Part shown: one piece after another, positions 1 to 64,000 of the stretch
How positions within the stretch are numbered: position 1 is the stretch's first letter
Layout: every line of letters begins with the position of its first letter
NCBI RefSeq assembly: GCF_002285795.1
Contig: NZ_CP022961.1
Location: 1,054,001-1,118,000, forward strand
Direction of reading: 5' to 3'
Source of the DNA: Plantactinospora sp. KBS50
Lineage (GTDB): Bacteria > Actinomycetota > Actinomycetes > Mycobacteriales > Micromonosporaceae
Length of the DNA: 64,000 nt
Program-made: the position numbers and the translations under genes
Notes under the pieces: model-generated
Seen by the model: the letters and a program-made list of their open reading frames with translations, nothing else
What the model was told of the DNA's origin: nothing
Database searches by the model: none

Positions 1-183
1 CGGTACCCGGCTGTTGCCGTTGGCCTTCAGGCCCTTTTCGGCGGCGGCCCGGTCGGCGGCGAAGTTGTCCTTGCCGCCCAGCAGGTAGTCGTAGACCCGC
101 GCCGGGTGCGGCACGTCGGTCCGCAGGTCCACCGGCGGTCGGTCGGCCTGCTCGTAGCTTGGCACCGGAAAGTTGTCAGTCAA
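1..183 (-). CDS. SAM-dependent methyltransferase, DUF574 family (N-terminal part only)
   Basis: The first 61 codons of a gene that runs off the left edge. The translation has the hallmark N-terminus of the DUF574 (Methyltransf_19) family: a segment reading HPARVYDYLLGGKDNFAADR at about residues 22-41, followed by a lysine/asparagine-rich stretch. Family members are Rossmann-fold SAM-dependent methyltransferases of unknown substrate, very numerous in Streptomyces and Micromonospora. The start is TTG at 183-181, chosen because AGGGG lies 7 nt upstream on the minus strand and no ATG or GTG sits in a better place. The SAM-binding glycine loop and C-terminal domain lie outside the window, so function is inferred from the N-terminal signature alone. 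Confidence 0.8.
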   Translation of the reverse strand, partial: MTDNFPVPSYEQADRPPVDLRTDVPHPARVYDYLLGGKDNFAADRAAAEKGLKANGNSRVP

Positions 184-306
184 CTCGACTCCCCTGACCC
201 ATCGGCGATCCCTGCACTGTAGTACGGCGGACGGGGTGGCATCGGTCACGTATGCGGCTGAGGATCATCAGCGGGTGACGGGACGGTGCCCGGGTGCCGG
301 AGTTGA

Positions 307-329
307 GCTACTTCGCAATGCATAGTAGC
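307..329. promoter_or_regulatory. 23-bp palindrome, candidate PadR operator overlapping the padR -10
   Basis: An imperfect 23-bp palindrome with arms GCTACT and AGTAGC (6 bp perfect) and an inner GCA/TGC pair. It overlaps by 4 nt a -10-like hexamer TAGCGT at 326-331, which lies 7 nt before the GTG at 339. An operator embedded in the core promoter fits the autorepression known for PadR proteins. Assignment to this PadR is inference from position and symmetry. Confidence 0.55.
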
Positions 330-338
330 GTGCCATCC

Positions 339-671
339 GTGGACACCACGCAGCTACTCAAGGGTGTGCTGGATCTCGCGGTCCTGGCCGTGCTTCGCGA
401 CGAGGACGGCTACGGGTACGACATCCTGCGCCGGTTGCGCGACGCGGGTCTCGACGAGGTCGGCGACGCGTCGGTCTACGGCACCCTGCGCCGGCTGTTC
501 GCGGCCGGCCTGCTGACCACGTACGTGGTGCCGAGCGAGTCGGGACCGCACCGCAAGTACTACTCGTTGAACAAGGCCGGCCGTGACCAACTCGTCCGGT
601 CCGGGAAGGTCTGGCGATCCTTCGCCCGCACCTTGGACAGCCTGCTCGACGACGGGGAGATCGCCGCATGA
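339..671 (+). CDS. PadR family transcriptional regulator
   Basis: A 110-residue winged-helix repressor of the PadR-s1 type. The sequence shows LLKGVLDLAVLAVL (helix 1), then GYGYDILRRL and the diagnostic ASVYGTLRRLFAAGLL recognition-helix region, then the wing around PHRKYYSLNKAG. PadR proteins usually bind their own promoter and release it on ligand binding or by interaction with a partner. I start it at GTG 339, since TAGCGT 7 nt upstream suggests a leaderless transcript and a palindrome covers the alternative ATG at 318; GTG 294 and ATG 318 would add 15 or 7 residues. The stop overlaps a 12-codon micro-ORF that leads into the HAAS-domain membrane gene, a pairing typical for PadR-HAAS modules. 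Confidence 0.88.
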   Translation: MDTTQLLKGVLDLAVLAVLRDEDGYGYDILRRLRDAGLDEVGDASVYGTLRRLFAAGLLTTYVVPSESGPHRKYYSLNKAGRDQLVRSGKVWRSFARTLDSLLDDGEIAA

Positions 672-706
672 GTGAGACCATGAGCGAGACAAGGGTGCAC
701 GAATGA
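668..706 (+). CDS. 12-codon coupling micro-ORF between padR and the HAAS gene
   Basis: ATG at 668 overlaps the padR stop (ATGA). The peptide MSETMSETRVHE ends in a TGA at 704-706 that overlaps the ATG of the next gene at 703 (ATGA again). AAGGG at 691-695 serves the downstream start. The peptide resembles no known protein, and its likely role is to carry ribosomes from padR to the membrane gene by termination-reinitiation. The overlaps are visible; translation is inferred. Confidence 0.4.
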   Translation: MSETMSETRVHE

Positions 707-1773
707 GCGTCGTGAGTGGACGGGAGATCACCGAGTACGTGCGCGAGGTGCACGCCGCCCTGGCGGATCTGCCGCCCGAGGTGCGCCGGGATCTGCTGGA
801 GGACCTGCCGGAGCATCTGGCCGAGGTGGGTGCCGAGGCGCACGGTTCGCTGACCGAGCGGCTGGGACCGCCCGAGGCGTACGCGGCGGAACTGCGCGCG
901 GCGGCGGGTCTGGCCGGGCCGAACGAGCGGCGCACGCTCGACGACCGGGCGGCTGACCTGGTACGCGCCGGCCGGGTCCGGCTGGCCGCACTGGACGTGG
1001 CCACCGGTCCGCTGCTCGGGTACGCCCGGACCAGCGAGTTCCTCCGGTTGCTCCGGCCGGCCTGGTGGGTGCTGCGCGGTTACCTGGCGGTGCTGGCGTT
1101 GGCGCTGCTCGGCGCGGGTCAGGTCGGCGTGGTGCCCCGGATCGGCGGCAGTTCGTTGGCGGCCCTTCCCCTGCTGGTGCTGGCGGTGCTGGGTTCGATC
1201 TGGCTGGGCCGGCGGGGTGAGACGCTGCCGCGCAACCCGCGGCGGGTGATGACCGCGGCCGGGGTGCTGGTCACGCTGATCGGCATGGCCGCGTTGCTCG
1301 GGGCCGACTCGCGGGCCAGTTCTGAGGGGTACTACGCGCCCTCGTACAGCGACAACCCGTACGGCACCGTGCAGGATGTCTTCATCTACGACCGGGACGG
1401 CCGGCTGGTGGACGGGGCGCGGCTGTTCGACCAGGACGGCCGGCCGATCGAACTCGGCTACCGCCTCCAGGGATCCTGCCCGGGTGAGTCCGGGGACGGC
1501 AACGGCTCCGGAGACGGCAACGGCGTGGACGAGACGGCTGCGCGGTACACGTACGTCTACCCGTTCTGCCGGGAACGGGCGCCGTTCCGCGGGCTCGGCG
1601 GCGATCCGACGACGACCCCCGACCGGGCTCCTTCGCCGACCCCCGAGCGGACCGCGCCGACCGCGACTGCGCCGCCCTCCGCCACCCCGTCGAACGCGGA
1701 GGCGCCGCCGCCGTCGGACGCGGAGCCCCCGACGCCGTCGGGCGGCGCGTCTCCCGAGGTCACCTCCTCCTGA
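703..1773 (+). CDS. HAAS-domain (DUF1700-like) membrane protein
   Basis: A 356-residue protein. Residues about 8-70 form a HAAS-type cytoplasmic domain: ITEYVREVHAALADLP, then LLEDLPEHLAEV, then RLGPPEAYAAELRAAAG, the helical pattern found in PadR-associated membrane proteins. Three or so hydrophobic segments follow at about 124-210, then an extracytoplasmic part with EGYYAPSYSDNPYG and an aspartate-rich segment (FIYDRDGRLVDGARLFDQDG). The last 60 residues are a Pro/Thr/Ser/Ala tail. HAAS proteins are thought to relay envelope signals to the neighbouring PadR. The ATG at 703 overlaps the stop of a micro-ORF linking it to padR, so the two are probably translated as a unit. No enzymatic motif is visible. 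Confidence 0.75.
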   Translation: MSVVSGREITEYVREVHAALADLPPEVRRDLLEDLPEHLAEVGAEAHGSLTERLGPPEAYAAELRAAAGLAGPNERRTLDDRAADLVRAGRVRLAALDVATGPLLGYARTSEFLRLLRPAWWVLRGYLAVLALALLGAGQVGVVPRIGGSSLAALPLLVLAVLGSIWLGRRGETLPRNPRRVMTAAGVLVTLIGMAALLGADSRASSEGYYAPSYSDNPYGTVQDVFIYDRDGRLVDGARLFDQDGRPIELGYRLQGSCPGESGDGNGSGDGNGVDETAARYTYVYPFCRERAPFRGLGGDPTTTPDRAPSPTPERTAPTATAPPSATPSNAEAPPPSDAEPPTPSGGASPEVTSS

Positions 1774-1864
1774 CCGTCCGGTGTCGGCGACGGAACAGGG
1801 AGGTGTATCCCACGTTCGCCGCGCCTTCCCCGGGCCGCCGCGGCATGGCACGCTACCCGCACCA

Positions 1865-1938
1865 GGGCGTGTCTCATGGATCTCCGCGGAGCGAGGCGGC
1901 CCCGCCGCGGTGCGCTGCCCAAAACCATGAGACAGGCC
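1865..1938. mobile_element. Small inverted-repeat element (MITE-like), 74 bp
   Basis: Two 15-nt arms, GGGCGTGTCTCATGG at 1865-1879 and CCATGAGACAGGCCC at 1925-1939, are inverted repeats with one mismatch around a 45-bp GC-rich core that carries no gene. The TGTCTCATGG terminus resembles the terminal inverted repeats of actinobacterial IS5-group insertion sequences, so a non-autonomous MITE or an IS remnant is the likeliest reading. I see no clear target-site duplication. It lies in the 257-bp gap between the HAAS gene and the dienelactone hydrolase gene and could also act as a transcription terminator for the former. Confidence 0.5.
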
Positions 1939-2030
1939 CAGCAGGATGCCTCTGATGTCCGGTCGATGCACGTCGCCCGGATGGACTGTGCGACCAGCCA
2001 ACGATGACTGACCGACAGGAGGACGGGCCG

Positions 2031-2717
2031 ATGGGCGAGATGGTGAGCTATCGCAGCAACGGAGGGACCAGCGAGGGCTATCTCGCGCTGCCCGCCGAGG
2101 GCGAGCGCCGGCCCGCGGTGGTGGTCATCCAGGAGTACTGGGGTCTGGTCGGTCACATCAAGGCGGTGGCCGACCGGTTCGCCGAGGCCGGCTTCGTCGC
2201 CCTCGCGCCGGATCTCTACCACGGGGTGACGGCTGTCGAGCCGGACGAGGCCGGCAAGATGATCATGGGTCTGGCGATGGACCAGGCGGCCCGGGACATC
2301 GCCGGCGCGGCCGACTATCTCGCCGCCCGGCCCGAGGCGACCGGCAGGGTCGGCGCGGTCGGCTTCTGCGCGGGCGGCAGCCTGGCACTGTGGTCGGCCA
2401 CCCTCTCCGAGCGGATCGTCGGCGCCGTGGGCTTCTACCCGGTGCTGCCCTGGGAGCGGATGCGCCCGGACTGGTCGGACTACGCAGGCAAGAGCGCGCT
2501 CATCCACTGCTCGGAGGAGGACGGCACGTCGGCCGCCGAGGGCGTCCAGGCGGCCCGCCGGGCCGTCGAGGCCGCGGGCGGCGACTGCGCCGTGTACGAC
2601 TACCCGGGCACCTCGCACGCGTTCTTCAACGACGACCGGCCCGAGGTGTACGACCAGCCCGCCGCCGCCAGCGCCTGGGCACGCACGCTCGAATTCTTCC
2701 GGACGAAGCTTGGCTGA
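2031..2717 (+). CDS. Dienelactone hydrolase family protein
   Basis: A 228-residue alpha/beta hydrolase of the dienelactone hydrolase family. The nucleophile elbow GFCAGGS puts the catalytic cysteine at residue 113; the histidine is in TSHAFFND (about 196), the acid lies near SEEDGT (about 162-165), and Glu35 in QEYWG matches the conserved gating glutamate. In the family the Cys-His-Asp triad opens dienelactone in chlorocatechol degradation, but many members hydrolyse other esters. There is no catechol cluster here, so the substrate is unknown. The start is ATG 2031, with AGGAGG 8 nt upstream. The stop overlaps the TTG start of the uracil-DNA glycosylase gene by 8 nt. Confidence 0.9.
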
Positions 2718-3474
2718 GGCGGGCACCGGGGCGGGCGCACCGACGCGTACCGCCGCCGACGTGCTCACCCGCGCCGCGCGGGCGGCCGACCTGGCCGATC
2801 TCGACCGCGCGGTCGCCGACTGCTTCGCCTGCCCGCGCCTGGTCGACTGGCGCGAGGAGGTGGCCCGGGTACGCCGGGCCGCGTTCCGCGATCAGGCGTA
2901 CTGGGGTCGGCCGGTGCCCGGGTTCGGCGCCCCGGACGCCCGGATCGGCATCCTCGGCCTGGCGCCGGCCGCGCACGGCGGGAACCGTACCGGCCGGGTC
3001 TTCACCGGCGACCGTTCCGGCGACGTGCTGTTCGCGGCGCTGCACCGGGCCGGTCTGGCCAACCAGCCGACCAGCGTGTCCGCGGACGACGGCCTGGCGC
3101 TGCGGCACACCCGCATCTTCGCGGCGGTCCGCTGCGCGCCGCCGGAGAACAAGCCGACCCCGACCGAGCGGGACACCTGCGCGCCGTGGCTGCACCGCGA
3201 GGTGCGGCTGATCGCACCGACGCTGCGGGTGGTGGTCGCGCTCGGCGCGTTCGCCTGGGCCGCCTGGTGGCCGGCGCTGCGGGCCGGGTACGGCGTCCGC
3301 CCGCCCAGCCCGCGCCCGGCGTTCGGGCATGGGGCACACTGGTCTGGCGGGGCGGGGCCGGTGCTGCTCGGGTGTTACCACGTCAGCCAGCAGAACACCT
3401 TCACCGGCCGACTCACCCCGGACATGCTCGACGAGGTGTTCGAGCGGGCCAAACGAATGGCCGAGGTGGACTGA
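2710..3474 (+). CDS. Uracil-DNA glycosylase, family 5 (UdgB-like)
   Basis: A 254-residue base-excision repair enzyme. Motif 1 is [13 protein letters not shown] (about 83-95), lacking the acidic residue of other UDG families, as is typical of family 5; motif 2 is [12 protein letters not shown] (about 222-233). Cysteines at about 38, 41, 142 and 157 (CFAC and [17 protein letters not shown]) are the ligands expected for the family's 4Fe-4S cluster. UdgB enzymes remove uracil, and also hypoxanthine or xanthine, from DNA, a useful role in a very high-GC genome prone to cytosine deamination. The start is TTG 2710, inside the end of the preceding hydrolase gene. Confidence 0.9.
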
Positions 3475-3493
3475 GCACAGGGAGGGCGGTGCC

Positions 3494-4288
3494 GTGCACG
3501 CCGGACGCGGGACACCGGCCGGCCCGGCTCCGGCTCCGGCGGACCGTACCCCGCTGCACCGGTGGTGGCCCGTGCTCGCGGTCGTCGTGCTGCTCGGGCT
3601 CGGTGCCGTCGCGGCCGGACACTCCTCCATCGACCTGCGCCGGCTCCCGTCGACTCCGCAGGACGCACCGCTGGTCGCCGACCAGCCGACCGGCCTGCCG
3701 AGTCCGTCGCAGCTCGTGGTGCTGCCCTCCGGTGCCGCGCAGGACCAGCCCGCGCACCTTCCGGGGTGGCTGGCGCCGACGCTGCTCGGGCTGCTCGCGC
3801 TGGTGGTCGTGGCGCTGCTCGGCACCGTGCTGTGGGCCATGCTCGGCGGGCCGCGGCGGCGTACCGGCCGGCTGTCGGACCTTCCGCCGGCGGCCCGCTC
3901 GCCGGAACGGACCGCCCGGGACGTGGTGGCGGTGCTGGACGCCGGGCTCGTCCAACTGGACGACGCCGACAACGACCCGCGGACCGCGGTGATCGCCTGC
4001 TGGGTCCGGCTGGAGGAGGCGGCGGCCGCCGCGGGCGTACCCCGGCGGGTCGGCGACACCCCCACCGACCTGGTGGCCCGGCTGTTGCGCGGCGACCCGG
4101 CCGCCGGGGTGCCGGCGATCGCCGGCAGCGCCGTGCTGGCCGCCTTCGCGGCCGTCTACCGGGAGGCCCGCTACGCCACCCACGTGGTCGACGAGCGGAT
4201 GCGGGACCAGGCGCGGGAGGCGCTCGGCCGGCTCCGCGCCGAGCTGGTCGCGCCGGGGCCGCCGGCCCGGGTCGGGGGACCGGGGTGA
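3494..4288 (+). CDS. DUF4129 domain-containing membrane protein
   Basis: A 264-residue protein with two hydrophobic segments (WWPVLAVVVLLGLGAVAAG near residue 24; a second, LLGLLALVVVALLGTVLWAM, around 97-116) and a cytoplasmic C-terminal DUF4129 region (about 150-245) with IACWVRLEEAAAAAGVPR and TPTDLVARLL. DUF4129 proteins occur beside MoxR and DUF58 genes and, in many bacteria, at the C-terminus of transglutaminase-like proteins. A role in assembling or regulating a membrane complex is inferred. The start is GTG 3494, with GGAGGG 7 nt upstream. It opens a five-gene operon whose members all overlap by 4 nt. Confidence 0.85.
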   Translation: MHAGRGTPAGPAPAPADRTPLHRWWPVLAVVVLLGLGAVAAGHSSIDLRRLPSTPQDAPLVADQPTGLPSPSQLVVLPSGAAQDQPAHLPGWLAPTLLGLLALVVVALLGTVLWAMLGGPRRRTGRLSDLPPAARSPERTARDVVAVLDAGLVQLDDADNDPRTAVIACWVRLEEAAAAAGVPRRVGDTPTDLVARLLRGDPAAGVPAIAGSAVLAAFAAVYREARYATHVVDERMRDQAREALGRLRAELVAPGPPARVGGPG

Positions 4289-4873
4289 GCCGGCGGGACG
4301 AGCCGGTGGTTGACCTCGGCACGCCGGCCGGAATCGAGGACCTGCTCGGGTACGACGAGGAGCCGGCCCGGGACCGCCGGCGCCGCCCGTCCGGCCGGTG
4401 GCTGCGCACCGTCCTGGTCGTCGGGGCGGCCAGCGCCGTGGTGATCGCCGGGTTCCGGGTGGTCGGCCTGGCCGTGTCCGCGTTCGCCGTGCTGGCCGGG
4501 GTGCTGGCGATAATGTTGATCCACCGCGCGGCGGCCGGTGTCGCCCCGGCGCAACCGCCGCACGGCCCGGCGCCCGTCGACGCCGGACCGGAGCGCCGCC
4601 GCCGGGACGGCCTGGACCGGGCCGTCGGCCGCTGGGCGCGGAGCCTGGACTGGGCCGTCGGGGACGCCGAGCGGTACGAGAAGCTGATCCGGCCCCGCCT
4701 GCTGGCCCTGGCCGATGAGCGGCTGCGACAGCGGCACGGCGTCATCCGGGAAACCGACCCCGACCGGGCCCGCGGGCTGCTCGGCGAGGCCGCCTGGACG
4801 GCGCTGACCGTGCCCGCCCGCCGATCCCCTCGCCGCGGGACCTCGCGGCGATCGTCGCCGAACTGGAGAAGAT

Positions 4874-4877
<4 letters not shown>
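4285..4877 (+). pseudogene. Membrane protein of the DUF4129-MoxR operon, interrupted by a frameshift
   Basis: The GTG at 4285 overlaps the previous stop (GTGA). The frame encodes an N-terminal acidic/arginine segment, a hydrophobic pair (LVVGAASAVVIAGF, then VSAFAVLAGVLAIMLI), and a cytoplasmic part with RYEKLIRPRLLALADERLRQRHG. Near 4815-4830 the frame fails: continuing in frame gives arginine-rich nonsense and no stop until 7312, whereas a frame needing one extra base gives PIPSPRDLAAIVAELEKI and a TGA at 4875-4877 that overlaps the moxR ATG at 4874. That coupling shows the second frame is the proper end. One base is missing in a CG-rich run: a real -1 frameshift or a sequencing error. If real, the last 20 or so residues and the coupling to moxR are altered. 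Confidence 0.75.
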
Positions 4878-5871
<994 letters not shown>

Positions 5872-5875
<4 letters not shown>

Positions 5876-7314
5876 CCGGCGCCGTCGAGCCCGCGGCGGG
5901 GCCGCCCGTCGAGCCCGGGGGAGCGCCGCCCGTCGAGCCCGCGGGAGCGCCGGCCGGCGAGCAGGCGGCGCCGCCGGAGGCCGCCGCCGCCTGGGCTCCC
6001 ACCCGCGCCCTGGGCCGGGCGGTGCTGCTCACCGGCCTGCTGCTGCTCGGCGCCGTGCTGCTCGGCCGGGTCGACCTGGTGGTGCTGGCCGCGCCGTTCG
6101 CGCTGGGCACCGCGTACGCGCTGCGCCGGCGCCCGACCGCGGTGCCGCGGCTGGCCGTCGCCACCGGCGATCCCATCCTGGTGGAGGACGGGCCGGTCGC
6201 CGCCACCGTGACGGTCGGCGCACCCGGCCCCGTCGGCTACGACCTGGCGTTGGTGCGGACCGGGGTCTCGCCGTGGCTGGAGATGCAGCGGTGCGGGTTC
6301 GCGACCGACCGGGAGCCGCCGGCCGGGTCGGCGGACCGCCCGTTCATCACCACCGTGCCGCCGGACGCCGCCGTGGACCTGGAGCTTTCCGGCCGGACCC
6401 GGCGGTGGGGCCGGCACCGGATCGGTCCGGCCGGCACCCGGGCGGTGGCCTGCGACGGCCTGCTGGCCAGCCGGCCGGTGTTCGCCGGCGGCGAGCGGGT
6501 CCGGGTCTATCCGGCGACCGACCCGTTCGAGGCGGTCGAGGCCATGCCGCGGGCGGCCGGCCTGGTCGGTGGCCACCGCTCGCGGCGGCCCGGCGAGGGC
6601 GGCGAGCTGGCCGGGGTACGGGTGTTCACCCCGGGCGACCGGCTGCGCCGGGTGGACTGGCGGGTCTCCCTGCGGGCCCGGCAACTGCACGTGGCGGCCA
6701 CGCTCTCCGACCGGGACGCCGAGGTGGTGCTGCTGCTCGACGTGCTGGCCGAGGCGGGCCGCTCGGGCGGGGCCGGCGGCCGGGCCTCGGTGCTGGACAC
6801 CACGGTCCGGGCCGCGGCCGGGATCGCGGAACACTACCTGCACCGCGGCGACCGGGTGGCGCTGCTGGAGTACGGCCTCAACGCCCGCTGGCTGCGGCCG
6901 GCCACCGGCCGGCGGCAGTACCTCACGGTGCTGGAGTGGCTGCTGGACGTCGAGCCCGATGAGTTCGAGCACGAGCCGTTCGACCACGTCTTCGGGCCGC
7001 ACCTGCTCTCCGCCGACGCGCTCGTGGTGGTGCTGACGCCGCTGCTGGACGACCGGTCGGCCGAGATGCTGGCCCGGCTCGCCCGCGCCGGCCGGTTCGT
7101 GGTCGCCGTGGACACCCTGCCGGCCGCCGCGCCCGGCGACCGGTCCAGCGTGGCGCAGTTGGCCCACCGGCTGTGGCGGCTGGACCGGGAGAACATCGTG
7201 GGCCAACTCCGCGACCACGGCGTACCCGTGGTGACCTGGGCCGGTTCGGGCAGCCTGGACCTGGTGCTCCGGGACGTCGCCCGGCTCGCCACGGCACCCC
7301 GGGTGGGCCGATGA
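5872..7314 (+). CDS. DUF58 domain-containing protein
   Basis: A 480-residue protein. It has a low-complexity Pro/Glu/Ala N-terminus, two hydrophobic segments around 45-85 (AVLLTGLLLLGAVLLG and VVLAAPFALGTAYALR), a beta-rich region, then the DUF58 core with GVRVFTPGDRLRRVDWRVSLRARQLHV, the strongly conserved block containing D-x-x-R-x-V-D-W. A VWA-like fold follows (VVLLLDVLAE). DUF58 proteins are partners of MoxR ATPases. The start is TTG 5872, overlapping the moxR stop; it ends in an ATGA overlap with the next gene. The N-terminal membrane anchor suggests the complex assembles at the membrane. Confidence 0.9.
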
Positions 7315-7874
7315 TCACGGCGGTGGGCGACCGGCTGCGCTCGGCCTGGCACGCCGCCGGCCGGATCACCGGCACCCCGCTGCTGGTGCGCGCCGGTGTC
7401 TTCCTCAGCATGCTGCTGGCACTGGCCCTGGCGGTGCCGGCGGAGTTCCTGGCCGCCCGGCAGTTCGGCCTCATGGCCGCGCTGGCGCTGCTGCCGGCGA
7501 TCGGGCCGCGCCGGACGTGGACGACGGTGGTCACGCTGGTCGCGGTGGGCGCCTGGCTGTTCTTCAGCACCGCCTCCGACCTGCCGATCGAGCCCTGGCG
7601 GCTGCTCGGCCTGGCCGGCGCGCTCTACCTGGCCCATGCCCTCTCCGGGCTGGCGGCCCTGCTGCCGTACGACGCGGTGGTCGATCCCTCGGTGCCGGCC
7701 CGCTGGTTCGGCCGGGCCGCCGCGGTGGTGCTCGTCGGCGCGGTGGCCGGGCTCGGCCTGCTGGCCGTGGCCGGTCTGCCGGTGCCGCGCGGCGGGCTGC
7801 TGGCGACCGTGGCCGGGGCGGCCGTCGCGGCCGGCCTGGCCGCCCTGCTCCGCTGGCTGGTGCACCGCCGCTGA
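7311..7874 (+). CDS. Integral membrane protein of the MoxR-DUF58 operon
   Basis: A 187-residue protein with about five predicted transmembrane helices and few charged residues between them. It starts at ATG 7311 inside the DUF58 stop (ATGA) and closes the operon. I see no catalytic motif and do not recognise a named family. Position suggests a membrane subunit or scaffold for the MoxR-DUF58-DUF4129 assembly. Confidence 0.75.
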   Translation: MITAVGDRLRSAWHAAGRITGTPLLVRAGVFLSMLLALALAVPAEFLAARQFGLMAALALLPAIGPRRTWTTVVTLVAVGAWLFFSTASDLPIEPWRLLGLAGALYLAHALSGLAALLPYDAVVDPSVPARWFGRAAAVVLVGAVAGLGLLAVAGLPVPRGGLLATVAGAAVAAGLAALLRWLVHRR

Positions 7875-7981
7875 CCGGCGCGCGCCGGGCGTCGCGGCCG
7901 GGCCGCGCCCAGTAGCGTCGCGGCCGGGTGGATGCGGCCGTTGGCCGGTCGGGGGCACCGGCCGCGAGGAAAGATGGCGGT

Positions 7982-9325
7982 GTGAAGCAGCGCATCCTCG
8001 TCGTCGGTGCCGGGCACGTCGGGCTCTACGCCGCGCTCCGGCTGTCCCGCAAGCTGGGCGCCGGCGAGGCCGAGGTCACCGTGGTCGACCCGCAGCCGCA
8101 CATGACGTACCAGCCGTTCCTGCCGGAGGCCGCGGCCGGCAACATCTCGCCCCGGCACTCGGTGGTGCCGCTGCGGCGTGAGCTGCCGCGCTGCACCGTG
8201 CTGGCCGGCGCGGTGACCCGGATCGAGCACGCCCGGCGGACCGCCACCGTGCAGCCGATCATCGGCCCACCCCGCGAGATCGGGTACGACCAGATCGTGG
8301 TGTCCCCGGGTTCGGTGTCCCGGACCCTGCCGATCCCCGGGCTGCACGAGTACGGCATCGGCTTCAAGACCATCGGCGAGGCGATCTACCTGCGCAACCA
8401 CGTGCTCGACCGGCTGGACGTGGCGGCGGCCACCACCGACCCGGAGATCCGCCGCTGCGCGCTCACCTTCCTGTTCGTCGGCGGCGGGTACGCCGGGATC
8501 GAGGCGCTGGCCGAGATGGAGGACATGGCCCGGGACGCCCTGCGGTACTACCCGGAGCTGAAGCCCTCGGACATGCGCTGGGTGCTGGTCGAGGCGACCC
8601 AGCGGGTGCTGCCGGAGGTGGACCCCGACATGGGCGCCTACACCGTGCGGCAACTGCTCCGGCGCAACATGGACATCCGGCTGGACACCCGGCTGGAGTC
8701 CTGCCTGGGCGGCCACGTGCGGCTCTCCGACGGGGACAGCTTCCGGACCGACACGATCGTCTGGACCGCCGGGGTGAAGCCGTCGCCGATGCTGGCGCGG
8801 ACCGACCTGCCGCGGGACGAGCGGGGCCGGCTCACCTGCCTGCCGACGTTGCAGGTGGTCGACGGCGACCGGGTGGTGGAGGGGGCGTGGAGCGCCGGGG
8901 ACTGCGCCGCGGTGCCGGACCTGACCGGGCCGCCCGGCACGTACTGCTCGCCCAGCGCGCAGCACGCGGTCCGGCAGGCCGCGCGGCTGGCCGACAACCT
9001 CCGCGCGGTGATCCGGGGGCGGGTCCCGAAGGAGTACCGGCACCGGCACGCCGGCAGCGTCGCCAGCCTGGGACTGCACAAGGGCGTGGCCCAGGTGTAC
9101 GGCATCAAGCTGACCGGCTTTCCCGCCTGGGTGATGCACCGGACGTACCACATGGGCCGGATCCCGTCGGTCAACCGCCGGGTGCGGGTGGTGGTCGACT
9201 GGACGCTGGCGTTCTTCCTGAAGCGCGAGGTGGTCGCGCTCGGCCAACTGCACGACCCGCGGGAGGAGTTCGCCGAGGCGACGCCGCCGGTGGAGCCGCG
9301 GCACCCCGCCGACACGCCGGCGTAG
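7982..9325 (+). CDS. NAD(P)/FAD-dependent oxidoreductase, type II NADH dehydrogenase-like
   Basis: A 447-residue flavoprotein with two dinucleotide-binding folds: FAD at the N-terminus (ILVVGAGHVGLYAALRL, glycines 9, 11 and 14) and NAD at about 157-175 (FLFVGGGYAGIEALAEMED). AGDCAAVPD marks the FAD ribityl-binding motif, and an amphipathic C-terminal region (TLAFFLKREVVAL) is typical of membrane-attached type II NADH dehydrogenases. Such enzymes pass electrons from NADH to quinone without pumping protons. The start is GTG 7982, preceded by GCGAGGA at 11 nt. The last 20 residues are acidic and proline-rich. It could alternatively use another quinone-linked donor. Confidence 0.88.
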   Translation: MKQRILVVGAGHVGLYAALRLSRKLGAGEAEVTVVDPQPHMTYQPFLPEAAAGNISPRHSVVPLRRELPRCTVLAGAVTRIEHARRTATVQPIIGPPREIGYDQIVVSPGSVSRTLPIPGLHEYGIGFKTIGEAIYLRNHVLDRLDVAAATTDPEIRRCALTFLFVGGGYAGIEALAEMEDMARDALRYYPELKPSDMRWVLVEATQRVLPEVDPDMGAYTVRQLLRRNMDIRLDTRLESCLGGHVRLSDGDSFRTDTIVWTAGVKPSPMLARTDLPRDERGRLTCLPTLQVVDGDRVVEGAWSAGDCAAVPDLTGPPGTYCSPSAQHAVRQAARLADNLRAVIRGRVPKEYRHRHAGSVASLGLHKGVAQVYGIKLTGFPAWVMHRTYHMGRIPSVNRRVRVVVDWTLAFFLKREVVALGQLHDPREEFAEATPPVEPRHPADTPA

Positions 9326-9331
9326 CCCGCC

Positions 9332-11176
9332 TCAGCGCACCCGCCAGACCCAGACGTCGATGTCCCGGGTGGCCGGCCCGAGCAGTGCCTCCACGGTGCT
9401 GCGCAGGCTCTCCGGGTGCGGGGCGTCGTCGGCGAGCACCACGCAGGACGCGTTCCAGAATTCGAGGTCCTGCCGAGCCCGTTCGCGCTGCGTCGGGCCG
9501 ATCCGCGGGATGGTGCCGCTCCGCCCGACCTCGGCCAGCAGCGCGGAGGTGGGCTGCTTGTAGACGCCCAGCGAGGCGCCGTGCTCGTCGCCGTACGGCC
9601 CGATGAAGAAGCCCTCGGGCATGGCGAACCCGACGTTCTCGACGGCCGCCCAGCGCATCGCCCACGGGGCGTTGGGGGTGGGCAGCGGCACCGGCACCAG
9701 CACCCCGGTCGGGCGTACGCAGTCCCGCCAGTGCCCTGCCGTGAAGAACTCGGGGACCGGCGGCCGGCCGGTCGTCGGCAGCGGGCCGGGCAGCACCGGC
9801 AGGATCGCGGCGGCCAGCACGGCCGGCGCCACCCACCGGGCCCGGGACCAGCGCAGTGCGCGCGCCCGGTCGAGCGCCACCACCAGCACGATGGCCAGCA
9901 GCGGCGTGACGGCGAGGGCGAAGCGGATCGGCAGCGCGCCGTCGACCACCGGCAGGTCCAGCAACAGCGTGTACGGCGCGGTGATGTCGGTCCGGTGCCC
10001 GTTCACCACCAGGTGCGGCCCCAGCGACAGCGCGGTCATCACCACGGCGGCGGCGACGCAGGCCAGCACGATCCGGCGGCGCGCCAGCCAGAGCGCGGCG
10101 GCCAGGGCCAGCACCAGCAGCGGCCAGCCGAGGAAGGAGTTGTACTCGGACGCGCCGGTGCTCAGCCGTTCCGCGCTCGCGGTGCCGGCCAGCGACAGCG
10201 GTGAGAACGCCGGGAAGCTGGCCAGGTCGGCGGAGAAGTGGTGCGGGCTGAACATCCCGTTGCGGACCCCCTGGGGCCCCCGGAACTGGAACCAGAGCGG
10301 GATCATCAGCACGGCGATGGCGAGCAGGGCGGCCGTTGCCAGCCCGAGGACGAGGCCGGGCAGGACGCGCCAGGCCAGCCGGGGGGAGGTCAACCCGTAC
10401 ACCACGGTCACGATCGTCAGCGTCACGGCGGTCAGGAACAGCACCTCCTCGCCGATGAACACCTGGAGGGTGACCGCGCCGGCCAGCCCCAGCGCCGAGG
10501 TGAGGACGCGCCGCCAGTCCGGTCCCACCCGCCCGGCCGGGTCCGCCGGGTCGGCCGCCCGCACCATCCGCAGCACCAGCCACACCATCACCGGTACGAG
10601 CCACTGGGCGGTCATGTGCAGGTGGCTGTTGGACTGCGACACCATCCCCGGGCCGAAGCCGCAGAGCACGGCGCCGAGCGCCGCGGCCAGCCGGCTGGCC
10701 CGCAGGGTGCGGCTGAACAGCAGGTACCAGGCGACCGCCGTGCCGGCCAGGTTGCCGGCGGCGATCAGCGCGAACGTGGTCGCGGCGCCGAACAGCAGGG
10801 TGACCGGGGCGAAGACCATGCCGAGGGCCAGCACCGTGGTGTTGGCCATCAGGTTCACCCCGTCCGGCACGTTGAGCCGGTCGCTGAGCAGGCTGAAATC
10901 GCCGAGCAGCAGCCGGGCGTCGCTGGCCAGGAACCATTCGTAGAGGGTCTGGTCGGCGGGGTTCAGCGCCAGCACCCGGCTCGGCGGTGCGGGCCAGAGC
11001 CCATGGGTGATCCAGCCGGCAGCCAGCAGGAACAGCAGGCCGACTGCGAGGTCCAGCCGATGCGTACGCGCCATTGCGATCAATCGGTTTCGACGGAGTG
11101 ATGCGGTTTCCCGGGCCCTGGGCGGTGCGCTCACGCCGGTGTCGACCTCGTGCTCCGCTCGGGCTGTGCTGGTCAC
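9332..11176 (-). CDS. Large polytopic membrane protein, GT-C glycosyltransferase-like
   Basis: A 614-residue protein with about ten transmembrane helices and an extracytoplasmic C-terminal region (PEFFTAGHWRDCVRP onward). The first loop after helix 1 carries acidic residues (NPADQTLYEWFLASDARLLLGDFSLLSDRLNVPDGVNLM), a layout seen in GT-C fold glycosyltransferases that use polyprenyl-phosphate sugars. A sugar-transfer role is inferred and no family is proven. The start is GTG 11176: TAGGGT at 11189-11184 lies 7 nt upstream, so the mRNA is probably leaderless. A downstream ATG (MARTHRLD) 34 codons in is an alternative. It stands between the NDH-like gene (convergent) and tRNA-Leu (divergent). 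Confidence 0.75.
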   Translation of the reverse strand: MTSTARAEHEVDTGVSAPPRARETASLRRNRLIAMARTHRLDLAVGLLFLLAAGWITHGLWPAPPSRVLALNPADQTLYEWFLASDARLLLGDFSLLSDRLNVPDGVNLMANTTVLALGMVFAPVTLLFGAATTFALIAAGNLAGTAVAWYLLFSRTLRASRLAAALGAVLCGFGPGMVSQSNSHLHMTAQWLVPVMVWLVLRMVRAADPADPAGRVGPDWRRVLTSALGLAGAVTLQVFIGEEVLFLTAVTLTIVTVVYGLTSPRLAWRVLPGLVLGLATAALLAIAVLMIPLWFQFRGPQGVRNGMFSPHHFSADLASFPAFSPLSLAGTASAERLSTGASEYNSFLGWPLLVLALAAALWLARRRIVLACVAAAVVMTALSLGPHLVVNGHRTDITAPYTLLLDLPVVDGALPIRFALAVTPLLAIVLVVALDRARALRWSRARWVAPAVLAAAILPVLPGPLPTTGRPPVPEFFTAGHWRDCVRPTGVLVPVPLPTPNAPWAMRWAAVENVGFAMPEGFFIGPYGDEHGASLGVYKQPTSALLAEVGRSGTIPRIGPTQRERARQDLEFWNASCVVLADDAPHPESLRSTVEALLGPATRDIDVWVWRVR

Positions 11177-11183
11177 GGTTCCG

Positions 11184-11189
11184 ACCCTA
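11184..11189 (-). promoter_or_regulatory. -10 hexamer of a leaderless promoter (GT-C-like gene)
   Basis: TAGGGT on the minus strand ends 7 nt before the GTG start codon at 11176, the spacing expected if transcription starts at the start codon. No Shine-Dalgarno sequence is present between them. Confidence 0.5.
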
Positions 11190-11274
11190 GTGCCGAGGGG
11201 CCGCCGGGGTGCGCCGGGTGTGCTTCGACCCGCTACGGTGGCAGAACCGGACCGCGGCGCGGCCCCGGTGCCCG

Positions 11275-11355
11275 GCCCGGGTGGTGGAATGGCAGACACG
11301 GCCGCCTTAAAAGCGGCTGCCGCGAGGCGTGCGGGTTCGATCCCCGCCCCGGGCA
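11275..11355 (+). tRNA. tRNA-Leu (anticodon UAA)
   Basis: A complete class II cloverleaf of 81 nt. The acceptor arms are GCCCGGG (11275-11281) and CCCGGGC (11348-11354) with discriminator A at 11355. The D-arm contains TGGTGGAATGGCAGAC. The anticodon stem GCCGC/GCGGC flanks the loop CTTAAAA with anticodon TAA at 11308-11310. A long variable arm (TGCCGCGAGGCG) follows, then the T-loop GTTCGATCC. CCA is not encoded. It reads UUA and probably UUG codons. UUA is very rare in such genomes, where its tRNA can be developmentally regulated as bldA; this UAA anticodon is the one that decodes it. Confidence 0.95.
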
Positions 11356-11442
11356 CTCGGCGCGATATCGCCCGTGCTGGCGACCGCAGACTACCCTTGG
11401 AGTGCACGTTGTCGTGCCATGACCCCCGAGGGAGGCCAGGAA

Positions 11443-12294
11443 GTGAAGACCACCAACCCGGTGCTCGCCCGGTTCGGCCAGAATGCCGTCCAGGAGCGGA
11501 GCACCGGGTACGCACCCGGCGCCGGATACCAGCAGCCGGCGTACGGGCAGGGCTATCCGGGCGCCGGCCACCCCGAGACCGCCGGCTACCCCGGCCCCGC
11601 GTACCCGGCCTCACCCGTCGGCGCGCGGACGATGACGATCGACGACGTCGTCGTCAAGACCGTCACCCTGCTCGCCCTGCTGGCCGCCTCGGCCGCCGCC
11701 GCCTGGGTGCTCGTCCCGGACGCGCTGCTGGGTGCCGCCTGGATCGGCGCCGCGATCATCGGGCTGGTGCTCGGCCTGATCGTCTCGTTCTCCCGGGTCG
11801 CGAACCCGGCGCTGGTCGTCGCGTACGCGGTCGTCGAGGGCGTCTTCGTCGGCATGGTGAGCAAGTTCTTCACCTCCGTGCTCGGCTACCAGGGGATCGT
11901 CCTGCAGGCCGTGGTGGCGACCTTCGCGGTCTTCTTCGCCATGGCGATGCTCTACAAGGCCCGGGTCGTGCGGGCCACCCCGCGGTTCACCCGGATCGTC
12001 ATCGCGGCGATGGGCGGCCTGTTCGTGGCCATGCTGCTCAACTTCGTGCTGGCGCTGTTCGGGGTGGACACCGGGCTGCGCAGCGGCGGCCCGATCGCCA
12101 TCGGGTTCAGCCTGGTCTGCATCGTGGTGGCGGCGCTGAGCTTCGTGCTCAACTTCGCCCAGATCGAGGAGGGCATCCGGGCGGGGCTGCCCGAGCGCTA
12201 CTCGTGGACCGCCGCCTTCGGCATCCTGGTCGGGCTCGTCTGGCTCTACCTTGAGGTGCTGCGGCTGCTCAGCTACTTCCAGGGCGACGACTGA
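11443..12294 (+). CDS. Bax inhibitor-1 / YccA family membrane protein
   Basis: A 283-residue protein. It has a cytoplasmic N-terminus rich in Gly, Tyr, Pro and Gln with repeated G-Y-P motifs (about 25-60), then seven hydrophobic segments from about residue 70 on, with the family's GVFVGMVSKFF and FNFAQIEEGI-type segments (here LNFAQIEEGIRAGLPERYSW). BI-1/YccA proteins are pH-sensitive calcium leak channels or regulators of membrane proteases; which applies here is unknown. The start is GTG 11443 with GGAGG 7 nt upstream. A small gene follows after 2 nt and is probably cotranscribed. Confidence 0.9.
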   Translation: MKTTNPVLARFGQNAVQERSTGYAPGAGYQQPAYGQGYPGAGHPETAGYPGPAYPASPVGARTMTIDDVVVKTVTLLALLAASAAAAWVLVPDALLGAAWIGAAIIGLVLGLIVSFSRVANPALVVAYAVVEGVFVGMVSKFFTSVLGYQGIVLQAVVATFAVFFAMAMLYKARVVRATPRFTRIVIAAMGGLFVAMLLNFVLALFGVDTGLRSGGPIAIGFSLVCIVVAALSFVLNFAQIEEGIRAGLPERYSWTAAFGILVGLVWLYLEVLRLLSYFQGDD

Positions 12295-12296
12295 CC

Positions 12297-12665
12297 GTGA
12301 CCGACCGGGGCACCGGCGGCCCGGGATCCACCGGGTCGCCGCCACTGGCCGAGGCCGAGCTGAGCAGGGCGGTCGACGTCCTGGTCCGGCAGGTCGGGCA
12401 CTGGGAGGCGCCGCGCTGGGCCGCCAAGGCCGAGCGCGGCAACGCCGCCCGGGCCGATCTGATGCACCGGCTGGTGCAGGAGATCGCGAACCGGGCGGCC
12501 GACGCGGCCGGCGAGCCGCGCCGGACCGTACCCCGGCTGGACAACGACCTGGCGCTGCCCGATCAGCTCCGGGTGGTGGCCGCCGACCTGGCGGCCGCGC
12601 GGCCGCCGGAGGCGGTGCTGGACGCCGCCGCCGCGCAGGTGCGGGCCACCCGGCTCGCGCTGTAG
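12297..12665 (+). CDS. Conserved hypothetical protein
   Basis: A 122-residue soluble protein, mostly helical, with no recognised domain. The N-terminus is Gly/Pro/Ser-rich; the core holds VLVRQVGHWEAPRWAAKAERG and LVQEIANRAADAAGEP, then VPRLDNDLALPDQLRVVAADLAA. The start is GTG 12297, two bases after the BI-1 stop, so it is likely translated by reinitiation. It ends before a strong palindrome shared with the convergent thiolase gene. Confidence 0.65.
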   Translation: MTDRGTGGPGSTGSPPLAEAELSRAVDVLVRQVGHWEAPRWAAKAERGNAARADLMHRLVQEIANRAADAAGEPRRTVPRLDNDLALPDQLRVVAADLAAARPPEAVLDAAAAQVRATRLAL

Positions 12666-12706
12666 GCGCTCGCGTTGCCGGTGGTGTCCGTCTGGCGCCG
12701 GCTGTC

Positions 12707-12740
12707 GGTGGTGTCCCGCCGGCGCCGGCGGGACACCACC
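12707..12740. terminator. 34-bp perfect palindrome, bidirectional terminator
   Basis: A 17-nt arm beginning GGTGGTGTCCCGCC at 12707-12723 is followed without a gap by its exact reverse complement at 12724-12740. It lies between two convergent genes, 42 nt after one stop and 5 nt from the other. There is no T-tract on either side, as is usual in high-GC actinobacteria. A shorter copy of the arm (GGTGGTGTCC at 12680-12689) precedes it. Confidence 0.8.
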
Positions 12741-12744
12741 GCGG

Positions 12745-14007
12745 TCAGCTCAGCCGTTCCAGCACCATGGCCATGCCCTGACCGCCGCCCACGCACATGG
12801 TCTCCAGCCCGACCGTCCGGTCGTGCCAGTCCAGGGCGTTGAGCAGGGTGCCGGTGATCCGCGCGCCGGTCATCCCGAACGGGTGGCCGACGGCGATCGC
12901 CCCGCCCATCACGTTCAGCTTCTCCAGCGGGATTCCGAGCTGCCGGTACGACGGGATGACCTGCGCCGCGAACGCCTCGTTGATCTCCACGAGGTCCACG
13001 TCGTCGATGCTCATCCCGGCGCGGGCCAGCGCCTGCCGGGACGCCTCGACCGGGCCGAGGCCCATGATCTCCGGCGACAGCGCGGTGACCCCGGTGGAGA
13101 CGATCCGGGCCAGCGGGGTGATGCCGAGGTCCCGGGCGCGCTGCTCGCTCATCACGACCACCGCGGCGGCCCCGTCGTTCAGCGGGCAGCAGTTGCCGGC
13201 GGTGATCCGGCCGTCGGGGCGGAACACCGGCTTGAGGCCGGCGACGCCCTCCAGGGTCACCCCCGCGCGGGGGCCGTCGTCGGTGCTCACCACGGCGCCC
13301 GACGGGGTGCTGACCGGGGTGATCTCCCGGGCCCAGAAGCCGTCGGCGATGGCCTTCTCGGCGAGGTTCTGGCTGCGTACCCCGAACTCGTCCATCTCGG
13401 CGCGGCTCACGTCGTACACCTGGGCCAGGTTCTCCGCGGTCTGGCCCATCGCGAGGTAGACGTCGGGCAGGTCGCCGTCGGCCCGCGGGTCGGTCCAGGT
13501 GGCGGTGCCGCCGGCGGCCCGGGCCGCGGACCGCTCGCGGGCCGACGCGAACCGCGGGTTCTCCCACCCGCCACCGACCAGCGCCTGCGCCTCCGGCGGC
13601 AGGCCGTCGGAGTTGCCCCGGGCGTACCGGGAGACGGCCTCCACCCCGGCGGAGACGAAGACGTCGCCCTCGCCGGCCGCGATGGCGTGGAACGCCATCC
13701 GGGTGGTCTGCAACGACGAGGCGCAGTAGCGGGTCAGCGTGGCGCCGGGCAGGCCGTCCAGGCCGAGCAGCGTGGCGACCACCCGGGCCATGTTGAAGCC
13801 CTGTTCCCCGCCGGGCAGCCCGCAGCCCAGGTACAGGTCGTCGATGGTGGTCGCGTCCAGCTGCGGCACCTTGTCCAGGGCGGCGCGTACGACGCTGGCG
13901 GCGAGGTCGTCCGGCCGCAGCTCCCGCAGCGAGCCCTTGTGGGCGCGCCCGATCGGCGAGCGGGCGGTGGCGACGATGACGGCGGTCCGGGACGGGTCGG
14001 TCGGCAT
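12745..14007 (-). CDS. fadA: Acetyl-CoA C-acyltransferase (thiolase)
   Basis: A 420-residue thiolase with all catalytic elements. The acyl-accepting cysteine is Cys95 in TRYCASSLQT, the active-site histidine is in AVGHPFGMTG (about 375), and the second cysteine is in the C-terminal CVGGGQGMAM. It catalyses thiolytic cleavage of 3-ketoacyl-CoA or the reverse condensation. The position next to SGNH hydrolases and cbs matches fadA3 (Rv1074c) in M. tuberculosis, so a beta-oxidation role is likely. The start is ATG 14007, preceded by GTGGGGGC. Its 3' end is convergent with the 12297 gene. Confidence 0.93.
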   Translation of the reverse strand: MPTDPSRTAVIVATARSPIGRAHKGSLRELRPDDLAASVVRAALDKVPQLDATTIDDLYLGCGLPGGEQGFNMARVVATLLGLDGLPGATLTRYCASSLQTTRMAFHAIAAGEGDVFVSAGVEAVSRYARGNSDGLPPEAQALVGGGWENPRFASARERSAARAAGGTATWTDPRADGDLPDVYLAMGQTAENLAQVYDVSRAEMDEFGVRSQNLAEKAIADGFWAREITPVSTPSGAVVSTDDGPRAGVTLEGVAGLKPVFRPDGRITAGNCCPLNDGAAAVVVMSEQRARDLGITPLARIVSTGVTALSPEIMGLGPVEASRQALARAGMSIDDVDLVEINEAFAAQVIPSYRQLGIPLEKLNVMGGAIAVGHPFGMTGARITGTLLNALDWHDRTVGLETMCVGGGQGMAMVLERLS

Positions 14008-14062
14008 GCCCCCACGTTAACCCGTGGGTAACTTGCCGGGAAGGGGACCGGCCCGGCCGTGA

Positions 14063-14878
14063 CTAGCTGCGGCTGGCCACGGCGGCGGCCTCGGCCACGG
14101 CCGGCAGCAACGCGTGCGCCCACACCCGGTAACCGTCGGCCGAGGGGTGGTAGCCGTCGTGGCAGAGGGTGCCCGCGTCCGCCCGGAAGACCGGCCCGGC
14201 CACGGCCGCAAGATCGACCACGGTGCCGCCGCCGGCGCGTACCGCGTCGGCCTGCGCCGCCGCCGTACGCCGGCCGAACCACCCGGCGAGCTGCCGCAGC
14301 GGCGGCGCGATGGCCCGGACGGCGCCGAGGTCCGGACAGGTGCCGACCACCACCTCGACCCGGGCGATGCGCAACCGGCGGACGGCGGCGTGCAGGTAGC
14401 CGGCGGACTCGACCGGGCGGCGCAGGCCGGCGGCGTCGGCCGCCCCCACGAGGATCACCGCCACGTCCGGTTTCGGACCCAGCAGCGCCCGGGCCACCTG
14501 GGTGGCCAGATCGGTCGAGCGGGAGCCCACCACGCCGACGCTGGACAACTGCACCAGGCGCCGGCCCGCGCCGGCCCGGCCGGAGCCCTCGGCGAGCAGC
14601 CGGGCGAGCTGTCCGCCGACCGTGTCCTCCACCCGGTCGACCCCCACGCCCAGCGCGGCCGAGTCGCCCAGCAGCACCAGGCGCAGCGGGGGAGCGCCGG
14701 TCGGACCCACCGAGCAGCGCAGCGCCAGCCGCGGGTCCGGCTGCGCGTACCGGCGGGTGCCGGCCAGCACGGCCTCACCGGCCAGCACGGCCGTGCCGCC
14801 GACCGCGCCGGCGAGCAACGTCATGATCGTCGCCCGGCCGAGCCGGGCGGCGATGGTCCCGAGGGCGGAGCCGGTCAT
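14063..14878 (-). CDS. SGNH/GDSL hydrolase family protein with altered block III
   Basis: A 271-residue protein with an N-terminal membrane anchor (LLAGAVGGTAVLAGEAVLAG). Block I is VLLGDSAALGVGV (catalytic Ser), and block V is HDGYHPSADGY (Asp and His). Block III reads VGAADAAG, so the oxyanion-hole Asn of GxND is replaced by Ala, unlike the paralogue upstream, which has GGND. Activity may be reduced or altered. Its start overlaps the upstream paralogue's stop (ATGA). Rv1075c is the likely counterpart in M. tuberculosis. The substrate is unknown; exported esterase or lipase activity is inferred. Confidence 0.8.
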   Translation of the reverse strand: MTGSALGTIAARLGRATIMTLLAGAVGGTAVLAGEAVLAGTRRYAQPDPRLALRCSVGPTGAPPLRLVLLGDSAALGVGVDRVEDTVGGQLARLLAEGSGRAGAGRRLVQLSSVGVVGSRSTDLATQVARALLGPKPDVAVILVGAADAAGLRRPVESAGYLHAAVRRLRIARVEVVVGTCPDLGAVRAIAPPLRQLAGWFGRRTAAAQADAVRAGGGTVVDLAAVAGPVFRADAGTLCHDGYHPSADGYRVWAHALLPAVAEAAAVASRS

Positions 14879-15918
14879 GTCACACCCTCCTCAACGGGCG
14901 ACGCAACGGCGGCACCCCGGGCACGCCAGAAGCTCGGGCGGCGACGCCGCAGCCGCGCCCACCGGCCGGCCGGCCCCCGGTCCCGGCCGCCGAGCCGGGC
15001 CGCGCTGACCTCGGTCCCGGCGTGCCGGGCGGCGACCTGAGCCGCCGCCGGAAGCGACCGTACGCCACCCCGGTCCTGCGGACCAGCCGGAACACCGCCG
15101 GCGCCGGCCAGCGCCGACAGCGCCGTGGGCAGCAGCGCGGCGGCGGCGATGGCGTACCCCTCGGCGGACGGGTGGAAGTGGTCCCAGGCGAACATCCGGG
15201 TCGGCTCGGCGGCGAACCGCGGCCCGAGCAGGTCTCCGAGCGAGACCGTCCAGCCGCCGGCCTCCACCACCGCCACCGTCTGCGCGGCGGCCAACTGCCG
15301 GCTCCAGCGGCGGGCCAGCCAGCGCAGCGGCGGCTTGATCGGCTGGATGGCGCCCAGGTCGGGGCAGGTGCCCACGACCACCTCGGCGCCGGCGTCGCGC
15401 AGCGTCCGCACGGCGGTCACCAGGTGCCCGACCGCGACCGGCAGCGGGGTCCGGTTGGTCACGTCGTTGCCGCCGACGAGGATCACCGCGAGATCGGGCC
15501 GATGCTCCAGCGCGGCGTCGACCTGCGGGACCAGGCCGGCCGAGAGCGCGCCCACCACCGCGAACCGGTGCAGCCGGACCGGCCGGTGCAGCCGGCGGGA
15601 GATGCCGGTGGCCAGCAGGGCGCCGGGCGTCTCCCGGGGGCGGTGTACGCCGTATCCGGCGGCCGACGAGTCCCCGAGGACCACGAGCGTCAGGGGCGGG
15701 CCGGGGAACCGGGCGCCGTACACCCCGTCGCCGCGCGGCGGCGGCTCCTGCGCCTGCGGGATCACCCGGCGCGCCTGCCGGGCCTGCCCGATCAGCACAC
15801 CGGAGGCCGTGAGCACCGTCACCGCGGTCGCCCCGGCCCCGAAGACCACCAGCTTGGCCGCCCGCCGCACCAGCGCCCACGGCGCGACGCCCCCGGATAC
15901 CGCCGCGGCCTGACCCAT
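14875..15918 (-). CDS. SGNH/GDSL hydrolase family protein
   Basis: A 347-residue membrane-anchored hydrolase. The N-terminal hydrophobic segment is about 17-40 (AKLVVFGAGATAVTVLTASGVLIG). All four SGNH blocks are intact: VVLGDSSAAGYG, then GALSAGL, then VGGNDVTN, then WDHFHPSAEGY. The C-terminal 60 residues are Arg/Gly/Ala-rich and probably disordered. Family members hydrolyse esters or remove O-acetyl groups from envelope glycans. The start is ATG 15918, preceded by GGGGGGCGCTTG. It is cotranscribed with the downstream paralogue, whose start lies inside its stop codon. Confidence 0.82.
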   Translation of the reverse strand: MGQAAAVSGGVAPWALVRRAAKLVVFGAGATAVTVLTASGVLIGQARQARRVIPQAQEPPPRGDGVYGARFPGPPLTLVVLGDSSAAGYGVHRPRETPGALLATGISRRLHRPVRLHRFAVVGALSAGLVPQVDAALEHRPDLAVILVGGNDVTNRTPLPVAVGHLVTAVRTLRDAGAEVVVGTCPDLGAIQPIKPPLRWLARRWSRQLAAAQTVAVVEAGGWTVSLGDLLGPRFAAEPTRMFAWDHFHPSAEGYAIAAAALLPTALSALAGAGGVPAGPQDRGGVRSLPAAAQVAARHAGTEVSAARLGGRDRGPAGRWARLRRRRPSFWRARGAAVASPVEEGVT

Positions 15919-16100
15919 CAAGCGCCCCCCGCCGTAGGTGAAACCGTCCGCCTGGTTCGAGGCTATCGCGGCCGGCTGGCACCGTGCTGTCTGCGATACG
16001 GCGTTTGCCCACTGCAACGGCGTCCGTGCCGGTGTCCCGGGCGCCGTGCCGGTGTCGTACCGGGGGCGCATGATGGATGACGGAGAAGGAGGGTGCCGAC

Positions 16101-16457
16101 ATGGCCAAGACTCTCAAGCGCGCGGCGGCTTTCACGGCCCTGGCCCGGGCGCTGACCGCCGGGGCTCGCGGTGGCCCGTCCCTGGGCACCCGGCTGGCGG
16201 CGCTGCCGCGGATGGTCCGGGCGACGAGCCGCGGCGAGTACGACGGCGGCCTGCGGATCGCGATGATCGCCGCGGCCACGGCGTACGTGGTGTCGCCCAT
16301 CGACCTGGTCCCCGAGGCGTTCCTCATGGTGCTCGGGCTGGTCGACGACGCCGTCATGGTCACCTGGCTGGCCGGCGCCGTGCTGTCGGAGACCGAGCGC
16401 TTCCTGGCCTGGGAGGCCCACCGGGCGGCCGTCATCCCCGGGCACGCCGTGCACTGA
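16101..16457 (+). CDS. DUF1232 (YkvA-like) membrane protein
   Basis: A 118-residue protein with the DUF1232 core: IAMIAAATAYVVSPIDLVPEAF (a helix followed by the diagnostic SPIDLVPE) then LGLVDDAVMVTWLAGAVLSE. Function is unknown. The start is ATG 16101, with GAAGGAGGG ending 8 nt upstream. It is divergent from the SGNH pair and upstream of cbs. Confidence 0.85.
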   Translation: MAKTLKRAAAFTALARALTAGARGGPSLGTRLAALPRMVRATSRGEYDGGLRIAMIAAATAYVVSPIDLVPEAFLMVLGLVDDAVMVTWLAGAVLSETERFLAWEAHRAAVIPGHAVH

Positions 16458-16461
16458 CGCC

Positions 16462-16482
16462 ACGTACCCTGGTCGGGTACGT
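16462..16482 (+). promoter_or_regulatory. Hairpin in the cbs upstream region
   Basis: ACGTACCC and GGGTACGT are perfect 8-bp inverted repeats around TGGTC, located between the DUF1232 stop and the cbs start. It could terminate the first gene or be an operator of cbs. TACCCT inside it also resembles a -10 hexamer. The role is not resolved. Confidence 0.4.
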
Positions 16483-16583
16483 CCCCACGCAGGCCGGCCG
16501 CCTGCCGGTGCACCCCGATGGCGTCGCTGCCCGCGCTCGGCAGAGCCGTGCGGCCGAGCTGCCGAACGAGAGAGGCGCCCGGA

Positions 16584-17954
16584 GTGCGGTACTACGACAA
16601 TGTGGTCGAGATGATCGGCAACACCCCGCTGGTGCGGCTGCGCAACGTCACCGAGGGCATCCAGGCCACCGTCCTGGCCAAGGTGGAATACCTCAACCCG
16701 GGCGGTTCGGTGAAGGACCGGATCGCGCTGCGGATGGTGGAGGACGCGGAGGCGGCCGGGATTCTCCGGCCGGGCGGCACGATCGTCGAACCGACCAGCG
16801 GTAACACGGGCGTCGGGCTGGCCCTGGTGGCCCAGCTACGCGGCTACCGGTGCGTGTTCGTCTGCCCGGACAAGGTCAGCCAGGACAAGCAGGACGTGCT
16901 TCGGGCCTACGGCGCCGAGGTCGTGGTCTGCCCCACGGCCGTCGCCCCGGAGGACCCGCGCTCCTACTACAACGTGTCGGACCGGTTGGCCCGGGAGATC
17001 CCCGGCGCCTGGAAGCCCGACCAGTACGCGAACCCGGCCAACCCGCGCTCGCACTACGAGACCACCGGCCCCGAGGTGTGGGACCAGACGGCCGGCCGGA
17101 TCACCCACTTCGTCGCGGGGGTCGGCACCGGCGGCACCGTGACCGGCATCGGCCGGTACCTCAAGGAGGTGTCCGAGGACGCCGTGCGGGTGGTCGGCGC
17201 GGACCCGGAGGGCTCGGTCTACTCGGGCGGCACCGGCCGGCCGTACCTCGTCGAGGGGGTGGGCGAGGACTTCTGGCCGGAGACGTACGACCGGAAGATC
17301 TGCGACGAGATCGTGGAGGTGTCGGACAAGGACTCGTTCGACATGACCCGGCGGCTGGCCCGCGAGGAAGGGCTGCTGGTCGGTGGCTCCTGCGGGATGG
17401 CCACGGTGGCGGCGCTGGAGGTGGCCCGCCGGGCCGGACCGGACGACGTGGTGGTGGTCCTGCTGCCGGACAGCGGCAAGGGCTACCTGTCCAAGATCTT
17501 CAACGACGACTGGATGGCCCGGTACGGCTTCCTGGCCACCGGCGGCAGTGAGGCGACCGTGGCCGAGGCGCTGGCCAAGAAGCCGGGCGGGTTGCCGGAA
17601 CTGGTGCACGTGCACCCGACGGAGACGGTCCGGGACGCCATCGACTACATGCGCGAGTACGGCGTCTCGCAGCTGCCGGTGCTCAAGGCCGAGCCGCCGG
17701 TGGTGACGGGCGAGGTGGCCGGGTCGATCGCCGAGCGGGACCTGCTCGACGCCCTGTTCACCGGCCAGGCACACCTGCACGACACGATCGAACGGCACAT
17801 GGGCGACCCGCTGCCGATGATCGGCGGCGGCCAGCCGGTGAGCGAGGCGGTCGACCTGCTGGAGAAGTCGGACGCCGCGCTGGTGCTCGTCGACGGCAAG
17901 CCCAAGGGCGTACTGACCCGCCAGGACCTGCTGGCCCACCTCGGCGCCCGGTAG
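16584..17954 (+). CDS. cbs: Cystathionine beta-synthase
   Basis: A 456-residue PLP enzyme condensing serine and homocysteine to cystathionine. The PLP lysine is Lys44 in GGSVKDR; TSGNTG (71-76) grips the substrate carboxylate, GTGGT binds the PLP phosphate, and GGSCGMAT completes the fold. The C-terminal part (from about 335) holds a pair of CBS domains, the second ending in LVLVDGKPKGVLTRQDLLAHL. It matches Rv1077 of M. tuberculosis in length and context. With metB at 26764 it would give transsulfuration. The start is GTG 16584, with AGAGG 8 nt upstream. O-acetylserine sulfhydrylase is less likely given the CBS domains. Confidence 0.95.
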   Translation: MRYYDNVVEMIGNTPLVRLRNVTEGIQATVLAKVEYLNPGGSVKDRIALRMVEDAEAAGILRPGGTIVEPTSGNTGVGLALVAQLRGYRCVFVCPDKVSQDKQDVLRAYGAEVVVCPTAVAPEDPRSYYNVSDRLAREIPGAWKPDQYANPANPRSHYETTGPEVWDQTAGRITHFVAGVGTGGTVTGIGRYLKEVSEDAVRVVGADPEGSVYSGGTGRPYLVEGVGEDFWPETYDRKICDEIVEVSDKDSFDMTRRLAREEGLLVGGSCGMATVAALEVARRAGPDDVVVVLLPDSGKGYLSKIFNDDWMARYGFLATGGSEATVAEALAKKPGGLPELVHVHPTETVRDAIDYMREYGVSQLPVLKAEPPVVTGEVAGSIAERDLLDALFTGQAHLHDTIERHMGDPLPMIGGGQPVSEAVDLLEKSDAALVLVDGKPKGVLTRQDLLAHLGAR

Positions 17955-17964
17955 CGGGCGGGTT

Positions 17965-18480
17965 TCAGACCAGCTCGCGGGAGTACCGGAGCTGCGGCGT
18001 GGCCGCCGTGCCGATCATGTCGGTCCGCTCGACCCCGTCGCAGCTCCACCCGCCGCGTTCGTAGAACCGGCGGGCCACCGCGTTGTCCCGCAGCACCCAG
18101 AGCCTCGCCCGGGCGTAGCCCAGGTCGACGAGCGTGGCCAACGCGTCGATCATCAGTTGCCGGCCCACGCCCCGGCCCAGCCAGCGCGGATCCAGGTGGA
18201 TCGCGTTCAGCAGACCGCCCTTCGGATCCTCCTCCGGCTCGTCCGGGCCGACGTAGCTGAAGCCGATGACGCGCCCGCCGTGCTCGACGACCGTGAGCCG
18301 GTGGTCCGCGCGCTCGTACAGCCACCGCTGTTCCCAGTAGCGGCCCAGGGCGCGCGGGGTCGGCCGGGCAAGATCGTCGGCGGCCAGGAATCCCGAGTAG
18401 GCGGCCACCCGGGAGCGGTGGTGCAGGGCACCCACCGTCATCAAATCGGTCCGCCGGGCAGGACGCAATGTGATGATCAT
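17965..18480 (-). CDS. GNAT family N-acetyltransferase
   Basis: A 171-residue GNAT protein. Motif [20 protein letters not shown], carries the acetyl-CoA pyrophosphate-binding R-G-V-G-R-Q loop, preceded by the beta-4 strand region. [21 protein letters not shown] is the conserved motif B with N-x-x-A-x-R-F-Y. The acceptor is unknown. The ATG at 18480 overlaps the RNase Z stop (ATGA), so it is the second gene of an rnz-GNAT operon and could modify a ribosomal or tRNA-related target (inference). Confidence 0.88.
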
Positions 18481-19403
18481 CCGGCTGAGCGTACCCGTCG
18501 GCTCGGAAGCGGAAACCGCGACAGGTCCTCCGCCACCGACACGTCGCCGGGAAACTCCGCCCGCGCCTCGTCGAGGAAGCCACGGACATCCGGGTAACGC
18601 TGCGAAAAATGGGTGAGCACCAGCCGGCGTACCCCGGACTCGGCCGCCACCCGGGCGGCCTGCGCGGCCGTAAGGTGGCCGTAGTCGTTCGCCAGCTTCG
18701 CGTCCGCGGTCCGGAAGGTCGACTCGATGACGAGCAGGTCGGCGCCCTCGGCCAGCGCGTACACGTTGTCGCAGAGCCCGGTGTCCATCACGAACGCGAA
18801 CACCTGGCCCGGCCGGGACACGCTCACCTCGGCCAGGGTCACCCGGCGCCCGCCGAGGTCCAGGTGGCCGGCGGCCTTCAACTCACCGACGGCCGGCCCG
18901 GCGAGGCCGTACGCCGCCAGCCGGTCCGGCAGCAGCCGCCGGGTGTCCGGCTCGACCAGGCGGTAGCCGTACGCCTCGACCGGGTGCCGCAGCCGGCGGG
19001 CCTCCAACCGGCCCACCGGGGTTCCGATCACCTGTACGTCCCCGTCGACCGGCTCGGGACGCAGATCGGCGGTCTCGTAGAAGGAACTGGCGTGCCGAAG
19101 CGCCGCGAAGTAGTCGGCACCCGAGGCGGGAAAGTGTGCGGCCACCGGGTGCGGTACGCGGTCCAGGGAGAGCCGCTGGATCACCCCGGGCAGGCCGAGA
19201 CAATGATCGCCATGAAAATGGGTGACGCAGATCCGGGTGACGTCGGTGGCCGAGACGCCGGCCAGCAGCATCTGCCGCTGGGTGCCCTCACCGGGATCGA
19301 ACAGGATCCCCTCGCCGTCCCAGCGCAGCAGGTAACCGTTGTGGTTGCGATGCCGGGTCGGTACCTGGCTCGCCGTGCCGAGCACCACCAGCTCGCGGGA
19401 CAT
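18477..19403 (-). CDS. rnz: Ribonuclease Z (tRNA 3' endonuclease)
   Basis: A 308-residue metallo-beta-lactamase-fold nuclease of the short ElaC type. The zinc site HFHGDH lies at 62-67, DTGLCDN supplies the bridging aspartate, and LTHFSQRY carries the last histidine. It removes 3' trailers from tRNA precursors that lack encoded CCA, which fits the tRNA-Leu in this window. The start is ATG 19403. The upstream 280 nt contain an unusually long Shine-Dalgarno, a short ORF and a large hairpin, described separately, which may control it. It is translationally coupled to the GNAT gene. Confidence 0.93.
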
Positions 19404-19422
19404 GCGACCCCCGGAAATGAGC

Positions 19423-19484
19423 GACCCCCGGGGCTTCCGCCGCGTACGGCGGGCCGGCTGGACTGGGCCGGCACCCCGGGGGTC
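19423..19484 (-). terminator. Long-armed hairpin upstream of rnz, possible attenuator
   Basis: GACCCCCGGGG (19423-19433) and CCCCGGGGGTC (19474-19484) are perfect 11-bp inverted repeats. The 40-nt loop can form two further hairpins (CCGCC/GGCGG and GCCGG/CCGGC). The structure ends 19 nt before the rnz ATG. It lies in the transcribed leader if the promoter-like element at 19669-19674 is used. Termination or translational masking are both possible. Confidence 0.5.
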
Positions 19485-19597
19485 GGGTGGCTGACGTGGA
19501 TTCGCCGTACCGCTGCCACACGGTCTCGACGATCGGACAAAGACCCTCACCGGCGGCAGAACCGTCGAAGGGGATCCATGACTGTCAAGGACAGCGG

Positions 19598-19636
19598 CTA
19601 GCGGACAGCCACCTCACGAGTCCAATAACTACACAA
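19598..19636 (-). CDS. Putative 12-codon leader ORF with extended Shine-Dalgarno
   Basis: TTG at 19636 starts a 12-codon frame, [12 protein letters not shown], stopped by TAG at 19600-19598. Its ribosome-binding site GGAAAGGAGGTGGTCC (19657-19642 on the minus strand) is complementary to almost the entire 3' end of 16S rRNA, far longer than any other in the window. TAGGTT at 19674-19669 could be its -10. Another frame of the same DNA gives [15 protein letters not shown] without a start codon. The peptide, if made, could be a leader controlling rnz; alternatively the element is an RNA that binds ribosomes. Confidence 0.35.
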
Positions 19637-19641
19637 AGCCT

Positions 19642-19674
19642 GGACCACCTCCTTTCCCGTGTACGGCCAACCTA
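19642..19674 (-). promoter_or_regulatory. -10-like hexamer and 16-nt extended Shine-Dalgarno
   Basis: On the minus strand TAGGTT (19674-19669) is followed 11 nt later by GGAAAGGAGGTGGTCC (19657-19642). The core AAAGGAGGTG is a perfect match to the anti-Shine-Dalgarno. No normal-length gene starts after it. Confidence 0.45.
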
Positions 19675-19764
19675 TCCATCCGATCGACCCGCCGGCAACG
19701 GGTTTAGATCACCCCGCCACCCGTTGCCGCCTGCGGTCCTCTGTCCGCGGTCCGCGGTTCGTTG

Positions 19765-19895
19765 CCCGCCTGCGGTCCGCCGCCCGTTGCCGCCCTCTGT
19801 CCGTGGTCCCCTGCCCGCCTGCGACCTACCGCCCGTCGTCGCCCTCTGTCCGCGGTCGCCTGCCCGCCTGTGACCTACCGCCCGTTGCCGCGGTG
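19765..19895. repeat. 49-bp imperfect tandem repeat
   Basis: Units start at 19765, 19814 and 19863 (CCCGCCTGCG or CCCGCCTGTG), the third being partial. Units one and two differ at about 7 of 49 positions, mostly GTCCG to ACCTA and GTTGCC to GTCGTC. A degraded partial unit precedes at about 19720. No coding potential is apparent. Confidence 0.7.
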
Positions 19896-19986
19896 TCGGT
19901 TCGGGCGTCCCCACCCCGAAACCGGTCGTCGCTGAACGGCATCTGTGGGCGAGGACCCCGTCGAAGGGGCACGGCGCCCTGGCGGT

Positions 19987-20073
19987 CGCCATGATCAACT
20001 CGTCTTCAGGGAACTCGGGGTATCCCGGCCACTCGGACCCCCCAACTTCACGGAAGATGAGATGATCTTGGCG
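19987..20073. repeat. Palindromic dispersed repeat, copy 1
   Basis: Two 34-nt arms (19987-20020 and 20040-20073) form an imperfect inverted repeat, about 28 of 34 positions, around a 19-nt spacer. The left arm contains ATGATCAACTCGTCTTC, present identically in a second copy at 56231. Both are intergenic, one beside the CRISPR trailer end and one after an acyl-CoA dehydrogenase gene, which suggests a REP-like or MITE-like family in this genome. Confidence 0.7.
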
Positions 20074-20127
20074 CCATCGGGATGGGGAGTGCGGCTTCGC
20101 AACGCAAACATCGGCCATCGGCGCTCC

Positions 20128-21681
20128 GGATCACCTCCGCATGCGCGGCGAGCACCTGTGCCCATGCCCATGGCGTCGTCCACGCACAGGATCACCCCCG
20201 CATGCGCGGGGAGCACCACCGTCTCACCAGCCTGTAGTACGGCGAGCACGGATCACCCCCGCATGCGCGGGGAGCACAGGACGGTGACGATGGACAACCC
20301 GATCGCCGTGGGATCACCCCCGCATGCGCGGGGAGCACCATGACTCTCTGTTCACTCTTCCAGCTCCTCAAGGATCACCCCCGCATGCGCGGGGAGCACC
20401 GAGCCCATACGCCTCCCCAGGCGGCCATATGCGGATCACCCCCGCATGCGCGGGGAGCACGATGTCGCCGGCCTCGGCGTTGTAGGTCGCGACGGATCAC
20501 CCCCGCATGCGCGGGGAGCATGTGCTGGATATGCCGCGTCCGGCCGTTCGCGCAGGATCACCCCCGCATGCGCGGGGAGCACCCGCTGTGACCAAGGACG
20601 GCAAGACGGTCTTGGGGATCACCCCCGCATGCGCGGGGAGCACCAACGACGGGGGTTCGATGACCCTCACGATCAAGGATCACCCCCGCATGCGCGGGGA
20701 GCACGCGGTGGCCGGCCGCCACCACACACGCGCCGAGGGATCACCCCCGCATGCGCGGGGAGCACACGGCGGTGGGGTTTGTGAACGTGGCGGACAGGGG
20801 ATCACCCCCGCATGCGCGGGGAGCACTCCGTGATGGTCCGCTCGGGGATGCCGCGCGGGGGATCACCCCCGCATGCGCGGGGAGCACTCCGACGATCTGG
20901 CGATCACACGGGGCGCCAAGGGATCACCCCCGCATGCGCGGGGAGCACAGACGTCGTCGGCGGTCACCGTCCGGCCTCGCTGGATCACCCCCGCATGCGC
21001 GGGGAGCACCTGTGTCGTGTCGTCCACCCGCATCGCCTCCCGGGATCACCCCCGCATGCGCGGGGAGCACCCAGTCCCCGTGTGGCCGGTTCAGCACGGC
21101 GCCGGATCACCCCCGCATGCGCGGGGAGCACGTTCGACGCGCAGCGTGGAGGGAATCTCCGCCCGGATCACCCCCGCATGCGCGGGGAGCACGTGCCCGG
21201 ATCCCCCTACAACGACGACATCCCGGGATCACCCCCGCATGCGCGGGGAGCACGCATGGCGCTCGGTCCGGTGAGTCAGCGCCTGCGGATCACCCCCGCA
21301 TGCGCGGGGAGCACCGCCGCGTGCAGCTCCCCCGTGGTCGTCCCGAGGGATCACCCCCGCATGCGCGGGGAGCACATCGTTTCGACCCTGGCAAGGTTGA
21401 GAATGTCAGGATCACCCCCGCATGCGCGGGGAGCACGGCATGTACGCCTGTACGAAATCGGTGCGGAACGGATCACCCCCGCATGCGCGGGGAGCACGTC
21501 CGCCTTCCGCTGCGCAGCAGTGGTTTTGCCCGGATCACCCCCGCATGCGCGGGGAGCACCTGGGCATCTCGAATGGGCAGGTGTCCACCCTGGGATCACC
21601 CCCGCATGTGCGGGGAGCGCGCCGGCGGGTAGGCACCCGGCACGGGCGTGTCCGGATCACCCCCGCATGCGCGGGGAGCAC
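20128..21681 (-). CRISPR. Type I-E CRISPR array, 26 repeats and 25 spacers
   Basis: Twenty-six 28-nt repeats at a 61-nt period. On the plus strand they read GGATCACCCCCGCATGCGCG then GGGAGCAC. The complementary form starts GTGCTCCCCGC and ends GGGTGATCC, the usual orientation of actinobacterial type I-E repeats, so crRNA should be transcribed from the minus strand. Spacers are 33 nt except the one at 21498-21531 (34 nt); all 25 differ. The leftmost repeat (20128-20155) has two substitutions, as expected for the trailer end. The repeat at 21593-21620 also has two. No cas1, cas2, cas3 or Cascade gene is present within the window on either side, so the array depends on cas genes elsewhere or is an orphan. 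Confidence 0.97.
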
Positions 21682-21861
21682 ACTTCTTGACCTGCGGCGC
21701 TATAGATCAACTACTCGGATTTCATTCACTTTGCTCCGCAAGATCACCTCTCCGAGGCAACGATCCGACACGCGCCCAGCGATTGTCCACTCCAGAAACG
21801 CCGCTGTCGAGCCATCCCCAACCCAAGCGCATCACACCGAAACACCGACAGCCTCATCGTT
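21682..21861 (-). promoter_or_regulatory. CRISPR leader region
   Basis: About 180 bp to the right of the array, noticeably richer in A and T than the surroundings. Read toward the array it contains AAAGTGAATGAAATC and ends GGTCAAGAAGT directly before the first repeat, the style of type I-E leader in actinobacteria. Its position opposite the degenerate repeat supports transcription on the minus strand. The exact promoter is not resolved. Confidence 0.65.
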
Positions 21862-22047
21862 TCAGGACATCACACACACCAGCGCATGCCTCTCGATCGC
21901 CGCGGCAAGCTCGGACATCGCCGTGAACTGATGGATCCGCAGCGTGACGTCACACTCCCCACACACCAGGTCACCAATGCGCACCGGCCACCGCCAAGCA
22001 TCAAGACTGACAGGTACCCGCACCGGCCGCTCGTCCCGCTCCATCAT
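21862..22047 (-). CDS. Small cysteine-containing protein, translationally coupled
   Basis: A 61-residue protein. The segment SLDAWRWPVRIGDLVCGECDVTLRIHQF carries a C-x-x-C pair, followed by a helical stretch LAAAIERHALVCV. The ATG at 22047 overlaps the stop of the upstream small gene (ATGA). The Trp/Arg-rich start and the CGEC pair suggest a small metal-binding or DNA-associated protein. It lies between the CRISPR leader and an XRE-DUF5753 gene transcribed the other way. No named family is certain. Confidence 0.55.
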   Translation of the reverse strand: MMERDERPVRVPVSLDAWRWPVRIGDLVCGECDVTLRIHQFTAMSELAAAIERHALVCVMS

Positions 22048-22331
22048 CGCGCCACCCGCCCCCGCACCGCCCGCGCCCCATCGAACCGCGCCCAACATCC
22101 AACGTTGCCCCGACACACGCCCGGCCGGCCGAGCACCCCGGCCGGCGCCGCCAGTGTCGGCCCGGCACCCGAAGCCACACCCATCGCCCCAAGGGGCGCC
22201 GGCTCCGCCGGCGGCGGCACCAACCCGACATCCGGGCACCGCCACCCCAGCCCACACGTACAGCGCCGCCCCCAAGCCCGCCAGTCTCGCCGATGAACCG
22301 GTCCGATCAGGATGATCCGCGCACGCGTCAT
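22044..22331 (-). CDS. Small CxCG-motif protein, first gene of a two-gene unit
   Basis: A 95-residue protein with an N-terminal RRDWRAWGRRCTCGLGWRCPD, in which C-x-C and C-P-D form a compact cysteine motif, followed by a Gly/Ala/Pro-rich tail. The start is ATG 22331, with GAGAGGA upstream. The stop overlaps the next small gene by ATGA, good evidence that both frames are translated. It is divergent from the XRE gene at 22497, with 165 bp between them for shared control. Similar small Cys-containing proteins accompany XRE/DUF397 loci in actinomycetes (from memory, not verified). Confidence 0.55.
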   Translation of the reverse strand: MTRARIILIGPVHRRDWRAWGRRCTCGLGWRCPDVGLVPPPAEPAPLGAMGVASGAGPTLAAPAGVLGRPGVCRGNVGCWARFDGARAVRGRVAR

Positions 22332-22496
22332 GGGGCACCGTCCTCTCGCTGAAGAAGGAAGCACGACGGCCGAGATTCGGGCCGATGGCCGCTGTACTGC
22401 CTTTCATGCTGGACGCACCCGGCCCGGCCTCGGAAGATGGACGTGAGCACCGCCGGCCTATGCGCAACCGCCGCACGGACAGCGGAGGACATAAAC

Positions 22497-23288
22497 ATGA
22501 GTGAACATCAGGGCCTGCCGGCCCGCCTGCGGGAGTTGCGCGCGGCTCGGCGGATGGCACAGGATCGCCTTGCCGAGGCGATCGGCGTATCGAAATCCCT
22601 GGTCTCGCAGTTCGAGTCTGGAAAGGCGATACCGCAGGCCGGCACTGCGCAGCGCCTTGACGAGCTGTTCGGGACGGGCACCGAGATCCAGGAGCAGGCC
22701 CGCACGGCCCACGAGGACCTGCGTCCGTGGATGCGCCCGTGGCACGAGCACGAGCGGCGCGCGTACCTGCTTCGTATCTGGGAGCCGATGTTGATCCCCG
22801 GACTGCTGCAATGCGAGCCCTACATGTGGGCCGTCTTCTCGGCGGTGCCGCGCAACGCCGGCCGGATCGACACCCTGATGGCCGCCCGTCGCGAGCGGCA
22901 GGCGAACACCATCAACCGGGAGCATCCCACCCCCGTTCCTGTCTCCACCATCATCGGCGAGATCGCCCTGCGCCGTGGCCCGAGGGACGTTCTGAAGGCC
23001 CAGCTCGGGCACCTGGCCGACGTCACCCACCAGCGGCACGTCAAGGTCCGTGTGGTGCCGATCGACGGCGAGGGGATCCACGTCGGTCTCTCCGGCCCGT
23101 TCCACATAGCCACGCTGCCGGACGGTCGCCGGTTCGGTCAGATGGATGACCAGTTGATCGGTCACCCGGTGACCGGCGCTGGCGACCTGGGACACTTGGA
23201 ACTAGCGTGGGAAGAGATCGACGCCCTCGCGCTGCCCGTGATCCAGTCCAGGGACCTTATCTTGAGGATTCTCGATGAGTACAAGTGA
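22497..23288 (+). CDS. XRE family regulator with DUF5753 domain
   Basis: A 263-residue protein. An N-terminal helix-turn-helix (about 8-60: LRELRAARRMAQDRLAEAIGVSKSLVSQFESGK) is followed by DUF5753 (about 75-260) with the typical MLIPGLLQCEPYMWAVF, REREQ-like RRERQ, and the final ALPVIQSRDLILRI segment. Such proteins form pairs with DUF397 proteins and regulate development or antibiotic production in Streptomyces. The start is ATG 22497, with GGAGG about 9 nt upstream. The stop lies inside the DUF397 gene that follows. Confidence 0.92.
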   Translation: MSEHQGLPARLRELRAARRMAQDRLAEAIGVSKSLVSQFESGKAIPQAGTAQRLDELFGTGTEIQEQARTAHEDLRPWMRPWHEHERRAYLLRIWEPMLIPGLLQCEPYMWAVFSAVPRNAGRIDTLMAARRERQANTINREHPTPVPVSTIIGEIALRRGPRDVLKAQLGHLADVTHQRHVKVRVVPIDGEGIHVGLSGPFHIATLPDGRRFGQMDDQLIGHPVTGAGDLGHLELAWEEIDALALPVIQSRDLILRILDEYK

Positions 23289-23469
23289 GCCACGTTGGCG
23301 CACCTCCAGCCGCAGCAACGGCACCGGCGCCTGCGTCGAGGTGGCGGACAACCTGCCCGGTCGGGTGCTGGTGCGGGACAGCAAGGACAGGTCCGGCCCG
23401 GTGCTGGCCTTCGCCCCGGCCGCCTGGTCGGCGTTCGTCGCCGGTACGCCCCGCCGGAGCCGCCGGTAA
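23275..23469 (+). CDS. DUF397 domain-containing protein
   Basis: A 64-residue protein with the complete DUF397 pattern: WRTSSRSNGTGACVEVAD, then VLVRDSKDRSGPVLAFAPAAWSAFVAG. It overlaps the end of the XRE-DUF5753 gene by 14 nt, as usual for these pairs. DUF397 proteins are thought to bind or antagonise the partner regulator. The last ten residues (TPRRSRR) fall in a CGCCGGTA tandem repeat that continues past the stop, so the C-terminus may have been altered by repeat expansion. Confidence 0.92.
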   Translation: MSTSEPRWRTSSRSNGTGACVEVADNLPGRVLVRDSKDRSGPVLAFAPAAWSAFVAGTPRRSRR

Positions 23470-23564
23470 CCCCCGGCGTCGCCGGTACGCCCCGCCAGAG
23501 TCGCCGGTAACCCGCCCGGAGCCGCCGGTAACCCCGCGGGAGCCGCCGGTATCGCCTGAGCGGT
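23439..23564. repeat. Short tandem repeat with CGCCGGTA core
   Basis: CGCCGGTA starts at 23439, 23461, 23480, 23502, 23523 and 23544, i.e. six units of 19-22 bp with variable GC-rich filler (ACCCC or ACGCCCCGCC followed by GGAGC or similar). The first unit is inside the DUF397 gene. The same core recurs at 23640 in the decayed msrA end. Confidence 0.7.
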
Positions 23565-23634
23565 GGACCGCCCGACCGGAATCCGAGCCCGACCGGCGTG
23601 GTAGCGGACCGGTCGGGCTCGGCAAATCGGTTCG

Positions 23635-23721
23635 TCAGGCGCCGGTACGGGCCACGCCGACCGGGCAGGACATCCCGTTCGGGCCGTGGTTGCAGTATCC
23701 GTCCGGGTTCTTCGATCCTGA
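23635..23721 (-). pseudogene. Decayed second copy of the msrA 3' end
   Basis: Minus-strand translation from 23721 gives [20 protein letters not shown] followed by VGVARTGA and a TGA at 23637-23635. This aligns without gaps to the last 27 residues of the intact MsrA at 24491 ([18 protein letters not shown] then VGVAKTA). Upstream of it the frame breaks; QQKHY in another frame recalls the HQQY of MsrA. It has the GC content of native DNA, whereas the 3' end of the intact gene is AT-richer. It looks like the original msrA end, displaced about 850 bp by an insertion, or a remnant of a paralogue. Confidence 0.75.
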
Positions 23722-23746
23722 CGAACGGTGTAGTGCTTCTGCTGGT

Positions 23747-24340
23747 TCACTCGGTGAATGTCGGGTCCGTGAAGCCCATCTGGCGCATCTTCGAGGGCGT
23801 GAACACGACCACGATCTCGTCCCCCGGAATGAACACCCTTTCCGGTTCCGGGAACTGGGGCATGCCGGCGACGAACCACACCGAGCCGCCAGCGAAGTCC
23901 AAGCGCAGAGCGGTCGGGACGTCTACGTCATGCGGTCGGCCGATCACCTGACCGTCCGACCGCAAGGCGGGTCCGACGGTGAACCGTTCCCACGACACCC
24001 GCGCATCGCGCACCGGCTGCCCCAGCACCGCTGTCCAGCGCGAATCGGTACTCGGCCCGACCCGTTGCGACCCTTCCCGGTCGACGTGGCGGTCAATCGG
24101 TTGCGGGAAGACCTCGACGCCGTACGGATAGAAGGTCGCGGTCCAAGTCACCGTTACCGGACCCGCATCGGTTGTCAACTGCACGCCCATTACGGCGTGG
24201 TGCCAGTCGCCGAAGTCCCACTCGGCGTCCGTCCCCATGCCGCTCAGATCCCAATATCCGACGGAGAGCACGCGGCGGCCCCGCACCGAGCCGACCCGAC
24301 GGTCGAAGTCGGCGCGTACCTCGGAATTTTGGTTGGTCAC
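23747..24340 (-). CDS. Hypothetical protein between the two msrA ends
   Basis: A 197-residue soluble protein of no recognised family. It looks beta-rich, with many aromatic residues: VGYWDLSGMGTDAEWDFGDWHHAVMGV, then WTATFYPYGVEVFPQP, and a C-terminal FPEPERVFIPGDEIVVVFT. I start it at GTG 24340 (VTNQNSEVRADFD); GTG 24379 would add 13 residues. No clear Shine-Dalgarno is visible. It fills the DNA between the intact msrA end and the displaced one, so it is probably cargo of an insertion. Confidence 0.6.
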   Translation of the reverse strand: MTNQNSEVRADFDRRVGSVRGRRVLSVGYWDLSGMGTDAEWDFGDWHHAVMGVQLTTDAGPVTVTWTATFYPYGVEVFPQPIDRHVDREGSQRVGPSTDSRWTAVLGQPVRDARVSWERFTVGPALRSDGQVIGRPHDVDVPTALRLDFAGGSVWFVAGMPQFPEPERVFIPGDEIVVVFTPSKMRQMGFTDPTFTE

Positions 24341-24443
24341 GGCTGCAGGGTCTCTCGGCAGCGCCAGGCGCGACAACACTGTTTAGGCCGGCGGGCGTAC
24401 ACAGGATTGCCGTCTAACTGTCCTGGGAACCGGCTCCGACTCT

Positions 24444-24473
24444 AGGGCCGCCGGTTTGATATCCGGCGGCCCT
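24444..24473 (-). terminator. Hairpin terminator of msrA
   Basis: AGGGCCGCCGG (24444-24454) and CCGGCGGCCCT (24463-24473) are perfect 11-bp arms around the loop TTTGATAT, 17 nt after the msrA stop. There is no long T-tract. Confidence 0.8.
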
Positions 24474-24490
24474 GAGGCGGTGAGAAAGGA

Positions 24491-25150
24491 TCAGGCGGTC
24501 TTGGCGACACCAACCGGACAAGTCATGCCATTGGGTCCATGGTTACAATAACCGCCCGGATTTTTCGACGGGGCCAGGTACTGCTGGTGGTAGTCCTCGG
24601 CGTAGTAGTACGCGCCGAGCCGGGCGATCTCCGTGGTGATCTCGCCGTGCCCGGCCTTCGCCACCACCGGGGCGAACGCGTCCCGGGACTGCTCGGCGAG
24701 GGCGAGCTGCTCGTCGTCGGTGACGTAGATCGCCGAACGGTACTGGGTGCCCACGTCGTTGCCCTGCCGCATGCCCTGCGTCGGGTCGTGGTTCTCCCAG
24801 AAGACCTTCAACAGGTCCTGGTAGTCGATGATCGAGGGGTCGTACACCACCTCGACGACCTCGGTGTGCCCGGTGAAGCCCGAGCAGACCTCCTCGTAGC
24901 TGGGGTTCGGGGTCTGGCCGCCGGCGTATCCCACCGAGGTGGACAGGACGCCGGGCAGCGACCAGAACAGCCGCTCGGCCCCCCAGAAGCAGCCCATGCC
25001 GAACACCGCGGTCCGGGTGCCCTCCGGCCAGGGGCCCTGCAGGGGGCCACCGAGCACGGCGTGGCGATCGCTCACCGGCATCGCCGTCTGCCGGCCGGGA
25101 AGAATCTGGTCCGGTGAGGGCATCTGGGGCGTCATGCGCCGAAGAAACAC
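24491..25150 (-). CDS. msrA: Peptide-methionine (S)-S-oxide reductase
   Basis: A 219-residue MsrA that reduces methionine S-sulfoxide in proteins. The catalytic cysteine is Cys54 in [11 protein letters not shown]. The conserved [39 protein letters not shown] and DYHQQYL blocks are all present, and the resolving cysteines lie in the C-terminal [15 protein letters not shown]. The start is GTG 25150, with AAAGGAG 6 nt upstream. The last 75 bp (24491-24565) are richer in A and T than the rest of the gene, and a GC-rich homologous end lies at 23635, suggesting that the 3' end was replaced by incoming DNA. Confidence 0.95.
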
Positions 25151-25456
25151 GTCTGGCTCCTTTCGGATCAACCCGACGGCGGGCGGATCCTTTCGGGGCT
25201 CCCCCCGACGGCGGGTGGAGCCTCTGCCGGGTGCAACGCCCGGCCCGTCCGGATCCTTACCCGTCCGCCGGCCGGTCAGACCCCGCTCCCGCCGCCGACG
25301 TCGGGCTTCACAGCCTGCCGAGGGGTCGACTACGGTCGATAATCCATCGATACACGTGCGTGCGGTTGGTCCGTTGCCGGCGGTCGCCGGCATCCCGCGG
25401 ACCGGGCGCCGTCGTCGCCGTGCCCGCAGGGTACGGCGCGACGGGAGGAGGCGGGG
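25151..25456. other. 306-bp gap between divergent msrA and XRE genes
   Basis: It holds the msrA ribosome-binding site, two direct repeats of about 35 bp sharing CCCGACGGCGGG (25172 and 25207 areas), and a TCGAT/ATCGA inverted repeat with a 5-nt spacer at 25336-25350 that could be an operator for the XRE gene. I see no gene in it. Confidence 0.5.
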
Positions 25457-26248
25457 ATGGCCCATCCACCGATGCTGGAACTCTTCGCCGGTGAATTGTG
25501 CCGGGCGCGGACGGCGGCCGGGTTGTCCCGGGCGGAACTCGGTGAGCTGGTCGGCTGCCCGGAGGTGCTGCTGGCGAAGATCGAACAGGCGATCCGGGTG
25601 CCCGGGGCGGAGTTCGCCCAGCGCTGCGACAAGGTGCTGGCCACCGACGGGCTGCTCACCCGGATCCGCACCGGGCTGGGCCGCGAGGTGCTGCCGCCCT
25701 GGCTGCGGGACTGGTCGGACATCGAGCGGGAGGCGGTGGCGCTGCGCTCGTACCAACCGCTCGTCGTCCCGGGCCTGCTTCAGACCGAGGGGTACGCGCG
25801 GGCGCTGCTGGCCGCGGGCGCGCTCCGCGGCGACGAACTGGAGCAGCAACTCGCCGGCCGGCTGGAGCGGCAGGTCGTGCTCGACCGGGAGCCTCCGCCG
25901 CGGCTGGACGCGGTGCTCGACGAGTCCGTCCTGCACCGGCTGGTGGGCGGGCGCGGCGTGCTGCGGGAGCAACTGCTCCGGGTGCTGGCGCTGGGCCGGC
26001 GTCGGTCGGTGCACCTGCACGTGGTGCCGGCGGGCGCCGGGGCGTACCCGGGGCTGCACGGCGCCTTCGTGCTGGCGACCGCGGCCGACGGGACCGACAT
26101 GGGGTATCTGGACGGCCAGTTGGCCGGCCGGGTGGTGGAGCGTCCGTCGGACGTGGCGGCGCTCCGGCAGACCTGGGAGGAGGTCCGGGCCGAGGCGCTG
26201 CCGCACCGGCAGAGCGTCGAGTTGATCGAGCGGCTGACCCGCGGCTGA
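25457..26248 (+). CDS. XRE family regulator with DUF5753 domain
   Basis: A 263-residue paralogue of the 22497 protein. The HTH lies at about 7-55 ([33 protein letters not shown]), and DUF5753 follows, with [62 protein letters not shown] and [13 protein letters not shown]. The start is ATG 25457, with GGGAGGAGG upstream. Unlike the first copy it has no DUF397 partner adjacent. The target is unknown; the 25336-25350 palindrome is a candidate site for autoregulation. Confidence 0.9.
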
Positions 26249-26273
26249 GGGCGGCGCAGGCCGGGACGCGCCG

Positions 26274-26684
26274 TCACAACGCCGCGGCGATCCGCTCGGC
26301 GTACGTCCGGGCATCGGTGTCGGAGTCGTAGCGGTGCCGGGGCCAGAAGAAGCCGCGCAACCCGTCGCCCCTGGTCCGCGGGATGACGTGGGTGTGCAGG
26401 TGCGGCACCGACTGGGACACCCGGTTGTTGATCGCCACGAAGCTGCCGCCCGCGCCCAGCCCGGCCTGCACGGCCAGCGCGAACCGCCGGACCGCCTCGA
26501 AGTAGCCGCCGACCTGCGCCGGCGGCAGGTCGCCCAGCGTCTCCACGTGGTCGCGCGGGATGACCAGCAGGTGCCCCTTGAAGACCGGCCGGGTGTCCAG
26601 GAACGCCAGCACCTCCGGCTCGTCGGCCACCATCAGGGCCGGCGCCTCGCCCCGCACGATCGAACAGAACACGCATCCCGCCAC
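26274..26684 (-). CDS. HIT family nucleotide hydrolase/transferase
   Basis: A 136-residue protein with the histidine triad HLHTHV at residues 95-100 and an N-terminal CVFCSI pair typical of zinc-binding HIT proteins. They hydrolyse AMP-lysine or other nucleotidyl conjugates. The start is GTG 26684, with TACCCT 6 nt upstream and no Shine-Dalgarno, so it is probably leaderless. It is divergent from metB, 79 bp away. Confidence 0.92.
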
Positions 26685-26690
26685 CGTGGC

Positions 26691-26756
26691 AGGGTAGCCG
26701 GCACGGCGCCGCCGGCGGCGGAGCGTGCCGTGTCCCGGCCGGGTAGGCGCTAGCCT
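26691..26756. promoter_or_regulatory. Back-to-back leaderless promoters of the HIT gene and metB
   Basis: TACCCT on the minus strand (26696-26691) lies 6 nt before the HIT GTG. TAGCCT on the plus strand (26751-26756) lies 7 nt before the metB ATG. Both spacings fit transcription starting at the start codon. The 54 bp between the hexamers must hold both -35 regions. Confidence 0.5.
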
Positions 26757-26763
26757 CTGTCGA

Positions 26764-27906
26764 ATGGACTACGGCTTCGAGACGCTCGCCATCCACGCCG
26801 GCCAGGAGCCGGACCCGCGGACCGGCGCGGTGATCCCGCCCATCTACCAGACCAGCACGTACGCGCAGGACGCCGTGGGCTCGCCGCGGCTGGGCTACGA
26901 GTACAGCCGGTCGGGCAACCCCACCCGGGACGCGCTCCAGCAGGCCCTCGCGGCGCTGGAGGGCGGGCGTACCGGCCTGGCCTTCGCCAGCGGCCTGGCC
27001 GCCGAGGACACCCTGCTGCGCGCGGTCTGCCAGCCGGGCGACCACGTGGTGATCCCGGACGACGCGTACGGCGGGACCTACCGGCTGTTCTCCCGGGTGG
27101 CGCAGCGTTGGGGGCTGAACTGGACCGCCGCCAAGGTGTCCGACGTCGACGCGGTCGCCGCGGCGATCCGGCCCGGGCACACCCGGGTGGTCTGGGTGGA
27201 GACGCCCACCAACCCGCTGCTGGGTGTCGCGGACATCGCGGCGCTGGCCGGCATCGCCCACGAGGCGGAGGCGCTGCTGGTGGTGGACAACACGTTCGCC
27301 TCGCCGTACCTCCAGCAGCCGATCGCGTACGGCGCGGACGTCGTGGTCCACTCCACCACCAAGTACATCGGCGGTCACTCCGATGTGGTGGGCGGCGCCC
27401 TGATCACCGGCGACGCCGAACTGGGGGAGCAGCTGGCCTACCACCAGAACGCGATGGGCGCGGTGAACGGGCCGTTCGACGCCTGGCTCACCCTGCGCGG
27501 CCTGAAGACCCTCGGGGTACGGATGGACCGGCACTGCGACAACGCGGAGCGGATCGCCGACTACCTCGCCGGGCACGCCGGAGTGGCGCAGGTGTGCTAC
27601 CCCGGCCGACCCGAGCACCCGGGCCACGAACTCGCGGCCAAGCAGATGCGTCGGTTCGGCGGGATGGTCTCGTTCCGGGCCGCCGGCGGCGAGGAGCACG
27701 CCGTACGGATCTGCGACTCGGCCCGGCTGTTCGTGCTCGCCGAGTCGCTGGGCGGCGTCGAATCGCTGATCGAGCACCCTGGCCGGATGACCCATGCGAG
27801 CGCCGCCGGCTCGCCGCTTGAAGTTCCCGCCGATCTCGTGCGACTGTCTGTCGGCATCGAGACGGCCGACGACCTTCTCGCCGACCTGGAGCAGGCGCTC
27901 GGCTGA
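26764..27906 (+). CDS. metB: Cystathionine gamma-synthase (or gamma-lyase)
   Basis: A 380-residue Cys/Met metabolism PLP enzyme. The Schiff-base lysine is Lys200 in HSTTKYIGGHSD. YEYSRSGNPTR (46-56) contacts the neighbouring active site, ASGLAA (75-80) holds the cofactor phosphate, and LAESLGGVESLIEHPGRMTH is the substrate-binding segment. Synthases make cystathionine from O-succinyl- or O-acetylhomoserine and cysteine; lyases cleave cystathionine to cysteine. The cbs gene 9 kb away argues for a reverse-transsulfuration role, while the position next to greA matches metB (Rv1079). Sequence alone does not decide the direction. Confidence 0.93.
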   Translation: MDYGFETLAIHAGQEPDPRTGAVIPPIYQTSTYAQDAVGSPRLGYEYSRSGNPTRDALQQALAALEGGRTGLAFASGLAAEDTLLRAVCQPGDHVVIPDDAYGGTYRLFSRVAQRWGLNWTAAKVSDVDAVAAAIRPGHTRVVWVETPTNPLLGVADIAALAGIAHEAEALLVVDNTFASPYLQQPIAYGADVVVHSTTKYIGGHSDVVGGALITGDAELGEQLAYHQNAMGAVNGPFDAWLTLRGLKTLGVRMDRHCDNAERIADYLAGHAGVAQVCYPGRPEHPGHELAAKQMRRFGGMVSFRAAGGEEHAVRICDSARLFVLAESLGGVESLIEHPGRMTHASAAGSPLEVPADLVRLSVGIETADDLLADLEQALG

Positions 27907-27921
27907 ACGCCGCTCCCGCCG

Positions 27922-27948
27922 GCCGCCGGCCTTCGGAGGGCCGGCGGC
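27922..27948 (+). terminator. Hairpin terminator of metB
   Basis: GCCGCCGGCC (27922-27931) and GGCCGGCGGC (27939-27948) are perfect 10-bp arms with the loop TTCGGAG, 15 nt after the metB stop. Confidence 0.8.
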
Positions 27949-28058
27949 GCACGGCCGGCGGCGGGCCACCGCGGCGGCCGTGCGGGTCAGGGATCGGCTG
28001 TGCCGGCAGGGACCGGCCGTGCGGGTCAGGGACGCAGGGCGGGAACGGAGGGTGGCGG

Positions 28059-29444
28059 GTGCGGGACATCAACGCGACCTGGGTGGGTGCGACCGCGAAA
28101 CAGATCGCCCGCGGCGTGCGCCGGGGCGACGTGTCGGCCACCCAGGTGGTCGCGGATCACCTGGAGTACATCGGACGCGCCGACGGGGAACTGTCGGCGT
28201 TCCGGGTGGTCCGCGGCGGCGAGGCGATCGTCGAGGCGGAGAAGGTCGACGAGCAGGACGACCTGGCCAACCTGGCGATGGCCGGGGTGCCGGTGGCGGT
28301 CAAGGAGAACACCCCGGTGGCCGGGGTGCCGACCTGGAACGGCTCGGCCGCGGCCCGTACCCCGGTCGCCGAGTTCGATCACGAGGTGGTGCGGCGGCTG
28401 CGCGGCGCGGGCGCCGTCATCGTCGGGGTGACCAGGATGCCCGAGCTGGGCGTCTGGGGCAGCACCGACGACGCGACCGCGATCACCCGTAACCCGTGGA
28501 ACCTCGACCGCACCCCCGGCGGCTCGTCCGGGGGGTCGGCGGCGGCCGTGGCGGCCGGTCTGGTGCCGATCGCACACGCCAACGACGGTTTGGGCTCGGT
28601 CCGGATCCCGGCCGCCTGCTGCGGGCTGGTGGGGTTGAAGCCGGGCCGGGGCGTGGTGCCCAGCCAGGTCGGCGCGACCGACTGGTTCGGCCTGGCCGAG
28701 CACGGCATCCTCGCCACCACCGTGGCCGACGCGGCGCTCGGCTTCGCCGTGCTCGCCGGCCGGGCGCCGGACAAGCTGGTGCCGCCCGCCGGGCTGCGGG
28801 TCGCGGTGTCGCTGCGGTCGCCGGTACGCGGTGTCCGGCCGGACGCCCCGAACCGGGACGCGGTGACCGCCGCCTCCCGGCTGCTGGCCCGGGCCGGTCA
28901 CGACACCATCGCCACCGACCCGGCCTATCCCACCTCGGTCGGCCTCTCCGGCATCGCGACCTGGCTGGCCGCGGTGGCGGCGGAGAGCCGGGCGGCCGGG
29001 CTGGACCCGGCGACGCTCCAGCCGCGTACCCGCCGGCACGCGGCGCTGGGCGGCTTCGCCGAGCGGCGGGGCTGGGTCCGCGAGTCCGACCGGGCCGCCT
29101 GGCGGGACCGCTGCCTCGCCTTCTTCACCGACAACGGCGTCGATCTGCTGCTCACCCCGGCGCTGGCGGGTCCGCCGCTGCCGGCGCGGCGGTGGTCGGA
29201 ACGCTCCTGGCGGTCGAACCTGACGGCCAACGTCCGGTACGCCCCGTACGCCGCACCGTGGAACATCGCCGGCCTGCCGGCGCTGGTGGTCCCGGTCGGG
29301 CTGCGCCCGGACGGGCTGCCGGCGGCCGTGCAGTTGGTCGGCCCGCCGGGGACGGAACTGCTGCTGCTCGCCGTCGCCGGCCAGTTCGAGTTGGCCCAGC
29401 CGTGGTCCCGGCACGCCCCGGGCCATCCGCGTACCGCGGACTGA
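28059..29444 (+). CDS. Amidase signature family protein
   Basis: A 461-residue amidase. The Ser-cisSer-Lys triad is visible: lysine in VAVKENTPVAG, cis-serine in the GGSSGGSAAAVAAGLVP signature, and nucleophilic serine in NDGLGSVRIPAA. The second glycine-rich element CGLVGLKPGRG follows. Family members hydrolyse amides, ureas or Glu-tRNA amides. The absence of gatB or gatC next to it and the divergent C-terminus argue against GatA. The start is GTG 28059, preceded by GGAGG. The substrate is unknown. Confidence 0.88.
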   Translation: MRDINATWVGATAKQIARGVRRGDVSATQVVADHLEYIGRADGELSAFRVVRGGEAIVEAEKVDEQDDLANLAMAGVPVAVKENTPVAGVPTWNGSAAARTPVAEFDHEVVRRLRGAGAVIVGVTRMPELGVWGSTDDATAITRNPWNLDRTPGGSSGGSAAAVAAGLVPIAHANDGLGSVRIPAACCGLVGLKPGRGVVPSQVGATDWFGLAEHGILATTVADAALGFAVLAGRAPDKLVPPAGLRVAVSLRSPVRGVRPDAPNRDAVTAASRLLARAGHDTIATDPAYPTSVGLSGIATWLAAVAAESRAAGLDPATLQPRTRRHAALGGFAERRGWVRESDRAAWRDRCLAFFTDNGVDLLLTPALAGPPLPARRWSERSWRSNLTANVRYAPYAAPWNIAGLPALVVPVGLRPDGLPAAVQLVGPPGTELLLLAVAGQFELAQPWSRHAPGHPRTAD

Positions 29445-29541
29445 CCCCGACCGGCGTACCGGCCGGGCCGGGTGGGTGGTGGCGGCCACCGCCGGTGCCA
29501 CCCGAGACGACCGGCGTTTTCCGAAGTGGCACCATCGGGGC

Positions 29542-30762
29542 ATGACGGAGCTGGTTGACCTGGCCGACGTGCGGGCCGCCCGGGACCTGCTCGCCGGGGT
29601 GACCCGGACCACCCCGCTGGAGCCGTCCCGGCCGCTGACCGCCGCGCTCGGGGGCCCGGTCTGGCTGAAGTGCGAGCACCTGCAACGCGCGGGTTCGTAC
29701 AAGGTGCGCGGGGCGTACGTGCGGATCTCCCGGCTGGGCCCGGCGGAGCGTGCCCGCGGCGTGGTGGCCGCCAGCGCCGGCAACCACGCCCAGGGCGTCG
29801 CGCTGGCGGCCGGCCTGGTGGGTACGGCCGCGACCGTCTTCATGCCGATCAACGCGCCGTTGCCGAAGGTGGCGGCGACCAAGGGGTACGGCGCCCGGGT
29901 GGAGCTTGCCGGCGCGACGGTGGACGAGTCGCTGCTGGCCGCGCGCGAGTTCGCCGAGCGGACGGGCGCGGTGTTCATCCACCCCTTCGACCACCGCGAC
30001 GTGATCGCCGGCCAGGGCACCCTGGCCCTGGAGATCCTGGAACAGTGCCCGGACGTGCGCACGATCATCGCCGGGATCGGTGGCGGCGGACTGATCTCCG
30101 GGCTGGCGGTGGCGACCAAGGCGGTCCGGCCGGACGTCCGCCTCGTGGGGGTGCAGGCCGACGGCGCGGCAGCGTTCCCGCCGTCGCTGCGGGCCGGTGC
30201 GCCGGTCCGGCTGCCGTCGTACTCGACGATCGCCGACGGGATCGCCGTCGGGTGCCCCGGCGACCTCACCTTCGCGCACGTGGCAAAGCTGGTCGACGAG
30301 GTCGTGACGGTCTCCGAGGAGGACATCTCCCGGGCGCTGCTCATGCTGCTCGAACGGACCAAGCAGGTGGTCGAGCCGGCCGGTGCGGTGGGCGTCGCCG
30401 CGCTGATCAGCGGGGCCGTCCGGGTCGAGACGCCGGCCGTGGTGGTGCTCTCCGGCGGCAACATCGACCCGCTGCTCCTGCTGCGGGTGATCGAGCACGG
30501 GCTGGCGGCGGCCGGCCGGTACCTGCGGCTGACCGTGCGCTGCTCGGACCGGCCCGGTCAGCTCGCGTCGCTGCTGAGCCAGATCGCCGAGCACCGGGGC
30601 AACGTGGTCGACGTCGAACACCAGCGGCACGATCCGCACCTGCGGCTCGGCGAGGTGGGGGTGGCGCTGTCGGTGGAGACCCGAGGCGCCGAACACTCCG
30701 ATCGACTGGTGCGGGCGCTGCGCGCCAGCGGCTATCAGGTGAGCATCGCCGAGCCGGTCTGA
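29542..30762 (+). CDS. ilvA: Threonine ammonia-lyase with ACT domain
   Basis: A 406-residue PLP enzyme deaminating threonine to 2-oxobutanoate. The PLP lysine is Lys54 in AGSYKVRGAY, SAGNHAQG (about 78-85) and GIGGGGLISG bind substrate and phosphate, and LSGGNIDP ends the catalytic domain. A C-terminal ACT-like domain (about 330-406) starts with LRLTVRCSDRPGQLASLL. The length and single regulatory domain fit the short TdcB/IlvA2 type, which may be catabolic or biosynthetic. The start is ATG 29542; CACCAT 6 nt upstream is a weak leaderless -10. Confidence 0.92.
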   Translation: MTELVDLADVRAARDLLAGVTRTTPLEPSRPLTAALGGPVWLKCEHLQRAGSYKVRGAYVRISRLGPAERARGVVAASAGNHAQGVALAAGLVGTAATVFMPINAPLPKVAATKGYGARVELAGATVDESLLAAREFAERTGAVFIHPFDHRDVIAGQGTLALEILEQCPDVRTIIAGIGGGGLISGLAVATKAVRPDVRLVGVQADGAAAFPPSLRAGAPVRLPSYSTIADGIAVGCPGDLTFAHVAKLVDEVVTVSEEDISRALLMLLERTKQVVEPAGAVGVAALISGAVRVETPAVVVLSGGNIDPLLLLRVIEHGLAAAGRYLRLTVRCSDRPGQLASLLSQIAEHRGNVVDVEHQRHDPHLRLGEVGVALSVETRGAEHSDRLVRALRASGYQVSIAEPV

Positions 30763-30793
30763 GGGCCGGCCCGGCGATGCCGTGCTCCGGGAA

Positions 30794-31291
30794 TCAGCTG
30801 CCGAACGGCTCGAAGCTGACGACGGTCACCTTGATGTCCGCGCCACTGGGCGCGGTGTAGGTCACCGTCTGCCCGGATCGGGTGCCGAGAATGGCCTGAC
30901 CGAGGGCGGATTCGGGACTGTACACCGTGCGATCGGTGGTCGCGGCGATCTCGCGGGAACCGAGCAGGAACGTCTCGGTGTCGTCCTTGTCGTCGTCGAA
31001 ATAAATCGTCACGACCGTGCCGGGCGCGATGGCATCGGCCTTCGGCGCCTCGCCGACCTGGGCACGGCGCAGCAGTTCCTGGAGATAGCGGATCCGGGCC
31101 TCCTGCTTGCCCTGCTCCTCCCGCGCCGCGTGGTACCCGCCGTTTTCCCGCAGGTCGCCCTCCTCGCGGCGTTCGTTGATTTCTGCTGCGACGGCCGGCC
31201 GGGCGGCGATCAACTCGTCGAGTTCGGCCTGCAGCCGGTCGTACGCGTCCTGCGACAGCCAGGTGGCGCCTTCGCGATCGGTCGTGGACAC
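30794..31291 (-). CDS. greA: Transcription elongation factor GreA
   Basis: A 165-residue GreA. The N-terminal coiled coil (about 12-85) carries the acidic tip [15 protein letters not shown], whose D and E residues stimulate transcript cleavage in backtracked RNA polymerase. The C-terminal FKBP-like domain includes [21 protein letters not shown]. The start is GTG 31291, preceded by GAGGAG at 8 nt. It ends 31 nt from the convergent ilvA stop. The metB-greA-DUF4307-mca order is conserved in mycobacteria. Confidence 0.97.
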
Positions 31292-31441
31292 AGGCGATCT
31301 CCTCGGTTGGACTGCGGTGGACAGGGACGAATTACCAAGTTACCAGTGCACTACACGCTCCGTACGAACGCGTTTTTCGGATTTGGGTCCGCTTTGGGTC
31401 CGCCGCCTATGGTGCCGGTTGCGAATTTCCGAAGCCGCCGG

Positions 31442-31879
31442 TCAGGCGTCCGGACGGCAGCGCAGCACCTCGCCGAGCAGCGGCCGGGCGGTGGTGGCCA
31501 ACCGGTGCCGGACCCGCAGATGCCGCTCGCCGGGCGCCGCCGAAACCGGCACCTGCGCCTCGCCGACCTGGACCCCGTCCCGGGATCTGGCCCGCAGCAG
31601 GCAGACCGCGGAGCCGCCGGGCGGCACCGTGACCCGGAAATCGATCACCACCTGCCGGTCGGTGATCTCCGTGTAGGTGATCACCTCGGCCCGGTAGTCC
31701 GGGTCGCCGTACTGCCGGTAGAGCCGGGTGGCGACCAGGCCGAGCAGCGCCACGAGGAGCACCGCGAACGCGACGGCCAGCCAGCGCTGGCGGCGACCGC
31801 CGGGCGCACGCCGCCGACCGTACCGGCCGGGCGGGAATACCGGGGCCGACGGTGCGGTTGTGGCGTGCGTCTCGCTCAC
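31442..31879 (-). CDS. DUF4307 membrane protein
   Basis: A 145-residue protein with one transmembrane helix at about 33-52 ([22 protein letters not shown]) after a Pro/Arg-rich cytoplasmic tail, then a beta-rich extracytoplasmic domain ([20 protein letters not shown], then [10 protein letters not shown]) with two cysteines. DUF4307 proteins are found beside greA and mca across actinobacteria, including Rv1081c; their function is unknown. Confidence 0.88.
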
Positions 31880-32097
31880 CGGAGGCGGTCTCCTACGGTT
31901 GTCGTCGGTGGCATCGGCAAGAATGGCAGAGGCCCATCATCTCAGCCCGGTCCCGGCTCCGAGCCGGCCGGGGCGGGGCCGGCCAGGCAGGACAGCGGCC
32001 GGGCCGGGACCGACGGCCAGGTCAGGACCGGCGGCCGGGCAGGACCGACGGCCGGCCGCATGCGGTACGCACCGGAAGCGACGAGGGAGCACCGGAG

Positions 32098-32979
32098 TTG
32101 GCAGAGCAACTGCGTCTGATGGCGGTACACGCCCATCCGGACGACGAGTCCAGCAAGGGCGCGGCGACGACCGCCAAGTATGTTGCCGAGGGCGTAAACG
32201 TCCTCGTCGCGACGTGCACCGGGGGCGAGCGGGGCAGCGTGCTCAACCCGAAGCTGGACCGACCGGAGATCTGGGCGAACATCGCGGAGATCCGGCGCGC
32301 GGAGATGGACGCGGCGCGGGCCATTCTCGGCGTCGAGCAGGCCTGGCTGGGCTTCGTGGACTCCGGGCTGCCGGAGGGGGACCCGCTGCCGCCGCTGCCG
32401 GAGGGTTGCTTCGCGCTCCAGGACGTGGACGTCGCGGCCGGGCCGCTGGTCCGCCTCATCCGCGAGTTCCGGCCGCACGTGATCACCACGTACGACGAGG
32501 AGGGCGGCTACCCGCACCCCGACCACATCATGACCCACCGGGTCTCGGTGGCGGCCTTCGAGGCGGCCGGCGACCCGGCCCGCTATCCGGAGCTGGGCGA
32601 GCCGTGGCAGCCGCTGAAGCTCTACTACGACGTGGGCTTCTCCCGCGGCAAGGTCATCGCGCTGCACGAGGCGATGCTCGCGGCCGGGCTGGAGTCGCCG
32701 TACGCGGATTGGCTGGAGCGCTGGGGCGACCGCACGGACAAGGGCTCGCGGATCACCACCCGGGTCGACTGCTCCGAGTACTTCCCGGTGCGCGACGACG
32801 CGTTGCGGGCGCACGCCACCCAGGTGGACCCGGACGGGTTCTGGTTCCACGTGCCGATGGAGGTCCAGCGGCGGGCCTGGCCCACCGAGGACTTCCAGCT
32901 CGTGCGTTCGCTGGTCGAGACCGACAAGCCGGAGACCGACCTGTTCGCCGGGGTACGCGGTACGGACCACGCTCGCTGA
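32098..32979 (+). CDS. mca: Mycothiol conjugate amidase
   Basis: A 293-residue zinc amidase of the LmbE/MshB fold that cleaves mycothiol S-conjugates to mercapturic acids and glucosaminyl-inositol, detoxifying electrophiles. Zinc ligands are in HAHPDDE (11-17) and the later HPDH (about 140-143); TGGERGS and [12 protein letters not shown] are also characteristic. Mca is favoured over MshB by its length, the E-V-Q-R-x-A-W segment and the greA/DUF4307 neighbourhood. The start is TTG 32098, with GGGAG about 9 nt upstream, chosen because [10 protein letters not shown] needs about eight residues before it; no ATG is closer. Confidence 0.93.
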
Positions 32980-33062
32980 CGGCGCCGGGCGTACGGTGGT
33001 GGCGATGCGCCCGACCGTTTCGGGATCGGGCCTGACCAGCCGGCGTTCGGAGGACGACAGAG

Positions 33063-33350
33063 ATGCTGCGCACCATGCAGGTGCTCGCGGAGAACAACTT
33101 CGGGGACACCCGGTCCGGCGGCCTGGCCGGTCCGATGGGCCTCTTCCTGATCGTGGTGCTGGCGGTCGCCACGGTGCTGCTGATCCGCAACATGAACGCG
33201 CGGCTGCGGCGGCTGCCGGACCGGTTCCCGGACCAACGGACCGGTGCCGGACCGGTCGACGGGCGGGCCGAGCAAAATGCGTCGGATGAATCTTCCGACG
33301 CCCCCGCCAACCCCGATGAGCTGGGCAGCGGCGGTCGTCCGACGCCATGA
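33063..33350 (+). CDS. Small single-pass membrane protein downstream of mca
   Basis: A 95-residue protein with one transmembrane helix (about 24-41: GPMGLFLIVVLAVATVLLI) followed by a basic segment RNMNARLRRLPDRFP and an acidic, Pro/Ser-rich tail. The start is ATG 33063, with GGAGG 9 nt upstream; ATG 33075 is possible. The M. tuberculosis counterpart by position is Rv1083. Function unknown. Confidence 0.82.
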   Translation: MLRTMQVLAENNFGDTRSGGLAGPMGLFLIVVLAVATVLLIRNMNARLRRLPDRFPDQRTGAGPVDGRAEQNASDESSDAPANPDELGSGGRPTP

Positions 33351-33456
33351 TTCATCTATCTGCCCGGTCTGGCCCCCTGTTGCCCCCTCGGCGTTTGGCT
33401 TAGCCTTCCGCCGGGGGACCGATCGTTCCCGCACCGTGCGCGGAAAGGGGGCGCCG

Positions 33457-33540
33457 ATGTTCGTTCCGTTCGGCGCCCGGCTGTTTGCTCGGCCCGGCAG
33501 CCCCGACCGGCCCCCGAGCCGGCCGGAGGCGACGCCGTGA
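33457..33540 (+). CDS. 27-codon micro-ORF opening the chain before the GGDEF-EAL gene
   Basis: ATG 33457 follows AAGGGGG and encodes MFVPFGARLFARPGSPDRPP then SRPEATP. Its TGA at 33538-33540 overlaps the GTG at 33537, the first of three tandem start sites. The last seven residues come from copy 1 of a 23-bp repeat. It is likely a leader whose translation feeds ribosomes into the next frame. Confidence 0.4.
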   Translation: MFVPFGARLFARPGSPDRPPSRPEATP

Positions 33541-33589
33541 GCAGGCCGGAGGCAAGGCCGTGACCAGGCCGGAGGCGACGCCGTGACCG
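33521..33589 (+). repeat. Three 23-bp tandem repeats, each with ribosome-binding site and start codon
   Basis: Units at 33521, 33544 and 33567 begin GGCCGGAGGC and contain GGAGG, 7 nt of spacer and GTGA. Because 23 is not a multiple of three, each GTG opens a new frame that ends at the TGA overlapping the next GTG. The resulting 8-codon ORFs are 33537-33563 (VSRPEARP) and 33560-33586 (VTRPEATP); the third GTG (33583) starts the GGDEF-EAL gene. Confidence 0.85.
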
Positions 33590-36237
33590 GCCTGGTCCCG
33601 ACGGACCGCCGGGATCCGCAGGTGGGCCACCACCCGGCCCTGCGCTGGGCCGGGCTGACCGAGCTGTCCCGGCGTTCGCTCGTGCTCACCGCCGTCCTGC
33701 TCGCCGCCGCCCTCGGCGCCGTGGCCGTCGGCCTTGCCAGCGACCCCGGGCCGGACGGCGACACCCGGACCGCCGGGCTCCGGCTGGCCGCGGCGGCCGC
33801 CACGGTCGCGCTCGCCCAACTCGCCCGGCTGCGGTTCAAGGTGGCCAGCGGCACCATCAACGTCGCGTGGGGCGAGGCCGCGCTGCTCGTCGCGCTCTAC
33901 CTGGTGCCGGCCGGGCTGGTGCCGCTGGCCGTCTTCGCCGGCTCGGCGGTCGCCTGGACCATGCTGTCGGTGGTCTCCGAGCGCCGCCCCCCGGTCGAGG
34001 TGTTGCGGGTGGCGGCGTCGCTGACCCTGGGCGCCGCGCTCGGCACCGCCGTCACCACCTGGCTGGCCGATCCGGTCGGGCAGTCCCCGACCCCGCGGTC
34101 GGCCCTGGCCATGGCGCTGGGCGCCTCGGTCTACCTGCTGGTCACCGTCGGGCTGGCCTCGATCACCATGGCCGTCCGGCAGGACGTCCCGGTCGGGACG
34201 CTGTTCCTGCCGACCCTGCACGGCAAGCTGCTGATGTTCGTCGGCAACGTCCTGGTGGGTCTCGCGGTGGTGACGATGCTGACCGCGGAACCCCGCTGGC
34301 TGCTGCTGCTCCCGCCGGCCCTGTGGCTGCTGCAACAGACGTACTGCCACCGGCTGCGCGCCGACGACGAGCGGCGGATCTGGCGGACGTTCGCCGACGC
34401 CACCGGTGCGCTCAACCAGCTCGACGAGCGCGGGGTGGCGACCGCCGGGGTGACCGGGGCGTTGGCCCTGTTCGGTGCCGACCGGGTGTCGATCGACGTG
34501 GCCCGGCTGGACGGCCAGTGGCGCCGGTACCACGGCGACGGCACGGGCGAGGTGGCCGACGAGGCGATACCCGCGCAGTCCCGCTCCGATCAGAGCATGT
34601 CCTGGCTGCCGGACCGGCGTGCCCGCGGACCGGGCGGCTGGAGGTTTGCCGAACCGGCCGGCCCCGCCGGGCCGGCTCCGGACACCGACGGCCGGGACCG
34701 GGAGCTGAACCGCTCCCTCACCGTCGGCGCGGTGCACGTCGGCGAGCTGCGGGTACGGTTGCCGGCCGCCGTCGATCCCGGGCTGCGGGACCAGGCGGCG
34801 CTGTCGGCGTTCGCCGACGCGCTGGGCGCCGCGCTGCACGACGCCGCGACCCACCAGGAGCTGCGGGTTCTGGCGGAACGCTCCAGCTACGAGGCCCGGC
34901 ACGACGCCCTGACCGGGCTGTGCAACCGGTCGGCGATGCTGGCCCAGGGCGACGCCCTGCTGCGCGGCCTGCCCCGGGATCATCCGGTGGCGCTGCTGCT
35001 GCTGGACCTGAACCACTTCAAGGAGGTCAACGACACGCTCGGCCACGCGGCCGGCGACGAGCTGCTCCAGATCACCGCCGCCCGGCTGTCCGGGCTGACC
35101 CGGCCCGGCGAACTGCTGGGCCGGCTCGGCGGCGACGAGTTCGCGCTGCTGCTGACCGCCCCGCCGGCCACCGGTCGACCCGGCTCACTGCCGCACGCGA
35201 TCCGCCGGGCCCGGGAGATCGTCGAGACGCTCACCGAGGCGACGGAGGTGGCCGGCGTCCGGATGTCCGTGGAGGCGTCCGTCGGGGTGGTCTCCGCGAC
35301 GGCCGGCTCGGCCGACATGACGGAACTGCTGCGCCGCGCCGACATCGCGATGTACCAGGCGAAGGACGGCGGCGGCAGCGTCGCCTCGTACGACAGCGCC
35401 CGGGACGCGGCCAGCACCGACCAGTTGGCCCTGCTCGCCGAGCTGCGCGAGGCGCTGGACAGCTCCGACCAGCTCGTGCTGGCGTTGCAGCCGGCGGTCG
35501 ACCTGAGCACCGGCGCACCGACCGGGGTGGAGGCGCTCATCCGGTGGAGCCACCCGCGCCGCGGGATGCTCGGGCCGGCCGACTTCGTGCGGGCGGTGGA
35601 GAACAGCGAACTGTTGGGAGCGTTCACCCGGTACGTTCTGGACCGGGCGCTCGGGGTGGCCGCCGAATGGGCCCGGCACGGACTCGACGTACCGATCTCC
35701 ATAAACGTCTCGGCCCGCAGCCTGCTCGACCCGCGGCTGCCGGCGGAGATCGCCGAGTCGCTGCGCCGGCACCGGGTTCCGGCGCACCGGCTGGTACTGG
35801 AGATCACCGAGACCGTGGTGATGAGCGAGCTTGAGGTCATCGACGAGGTGCTGGCCGCGCTGCGGGCGCTCGGCGTGCAGCTCGCGGTCGACGACTTCGG
35901 CACCGGTTTCTCCTCGCTGACCTTCCTGGCCCGGGTCGCCGTGGACGAACTCAAGGTGGACCGTTCGTTCGTGATGCGGATGGCCGACTCCGCCGAGGCG
36001 GCGGCCATCGTGCGGATCACCGTGCACCTGGCCCGGGAACTGGGTCTGCGGGTGGTGGCCGAGGGGGTGGAGACGGCCGACCAGCGGGCCGCGCTGGCGC
36101 AGCTCGGCTGCACCTCCGCCCAGGGGTACCACTTCTTCAAGCCGATGCCGGCCGACAAGATCGTGACCGTGCTGCGGTCGCTGCTGAGTTCGGCCCAGGC
36201 GCGCGTCCTGCCGTTGCGCGCCGACGGCGTCTCCTGA
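33583..36237 (+). CDS. Membrane-bound GGDEF-EAL protein (c-di-GMP synthase/phosphodiesterase)
   Basis: An 884-residue protein. About seven hydrophobic segments (about 33-255) form a sensory membrane domain, then comes a GAF-like region. The GGDEF domain carries RLGGDEFALLL at about 514-524 with all catalytic residues, and the EAL domain begins with GVEALIRWSHP at about 649. Later EAL motifs INVSARSLL, LEITETVV, VDDFGTGFSSL and AEGVE are intact. Both making and degrading cyclic di-GMP are therefore possible. In Streptomyces-like bacteria c-di-GMP governs development. The start is GTG 33583, the last in a chain of tandem start sites, so its translation probably depends on reinitiation. Confidence 0.93.
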   Translation: MTGLVPTDRRDPQVGHHPALRWAGLTELSRRSLVLTAVLLAAALGAVAVGLASDPGPDGDTRTAGLRLAAAAATVALAQLARLRFKVASGTINVAWGEAALLVALYLVPAGLVPLAVFAGSAVAWTMLSVVSERRPPVEVLRVAASLTLGAALGTAVTTWLADPVGQSPTPRSALAMALGASVYLLVTVGLASITMAVRQDVPVGTLFLPTLHGKLLMFVGNVLVGLAVVTMLTAEPRWLLLLPPALWLLQQTYCHRLRADDERRIWRTFADATGALNQLDERGVATAGVTGALALFGADRVSIDVARLDGQWRRYHGDGTGEVADEAIPAQSRSDQSMSWLPDRRARGPGGWRFAEPAGPAGPAPDTDGRDRELNRSLTVGAVHVGELRVRLPAAVDPGLRDQAALSAFADALGAALHDAATHQELRVLAERSSYEARHDALTGLCNRSAMLAQGDALLRGLPRDHPVALLLLDLNHFKEVNDTLGHAAGDELLQITAARLSGLTRPGELLGRLGGDEFALLLTAPPATGRPGSLPHAIRRAREIVETLTEATEVAGVRMSVEASVGVVSATAGSADMTELLRRADIAMYQAKDGGGSVASYDSARDAASTDQLALLAELREALDSSDQLVLALQPAVDLSTGAPTGVEALIRWSHPRRGMLGPADFVRAVENSELLGAFTRYVLDRALGVAAEWARHGLDVPISINVSARSLLDPRLPAEIAESLRRHRVPAHRLVLEITETVVMSELEVIDEVLAALRALGVQLAVDDFGTGFSSLTFLARVAVDELKVDRSFVMRMADSAEAAAIVRITVHLARELGLRVVAEGVETADQRAALAQLGCTSAQGYHFFKPMPADKIVTVLRSLLSSAQARVLPLRADGVS

Positions 36238-36250
36238 CCTCCCGGCGGCC

Positions 36251-36312
36251 GTGACCGCCGCCGCAACGCCCGCTGGCGGTCGTGATCGCCGCCGCAACGC
36301 CCGCTGGCGGCC
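36251..36312 (+). repeat. 31-bp direct repeat, two copies
   Basis: GTGACCGCCGCCGCAACGCC (36251 on) continuing CGCTGGCGG is repeated at 36282 with a single C to T change. It lies in the gap before the LuxR-type gene. The purpose is unknown. Confidence 0.6.
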
Positions 36313-36340
36313 GGCTTGGCGCACAGCGGCGCAGGTGCGC

Positions 36341-36346
36341 GATGAT
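36341..36346 (+). promoter_or_regulatory. -10 hexamer of a leaderless promoter (LuxR-type gene)
   Basis: GATGAT ends 6 nt before ATG 36353, and no Shine-Dalgarno sequence precedes the start. Confidence 0.4.
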
Positions 36347-36352
36347 CCCGGC

Positions 36353-38929
36353 ATGACGATGGTCGGGCGGGCGCGGGAGTTCGCTGACGTCCTTGACGCG
36401 GTGCGGGATCCACGGACGGATGTGGTGCTGGTCGTCGGCGCGGCCGGGGTGGGAAAGACGCGGCTGCTCGACGCCGTGGCCGCGGCGCTTCCCGCCGTTC
36501 GTGCCTGGGGCACGCGGGGGCTGTCGCACGTCCCGCTGGCGGCCCTGTCGCATCTGGTCGAACCGGCGACGACGTCGCTGGCCCGGATGGTCGCGCAGGT
36601 GCTCCGCGCGGTCCCGGCCGCGGCGGTGCTCGCGGTCGACGACCTGGACGGGTGCGACGAGGTTTCGCTTGCCGTCGCGGTGCGGGTCGCCCGCGACGGC
36701 GGGCGCACGCTGGTCGGCACGGTCCGCACCGTCGACGGTCGGGTGCCGCCCGCCGTGGCCGAACTCGCGGCGTCGCCGAACACCGTCGTCCTGCCCGTCG
36801 CGCCGTTCGACCGCAGGGCGACGGAGGAACTCGTCGACCTGCTGCTCGGCGGCCCCGTGGACGCCGGGGTGGTCGACGAGGTGTGGCGCCGTACCAGCGG
36901 GAACGCGCTGTTCATCACCCAGTTGCTCGACGGCGCACGCCGCTGCGGCGCGGTACGCCGCTCGGCGGCCGGCTGGCACGCCGTCGGTCCGCTGCCGGTC
37001 CCGACCGGGTTGCGCAGCCTGCTGCCGGCGCGCCTCTCGGGCCTGCCCGTCGAGGCCGTCGAGGCCGCCCGGTTCCTGGCCGCCACCGGGCGGGCGACAG
37101 ACGGCGAGGTCGAGCAGGCCGGGCACCTCGCCGGGGCCGAGCAACTGGTCGCGCACGGGATCGCCGTCTGGACGGCCGAGACCGTGCGGTTCGTCCATCC
37201 GCTGTTCGCCGAGGTGCTGTGGGACGGGCTGTCGCCCGGCCGGCGGCGGGCGGTGCTCCGCGAGCACCTCGCGGTCACCCGGCGGCTCGCGCCGCACGAC
37301 GACGTGCGGTGCACCGTGCTGAGCCTGGACGCCGGCGAGGCCGTGGCGCCGGGGCGGCTGCTGGACGCGGCGCGGGTCGCGGCCGCGGGCGGCGCGACCG
37401 AGGTCGCGGTGCGGCTGGCCCGGGCGTGCCTCGACCGGGTGCCCGACGGTCGCGCCGCCCACCCGGAGGTTGCCGCCGGCGCCGCCCTCGTCCTGGCGGT
37501 CACCCTCTGGGAGACCGGGCGCACCGGGGAGGCGGTGACCGTCCTGCGCGACGCGCTGGCGGCCACCCCGCCCGGCCCGGACGCGGCCCTGCTCGCCGTG
37601 ACCCTGCACAAGGTGATCCTCTGGGGCCGCTACGACCTGCCCGCCGCCCGGGAGGTGCTACGCCAGCAGTCCGCGAGGTACGGCGCCGGGGCGCCGGTCG
37701 GGGTCCTGTTCGCGGTCGCCGAGGCCGACGCCCTGGCGTACGCGGGGCTGCCGGACGAGGCGCTGGCCATTGCGGCCGTCATCGGGGACGGCGCCGGACT
37801 GCCGCTGCCGGTACGGACCATGCTGGCCACGAGCCGCAGCAACGCCCTGGCCCATGTTGGACGGACCGGCGAGGCGGTCGCCGTCGTGGAGGAACTGCTC
37901 GGCCAGATCGCGGACGCCGGGCCGGAGGCGGACGCCGGGACGCGCGACAAGCTGCTCGTCTACGCGAGCCACGCCCTGCGCGAGCACGGCCGGCTGGCCG
38001 ACGCGGCCCGCACGGCCGAGCGCGCCCACGACGGCGCGCTGGCCGACGGCGTCGTCTTCGAACGCGCCTGGGCCGCCCTCTGCGTGGCCGCGGCCCGGCT
38101 TCAGTCCGGGCATCTGGACGAGGCGGCGCTCTGGGCGCGGCGCAGCCTCGTGACGGCGACGGCCGCCGGGATGACCGACTGCACCCGGGTCTGCCTCAGC
38201 GTGCTGACCGTGGCGTACGGCTCACGCGGCCTGCCCGCGGATCCGGCGTGGGTGGCGCACCTGCAATCACCCGAGGCGGGCCTGGGGTTCCTGCGGCACA
38301 CCGTCCCGATCGCCCTCGGCTGGGCGGCGCGGGCCGCGGGCCAGCACGCCGTGGCCCGCGACCTGCTGCGGCAGGGCCAGGACACGGCCGCGCGGGAACG
38401 GGCGGTGGCGGCCGAGTCGTGGATTCTCCACGAACGCCTCCGGATGCACGACGGTGCCGGGGTACGCGCCCGGCTGGCCGCGCTCGCCGTGCGGTCCCCG
38501 ATCGGCTCGGCACGCCTGACCCTGGCCGGCGGGCTGGAACGGGCCGACCCCGGGATCCTGCTGGAGGCCGCGGCGGCCTTCGAGGCGGTCGGTTCGGCCC
38601 TGTACGCGGCGGAGGCCGCGGCAGCGGCGTCCCGGTGCGCGTCGGGCCGGGCCGCCGCTGCGGCCCGGCGACGGGCCGACGAACTCGCACACGAGGTGGG
38701 TGACCCGGCCACTCCACTGCTGGCCGGGTCACCCGCGTCCACCGACCCGCTGACCGCCCGGGAGCGCCTCGTCGCCGAACTCGCGGCGGCCGGGGCGAAC
38801 AACGCCGAGATCGCCAGGCGGCTGGTCCTGTCGGTGCGGACGGTGGAGAACCACCTGTCCCGCGCCTATGCGAAGCTCGGGATCACCTCGCGGAGCGACC
38901 TCGCCCGGTCCGGGATCGGGATCGGGTAG
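36353..38929 (+). CDS. LuxR family regulator with N-terminal AAA/NTPase domain (MalT/LAL type)
   Basis: An 858-residue regulator. An N-terminal NTPase has Walker A GAAGVGKT (29-36) and Walker B AVLAVDDLDG (about 92-101). A winged-helix and TPR-like helical middle (about 220-760) follows, and a C-terminal LuxR HTH ends the protein (about 793-855: LTARERLVAELAAAGANNAEIARRLVLSVRTVENHLSRAYAKLGI). LAL regulators bind ATP and an inducer, oligomerise and activate nearby operons, often antibiotic clusters, but no such cluster is in the window. The start is ATG 36353. Its 3' end overlaps the convergent secreted-protein gene by 64 nt because that gene is frameshifted. Confidence 0.92.
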   Translation: MTMVGRAREFADVLDAVRDPRTDVVLVVGAAGVGKTRLLDAVAAALPAVRAWGTRGLSHVPLAALSHLVEPATTSLARMVAQVLRAVPAAAVLAVDDLDGCDEVSLAVAVRVARDGGRTLVGTVRTVDGRVPPAVAELAASPNTVVLPVAPFDRRATEELVDLLLGGPVDAGVVDEVWRRTSGNALFITQLLDGARRCGAVRRSAAGWHAVGPLPVPTGLRSLLPARLSGLPVEAVEAARFLAATGRATDGEVEQAGHLAGAEQLVAHGIAVWTAETVRFVHPLFAEVLWDGLSPGRRRAVLREHLAVTRRLAPHDDVRCTVLSLDAGEAVAPGRLLDAARVAAAGGATEVAVRLARACLDRVPDGRAAHPEVAAGAALVLAVTLWETGRTGEAVTVLRDALAATPPGPDAALLAVTLHKVILWGRYDLPAAREVLRQQSARYGAGAPVGVLFAVAEADALAYAGLPDEALAIAAVIGDGAGLPLPVRTMLATSRSNALAHVGRTGEAVAVVEELLGQIADAGPEADAGTRDKLLVYASHALREHGRLADAARTAERAHDGALADGVVFERAWAALCVAAARLQSGHLDEAALWARRSLVTATAAGMTDCTRVCLSVLTVAYGSRGLPADPAWVAHLQSPEAGLGFLRHTVPIALGWAARAAGQHAVARDLLRQGQDTAARERAVAAESWILHERLRMHDGAGVRARLAALAVRSPIGSARLTLAGGLERADPGILLEAAAAFEAVGSALYAAEAAAAASRCASGRAAAAARRRADELAHEVGDPATPLLAGSPASTDPLTARERLVAELAAAGANNAEIARRLVLSVRTVENHLSRAYAKLGITSRSDLARSGIGIG

Positions 38930-40398
38930 CGCACCTCAGCACGAACCGCCACCGGCGGAGCAGCCGCCGCCGGGTGCCCGCCGCCGGGTGCCGCGTCCCG
39001 CGGGCTGGGCAGGTCGGGGCGGGTCTCAGGGCCGGCGGTGTTCCAGCCGGTCCCGACGACGATCGCCCCGACGGGGGTGTCGAGGTTGTCGCCCGAGAAC
39101 AGGGACACCAGATCCCGTCGGTGCAGGACCGCGTTCACGTCGTCGTCGGTCAGCACGCCGATCACGTCCGGCGCGTCCTGCACCGGGGTGACCGTGACGC
39201 CCTTCATGGTGAACAGCTTGTCCAGCGCGGCGGCCGCCTCCCGGTGCGAGAGCCAGGCCGTGCCGGGCAGCGCCAGGCTGGTGGGCTCGTCACCGGTGGT
39301 CATCCCGTCGGTGCAGTTCTCGCCGTTGGCGTCGCATTTCTGGGTCGTGGTGGCGGAGTTCTGGTTGCCCTGCGCGTCGGTCGACTTCTCCGTGTGACTC
39401 TTCGCCGTACCGGTGACCTTGCCGTTCTCGTCCTGCTGCTGCTCGGTGGTGTCCTTGTTGATCGTCGTGCCGCCCTGCTCGTTCTTCTCGTGGGTGGTGT
39501 GCGTCTCCTTGACGACGTTCCCGTCCTTGTCGCGCTGCGTCCGGTCGGTGTGGTACTTGCCGTTCAGGTCGTAGTACGCCTCGTCGGTGGACGATCCGAC
39601 CGTGTTCAGGTCCGCGTCGTAGTACTCCGTCCTGCTGCTCGACGTGCAGATGACGTCGCACCCCGGCGTGCCCTCCCGGGTCACCGACGAGGAGCCGTCG
39701 CCGTACTCGGTGTACGTCGTTCCGTGGTCGGTGGTCGTGTTCGACACCCCGCCGTGGCTTGCGCCCCACCACGCGGTCACCCCGTCGTACGCGCCGTACC
39801 AGCTGCCGTCGAACCGGCCGAGGTCGATCCCCATGTCCCTGCCGGAGCCGCCGCCGGCGGACAGGCCGAAGGACAGGCCGGTCAGCCAGGGCGCCTCGAT
39901 GCCGAGGCCCTTGAGCAGCCCGTCGTCGATCCCGGCAAGCGCGAGGCTGTCCCGGCGGGTGGGAATCCCGAAGACCTCCGACGGGAGGCCCGACCCGCCG
40001 CTGGCGTACCACCTGTCTTCGAGGCCCTTGACGAACTCCTCCGGGAAGAGGGCCCACGTGCCGTAGCCGAACTCGTAGGTGGGCAGCCTGCCGCCGATGG
40101 TCGCCTCCAGAAGGAGCGCCATCGGCGGGGTGCTCGCCCGGTCGAGCGGGTCCGAGCCGAGGGCGATCTCGTCGGCGTCGGCCGTGCCGTCGCCGTCGGA
40201 GTCCACGACCGACAACGCGAGATAGCAGGCGGACAGGTCGCACATCCGCAGATCGGACAGCGTGCCGCCGTGCCGCCCGTCCTCGGCGCTGGCCGGCGAC
40301 GCGAGGACGGTGGGGAGCAGAAGGGCGCCGAGGGTCAGGCCCGCCAGCGCGAACCGGAACCGGGTACCGGTTCCGGGGAGGAATCGAGAGCACATCAT
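38866..40398 (-). CDS. Secreted protein with calcium-binding-type repeat; C-terminus frameshifted
   Basis: A 510-residue predicted exported protein. The signal peptide ends near LPTVLASPASA-ED. DSDGDGTADADEIALGSDPLD (about 65-85) is a thrombospondin type 3-like calcium motif. The middle (about 225-370) is rich in Thr, Asp, Gly and Tyr with RHS-like spacing (YYDADLNTVGSS, YYDLNGKYHTDRTQRDKDGNVVKETHTTHEKN). A 14-bp tandem duplication (38964-38991) shifts the frame, so the protein loses a C-terminus reading GGGCSAGGGSC and gains about 40 residues antisense to the LuxR gene. The start is ATG 40398, with TACTTT 7 nt upstream (leaderless). Function unknown. Confidence 0.75.
   Translation of the reverse strand: MMCSRFLPGTGTRFRFALAGLTLGALLLPTVLASPASAEDGRHGGTLSDLRMCDLSACYLALSVVDSDGDGTADADEIALGSDPLDRASTPPMALLLEATIGGRLPTYEFGYGTWALFPEEFVKGLEDRWYASGGSGLPSEVFGIPTRRDSLALAGIDDGLLKGLGIEAPWLTGLSFGLSAGGGSGRDMGIDLGRFDGSWYGAYDGVTAWWGASHGGVSNTTTDHGTTYTEYGDGSSSVTREGTPGCDVICTSSSRTEYYDADLNTVGSSTDEAYYDLNGKYHTDRTQRDKDGNVVKETHTTHEKNEQGGTTINKDTTEQQQDENGKVTGTAKSHTEKSTDAQGNQNSATTTQKCDANGENCTDGMTTGDEPTSLALPGTAWLSHREAAAALDKLFTMKGVTVTPVQDAPDVIGVLTDDDVNAVLHRRDLVSLFSGDNLDTPVGAIVVGTGWNTAGPETRPDLPSPRDAAPGGGHPAAAAPPVAVRAEVRYPIPIPDRARSLREVIPSFA
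38964..38991. repeat. 14-bp perfect tandem duplication causing a frameshift
   Basis: CCGCCGCCGGGTGC occurs twice without a gap (38964-38977 and 38978-38991). Removing one copy restores a minus-strand frame ending GGGCSAGGGSC at a TGA at 38938-38936, just clear of the LuxR-type gene stop. Confidence 0.85.
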
Positions 40399-40405
40399 GG
40401 CGGCG

Positions 40406-40411
40406 AAAGTA
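40406..40411 (-). promoter_or_regulatory. -10 hexamer of a leaderless promoter (secreted protein gene)
   Basis: TACTTT on the minus strand ends 7 nt before ATG 40398. No Shine-Dalgarno is present. Confidence 0.45.
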
Positions 40412-40569
40412 GACACCGGCAGGCCCGCTGTCCTGAGTGGTGCGTACTCAAAAAACCCTGTCGCGTCCGGCCCGGTGCTTGATCATCCGCGGCCCGGGTC
40501 CGGACGCTGGTGGTTGGCGGTATGGCCGGCGCGGACCCGGGGGCCCGGCGGTTGTGAGAGGGTTGGCCC

Positions 40570-42597
<2,028 letters not shown>

Positions 42598-42637
42598 GGC
42601 GGGTCCGGCCGCTCGGCCCTGCGGCGGGACCGGCGGT

Positions 42638-43756
42638 TCAGTCGGGCGGCGGGACCTCGTCCACCGGGTACGCCCGGGTCTCGGTGGCCTTCACGGCCGC
42701 CCAGACCGGCTGCCCGGGTTCGAGCCGCAGCGCGGCGGCGGCCGCGGCCGTGACGTCCGCGGCCACCGGCACCGGGCCGGCCAGTTCGACCCGCAGGTTG
42801 TCGCCGTGCCGCTGGATGCCGCCGACCGTGGCCGCCCAGGTGTTGCGCGGGCTGCCCGTCGGGCGGTGCGGGTGCAGCGCGACCGCGCTGGGCGGGAAGG
42901 CCACGAACGCCGGGCCGTCCAGCCGGTCGGTGCTGGTCAGCACGAGGCCGCCGGGCACCGTCACCTCGTGCCCCCGGGCCGTACCGCGGTAGAGGTTGAG
43001 CCCCACCAGCCGGGCCACGTAGTCGGTGCGCGGCCGGGCGGTCACGGTGGCCGCGTCGGCGTCCTGGACGACCCGGCCCTCCTCGATGATCACCAGCCGG
43101 TCGGCGAGCACCAGCGCGTCCAGCGGGTCGTGGGTGACCAGCAGCGCCGCGCCCGGGTGTCCGGCCAGGTGCCGGTGCAGTTGCGCCCGGGTGGTCAACC
43201 GGGTGCGGGCGTCCAGCGCGGCCAGCGGCTCGTCCAGCAGCAGCAGCGCCGGGTCGGTGGCCAGCGCCCGGGCCAGCGCGACCCGCTGCGCCTGGCCGCC
43301 GGAGAGCTGGCCGGGCCGGCGCCGCGCCTGCTCGGCCAGGCCGACCCGGTCCAGCCACCGCGCCGCGTGCCCGCGTGCCCGGCGCCGGTCCATCCCGTGC
43401 CGGCGGGGTCCGAAGGCGACGTTGTCCAGCGCCGTGAGGTGCGGGAACAGCAGGTAGTCCTGGAAGACCACGCCGACCCGGCGGCGTTCGGGCGGCACCC
43501 ACACCCGCTCGTCCGGCCGGTCCAGGTCGGCGCCGGCCAGCCGGATGTGCCCGGCCGCCAGCCGGGTCAGCCCGGCCAGCGCCCGCAGCGCGGTCGTCTT
43601 GCCGGCGCCGTTCGGCCCGAGCAGCGCCACGACCTCGCCGGTCCGCACGGTGAGCCGGATGTCCAGCTCGAAGCTGCCGCGCCGGACCGTGAGGTCCGCG
43701 TCCAGCAGCGGGTCCCCGGCGGCGACCGCGGGAGGTCCGGGTTGGTCGCCGGTCAT
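42638..43756 (-). CDS. modC: Molybdate ABC transporter ATP-binding protein
   Basis: A 372-residue ABC ATPase. Walker A is LLGPNGAGKTT, the signature is LSGGQAQRVALARAL, Walker B is ALLLLDEPLAALD, and the switch histidine is in LLVTHDPLDA. The C-terminal part (from about 300) contains a TOBE/MOP-like molybdate-binding domain ending VWAAVKATETRAYPVDE. The start is ATG 43756, inside the modB stop (ATGA). With modA and modB it imports molybdate for molybdenum cofactor enzymes; tungstate cannot be excluded. Confidence 0.92.
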   Translation of the reverse strand: MTGDQPGPPAVAAGDPLLDADLTVRRGSFELDIRLTVRTGEVVALLGPNGAGKTTALRALAGLTRLAAGHIRLAGADLDRPDERVWVPPERRRVGVVFQDYLLFPHLTALDNVAFGPRRHGMDRRRARGHAARWLDRVGLAEQARRRPGQLSGGQAQRVALARALATDPALLLLDEPLAALDARTRLTTRAQLHRHLAGHPGAALLVTHDPLDALVLADRLVIIEEGRVVQDADAATVTARPRTDYVARLVGLNLYRGTARGHEVTVPGGLVLTSTDRLDGPAFVAFPPSAVALHPHRPTGSPRNTWAATVGGIQRHGDNLRVELAGPVPVAADVTAAAAAALRLEPGQPVWAAVKATETRAYPVDEVPPPD

Positions 43757-44568
43757 GGGCTGGTGATCCAGCGGTCCCGCAGCCCGGCCAGGATGGCGAC
43801 CGACACCACCAGCAGCAGCAGGCTCAACACGACGGCGGCCTGCACGTCGGTCTCCAGCGCCAGGTAGACGGCCAACGGCATGGTCTGGGTGCGGCCCGGG
43901 AAGTTGCCGGCGAAGGTGATGGTGGCGCCGAACTCGCCGAGCGCCCGCGCCCAGCACAGCACCGCGCCGGCCGTGATGCCCGGGGCGACGAGGGGCAGCG
44001 TGACCCGGACGAACGTGGACCAGCGGCCGGAGCCCAGCGTGGCGGCGGCCTCCTCGTACCGCACATCGGCGCCGCGCAGCGCGCCCTCCACGGCGATGAC
44101 CAGGAACGGCATCGCCACGAACGCCTCGGCGAGCACCACGCCGGAGGTGCTGAACGGCAGCGTCACCCCGAAGGTGCTGTCCAGCCAACTGCCCACCAGG
44201 CCGCGCCGGCCGAAGACCAGCAGCAGCGCCACGCCGCCCACCACGGGCGGCAGCACCAGCGGCACGGTCACCAGCGCCCGGACCAGCCGCCGCCCCGGGA
44301 ACTCGACCCGGGCGAGCAGCCAGGCCAGCGGTACGCCGAGGACGAGGCAGAGCAGCGTGGCCAGGCTGGCGGTCAGCAGCGACAGCCGCAGCGCGCCCAG
44401 CACGCCGGGCTGGGCCAGCCGGTCCGGCAGGGTGGTCCACGGGGCGCGCAGCAGCAGCCCGGCCAGCGGCAGCACCAGGAACGCCAACCCGAGCAGCCCG
44501 GGCACCAGCAGGGCGAGCGGGGGAAGCCCGCGGCGGGTCTCGGCGGTACGCCGTCCCGTACCCGCCAT
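43753..44568 (-). CDS. modB: Molybdate ABC transporter permease
   Basis: A 271-residue permease with about six transmembrane helices and the binding-protein-dependent transport signature EEAAATLGSGRWSTFVRVTLPLVAPGITAGAVLCWARALGEFGAT, where E-A-A-x-T-L-G contacts the ATPase. It lies between modA (3 nt upstream) and modC (ATGA overlap). Confidence 0.93.
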   Translation of the reverse strand: MAGTGRRTAETRRGLPPLALLVPGLLGLAFLVLPLAGLLLRAPWTTLPDRLAQPGVLGALRLSLLTASLATLLCLVLGVPLAWLLARVEFPGRRLVRALVTVPLVLPPVVGGVALLLVFGRRGLVGSWLDSTFGVTLPFSTSGVVLAEAFVAMPFLVIAVEGALRGADVRYEEAAATLGSGRWSTFVRVTLPLVAPGITAGAVLCWARALGEFGATITFAGNFPGRTQTMPLAVYLALETDVQAAVVLSLLLLVVSVAILAGLRDRWITSP

Positions 44569-44571
44569 CGG

Positions 44572-45360
44572 TCAGCCGGCCTGGAAGCCGGCCGCGTCCA
44601 GCACCGCCTGACCCTCGGCCGAGCGGACGTACGCGAGGAAGGCCCGCGCCCCGGCCGGGTTGGGGGCGTCGCGCAGCACGGCGATCGGGTACTCGTTGAC
44701 CGCCTTGGCCGACTCGGGGAACTCCACCCCGGCCACGCTGTCCCCGGCGGCGTGCACGTCGGTGCGGTAGACCAGCGCCGCGTCCACCTCGCCGAGCTTC
44801 ACCTTGGCCAGCGCGGACTTCACGTCCTGTTCCAGGGTGACCGGCGTGAGCCCGACGCCGGCCGCGTCGAGCGCGGTGCGGGCCGCGGCGCCGCACGGGA
44901 CCTGCTCGGCGCAGAGCGCCACCTTGACGCCGGGTTGCGCCAGGTCGGCCAGCGCGGCGACGTGCCGGGGGTTTCCCGGCGGTACGGCGATGACGAGCTG
45001 GTTGCGCACGAAGGTGACCGGCTGCTCGGCGGCCAGTCCGGCGTCGGTGACGGTCTTCATGTTGGCCGGTGCGGCGGAGGCGAACACGTCCGCCGGCGCG
45101 CCCTGCACGATCTGGTTGGCCAGCGCCGAGCTGCCGGCGAAGTTGAGCGTGACCGTCAGCCCCGGGTTCGCCGCCTCCAGGTCGTGCCCGATCGTGGTGA
45201 ACGCCTCGGTCAGCGACGCGGCGGCGAAGACCGTGACGGTGCCGGTCGGCGCGCCCGGGGTGCCGTCCGCGGAGCCTGCCGGCGTACCGGCGCCGTTGCC
45301 GCAGCCGGCGACGGCCAGCAGGGTCGCGACCAGCGCGACAAGCGTCGGACGTCGTCTCAT
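44572..45360 (-). CDS. modA: Molybdate-binding lipoprotein
   Basis: A 262-residue periplasmic-type binding protein. The lipobox LLAVAGC places the lipidated cysteine at residue 20. The mature protein starts, after a Gly/Thr/Pro linker, with VTVFAAASLTEAF (about 43), the ModA oxyanion-binding strand-helix. NFAGSSALANQIVQGAPADVFASA and the later GEVDAALVYRTDV are also diagnostic. The ATG at 45360 overlaps the regulator's stop codon (ATGA). Confidence 0.94.
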   Translation of the reverse strand: MRRRPTLVALVATLLAVAGCGNGAGTPAGSADGTPGAPTGTVTVFAAASLTEAFTTIGHDLEAANPGLTVTLNFAGSSALANQIVQGAPADVFASAAPANMKTVTDAGLAAEQPVTFVRNQLVIAVPPGNPRHVAALADLAQPGVKVALCAEQVPCGAAARTALDAAGVGLTPVTLEQDVKSALAKVKLGEVDAALVYRTDVHAAGDSVAGVEFPESAKAVNEYPIAVLRDAPNPAGARAFLAYVRSAEGQAVLDAAGFQAG

Positions 45361-45782
45361 GCCGGTTCCCTTCCGCGTCCGGTCGGGCCGGACGCCGGCT
45401 TCTCCACCACGACCGTGGTGGACTTGATCACGGCCACGGCGAGCGAGCCGACCCGCAGGTCCAGCTCGTCGACCGCCTCGCGGCTCATCAGCGAGACGAT
45501 GCGGTGCGGGCCGGCCTGGATGTCCACCTGGGCCATCACGGTGTCCTTCACCACTGCCGTGACGATGCCGCGCAGCCGGTTGCGCGCCGACGACTCCTCG
45601 CGCCGGCCGTCCGCCTCGCCGGCCAGGGACCGGACGTAGCCGGCCAGGTCGGCACCCTCGACCATCCGGTGCCCGTGCGCGTCCCGGGTGGCGGGCAGCC
45701 GGCCGGCGTCCACCCAGCGCCGGACCGTGTCCGCGCTGACGCCCAGCAACTCGGCCGCCTCGCCGATCCGGAACCGCGTCAC
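45357..45782 (-). CDS. Molybdenum-dependent regulator: HTH plus TOBE (MOP) domain
   Basis: A 141-residue protein. A MerR/excisionase-like HTH lies at about 3-50 (RFRIGEAAELLGVSADTVRRWVDAGRLPATRDAHGHR), and a TOBE/MOP molybdate-binding domain at about 72-135 (RNRLRGIVTAVVKDTVMAQVDIQAGPHRIVSLMSREAV). By analogy with ModE it should repress the mod operon when molybdate is plentiful. It is the first gene of the operon. The start is GTG 45782, with TATGGT 6 nt upstream, consistent with a leaderless, autoregulated transcript. Confidence 0.9.
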   Translation of the reverse strand: MTRFRIGEAAELLGVSADTVRRWVDAGRLPATRDAHGHRMVEGADLAGYVRSLAGEADGRREESSARNRLRGIVTAVVKDTVMAQVDIQAGPHRIVSLMSREAVDELDLRVGSLAVAVIKSTTVVVEKPASGPTGRGREPA

Positions 45783-45788
45783 CCGGAC

Positions 45789-45794
45789 ACCATA
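45789..45794 (-). promoter_or_regulatory. -10 hexamer of the mod operon
   Basis: TATGGT on the minus strand ends 6 nt before the regulator's GTG at 45782, giving a leaderless mRNA. This would be the single promoter for regulator, modA, modB and modC. Confidence 0.5.
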
Positions 45795-45977
45795 GTGTCT
45801 CGCGATTGCCAGCAGGAAGGGGATGTGAGGCTTGTTCCTGCATGGTGCACGGCGGGTTGACGCTCGCAGGTGCCGGATCGTCGCGGACCGGGTCGCCGGC
45901 CACGCGCCACCGCCGCCGGCCGGCGCGCCGGATCCGGCGCGGGTCGCGCCGGTCGGACCGATAGGCTGACCGGCGTT

Positions 45978-47141
45978 ATGGATCCCCGTACCGGTCTTCC
46001 CGTGGTGGGCATGGTGGGCGGCGGCCAGCTGGCCCGGATGACCCACCAGGCGGCCATCGCCCTCGGACAGTCGCTGCGCGTGCTCGCGCTCACCCCGTCC
46101 GACGGCGCGGCGCTGGTCGCCGCCGACGTCGAGTACGGCGACCACACCGACCTCGCGGCGCTGCGCGCCTTCGCCAAGGGCTGCGACGTGGTCACCTTCG
46201 ACCACGAACACGTGCCGGGGGCGCACATCGAGGCGCTGGCCGCCGAGGGCGTCACCCTCTACCCGGCCGCGGCGGCCCTGCGGTACGCCCAGGACAAGCG
46301 GGCCATGCGGGAACGCCTCTGTGCCCTGGGCGCCCCGGTGCCGGCCTGGCGGCCGATCGGCAGCGCCGCGGAACTGGTCGAGTTCGGTGACCGGGTGGGT
46401 TGGCCGGTGATGCTCAAGGCGGCCCGCGGCGGCTACGACGGCCGGGGCGTGTGGCCGGTGGCCGGCGCCGAGGAGGCCGCCGAGCGCGCCGCCGCGCTGC
46501 TCGCCGCCGGCACCGAGCTGATCGCCGAGGAACGGGTACGGCTGGTCCGCGAACTGGCCGTCCAGGTGGCGCGATCCCCGTTCGGGCAGGTCGCCGCGTA
46601 CCCGGTGGTGGAGACGGTGCAGCGGGACGGGATCTGCGTGCAGGTGCTGGCCCCGGCGCCGGACCTGCCGGAGGACGTGTCGCTCGCGGCGCAGCGGATG
46701 GCGATCGACCTGGCCACCGCGCTGGACGTGGTCGGCCTGCTCGCGGTCGAGCTGTTCGAGACCCGGGACGGGCTGGTGGTCAACGAACTGGCCATGCGAC
46801 CGCACAACTCCGGGCACTGGACGATCGAGGGGGCTCGGACCTCCCAGTTCGAGCAGCACCTGCGGGCCGTGCTGGACTACCCGATGGGGTCGACCGAGCT
46901 GACCGCGCCGGCCGTGGTGATGGCGAACGTGCTGGGCGGCGCGGACGGCGGGATGTCCATCGACGAGCGGCTGCACCACCTGTTCGCGGCGGACCCGGGG
47001 GCGCGGGTGCACCTGTACGGCAAGCAGGTCCGGCCGGGGCGCAAGATCGGGCACGTCACTGTGCTCGGCGCCGACCTGGCGCAGGTGCGCGCGCGGGCCG
47101 CCCGCGCGGCCCGCTGGCTGCGCGACGGGGTCGGCGAGTGA
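45978..47141 (+). CDS. purK: N5-carboxyaminoimidazole ribonucleotide synthase
   Basis: A 387-residue ATP-grasp enzyme that carboxylates AIR to N5-CAIR in purine biosynthesis. The N-terminal [17 protein letters not shown] binds substrate. [16 protein letters not shown] supplies the ATP-grasp lysine and glycine loop, and [31 protein letters not shown] is the PurK signature. The start is ATG 45978; TAGGCT 10 nt upstream suggests a very short leader. It is coupled to purE by a GTGA overlap. Confidence 0.95.
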
Positions 47142-47656
47142 GCACGAGCGAAGGGACGACCGGCGTGACCGCCGTTGGGTTGATCATGGGCAGCGACTCG
47201 GACTGGCCCACCATGAAGGCCGCCGGCGAGGCGCTCGACGAGTTCGACGTGGGCTACGAGGTCGAGGTGATCTCGGCGCACCGCACTCCGGTCAAGATGA
47301 TCGAGTACGGCCGCGCCGCCGCGGACCGCGGGCTGAAGGTGATCATCGCGGGGGCCGGCGGTGCCGCCGCGCTGCCCGGCATGGTCGCCTCGGTCACCCC
47401 GCTGCCGGTGATCGGCGTACCGGTGCCGTTGCGGCACCTGGACGGGATGGACTCGCTGCTGTCCATCGTGCAGATGCCGGCCGGCGTGCCGGTGGCCACC
47501 GTGTCGATCGGCAACGCCCGCAACGCCGGACTGCTGGCGGTGCGCATCCTGGGCGCCGCCGACGAGACGCTGCGGCACCGGATGTCGGCGTACCAGGCCG
47601 ACCTGGAGCAGTTGGTGGCCGAGAAGGACGCCGCGCTGCGCGCCTCGCTGGGCTGA
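47138..47656 (+). CDS. purE: 5-(carboxyamino)imidazole ribonucleotide mutase
   Basis: A 172-residue class I PurE, converting N5-CAIR to CAIR. Substrate-loop motifs [31 protein letters not shown] and [16 protein letters not shown] are all present. The start is GTG 47138, overlapping the purK stop; GTG 47165 with AAGGGA upstream is a good alternative that would remove nine residues. Confidence 0.95.
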
Positions 47657-47764
47657 CCCCGCCGCCCGCCGCGGGCAGCGGCCACCGCCCGGCGTGTGCC
47701 GCGCCAGCACGGCCTGGCCGCGCGGGCCGCGGCTGCGCGTGTCGCGGCGTCGCGGCGTCGCGGT

Positions 47765-50700
47765 TCAGCGCATGCCGCGTAGGGCGCCCCGCAGGCGTTC
47801 CTGGGTCCGCCGCCGCCGCTCGCTGCCGGCGCCCAGCACCAGCAGCACGATCCCGACCGGGATGAGCACCAGCCACGGGCCGTACACGGTGAGCGCGTGC
47901 AGCGCCGCGAGCGCGGTGACCACGGCGCCCACCACCACGGGCGCCTGCTGCCGGGTGGTGGAGCCGATGATCAGCACCGCCACGGCGCCGAGCAGCAGCA
48001 GGGTCTGGCGGAGGCTGCTGGCGTCGCCGGTCAGCACGATGGCCAGGGTGGGCAGGAACGCGGCCACCAGCGCCGGGGCGTACGCCGCCCAACTGCTCAG
48101 CTCCGGGTGGTGGCGCAGTTCCAGCACCCCCACCAGCAGCGCCAGCGCGGCGAACGGCAGCGTGTACGCCTCCAGCAGACCGATGTCGGAGATCCACATC
48201 AGCAGCCACCAGGCGCTGATCTCGCAGGCCACCGCCGACCAGAACAGCACCCGGCGCTCGACCGTGCCCCGACCGGGCCGGCTCGCGGACACGCCGATGA
48301 TGGCGCCCCAGGCGGCCAGCAGCGCGGCGATGTGCCGGGGTGACTGGAAGGCCAGGGCCAGGGCGATCAGCGCCGAACCGTAGCCGCTCCACTCGACCGT
48401 GGCGGCCTCGCGGATCGCCTCCGGCCGGCGCAGTCGGGGCACCGTCCGGGCACCCACCAGCAGCACCGCACCGACCGCGAGCACGCCGAACGCCGACCAG
48501 TCCGGTTCCAGCCCGGCCACCAGCCCGACGGTGAGCACGAAGAGTTGAGCCATCACCGAGGCGAACAACCAGCCCAGGATCCGGGCCGGCTGGCTGCGGC
48601 CGAACAGCGCGGCGACCGCACCCACGCCCACCGCGCTGCCCAGGGTGAACAGGGTGAGCTGCCGGGTGGCCAGGCTGCCGGCCAGCCCCGAACCGCCGGC
48701 CGCCAACCCGATGCCGAAGGTCAGCAGCCGGGCCACCCGCAACGACCTGGCCCGCTCGGCGGCCGGCGGTGGCGGGGTGAGCGCCAGCCCGAGCATGGCG
48801 ATCGTGAACACCCCGAGCGCCGCGAGGGTGGCGTTCGGCCAGCCCATGCCGAGCGAGGTCGGCGCGATCAGCAGGGTGACCGCCGCGCCGGGCAGCACCA
48901 CCGGTACGGCCCGGGCGGGTCGGCCGCCGAAGAAGCCGGTCGCCCCCAACGCGGCCGCGATGGTCAGCAGCAACGCGGCCAGGACGTTCGTCGGGTCCAC
49001 GGCCTCCGGCGGCGGGGTCAGCAACTCCGGCGGCGGCCCGGCCCAGATCCGGCCGACCACCCGGTACGGCGTGACCAGCGCGGTCACCAGGGCCGGTGCC
49101 ACGGCCGCAACGGCCAGCGCGGCCGGCACCGTCGCCGCGATCAGGGCACCGACGGTCGGGCTCACCGCCCACCGGCCGCGCGGCACGTCGGCCGGGGGCC
49201 GGAGGTCGTCCGGGAACGGCGCCGACCACGGCGACGCGACCGCGGCACCGGGCGGCGGGGTGCTGGCCCGCAGCAGTTCGGCCAGCACGCCCAGCAGTGC
49301 CGTGGCCGCCGCGAACACCCCGTACGGCAGGTCGGTGAAGAGCGACGCGGCGGCCGTCACGGTGGCGCCGCCGGCGATCCCCACGGTGGCGTACGGCAGG
49401 TACTCCGGGATCCGTCGCCGGGTCACGGCCACCGTCGCGACGCCGAGGCTGGACCCGCCGAGCGCGGCGGTGAGCACCGTCTCGGCCGGCCAGCCGAGGT
49501 GGACGGCCAGCGCCGCCAGCGCACCGGGCAGGGCCAGCAGCGCGCCGCCGACCGCCAGCCCGCCGATCTGGGCCAGGTGCAGCGGCATGGCTGCGGTCCC
49601 GGTCCCGGCCGCGCCGGTGTCCGCCGCGCCGGCGCCCGTGCCTCCGGTGTCCGTGCCTCCGGTGTCCGCGGCCCCGGCCGGTCCGGCGGTCATCGCGCCG
49701 ACCGTGCGAGCCAGGCCGGCCACCACGACGCCGAGCAGGCAGAGCACCCCCAACGCGGCCGCCGTGGTCCACGGGCGGACCAGGCCCACGCCGACCGCGT
49801 GCAGCGCCACGCAGCCGGCCAGCACGGCGCGGGCCATCCCGGCGCGCGGGTCGGCCGCGGCGACGGCCGCGACGGCGTACACGGTGGCCACCACCCCGCT
49901 CACCACCATGGGCGCCCACCAGGGCAACCCGAGCGCGGCCGGCGTACCGATGGTGGCCAGACCGGCGAAGACGGCCGCCACGTCGTAGCCGCGCGGCCGG
50001 GGCAGCAGGATCGCGGCGGCACCGGCCAGCAGGATGAGCGCGACCGGCGCCTGCCAGCCCAGGCCACCGGGCGCCGAGGCGGACCAGCGGTCGAGGTCGG
50101 CCGCCCAGATCCGGCCCGGGGTCGCCAGCACCCGTACCCCGCCGACCAGGGCGGCGTACCCGGCGATCCCGGCGATCACCGACCCGGTGACGGCCAGGCC
50201 CAGCACGGGTCCCCGGCGCCACTGCGCGGGCATCGCCCGGGCGGCGACCGCCACCAGCAGCACCAGCCCGGCGCCGGCCGCGAGGGTCGAGCCGGGCGCC
50301 AGGATCGCGGCGATCCGGGCCAGCGCACCCACGGCCGCCGCGGCCGCCGCGGCGGCCGCCAGGTCCGGACCGTCGAGCATCCGGTCGGCCCGTCGCCCGG
50401 CGTCGATGGACGGCGCGAGGACCAGCAGCACGGCCGCCACCAGCAGCGCGCCCCCGACGAGGGCGTCGGCCAGCGTGGCGCCGGGCGCGCCGAAGGCGGC
50501 GATGGAGACGGCGACGGCGCCCAGCGCGCTGCCGATGCCCAGCGGCGGGCTCAGTTCCCGGTACGCCACCTGGCGCAGGGCGGCGAAGCTCAGCGTGCCG
50601 CAGGCGGCCAGGAAGCTGGCCGCCAGCACGGTGAGGCTGGCCCGGGCCACCGCGTCCGACGCCGGCGCCGGACCCAGCGGGATGGCGGCGGCCACGAAGC

Positions 50701-53134
50701 CGGCCACCGCACCCGGCAGCGCGAACGCCGCACCGCCGGCCGCCCAGTCGGCCACGATCCCCGCCGACCGGCCCAGCACCACGGTCCGGCCGGTGGGCGC
50801 CAGCGCGATCAGTACCCCGGCGGTGGCGAGCACCCCGAGGACCGCGGCGGTGCTGCCCGGCCGGGCCATCGCGGCGCCCGCGGCACCCAGCCCGGCGACG
50901 GCGGCGGCCAGCACATGCGCCCGGGCGGCCCGGGGAGTGTCGGCGGACAGTCCGGCGGCGGCGATGCCGATCGCGGCCAGCGTGGCCGGCCAGGGCGCCG
51001 CGGACCACGGCAGCGCGAGCGAGGCCGGCACCGCCAGCGCGGTGGCGGCGGCTCCGGTCACCGCGAACTCGCGGCGCAGTTGCGGGGGGAGCGCGATCAC
51101 CGCGGCGACGGTGAGCAGGAAGGCCGCCGCGGCGAGCTGCCAGCCGGCGGACCCGGCCGCGGCGGCGAGCTGCTCCGGGTAGCCGGACAGGTCCGCCTGC
51201 CAGGGCGGCAGCGCGGCCCGGACCGGCGCCACGGCGGCCCGCAGCGCGCTGCCGGCGACGAGGGCGCCGACCACCAGGAGCGCGAGCGCGGACGCGAGTT
51301 GCGGTCCGCGCCGCACCGGCTCCGGGAGCGCCCGTACGGCGACGCCGGTCAGCGCGATGACCGCGGCGACCAGCACCAGCGCCCGCCCCGGCAGCGCGAC
51401 GGCCGCCACCTGGCCCACGGCGCCGATGACCGCGAGCGTCAGCACGCCGGCGGCCACGTCCCGGACGGACGGCTGGCCGAGCCCGACCGCACCCACCAGG
51501 CCGATCACGGCGGCGAGCAGCAGCGCGACGGCGCCGCGGGAGGCGCCGGGAACCGTGTCCGCGGTGGCCAGGGCCAGTGCGGCGTACCCGAGCGCGGCCA
51601 GCGCGGCCAGGCCGTGCAGCGTCCAGATCAGCTCGCGCAACCAGGGGGTGACCGGACCCGGCGCCGCCGGCCGGCGGATCCGGGGCGCCCCGGGCGGCGC
51701 GTCGGCGGCGCTCACCACCGCGTCCGCCTCCTCGCCCGCGGTCTCCGGCCGGTACACGCCGGCGAGGTCCGGCTGGTCGGCCACCTCGGCGCTGTCCGCA
51801 CCCGGCGGACCCGGCGCCACGGGCTGTTCCAGCGGATCGGCCGGCCCGGCCCGGCGGCTCAGCCAGGGCGCCGTGGTCAGCCGACCGTCCGGAGCGAACA
51901 GCCGGGTGAGTGCGAGATCGACGGCGGCCACCGCGGCGAGGACCGCGGCCCATCCGACCGGTCCGGTGATCCAGTCCCGGGCCACCAGCGGCAGCACCGG
52001 CTGGGTGGCCAGGACGAATCCGTACCGGGGCATGGCCAGTCCGGTGACGCTGCCGTACAGCGCCGCCAGCACGGCGGTCGCCGCGCAGGTCAGGCCGGCG
52101 TACAGGCCGCCCGGCAGGCCGGCGGTGGAGACGCCGTCGACCGTCCAGATGGCATAGCCGGTCAGCGGCACCAGCAGCAGCCCCACCCCGGCCAGCGTCT
52201 CGGCCGTCGAGGTGAGCCCACGGCCGGCCACCAGCGGCGCGATGGCCAGCAGGCCGACCGTGGCGGTGGCGAGGATGGCGACCCGGCTGAGGTCGCCGAA
52301 CGTGGTGATCGCGACCACCGCGAAGACCGCCGCCGCGATGCCCAGCAGCAGGCCGCCGAGGCCGAGGTAGATGTTCTGCACCTCGCGCGGGGACGCCTCC
52401 GGCGGATGCGGCGGCACACCCTCGGCCGACGCCGGCCGCTCGAACGGGTCGGGCAGCGCATCCCAGCTCTCCGGCGAGCCCTGCCGGGGTACCCGGGTCG
52501 TACCCGGCGGCGGCGCGTTGCCGGCACCGGACGCGGGCCCAGCCCCGGCGCCGGATCGTGCGGTTCCGGGTCGTGCGGCGCCGGGCCGCCGAGCGTCCTC
52601 GGGCCGTGCGTCCTCGGGCCGTGCGGTGCCCGGTCGGGCGGCGGCGGGCGGCGGCGGTCCGCCGCGGGCCGCCGACGGGCGTCCCGGACCGGATCGACCG
52701 CCCGGCGGCGCGGTGGCGGGACCCGGGGCGGACCGGCCACCCGGCGGCGCGGTGGCCGAACCTGGACCCGTGCGGGCGGCCGAGGGCGGCGGCCCGGCCG
52801 CGGACGGCGGTGGGCCGGCCGGCGGCGGGCTCGGCGGTGCCGGCCGGCGGGTGCCGCCGCGCCGGAACCGGCGCGGCTTTCCGCCGCCCTGCCGGCGGCG
52901 ATCGTCGTTGGCGTGCGCGAGGAAGTCCCGCTGGAACTGCGCGGCCTGCAACTGCTGGGCGATCCGGCGCTGCTCGTCGCCGATCGCCATCTCCTGAGCC
53001 TTCATCTCGGCGATCGAGCGCTCGATCCGGGCCAGCTCGTCGCCGAGATCGCCCTGCGGAGCGCCACAGTTCGGGCAGCTCGTGGCGTTCTCGATCATCC
53101 GCCCGCACTCGGCGCACGGATGCGTGTTGCTCAT
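47765..53134 (-). CDS. Giant polytopic membrane protein with N-terminal zinc ribbon
   Basis: A protein of 1,789 residues. The first 25 residues hold a four-cysteine ribbon (CAECGRMIENATSCPNCG), followed by a short coiled coil (about 32-70: LARIERSIAEMKAQEMAIGDEQRRIAQQLQ) and a long Pro/Gly/Ala/Arg-rich linker (about 80-255). The remainder is an almost unbroken series of some 40-45 hydrophobic helices with short loops, rich in Ala, Val, Leu and Gly. I see no catalytic motif. Such giant proteins are known from Streptomyces and Micromonospora but uncharacterised. The start is ATG 53134, overlapped by a nine-residue upstream ORF. It is convergent with purE. Confidence 0.75.
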   Translation of the reverse strand: MSNTHPCAECGRMIENATSCPNCGAPQGDLGDELARIERSIAEMKAQEMAIGDEQRRIAQQLQAAQFQRDFLAHANDDRRRQGGGKPRRFRRGGTRRPAPPSPPPAGPPPSAAGPPPSAARTGPGSATAPPGGRSAPGPATAPPGGRSGPGRPSAARGGPPPPAAARPGTARPEDARPEDARRPGAARPGTARSGAGAGPASGAGNAPPPGTTRVPRQGSPESWDALPDPFERPASAEGVPPHPPEASPREVQNIYLGLGGLLLGIAAAVFAVVAITTFGDLSRVAILATATVGLLAIAPLVAGRGLTSTAETLAGVGLLLVPLTGYAIWTVDGVSTAGLPGGLYAGLTCAATAVLAALYGSVTGLAMPRYGFVLATQPVLPLVARDWITGPVGWAAVLAAVAAVDLALTRLFAPDGRLTTAPWLSRRAGPADPLEQPVAPGPPGADSAEVADQPDLAGVYRPETAGEEADAVVSAADAPPGAPRIRRPAAPGPVTPWLRELIWTLHGLAALAALGYAALALATADTVPGASRGAVALLLAAVIGLVGAVGLGQPSVRDVAAGVLTLAVIGAVGQVAAVALPGRALVLVAAVIALTGVAVRALPEPVRRGPQLASALALLVVGALVAGSALRAAVAPVRAALPPWQADLSGYPEQLAAAAGSAGWQLAAAAFLLTVAAVIALPPQLRREFAVTGAAATALAVPASLALPWSAAPWPATLAAIGIAAAGLSADTPRAARAHVLAAAVAGLGAAGAAMARPGSTAAVLGVLATAGVLIALAPTGRTVVLGRSAGIVADWAAGGAAFALPGAVAGFVAAAIPLGPAPASDAVARASLTVLAASFLAACGTLSFAALRQVAYRELSPPLGIGSALGAVAVSIAAFGAPGATLADALVGGALLVAAVLLVLAPSIDAGRRADRMLDGPDLAAAAAAAAAVGALARIAAILAPGSTLAAGAGLVLLVAVAARAMPAQWRRGPVLGLAVTGSVIAGIAGYAALVGGVRVLATPGRIWAADLDRWSASAPGGLGWQAPVALILLAGAAAILLPRPRGYDVAAVFAGLATIGTPAALGLPWWAPMVVSGVVATVYAVAAVAAADPRAGMARAVLAGCVALHAVGVGLVRPWTTAAALGVLCLLGVVVAGLARTVGAMTAGPAGAADTGGTDTGGTGAGAADTGAAGTGTAAMPLHLAQIGGLAVGGALLALPGALAALAVHLGWPAETVLTAALGGSSLGVATVAVTRRRIPEYLPYATVGIAGGATVTAAASLFTDLPYGVFAAATALLGVLAELLRASTPPPGAAVASPWSAPFPDDLRPPADVPRGRWAVSPTVGALIAATVPAALAVAAVAPALVTALVTPYRVVGRIWAGPPPELLTPPPEAVDPTNVLAALLLTIAAALGATGFFGGRPARAVPVVLPGAAVTLLIAPTSLGMGWPNATLAALGVFTIAMLGLALTPPPPAAERARSLRVARLLTFGIGLAAGGSGLAGSLATRQLTLFTLGSAVGVGAVAALFGRSQPARILGWLFASVMAQLFVLTVGLVAGLEPDWSAFGVLAVGAVLLVGARTVPRLRRPEAIREAATVEWSGYGSALIALALAFQSPRHIAALLAAWGAIIGVSASRPGRGTVERRVLFWSAVACEISAWWLLMWISDIGLLEAYTLPFAALALLVGVLELRHHPELSSWAAYAPALVAAFLPTLAIVLTGDASSLRQTLLLLGAVAVLIIGSTTRQQAPVVVGAVVTALAALHALTVYGPWLVLIPVGIVLLVLGAGSERRRRTQERLRGALRGMR

Positions 53135-53160
53135 GACAGCGCCTCGCTGCGCTCGCTCAT
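53131..53160 (-). CDS. 9-residue micro-ORF upstream of the giant membrane protein
   Basis: ATG 53160 opens MSERSEALS, and its TGA (53133-53131) overlaps the ATG of the giant gene (ATGA). GAGG is placed before both starts, because CGAGCGCAGCGAGG occurs twice (before and inside the micro-ORF). It resembles the other coupling micro-ORFs in this window. Confidence 0.4.
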   Translation of the reverse strand: MSERSEALS

Positions 53161-53276
53161 GCCGGCACCTCGCTGCGCTCGAATCGTTGCTTCCCACCGA
53201 AGCATGCCGAAACCAGGCAACGGTTGAACAGTCCCACCGGGTGTGTCTCGGGATGAAAGATCATGCCAGCACGACA

Positions 53277-53308
53277 CCGGCCGCGGACCCGATCGGGTCC
53301 GCGGCCGG
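53277..53308 (-). terminator. 32-bp perfect palindrome, terminator of the UDP-glucose dehydrogenase gene
   Basis: CCGGCCGCGGACCCGA and its exact reverse complement abut at 53292/53293. It starts 45 nt after the minus-strand stop at 53354. No T-tract. Confidence 0.8.
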
Positions 53309-53353
53309 CGTGCCGTACCGGACGGGCCGTGCTGGCCCGTCCGGCGGGGAGGA

Positions 53354-54778
53354 TCAGGGGCGGCCCATGCCGCGGTACTCCCAGCCGGCCTGCGCCCAGG
53401 CGGTCGAGTCGAGGCAGTTCCGGCCGTCCACGACCCGCCGACCGGCGACCAGCTCACCCAGCGCGGCGGGGTTGGCGTTGCGGAAGTCCGCCCATTCGGT
53501 GAGCACGCAGACCAGGTCGGCGTCCCGGACGGCGTCGTCCATGGTCGCCTCGTACGCCAGATCCGGCTGGGCCCGACGGGCGTTGTCGATGCCCTGCGGG
53601 TCGTAGACCCGCACGTTTGCGCCGGCCTTGCTGAGCAGCGCCGCGACGGCGAGGGCGGGAGCGTCCCGGACGTCGTCGGAGTTGGGCTTGAAGGTGGCGC
53701 CGAGCACCGCGATCCGGGTGCCGGACAGGTCGGGACCGGCCGGGCCGTACCGGCGGCTGAGCAGCTCGGCGGCGAGCTGGAGCACCCGGTTGCGGCGGCG
53801 CATGTTGATCAGGTCGACCTCGTGCAGGAAGCGCAGCGCCTCGCCGGCGCCGAGTTCCTGGGCGCGGGCCTGGAACGCCCGGATGTCCTTGGGCAGGCAG
53901 CCGCCGCCGAAACCGACGCCGGCCTGCAGGAACCGGTTGCCGATCCGCGGGTCGTACCCGATGGCCTTGGCCAGCTGGGTGACGTCGCCGCCGGCAACCT
54001 CGCAGACCTCGGCCATCGCGTTGATGAACGAGATCTTGGTGGCCAGGAACGCGTTCGCGGCCACCTTCACCAGCTCGGCGGTGGCGAAGTCGGTGACCAC
54101 CAGCGGCACCTCGCGGTCCTCCGTGGCGGCCAGGTCGAAGACGCCCTTGTGCGCGGCGTACAGCATGCCGTTGGCCCACTCGGACTTCACGCCCACCACG
54201 ATGCGGTTCGGCCGCAGCACGTCCTCGACGGCGAAGCCCTCCTGAAGGAACTCGGGGCTCCACGCCACCTCGACGGCCAGGTCGGGCTCGGTGTGCTTGC
54301 CGACCAACTGCTCGATCCACTCGGCCGTGCCGACCGGGACCGTGGACTTGCCGACGATCAGGGCCTTGCGGGTGAGGTGCTGGATCAGGCTGGTGACGGA
54401 GTTCTCGACGTAGCTCAGGTCGGCGCCCATGCCGTCGGCCCGCTGCGGGGTGCCGACGCAGATGAAGTGCACGTCGCCGAACTCCGCGGCCTCGGCGTAC
54501 GAGGTCGAGAACCGCAGCCGACCCGAGGCCAGGTTGCGTTTGAGCAGCTCGTCCAGGCCGGGTTCGTGGAACGGCACCTCGCCGGCGGCCAGCCGGGTGA
54601 TCTTGTCTTCGTCGACGTCGACGCCGATCACCTCGTAGCCCAGCTCGGCGAAGCAGATCGCGTACGTCGCACCCAGATAGCCGGTGCCCAGGAAGGTCAG
54701 CCGGGGACGCTGGGCACCCGAGGGCGGGGCGACCGTGCTCAACGGGAGGGGCTGGGTGGTCGGGTAGGGGATCGTCAC
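53354..54778 (-). CDS. UDP-glucose 6-dehydrogenase
   Basis: A 474-residue nucleotide-sugar dehydrogenase making UDP-glucuronate. The NAD fold begins LTFLGTGYLGATYAICFAELG (28-48). STVPVGTAE and EVAWSPEFLQEGFAVED are substrate-binding, and the catalytic cysteine is Cys294 in GFGGGCLPKD with Lys297 next to it. The C-terminal domain ends at RVVDGRNCLD. UDP-glucuronate feeds capsule, exopolysaccharide or glycosylated natural products; glycosyltransferase and sugar-nucleotide genes lie 8 kb away. The start is GTG 54778, with GGAG 9 nt upstream. UDP-mannose-type substrates are possible but less likely. Confidence 0.93.
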   Translation of the reverse strand: MTIPYPTTQPLPLSTVAPPSGAQRPRLTFLGTGYLGATYAICFAELGYEVIGVDVDEDKITRLAAGEVPFHEPGLDELLKRNLASGRLRFSTSYAEAAEFGDVHFICVGTPQRADGMGADLSYVENSVTSLIQHLTRKALIVGKSTVPVGTAEWIEQLVGKHTEPDLAVEVAWSPEFLQEGFAVEDVLRPNRIVVGVKSEWANGMLYAAHKGVFDLAATEDREVPLVVTDFATAELVKVAANAFLATKISFINAMAEVCEVAGGDVTQLAKAIGYDPRIGNRFLQAGVGFGGGCLPKDIRAFQARAQELGAGEALRFLHEVDLINMRRRNRVLQLAAELLSRRYGPAGPDLSGTRIAVLGATFKPNSDDVRDAPALAVAALLSKAGANVRVYDPQGIDNARRAQPDLAYEATMDDAVRDADLVCVLTEWADFRNANPAALGELVAGRRVVDGRNCLDSTAWAQAGWEYRGMGRP

Positions 54779-55057
54779 GCCTGCGTTCTCCGCTCACACT
54801 GGCGGCGCTTCGTTGCGTCGCAGCCAACCGCGGCGCCGCGGCCGGGGCGCCGGAAGAGGACATTACAGCTTCAAATACAGCGATCTGCGGTTATGTGATC
54901 TCGCTCATGCCGCGTGCCGGGCCGCCTGCGGCCATATCAAGTGAGCCTACGCGCTGGGCCGTAGCGGTAGAAATACTGGTCGGTATCCTCGCCACGTCGG
55001 CCGGTGGAAACCAGAAGATACCGAGCGGGCACGAGATCCGCCAAGGGGAGGGGCACG

Positions 55058-56221
55058 ATGACGACAGATCCGTCATTCGACGTCTACCGGTCGTCCGAGG
55101 AACACGAGGCGATCCGGGCCGCGGTACGCGCCGTGTGCGACGCCAAGGTCGCGCCGAACGCGGCCGAGGCCGACGAGACCGCCGAGTTTCCGAAGGCGTC
55201 CTACGACGCCCTGCGGGCGGCGGACTTCCACGCCCCGCACATCCCCGAGGAGTACGGGGGCGCCGGCGCCGACGCGCTGGCCACCGCCATCGTGATCGAG
55301 GAGGTGGCGCGGGCCTGCGCCGCGTCCTCGCTGATCCCCGCGGTCAACAAGCTGGGCACCATGCCGCTGCTGCTGGCCGGCTCGGACGAACTCAAGCGCC
55401 GCTACCTGACCCCGGTCGCCGCCGGTGAGGCGATGTTCTCGTACTGCCTCTCCGAGCCCGAGGCCGGCAGCGACGCCGCGTCGATGACCACCCGGGCGGT
55501 CCGCGACGGCGACCACTACGTGCTCAACGGCGTGAAGCGGTGGATCACCAACGCCGGGGTCTCCGAGTACTACACCGTCTTCGCGGTGACCGACCCGGCC
55601 GCCCGCTCGCGCGGGATCTCGGCCTTCGTGGTCGAGAAGTCCGACCAGGGGGTGAGCTTCGGCGCGCCGGAGAAGAAGCTCGGCATCAAGGGCTCGCCGA
55701 CCCGGGAGGTCTACCTGGACAACGTGCGGATCCCGGCGGACCGGTTGATCGGCGCCGAGGGCACCGGGTTCGGCACCGCCATGCGGACCCTCGACCACAC
55801 CCGGGTCACCATCGCCGCCCAGGCCGTGGGCATCGCGCAGGGCGCGCTCGACTACGCCAAGGGGTACGTCAAGGAGCGCAGGCAGTTCGGCCGGCCGGTC
55901 GCCGACTTCCAGGGCATCCAGTTCATGATCGCCGAGATGGGCATGAAGCTGGAGGCGGCCCGGCAGCTCACGTACGTGGCGGCCGGCAAGTCCGAGCGCG
56001 GCGACGCCGACCTCACCTACTTCGGCGCCGCGGCCAAGTGCTTCGCCTCGGACTCCGCCATGGAGATCACCACCGACGCGGTCCAGCTCCTCGGCGGGTA
56101 CGGCTACACCCGCGACTACCCGCTGGAGCGGATGATGCGGGACGCCAAGATCACCCAGATCTACGAGGGTACGAACCAGGTCCAGCGGATCGTCATGGCG
56201 CGCCAGCTGCTGAAGGACTAG
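55058..56221 (+). CDS. Acyl-CoA dehydrogenase
   Basis: A 387-residue flavoprotein of the short/branched-chain acyl-CoA dehydrogenase group. FAD-binding signatures are YCLSEPEAGSDAASM and KRWITNAGVSEYY. The catalytic glutamate is about Glu370 in QIYEGTNQVQR, and LLGGYGYTRDYPLERMMRDAK is also diagnostic. The arrangement near purE/purK recalls fadE25 (Rv3274c). The start is ATG 55058, with AAGGGGAGG upstream. The chain-length preference cannot be read from sequence. Confidence 0.95.
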   Translation: MTTDPSFDVYRSSEEHEAIRAAVRAVCDAKVAPNAAEADETAEFPKASYDALRAADFHAPHIPEEYGGAGADALATAIVIEEVARACAASSLIPAVNKLGTMPLLLAGSDELKRRYLTPVAAGEAMFSYCLSEPEAGSDAASMTTRAVRDGDHYVLNGVKRWITNAGVSEYYTVFAVTDPAARSRGISAFVVEKSDQGVSFGAPEKKLGIKGSPTREVYLDNVRIPADRLIGAEGTGFGTAMRTLDHTRVTIAAQAVGIAQGALDYAKGYVKERRQFGRPVADFQGIQFMIAEMGMKLEAARQLTYVAAGKSERGDADLTYFGAAAKCFASDSAMEITTDAVQLLGGYGYTRDYPLERMMRDAKITQIYEGTNQVQRIVMARQLLKD

Positions 56222-56230
56222 CGGGCACAC

Positions 56231-56313
56231 ATGATCAACTCGTCTTCGGTGAAGTTGGGGTGTCCGGGCCGTCGGAATGCCCCAACTTCGCAGAAGACGA
56301 GTTGACCTTGGCG
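56231..56313. repeat. Palindromic dispersed repeat, copy 2
   Basis: The left arm from 56231 (ATGATCAACTCGTCTTC then GGTGAAGTTGGGG) and the right arm 56280-56313 are inverted repeats around a 19-nt spacer; 17 consecutive bases equal the copy at 19991. It starts 9 nt after the acyl-CoA dehydrogenase stop and may also terminate that gene. Confidence 0.72.
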
Positions 56314-56329
56314 AGGGCCGGTCAACCGG

Positions 56330-56998
56330 TCAACCGGGCGGCGCGGGTCGGCGCAGCGGTTCGAGCTGCGCCGTCAGGTCGGCGGTGTCCGCGTTCCGGC
56401 CCGGGTCGGAGTGCCACGCGCGCCAGGGCGGCCATGGCGGCGGCTGGTCGCTCGCCGGCGGCGGCCAGCTCGCCGCGGCAGTCCACGGTCCGGCCCCGGC
56501 GGGCGGTGAGTACATCGCGGTGGTGGTCGCGTCGGCCGGCGGGTGGTCGCCGGCCGCCGGGGAGACCGGCGGATCGTAGAGCGCGGGCAGGCCGGTGAAC
56601 CGCCGCCAGCGGCGCCCGCTGAACGCGGTGGCCAGCAGCGGCAGCCCGAGCAGCACCGCCAGCCCGCCGGCCGGCCGGAGCAGTTCGGGGCCGAACCCGA
56701 GCGGCAACCGCCCGACGGCGTGTCGGGCCAGCGCGGGGTACCCGGCGACCAGGCCGGTGGCACCGAGATAGGTCAGCCCGGTCAGGGCCGGTCCGAGCGG
56801 TGAGAGCCGGGCCAGCAGCAGCACCGCGAAGAGCGTTGCCGCGCCGAGCAGCGCGCCGAGCGCGACCAGCCGGTCGAGCGGGATCCGACCGTCGGGTCCC
56901 GTTCCGACCGGCCCGTACGTCTGGAGGCCGTAGCCGGACAGCGCCCAGATCGACGGTGCCAGGATCAGGGACAGCAGAACCGAGTTGACATGCCGCAT
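56330..56998 (-). CDS. Small polytopic membrane protein
   Basis: A 222-residue protein with four hydrophobic helices (about 5-25, 42-62, 68-90 and 106-124) ending in FSGRRWRRF, then a Pro/Ala/Trp-rich cytoplasmic tail of about 90 residues. It is a paralogue of the 57261 gene, which shares the MRHxxS start, the four helices and the FSGxRWRRW end. Function unknown. The start is ATG 56998, with GCGGGGGG close upstream. Confidence 0.7.
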   Translation of the reverse strand: MRHVNSVLLSLILAPSIWALSGYGLQTYGPVGTGPDGRIPLDRLVALGALLGAATLFAVLLLARLSPLGPALTGLTYLGATGLVAGYPALARHAVGRLPLGFGPELLRPAGGLAVLLGLPLLATAFSGRRWRRFTGLPALYDPPVSPAAGDHPPADATTTAMYSPPAGAGPWTAAASWPPPASDQPPPWPPWRAWHSDPGRNADTADLTAQLEPLRRPAPPG

Positions 56999-57072
56999 CG
57001 GGCCCCCCGCGAGTTGCCTACCGCAACCTTACGCCGGGTGACCAACAGTTCGGCCCATTGTGATGAGGGGGA

Positions 57073-57108
57073 GGGGTCGTTGCCGGCCGAAAAGGCGACA
57101 ACGACCCC
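57073..57108. terminator. Hairpin between the two membrane-protein paralogues
   Basis: GGGGTCGTTG (57073-57082) and CAACGACCCC (57099-57108) are perfect 10-bp arms; inside them GCC/GGC surround GAAAA. It lies 153 nt downstream of the 57261-57980 gene and 75 nt upstream of the 56330-56998 gene, both on the minus strand, so it could insulate them. Confidence 0.6.
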
Positions 57109-57110
57109 CC

Positions 57111-57163
57111 GAAGAGACCCGCAAGACCCGCGAAGAGACCCGCAAGACCCGCGAAGAGACCCG
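57111..57163 (+). repeat. 21-bp tandem repeat, about 2.5 copies
   Basis: GAAGAGACCCGCAAGACCCGC starts at 57111 and 57132, with a partial third copy at 57153. It continues into related GACCC-rich DNA up to about 57240. Intergenic, role unknown. Confidence 0.75.
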
Positions 57164-57260
57164 AGGAAGCCTCGGAACGGACCCAGGTGAACCCGGAGCA
57201 GACCCGCGGGAACCCGGAACGGGACCGCGGAGGCCCGACGGGGGTCAGCAGGCCCGCGGG

Positions 57261-57980
57261 TCAGTGGGTCGCGCCGTCCCGGCGGGGGGAGGGCGGGTCC
57301 GACCACGGCGAGCCGGCCTCGCGGCGCGGCGCCGGCGGGCTGTCCGGCTGGGGATACCCGAGGCTCGCGGGCTTGGTGTCCGGCTCGCTGGCCGGCGCCC
57401 GCAGCAGCGACCAGTCCTGGGTGCGCTCGGGGTCGGACCCGGTGCCGGTGGCCGGGGCGCCGCCGGCCGGCTTGTCGGTGGTGCCCCGGGCCGCTGGCTC
57501 GCCGGCCGCGACCGCTGGCGCCGCGACCGTTGACGCCGGGACCGCCGGCGTCGGCTTCGGCCAGCGCCGCCAGCGTTGCCCGCTGAACACCGCCATCAGC
57601 AACAGCAGGCCGAGCAGCAGGATCGTGCCGTTCTGCAACGGCAGGCGCATCGGCACCGGATCGCCGAAGAGCTTCCAGCCGTCGGGAATCCAGTCCCGGA
57701 CCGCGAACGGCCGCACGAACAGCCCGACGTACGGCGCCACCAGCATGATGCCCGCGGCCACCGGGCCGAGGGGGGAGATCCGGAGCGACGCCAGCAGGCC
57801 GAGCACCAGCCCGCCCACCACCAGATAGACCGTCGGCTCGATCAGGTTGGCCACGTTGTACGTGCCGGCAGAGGTCCACCGGTCGATCGTGGACGCCGAC
57901 CCCTGCTGTCCGAGGGCGAGCAGAACCCAACACACCGGGGCGGCCACCACGCCGGCGAGGAAGCTCCAGAGATGTCGCAT
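57261..57980 (-). CDS. Small polytopic membrane protein
   Basis: A 239-residue protein with four hydrophobic helices, ending in VFSGQRWRRWPKP, followed by a Pro/Ala/Ser-rich tail of about 95 residues (DPERTQDWSLLRAP and so on). It is paralogous to the 56330-56998 gene. The start is ATG 57980, with TACGGT 6 nt upstream on the minus strand and no Shine-Dalgarno (leaderless). Function unknown. Confidence 0.72.
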   Translation of the reverse strand: MRHLWSFLAGVVAAPVCWVLLALGQQGSASTIDRWTSAGTYNVANLIEPTVYLVVGGLVLGLLASLRISPLGPVAAGIMLVAPYVGLFVRPFAVRDWIPDGWKLFGDPVPMRLPLQNGTILLLGLLLLMAVFSGQRWRRWPKPTPAVPASTVAAPAVAAGEPAARGTTDKPAGGAPATGTGSDPERTQDWSLLRAPASEPDTKPASLGYPQPDSPPAPRREAGSPWSDPPSPRRDGATH

Positions 57981-57986
57981 CCGCGC

Positions 57987-58143
57987 ACCGTACCGCTTCG
58001 GGTGCGGCCGACCCAGTGCGGGACGGCCGGCGTGCCGGTGCCGCAGGGACCCGCCGACGGACCAGTGTGGTCGGTGCCGAAACTGCGATCCGGGTCGCAG
58101 CCGCGGGTGCCGGCCGGCTCGGGCCGGTGCGCCACCGTACGGT
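57987..58143. promoter_or_regulatory. Divergent leaderless promoters of the membrane protein and thioesterase genes
   Basis: TACGGT on the minus strand (57992-57987) ends 6 nt before ATG 57980. TACGGT on the plus strand (58138-58143) ends 6 nt before GTG 58150. The same hexamer and spacing occur on both sides of the intergenic region. Confidence 0.5.
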
Positions 58144-58149
58144 TGCGAC

Positions 58150-58668
58150 GTGAGCGAAGAGAGCACGAACCCGGTGGGTAAGCCCACTGCCTACTCCCGG
58201 GTGACGTTGAGCCGCATCATGACGGCTGTCGATGTGAATCTGTACGGCACCGTGCACGGTGGCGTCCTGATGAAGTTCATCGACGACGTGGCGGGGGCCG
58301 CGGCGGCGCGGCACAGCGGCGGTACGGCGGTCACCGCGGCGATCGACGAGATCGTCTTCTCCGAGCCCGTGCGGGTGGGCGATCTGGTGCACGCGCACGC
58401 GCAGGTCAACTGGGCCGGGCGGACCTCGATGGAGGTCGGGGTCAGGGTGGTTTCGCAGCGCTGGGACACCGCCGAGGAGGAACCCGTCCGGGTGGCCACC
58501 GCGTACCTGGTGTTCGTCGGCGTGGACGTGGCCGGCGGCCCGCGGGAGATCCGGCCGGTGCTGCCGGAGACCCCGCAGGACGAGCGGCGGTTCCGGGAGG
58601 CGGAGATCCGCCGGGCGCACCGGCTGGCCCGCCGGCAGGCGATCCAGCAACACCGGGGTACGCCGTGA
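58150..58668 (+). CDS. Acyl-CoA thioesterase, hotdog fold
   Basis: A 172-residue hotdog-domain protein of the BFIT/YciA type. VDVNLYGTVHGGVLMKFIDDVAGAAA is the conserved N-x-x-G-x-x-H-G-G-x-L-M segment with the catalytic aspartate on the central helix, followed by AAIDEIVFSEPVRVGDLVHAHAQVNWAGRTSMEVGVRV. It hydrolyses acyl-CoA to free acid and CoA. The last 30 residues are strongly basic. The start is GTG 58150, read from a leaderless mRNA. It is upstream of acetoacetyl-CoA synthetase. Confidence 0.92.
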   Translation: MSEESTNPVGKPTAYSRVTLSRIMTAVDVNLYGTVHGGVLMKFIDDVAGAAAARHSGGTAVTAAIDEIVFSEPVRVGDLVHAHAQVNWAGRTSMEVGVRVVSQRWDTAEEEPVRVATAYLVFVGVDVAGGPREIRPVLPETPQDERRFREAEIRRAHRLARRQAIQQHRGTP

Positions 58669-58856
58669 CGCGCGCACGCTGACCAAGGCCGCTCACCACC
58701 GGCGCATCCGGCGTTCCCACACTGCGAGGGGGCGATGGGTGTGGGCCGGCCACGCGTCGCCGTCGCCGCACCGGGTCGCAGAATGGCCGTTCGGGTACGG
58801 CAAGATGGCGGCAGGCCCGGCACAACGGCGTACCGGACCGGGGAGGGGTGAAGACA

Positions 58857-60821
58857 GTGGGCGAGGTGCTCTGGCGGCCTTCCGAGGAGGTCCGCGAGCG
58901 GTCCCGGATCGGTCACTACCTGCGCTGGCTGCGTACCGAGCGAGGGCTGGACCTCGGCTCGTACGACGAGCTGTGGCGGTGGTCGGTCAGCGACCTCGAC
59001 GCCTTCTGGCGGTCGATCTGGGACTACTTCCAGGTCCTCGCGCACACACCGGCCGAGCGGACCCTGGCGGGCGACACCATGCCCGGGGTGCGCTGGTTCC
59101 CCGGCGCGAGGCTCAACTACGCCGAGCACGTGCTGCGGATGCCGGGCATCGGCGACGACGAGCCCGCGGTGATCGCGTACAGCCAGAGCCGTCCGCCGAT
59201 CACCCGGACCGCCGCCGAACTGCGCGAGGACGTCCGCCGGGTGCGGGCCGGGCTGCGCCGGCTCGGCGTCGGTCCCGGGGACCGGGTGGCCGGGTACGCC
59301 CCGAACATCCCCGAGACGTACGTGTTGATGCTGGCCACCGCGAGCCTCGGCGCGATCTTCTCCTCCTGCGCCCCCGAGTTCGGTACCCGCAGCGTGACCG
59401 ACAGGTGGCGGCAGATCGAGCCGACCGTGCTGGTCGCGGTGGACGGCTACCGGTACGGCGAGAAGCCGGTCGACCGCGCCGCCGAGGTGGCCGCGATCCG
59501 GGCCGCCCTGCCGTCGGTGCGGCACACCGTGCTGCTGCCGTACCTGGATCCGGACGCGGCGCCACCGGCCGGCGCGATCGGTTGGTCGCAGCTGGCGGCG
59601 CCCACCGACGAGCCGTTGGTGTTCGATCCGGTCCCGTTCGACCACCCGCTGTACGTGCTGTACTCCTCGGGCACCACCGGGCTGCCGAAGCCGATCGTGC
59701 ACGGGCACGGCGGAATCCTGCTGGAACACCTCAAGATGCTGGCCCTGCACCACGATCTGCGCCCGGGGGACCGGTTCTTCTGGTTCTCCACCACCGGCTG
59801 GATGATGTGGAACTTTCTGGCCTCGGGTCCGGCGGTCGGCGCGGCGATCGTGCTGTTCGACGGCAACCCGGGGCATCCCGACCTGGGCGAGCTGTGGCGG
59901 ATGGCCGCCGAGGCCGGGGTCACCTACTTCGGCACGTCCGCGCCGTTCCTGCTGGCCTGCCGCAAGGCCGGCCTGCGGCCGCGGGATCTGGTGGACACCT
60001 CCGCGCTGCGCGGGCTCGGGTCCACCGGGGCGCCGCTGCCGGTCGAGGGCTTCCGCTGGGTGTACGAGTCGGTCTCGGACACCCTCCAGCTCCAGTCGCT
60101 GTCCGGCGGTACCGACGTCTGCACCGGTTTCGTGGGTGGCGTACCGCTGCTGCCCGTGCGGGCCGGCGAGATCGCCTGCCGCTGCCTGGGCGCCCGGGTG
60201 GAGGCCCGCTCGGCCGACGGAACTCCGGTGCTGGACCAGCTCGGCGAGCTGGTGATCACGGCGCCGATGCCGAGCATGCCGGTCGGGTTCTGGAACGACC
60301 CGGACGGGCGCCGGTACCGCGAGGCGTACTTCGACGTCTATCCGGGGGTGTGGCGGCACGGCGACTGGATCACGATCAACGAGCACGGCGGCTGCGTGAT
60401 CACCGGCCGTTCGGACGCCACCCTGAACCGCGGCGGGGTCCGGCTGGGCACCGCCGAGTTCTACTCCGTGGTGGAGGGGCTGGACGAGGTCGTCGACTCG
60501 GTGGTGGTGCACCTGGAGGACGCCGAGGGCGGCGCGGGCGAACTGCTGCTGTTCGTGGTGCTGGCGCAGGGGCGGGAACTGGACGACGCGCTGCGCGCGA
60601 AGATCGTCCGTGAGCTGCGTACCGCGCTCTCACCCCGGCACGTTCCGGACGAGATCCACCAGGTCCGGGCCGTGCCGCGGACGCTGTCGGCGAAGAAGCT
60701 GGAGGTACCGGTGAAGAAGATCCTCACCGGTACGCCGGTGGACGCGGCCGCCGCGACCGGCGCGCTGGCCAACCCCGACTCCCTGACGGCGTTCGAGAGG
60801 TTCGCCCGCGAACGCGGCTAG
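58857..60821 (+). CDS. Acetoacetyl-CoA synthetase
   Basis: A 654-residue adenylate-forming enzyme that activates acetoacetate to acetoacetyl-CoA. It begins GEVLWRPSEE and carries an ACS-type N-terminal domain (SIWDYFQV, WFPGARLNYAEHVL). The AMP-binding P-loop is LYSSGTTGLPKPIVH (about 267-281), with FFWFSTTGWMMWN next. GRSDATLNRGGVRLGTAE is the hinge, and the acetyl-CoA synthetase-type C-terminal lysine is in LSAKKLEVPVKK. The start is GTG 58857, with GGGAGG 10 nt upstream; GTG 58848 is too close to that site. It probably takes part in ketone-body or polyhydroxybutyrate use with thiolases. Confidence 0.93.
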   Translation: MGEVLWRPSEEVRERSRIGHYLRWLRTERGLDLGSYDELWRWSVSDLDAFWRSIWDYFQVLAHTPAERTLAGDTMPGVRWFPGARLNYAEHVLRMPGIGDDEPAVIAYSQSRPPITRTAAELREDVRRVRAGLRRLGVGPGDRVAGYAPNIPETYVLMLATASLGAIFSSCAPEFGTRSVTDRWRQIEPTVLVAVDGYRYGEKPVDRAAEVAAIRAALPSVRHTVLLPYLDPDAAPPAGAIGWSQLAAPTDEPLVFDPVPFDHPLYVLYSSGTTGLPKPIVHGHGGILLEHLKMLALHHDLRPGDRFFWFSTTGWMMWNFLASGPAVGAAIVLFDGNPGHPDLGELWRMAAEAGVTYFGTSAPFLLACRKAGLRPRDLVDTSALRGLGSTGAPLPVEGFRWVYESVSDTLQLQSLSGGTDVCTGFVGGVPLLPVRAGEIACRCLGARVEARSADGTPVLDQLGELVITAPMPSMPVGFWNDPDGRRYREAYFDVYPGVWRHGDWITINEHGGCVITGRSDATLNRGGVRLGTAEFYSVVEGLDEVVDSVVVHLEDAEGGAGELLLFVVLAQGRELDDALRAKIVRELRTALSPRHVPDEIHQVRAVPRTLSAKKLEVPVKKILTGTPVDAAAATGALANPDSLTAFERFARERG

Positions 60822-60869
60822 CGTCCGACACGGCGTCCGCGACCGGGGGACTCCGCTGCGGCCCGAGGA

Positions 60870-61562
60870 TCAGTCGAGGGTCCGGGTGACCCGTTCGGTG
60901 GCGATCCGGGCGTCCCGCCGGGCCGGGTCGAGGGCGGCGCAGAGCACGATGCTGGCCCCCGCGGCGAGCGGGGCGAGCAGCCAGTCGACCGGGTCGGGGT
61001 GCCGGTGCGCGTCGACCAGCACGCGATCACCGGCGGTGAGCCCGAGCGCCGCCGCGTGCGCCGTGGCCCGCGTGACCAACTGGCCGTCCGGGGTGCCGAC
61101 CCCGGGCGGCGGGTTGAAGGCGTCGCCCTGGCCGCGGACCTCCAGCACGTAGTCGGCGTAGCCGGGTGGCAGCTGTGCCAGCGGCGCGGCCAGCGGGGCG
61201 AGCGCCAGGGCGTACCGGTCGCCGGCCGGCCAGTCCGCGGCCTCGCCCAGCCGGTCGGCCGCGGCGAACAGCACATCGACCGGTTCTGGTGCGTCGGTGC
61301 TCACCGACACCCCCGCCGACCAGCAGCCCAGCAGCACCGCCGCGGTCTGCCAGTGCGGCGGTAGCAGCACCCCGGCCCGGTCGCCGGGTGCCAGCCCGGC
61401 GTCGTCGACCAACAGGTTGGCGGTCTTGGCGACCCAGTTGGCCAGCGTCGCGCCGGACAGCTCGGTCCGGTCGCCGGTGGCGTCGTCGTACCAGGTCAGC
61501 AGCGGTCGGGTGGGATCGGCCGCGATGGCGGCGGTGAGGATCCGGGCGGGGTTGTCGGCCAC
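60870..61562 (-). CDS. TIGR03089 family protein (AMP-binding-like)
   Basis: A 230-residue actinobacterial protein resembling the N-terminal half of AMP-binding enzymes: LLTWYDDATGDRTELSGATLANWVAKTANLLVDDAGLAPGDRAGVLLPPHWQTAAVLLGCWSAGVSV. The ATP-binding P-loop and the C-terminal domain are absent, so it is unlikely to be an active ligase. A counterpart (Rv3268) lies near mannose-1-phosphate guanylyltransferase in M. tuberculosis, as here. The start is GTG 61562, with TATCGT 7 nt upstream (leaderless). Confidence 0.85.
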   Translation of the reverse strand: MADNPARILTAAIAADPTRPLLTWYDDATGDRTELSGATLANWVAKTANLLVDDAGLAPGDRAGVLLPPHWQTAAVLLGCWSAGVSVSTDAPEPVDVLFAAADRLGEAADWPAGDRYALALAPLAAPLAQLPPGYADYVLEVRGQGDAFNPPPGVGTPDGQLVTRATAHAAALGLTAGDRVLVDAHRHPDPVDWLLAPLAAGASIVLCAALDPARRDARIATERVTRTLD

Positions 61563-61569
61563 CGCGCGT

Positions 61570-61575
61570 ACGATA
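61570..61575 (-). promoter_or_regulatory. -10 hexamer of a leaderless promoter (TIGR03089 gene)
   Basis: TATCGT on the minus strand ends 7 nt before GTG 61562, with no Shine-Dalgarno between them. The rest of the 227-bp gap to the divergent glycosyltransferase gene shows no further structure that I can support. Confidence 0.45.
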
Positions 61576-61789
61576 CCCGTCGCGCCGGTTGATCGGCGTT
61601 CACCGCTGGGTGACCTGGGATTTGCGTCAGGTGACGGACGCGCCGGCTGTCGGGTCGCGGTCGGCGGCCCGCCCCGGGCTCGGCGTAGGCTTGCCCCCAG
61701 TGTTGTTCCCCACAAGTCGACGTTCGGTGGGGCGGTAACCGCCGTGCCCGCCGCGACCTCGTGAGACCCCGCCACCGAGGAGTTGCCCT

Positions 61790-62935
61790 GTGACCGCCGG
61801 TCGCCCACCGCGTGTCCTGATCGACGCCACGAGCGTCCCCGCCGACCGGGGCGGGGTGGGCAGATATGTCGATGGCCTGCTGGGTGCGCTCGGCCGTACC
61901 CCGAAGTCGGCGGTGGATCTCGTGGTGGTCAGCCTGCGCACCGACGCCGAGCGGTACGCGCGGATGCTGCCGGACGTCGAGGTGGTGCCCGCGCCGGCGG
62001 CGGTGGCCCACCGGCCGGCCCGGCTGGCGTGGGAACAGACCGGCCTGCCGCTGCTGGCCCAGCAGGTCGGGGCGGACGTGTTGCACTCTCCGTTCTACAC
62101 GTGCCCGCTGCGTGCCGGTTGTCCGGTGACGGTCACGGTGCACGACGCCACCTTCTTCACCGAGCCCGAGCACTACGACAAGTCGCGCCGGACCTTCTTC
62201 CGCAGCGCGATCAAGACCTCGCTGCGCCGGGCGGACCGGGTGATCGTGCCGAGCAAGGCCACCCGGGACGAGCTGATCCGGCTGCTGGACGCCGATCCGA
62301 CCCGGATCGACGTGGCGTACCACGGCGTCGACCATTCGGCGTTCCACGCGCCCACCGAGGAGGAGAAGGCCCGGGTACGCGCGCGGCTGGGGCTGGGCAG
62401 CGGCAGCTACATCGCGTTCCTCGGCGCCAAGGAGCCCCGCAAGAACGTACCGAACCTCATCCGTGGCTGGGTGCTGGCCGTCGCGGACCGGGAGAACCCG
62501 CCGGCCCTGGTGATCGCCGGGGGGCAGGGGCACGACGACGACATCGACCGGGCCGTCGCGGATGTCCCGGCGCACCTGCGGCTGCTGCGTCCCGGCTACC
62601 TGCGCTACGCGGACCTGCCCGGTTTCCTCGGCGGTGCCCTGGTGGCGGCGTACCCGTCGTACGGCGAGGGTTTCGGGCTGCCGATCCTGGAGGCCATGGC
62701 GTGCGCGGCGCCGGTGCTGACGACCCCGCGGTTGTCGCTGCCCGAGGTGGGTGGCGACGCGGTGGCGTACACCAGCGAGGCGCCCGAGCAGATCGGGGCG
62801 GACCTGGCCGCCCTGCTGGACGACGAACCACGCCGGTTGACCCTCGCGAAGGCGGGTTTCGACCGGGCCAAGGAGTTCACCTGGGAGTCCAGCGCCGAGG
62901 TGCATGTCACGGCATGGTGCCGGGTCCGGTCCTGA
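61790..62935 (+). CDS. Glycosyltransferase family 4 protein
   Basis: A 381-residue GT-B retaining glycosyltransferase. An N-terminal loop (SVPADRGGVGRYVDGLLGAL) binds acceptor and donor. The C-terminal domain has FLGAKEPRKNVPNLIRGW (donor binding Lys/Arg) and the E-x7-E motif in YPSYGEGFGLPILEAMACAAPVL. Substrate is probably a GDP- or UDP-sugar, and the mannose-1-phosphate guanylyltransferase gene next door makes GDP-mannose plausible. The start is GTG 61790, with GAGGAG 7 nt upstream. Confidence 0.92.
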   Translation: MTAGRPPRVLIDATSVPADRGGVGRYVDGLLGALGRTPKSAVDLVVVSLRTDAERYARMLPDVEVVPAPAAVAHRPARLAWEQTGLPLLAQQVGADVLHSPFYTCPLRAGCPVTVTVHDATFFTEPEHYDKSRRTFFRSAIKTSLRRADRVIVPSKATRDELIRLLDADPTRIDVAYHGVDHSAFHAPTEEEKARVRARLGLGSGSYIAFLGAKEPRKNVPNLIRGWVLAVADRENPPALVIAGGQGHDDDIDRAVADVPAHLRLLRPGYLRYADLPGFLGGALVAAYPSYGEGFGLPILEAMACAAPVLTTPRLSLPEVGGDAVAYTSEAPEQIGADLAALLDDEPRRLTLAKAGFDRAKEFTWESSAEVHVTAWCRVRS

Positions 62936-62989
62936 CCACGGAGCGTTGCGGCGTGCGCCGTCCGGCGGTGCCGCGACGGCGCGGTCCGG

Positions 62990-62995
62990 CATGAT
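62990..62995 (+). promoter_or_regulatory. -10 hexamer of a leaderless promoter (guanylyltransferase gene)
   Basis: CATGAT ends 6 nt before ATG 63002. Confidence 0.4.
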
Positions 62996-63001
62996 GGTCG
63001 G

Positions 63002-64000
63002 ATGCTCTACGCAGTCATCCTCGCCGGCGGGACCGGGACCCGGCTCTGGCCGCTGTCCCGCGCCGGTCACCCCAAGTTCCTGCACCCGCTCACCGGCACC
63101 GAGGCGTCGCTCCTGCAGGTGACCGCCGAACGGCTGGGCCAGCTGGCGGAGTCGGAGCACACCATGGTGGTGACAGGTGTGGCGCACGCCGCCGCGGTGG
63201 CCCGGCAACTGCCGGGACTGCCGGAGGAGAACATCCTGGTCGAACCGTCCCCGCGGGACTCGTGCGCCGCGGTGGCGCTGGCCGCCGCCGTGATCGCGCG
63301 CCGCGACCCGGCCGCCGTGATGGGATCGTTCGCCGCGGATCACCTGGTGGTGCGCTCCCGCCGGTTCGCCGAGACGATCCGGACGGCGGTGCGCGGCGCC
63401 GAGCAGGGCCTGCTGATGACCGTGGGGATCGAGCCGACCCGACCGGAGACCGGCTACGGCTACCTGGAGTGCGGCGAGCTGCTGGACTCCGGCCCGCTGC
63501 GCCGGGTCGCGGAGTTCAAGGAGAAGCCGGTGGCCGAGGTCGCCGAGGCGTACGTCCGATCCGGCCGCCACCTGTGGAACGCCGGCATGTTCGTCTGGCG
63601 GGTGGACGCCTTCCTGGCCGAACTGGCCCGGCAGCAGCCCGCGCTGCACGCCGGGATCCTGGAGATCGCCGCGGCCTGGGACACCTCGGATCAGGACGAG
63701 ACGCTGGGCGCCGTGTGGCCGACGCTGACGAAGATCTCGGTCGACTACGCGGTGATGGAGGGCGCCGCGGCGGCCGGCCGGGTGGCCACCGTGTCGGGCG
63801 ACTTCGGGTGGACCGACGTCGGGGACTTCCACACCCTCGGTGACGTGCTGCCCGCCGACGACGCCCGCAACGTGGTGCTGGGCGCCGAGACGGTGGCGGA
63901 GAAGCCGGGCGTGCTGCTGCGGGACAGCACCGGGCTGATCGTGGTGCCCCGCTCGGGGCGGCTGGTGGCGGTCCTCGGGGTGCACGACCTGATCGTGGTG
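63002..64000 (+). CDS. manC: Mannose-1-phosphate guanylyltransferase (C-terminus beyond the window)
   Basis: The first 333 residues of a nucleotidyltransferase that makes GDP-mannose from GTP and mannose-1-phosphate. The signature AVILAGGTGTRLWPLSR (4-20), with PKFL just after, binds GTP. EPSPRDSCAAVALAA, FAADHLV, FKEKP and WNAGMFVW are the expected metal and sugar-binding motifs. The start is ATG 63002, preceded by CATGAT at 6 nt (leaderless). GDP-mannose would serve mannosylation of lipids or polysaccharide, together with the GT4 enzyme upstream. The frame is open to the right edge. Confidence 0.93.
   Translation, partial: MLYAVILAGGTGTRLWPLSRAGHPKFLHPLTGTEASLLQVTAERLGQLAESEHTMVVTGVAHAAAVARQLPGLPEENILVEPSPRDSCAAVALAAAVIARRDPAAVMGSFAADHLVVRSRRFAETIRTAVRGAEQGLLMTVGIEPTRPETGYGYLECGELLDSGPLRRVAEFKEKPVAEVAEAYVRSGRHLWNAGMFVWRVDAFLAELARQQPALHAGILEIAAAWDTSDQDETLGAVWPTLTKISVDYAVMEGAAAAGRVATVSGDFGWTDVGDFHTLGDVLPADDARNVVLGAETVAEKPGVLLRDSTGLIVVPRSGRLVAVLGVHDLIVV

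Follow-up and report, generated by a model that had tools for sequence, protein, structure and literature searches.

The window analysed here, a stretch of 64,000 nucleotides, belongs to a single-contig genome of 6.69 Mb, assigned to the family Micromonosporaceae from its named relatives. The features found at the msrA locus are given below; the assignment of element-derived parts and attachment sites is predicted from the comparisons described further on.

24491-25150, minus strand: msrA, peptide methionine sulfoxide reductase (Pfam PMSR, E 2.4e-63, and comparison with relatives); last 25 codons apparently derived from the element
24491-24565, minus strand: restoring msrA tail, apparently brought by the element and lying inside attL; AT-rich (GC3 0.45), mean identity of 0.68 to 14 native Micromonospora tails
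24558-24565, minus strand: putative attL core AAAAATCC, from comparison of attL with attR across loci; strand exchange would take place within AARAAYCC
24444-24473, no strand assigned: hairpin behind the restored msrA, a perfect inverted repeat and probable terminator carried by the cassette
23747-24340, minus strand: orphan cargo gene of 197 aa without family match, on the same strand as msrA; 87% homologues directly behind msrA in genomes G102 and G233
23714-23737, minus strand: putative element arm of attR AGCACTACACCGTTCGTCAGGATC, 24 nt, the top window site for two arm profiles
23705-23712, minus strand: putative attR core AAGAACCC, from the attL/attR comparison across loci
23635-23712, minus strand: displaced tail with stop (TGA), assigned as the original msrA tail from tail identity, genome search, native-likeness and composition
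23583-23622, no strand assigned: hairpin behind the displaced tail, a 14-bp inverted repeat (MFE of -44.9 for the 75 nt after the stop) and probable original msrA terminator

Read along the msrA strand, the order is gene body, AT-rich tail starting at Lys-Asn-Pro, stop, hairpin, orphan gene, arm, second tail and hairpin. A preliminary description of this DNA had reported a gap-free homologue of the last 27 msrA codons some 850 bp downstream. The second 3' end is real, lies on the same strand, possesses its own TGA and is located 853 bp away, as measured between the AARAAYCC cores of the two tails (24558-24565 and 23705-23712); the gap-free stretch spans 22 codons rather than 27, because the displaced copy has one extra codon (GVARTGA versus GVAKTA). 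The similarity sets in abruptly at TCGAARAAYCCGG. Over the first 22 codons, 46 of 66 nucleotides are identical and the mismatches are distributed 2/2/16 by codon position. Third positions account for 16 of the 20 differences, a pattern indicating that both copies evolved as coding sequence. When the displaced 26-aa peptide was compared to the window genome (E <= 0.001), it matched two places, its own locus and the end of msrA (E 1.4e-11). The similarity of the tails is not due to chance. Their difference in composition, as previously described, was also confirmed: the intact tail is AT-richer (GC 0.52, GC3 0.45), whereas the displaced one (GC 0.68, GC3 0.91) resembles the msrA body (0.70). A strong hairpin is present 3' of each stop, intact and displaced, and the 75 nt following intact stops display a mean MFE of -35.2, versus -27.1 for random stretches.

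The tails of 14 named single-copy Micromonospora loci were employed as native reference. Mean identity to these tails is 0.90 for the displaced tail of the window and 0.68 for the intact one, the gene body reaching 0.83. The displaced tail is the nearer to native tails in 15 of the 16 tested loci, window included. The exception is L149, where it is less native-like than the intact tail, and near ties were observed in L139 and L140; no displaced tail was obtained from four further listed loci. The 16 loci are not fully independent, since some of them share a cassette. Judging from this comparison, the displaced tail is native in character and constitutes the original msrA end.

The same 26-aa peptide was used to search 354 Micromonosporaceae genomes, a sample containing one genome per species. 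A match was found in 341 of them and two or more msrA ends in 54, a lower bound given that G102 and G233 carry the cassette of the window without a recognised second tail. The sample contains no second genome from the genus of the window, and the comparison of occupied sites (at least two tails) with empty ones (a single tail, as in most other genomes) is therefore made at the family level. By our reading of the resulting table, 52 of the 54 genomes have every extra end downstream of msrA, in the same orientation and on the contig of that gene. In G296 (L165, C70:146200-149200), a tail with stop has no msrA within 3 kb, the msrA of this genome residing on another contig; G001 (L163) possesses one conforming copy and one on the opposite strand. 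A script-based scan of 54 loci (53 regions with msrA, plus the window) delimited 52 intervals in 43 loci. Twelve intervals measure 5 kb or more and 40 are smaller (444-3852 bp, median 712), the 853-bp interval of the window being one of the latter. The remaining 11 loci were left out of the segment counts because the tail pattern missed their second copy, as were L168 and L169, and genes were called with a simple script of our own, not with a trained gene finder. Up to four cassettes are found in tandem, G026 having four intervals. In an order-level sample of 397 genomes, four genomes from a further family (f13) proved to contain three or four tails apiece. The loci L181-L184 (G387, G378, G395 and G048), taken from this family, hold tail arrays in which several intervals contain, by reading, toxin-antitoxin-like genes.

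A tandem duplication of msrA, with subsequent decay of the second copy, would equally leave a downstream gene end in the same orientation. Full tandem msrA genes, which the preliminary description had named as the arrangement speaking against an insertion, were not encountered: the catalytic GCFWG motif does not occur a second time on the msrA strand in any of the 56 oriented loci, and the second copies are accordingly gene ends, not full genes. Duplication was rejected on this ground. It also accords poorly with a similarity whose sharp onset lies at the same codons across many genomes and with a second tail that is native-like when the intact one is not, and is considered extremely improbable.

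The region beyond the displaced tail contains a CRISPR array (20128-21681; at least 24 units with a 61-bp spacing and a 28-nt repeat, GGATCACCCCCGCATGCGCGGGGAGCAC) and, next to the tail, a regulator pair made up of an XRE-DUF5753 gene and a DUF397 gene behind it (22437-23469). A second XRE-DUF5753 gene is located upstream of msrA (25457-26248). The adjacency of the array and regulator pair to the displaced tail would suit another reading mentioned in the preliminary description, in which the CRISPR/XRE side (about 20.1-23.5 kb) would have been inserted as the island, next to a native orphan gene. Just two msrA ends were nevertheless found in the genome, which bracket the 853-bp stretch, and no third one; the native-like tail and its hairpin are placed on the CRISPR side of the arm, and the orphan gene adjoins msrA in three genera. 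This island was rejected on the number of msrA ends and the position of the orphan gene, and we give it hardly any credence.

A stretch of about 25 nt, AGTACTRCACCGTTCGCCAGGRTCS, precedes the displaced tail and is common to 22 intervals with unlike interiors, window included. Per 5-nt bin, the mean information content of the arm is 0.68-1.17 bit over these last 25 nt, against 0.11-0.35 bit further out. A 24-nt profile derived from 22 other arms, with the window excluded, gave the window arm the highest score found on either strand of the window (28.5 bits, with 15.9 for the runner-up). A profile built from six integrase-bearing elements placed it first again (21.8 bits, next 17.9); positions given by the arm profile are subject to a 1-nt register shift. 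Among the 40 small segments, 22 agree with the arm at no fewer than 18 of its 24 positions; another 13, by our own count, display B-type ends, in which the second copy begins at His-Gln-Gln-Tyr, and five show neither. The arms of the integrase elements L113, L114 and L117 agree with the cassette consensus at 15, 13 and 12 of 24 positions, respectively, which counts against an insertion. The same MazEF-like cassette core was seen with B-type ends in L129, L130 and L153 and with A-type ends in L132, L147 and L154 (L130 c1 versus L132 c1: 87% over 603 bp), as if cassettes could change attachment type.

The preliminary description had suggested looking for a recombinase linked to msrA elsewhere. 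Such enzymes were indeed found: of the 12 intervals of at least 5 kb that separate two msrA ends, 10 encode a large serine recombinase with a Resolvase domain. Seven belong to a phiC31/TG1-like family A (545-584 aa as called, with a Tyr-Val-Arg-Gln-Ser-Ser motif) and three to a family B (493-502 aa as called), the two families sharing about 26-39% identity over partial alignments; L118 and the first interval of L125 contain neither. In L121 (G086), a serine recombinase of yet another type, sharing 28.5% identity with B, is encoded in the interval from msrA to a weakly matching second tail at a distance of 13.5 kb. With integrase A of G002 as query against the family, all seven matches of 64-100% identity start at most 35 bp from the displaced msrA end. 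A weaker relative (59%, partial) is found in G127 within an element behind msrA, another one (56%, one stop) in G112 has no msrA in the 18 kb around it, which argues against the insertion, and the remaining matches are 39-44% identical. All three family matches of integrase B at 1e-100 reside inside msrA-bounded elements. In the window genome itself, neither integrase A (at E 1e-60) nor integrase B (at E 1e-100) found a match, a further point against the insertion.

Integrase A shares 31-35% identity over 98% of its length with the integrases of the phiC31 and TG1 group, from which it differs by its target gene and by being found in elements about 10 kb long. PHROG 95 (integrase) is matched by A as well as by B. 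No relative of integrase A above 35% identity was present among 50,697 phage records. An IMG/VR scan returned 13 pattern stretches, none of which was confirmed, and plasmids gave a single distant match (24.5%). The window-type tail produced only Sinorhizobium matches at E 0.3 among plasmids. These scans thus disclosed no free circle or joined attP. A record containing an msrA tail and labeled "Bacteriophage sp." in GenBank (MT836143.1, L167) was rejected as a phage, its msrA frame being of normal length and surrounded by cellular-looking frames; it looks like a piece of bacterial chromosome and is probably a cellular contig.

Homologues of the orphan protein were detected in 21 of the 354 family genomes, window included. 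The closest ones (87%) occur in G102 and G233, from two other genera, and are both located directly behind msrA; in ten further loci that were read (52-57% identity, nine of full or near full length and one partial), none adjoins msrA. The orphan protein gave nothing above the curated cutoff of Pfam and nothing at E 0.1 in NCBIfam or PADLOC. Its best PHROG match has an E value of 0.057, and the fold predicted from the single sequence (mean pLDDT 43) was too poor for a structure search. Compared to G233 (L169), the window displays 83.4% identity in the msrA body, 94.7% in the restored tail and 89.9% in the cassette, the rise taking place at the predicted crossover; the arm is kept in L169, one mismatch from the fuzzy consensus. 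Compared to G102 (L168), the values are 80.7% for the body, 73.3% for the tail and 85.5% for the cassette. This low tail identity counts against an insertion, and so does the failure to find either arm or displaced tail in G102, the third carrier of the orphan gene. Between G009 and G026, a cassette is 95.1% identical over 568 bp where msrA reaches 76.0%, and in several within-genus pairs the identity of the cassette is equal to or below that of msrA. Cassettes common to genera with differing msrA bodies could also result from homologous recombination in the flanks, either ordinary recombination or gene conversion, by which a foreign msrA end and the orphan gene would have been brought in without any site-specific enzyme. 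Such a process makes no second native tail, no common 24-nt arm and no serine recombinases beside this arm, and it is regarded as quite improbable.

The stretch at about 23713-24565 (853 bp) is very probably a small cassette without an integrase of its own, which a large serine integrase of family A, provided from another source, inserted at a specific site in the 3' end of msrA. The insertion, its boundaries and the restoration of msrA emerge from the comparison with relatives. This comparison lends support to the earlier proposal of an element integrated in the 3' end of msrA, carrying a restoring copy, with the 23747-24340 gene and the terminator as cargo. We infer that the cassette is mobile; integrase A would be the acting enzyme, working in trans, and the restored MsrA is presumably active. 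The attachment site in msrA would be situated at the codons for Lys-Asn-Pro. Recombination within AARAAYCC would join the host msrA body to the tail, stop and terminator of the cassette, by which msrA would have stayed whole, and the original tail would come to lie further downstream, past the second arm of the site. A single gene would form the cargo.

The cargo of the other small intervals, assigned by clustering and then by Pfam searches on representatives, mostly consists of a single compact gene or operon. Toxin-antitoxin families (Phd/ParE, AbiEii-type, PemK/MazF or Fic/Doc) are represented in 24 of the 40 small segments and a YCII-domain gene is present in five, while others contain a MazG-like or carbonic-anhydrase-like gene. 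The same site-specific insertion is shared by an explanation that differs only in the origin of the small cassette, which would be the remnant of an element of about 10 kb at msrA, having lost its integrase and most genes and kept both arms (CIME). CIMEs of such kind are described in the accessible part of PMC5704250. Decay does occur at msrA, as shown by the truncated B-type integrase beside an msrA tail in L181 and by the partial A-type integrase of the G127 element. The 40 small segments were nevertheless devoid of any trace, at E 1e-3, of five test integrases (A or B), and type A ends are conserved over no more than 25 nt, even though the integrase gene begins at most 35 bp away; the compact cargo likewise speaks against remnants. 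An origin by decay is possible but rather doubtful. On the strength of these sequence comparisons, namely the limit of conservation at 25 nt and the missing integrase traces, we favour small cassettes that would be independent satellites over decayed elements.

Several parts of this arrangement have known counterparts. The accessible text on the ssrA islands of Dehalococcoides (PMC3146451) describes islands arrayed in tandem downstream of a single-copy gene and delimited in each case by a copy of its 3' end, with a serine recombinase near one edge in some and 15 islands lacking the module in the same arrays. The msrA system resembles these islands (DsiB) in its tandem arrays, gene 3'-end copies, edge serine recombinase in some members and integrase-free members. 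In Dehalococcoides, according to the same text, an RNA gene with a 20-bp repeat serves as the site and the enzymes are DsiA/DsiB, the islands being of kilobase size with reductive dehalogenase genes; the msrA site, unlike these, is protein-coding, a whole diverged coding tail is brought in and the cassettes often measure less than 1 kb. SCC/SCCmec and the Enterococcus cassette chromosome at rlmH, in the portion of PMC6222049 available, likewise combine large serine recombinases, a site in the 3' end of a housekeeping gene and variable cargo, attL being in the gene and attR downstream. SCC employs a CcrA/CcrB pair at rlmH (PMC6222049, in part), whereas the msrA system would rely on a single integrase, at msrA, in actinobacteria. 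With the NCBIfam CcrA model, integrase A scores 29 bits (cutoff 700) and integrase B gives no match at E 0.1; with this score and a site in msrA, the cassette was rejected as a member of SCC.

As for CIMEs, the window interval consists of both ends and one gene, with no integrase, which corresponds to their structure of retained attL and attR and no integrase or transfer genes. The part of PMC5704250 available describes CIMEs as lacking integration genes, keeping attL and attR and occurring in tandem, and defines them by decay from ICEs or IMEs, an origin that the very small msrA cassettes may or may not share. According to the same part, the target gene is disrupted by those serine-recombinase IMEs that have been studied to date; restoring a protein-coding gene by means of a brought-in coding tail therefore represents a difference from them. 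As far as the accessible portions of these sources go, islands with serine recombinases are already known to occupy gene 3' ends, to form tandem arrays and to include members without an integrase, and the msrA system probably works like SCC or the Dehalococcoides ssrA islands. A literature search, in which few subscription papers were covered, retrieved no paper linking msrA or methionine sulfoxide reductase with a serine integrase.

Integrons are arrays of small cassettes, rich in toxin-antitoxin genes and added at one anchor site by a tyrosine integrase acting on folded single-stranded attC sites. The msrA arrays likewise hold small cassettes rich in toxin-antitoxin genes at one anchor, and differ from integrons by their serine integrases and gene-tail copies. 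It may tentatively be proposed, with more doubt than confidence, that Micromonosporaceae and at least one related family possess a serine-integrase counterpart of the integron, in which the msrA dock collects integrase-free cassettes, of one gene or of toxin-antitoxin type, moved in trans, their arms being matched to one of two unrelated integrases. A conserved protein-coding gene would in this manner serve as cassette dock for two serine integrases unrelated to each other, and its dozens of natural attachment-site pairs could be used for integrase tools in actinomycetes. The dock may also offer a route for the spread of toxin-antitoxin genes between genera, and variation of the MsrA C-terminus would be explained by swap and not by mutation alone. 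If the integron-like reading were true, each arrival would swap the end of the enzyme and push older cassettes outward, and the distance from msrA would reflect the order of arrival.
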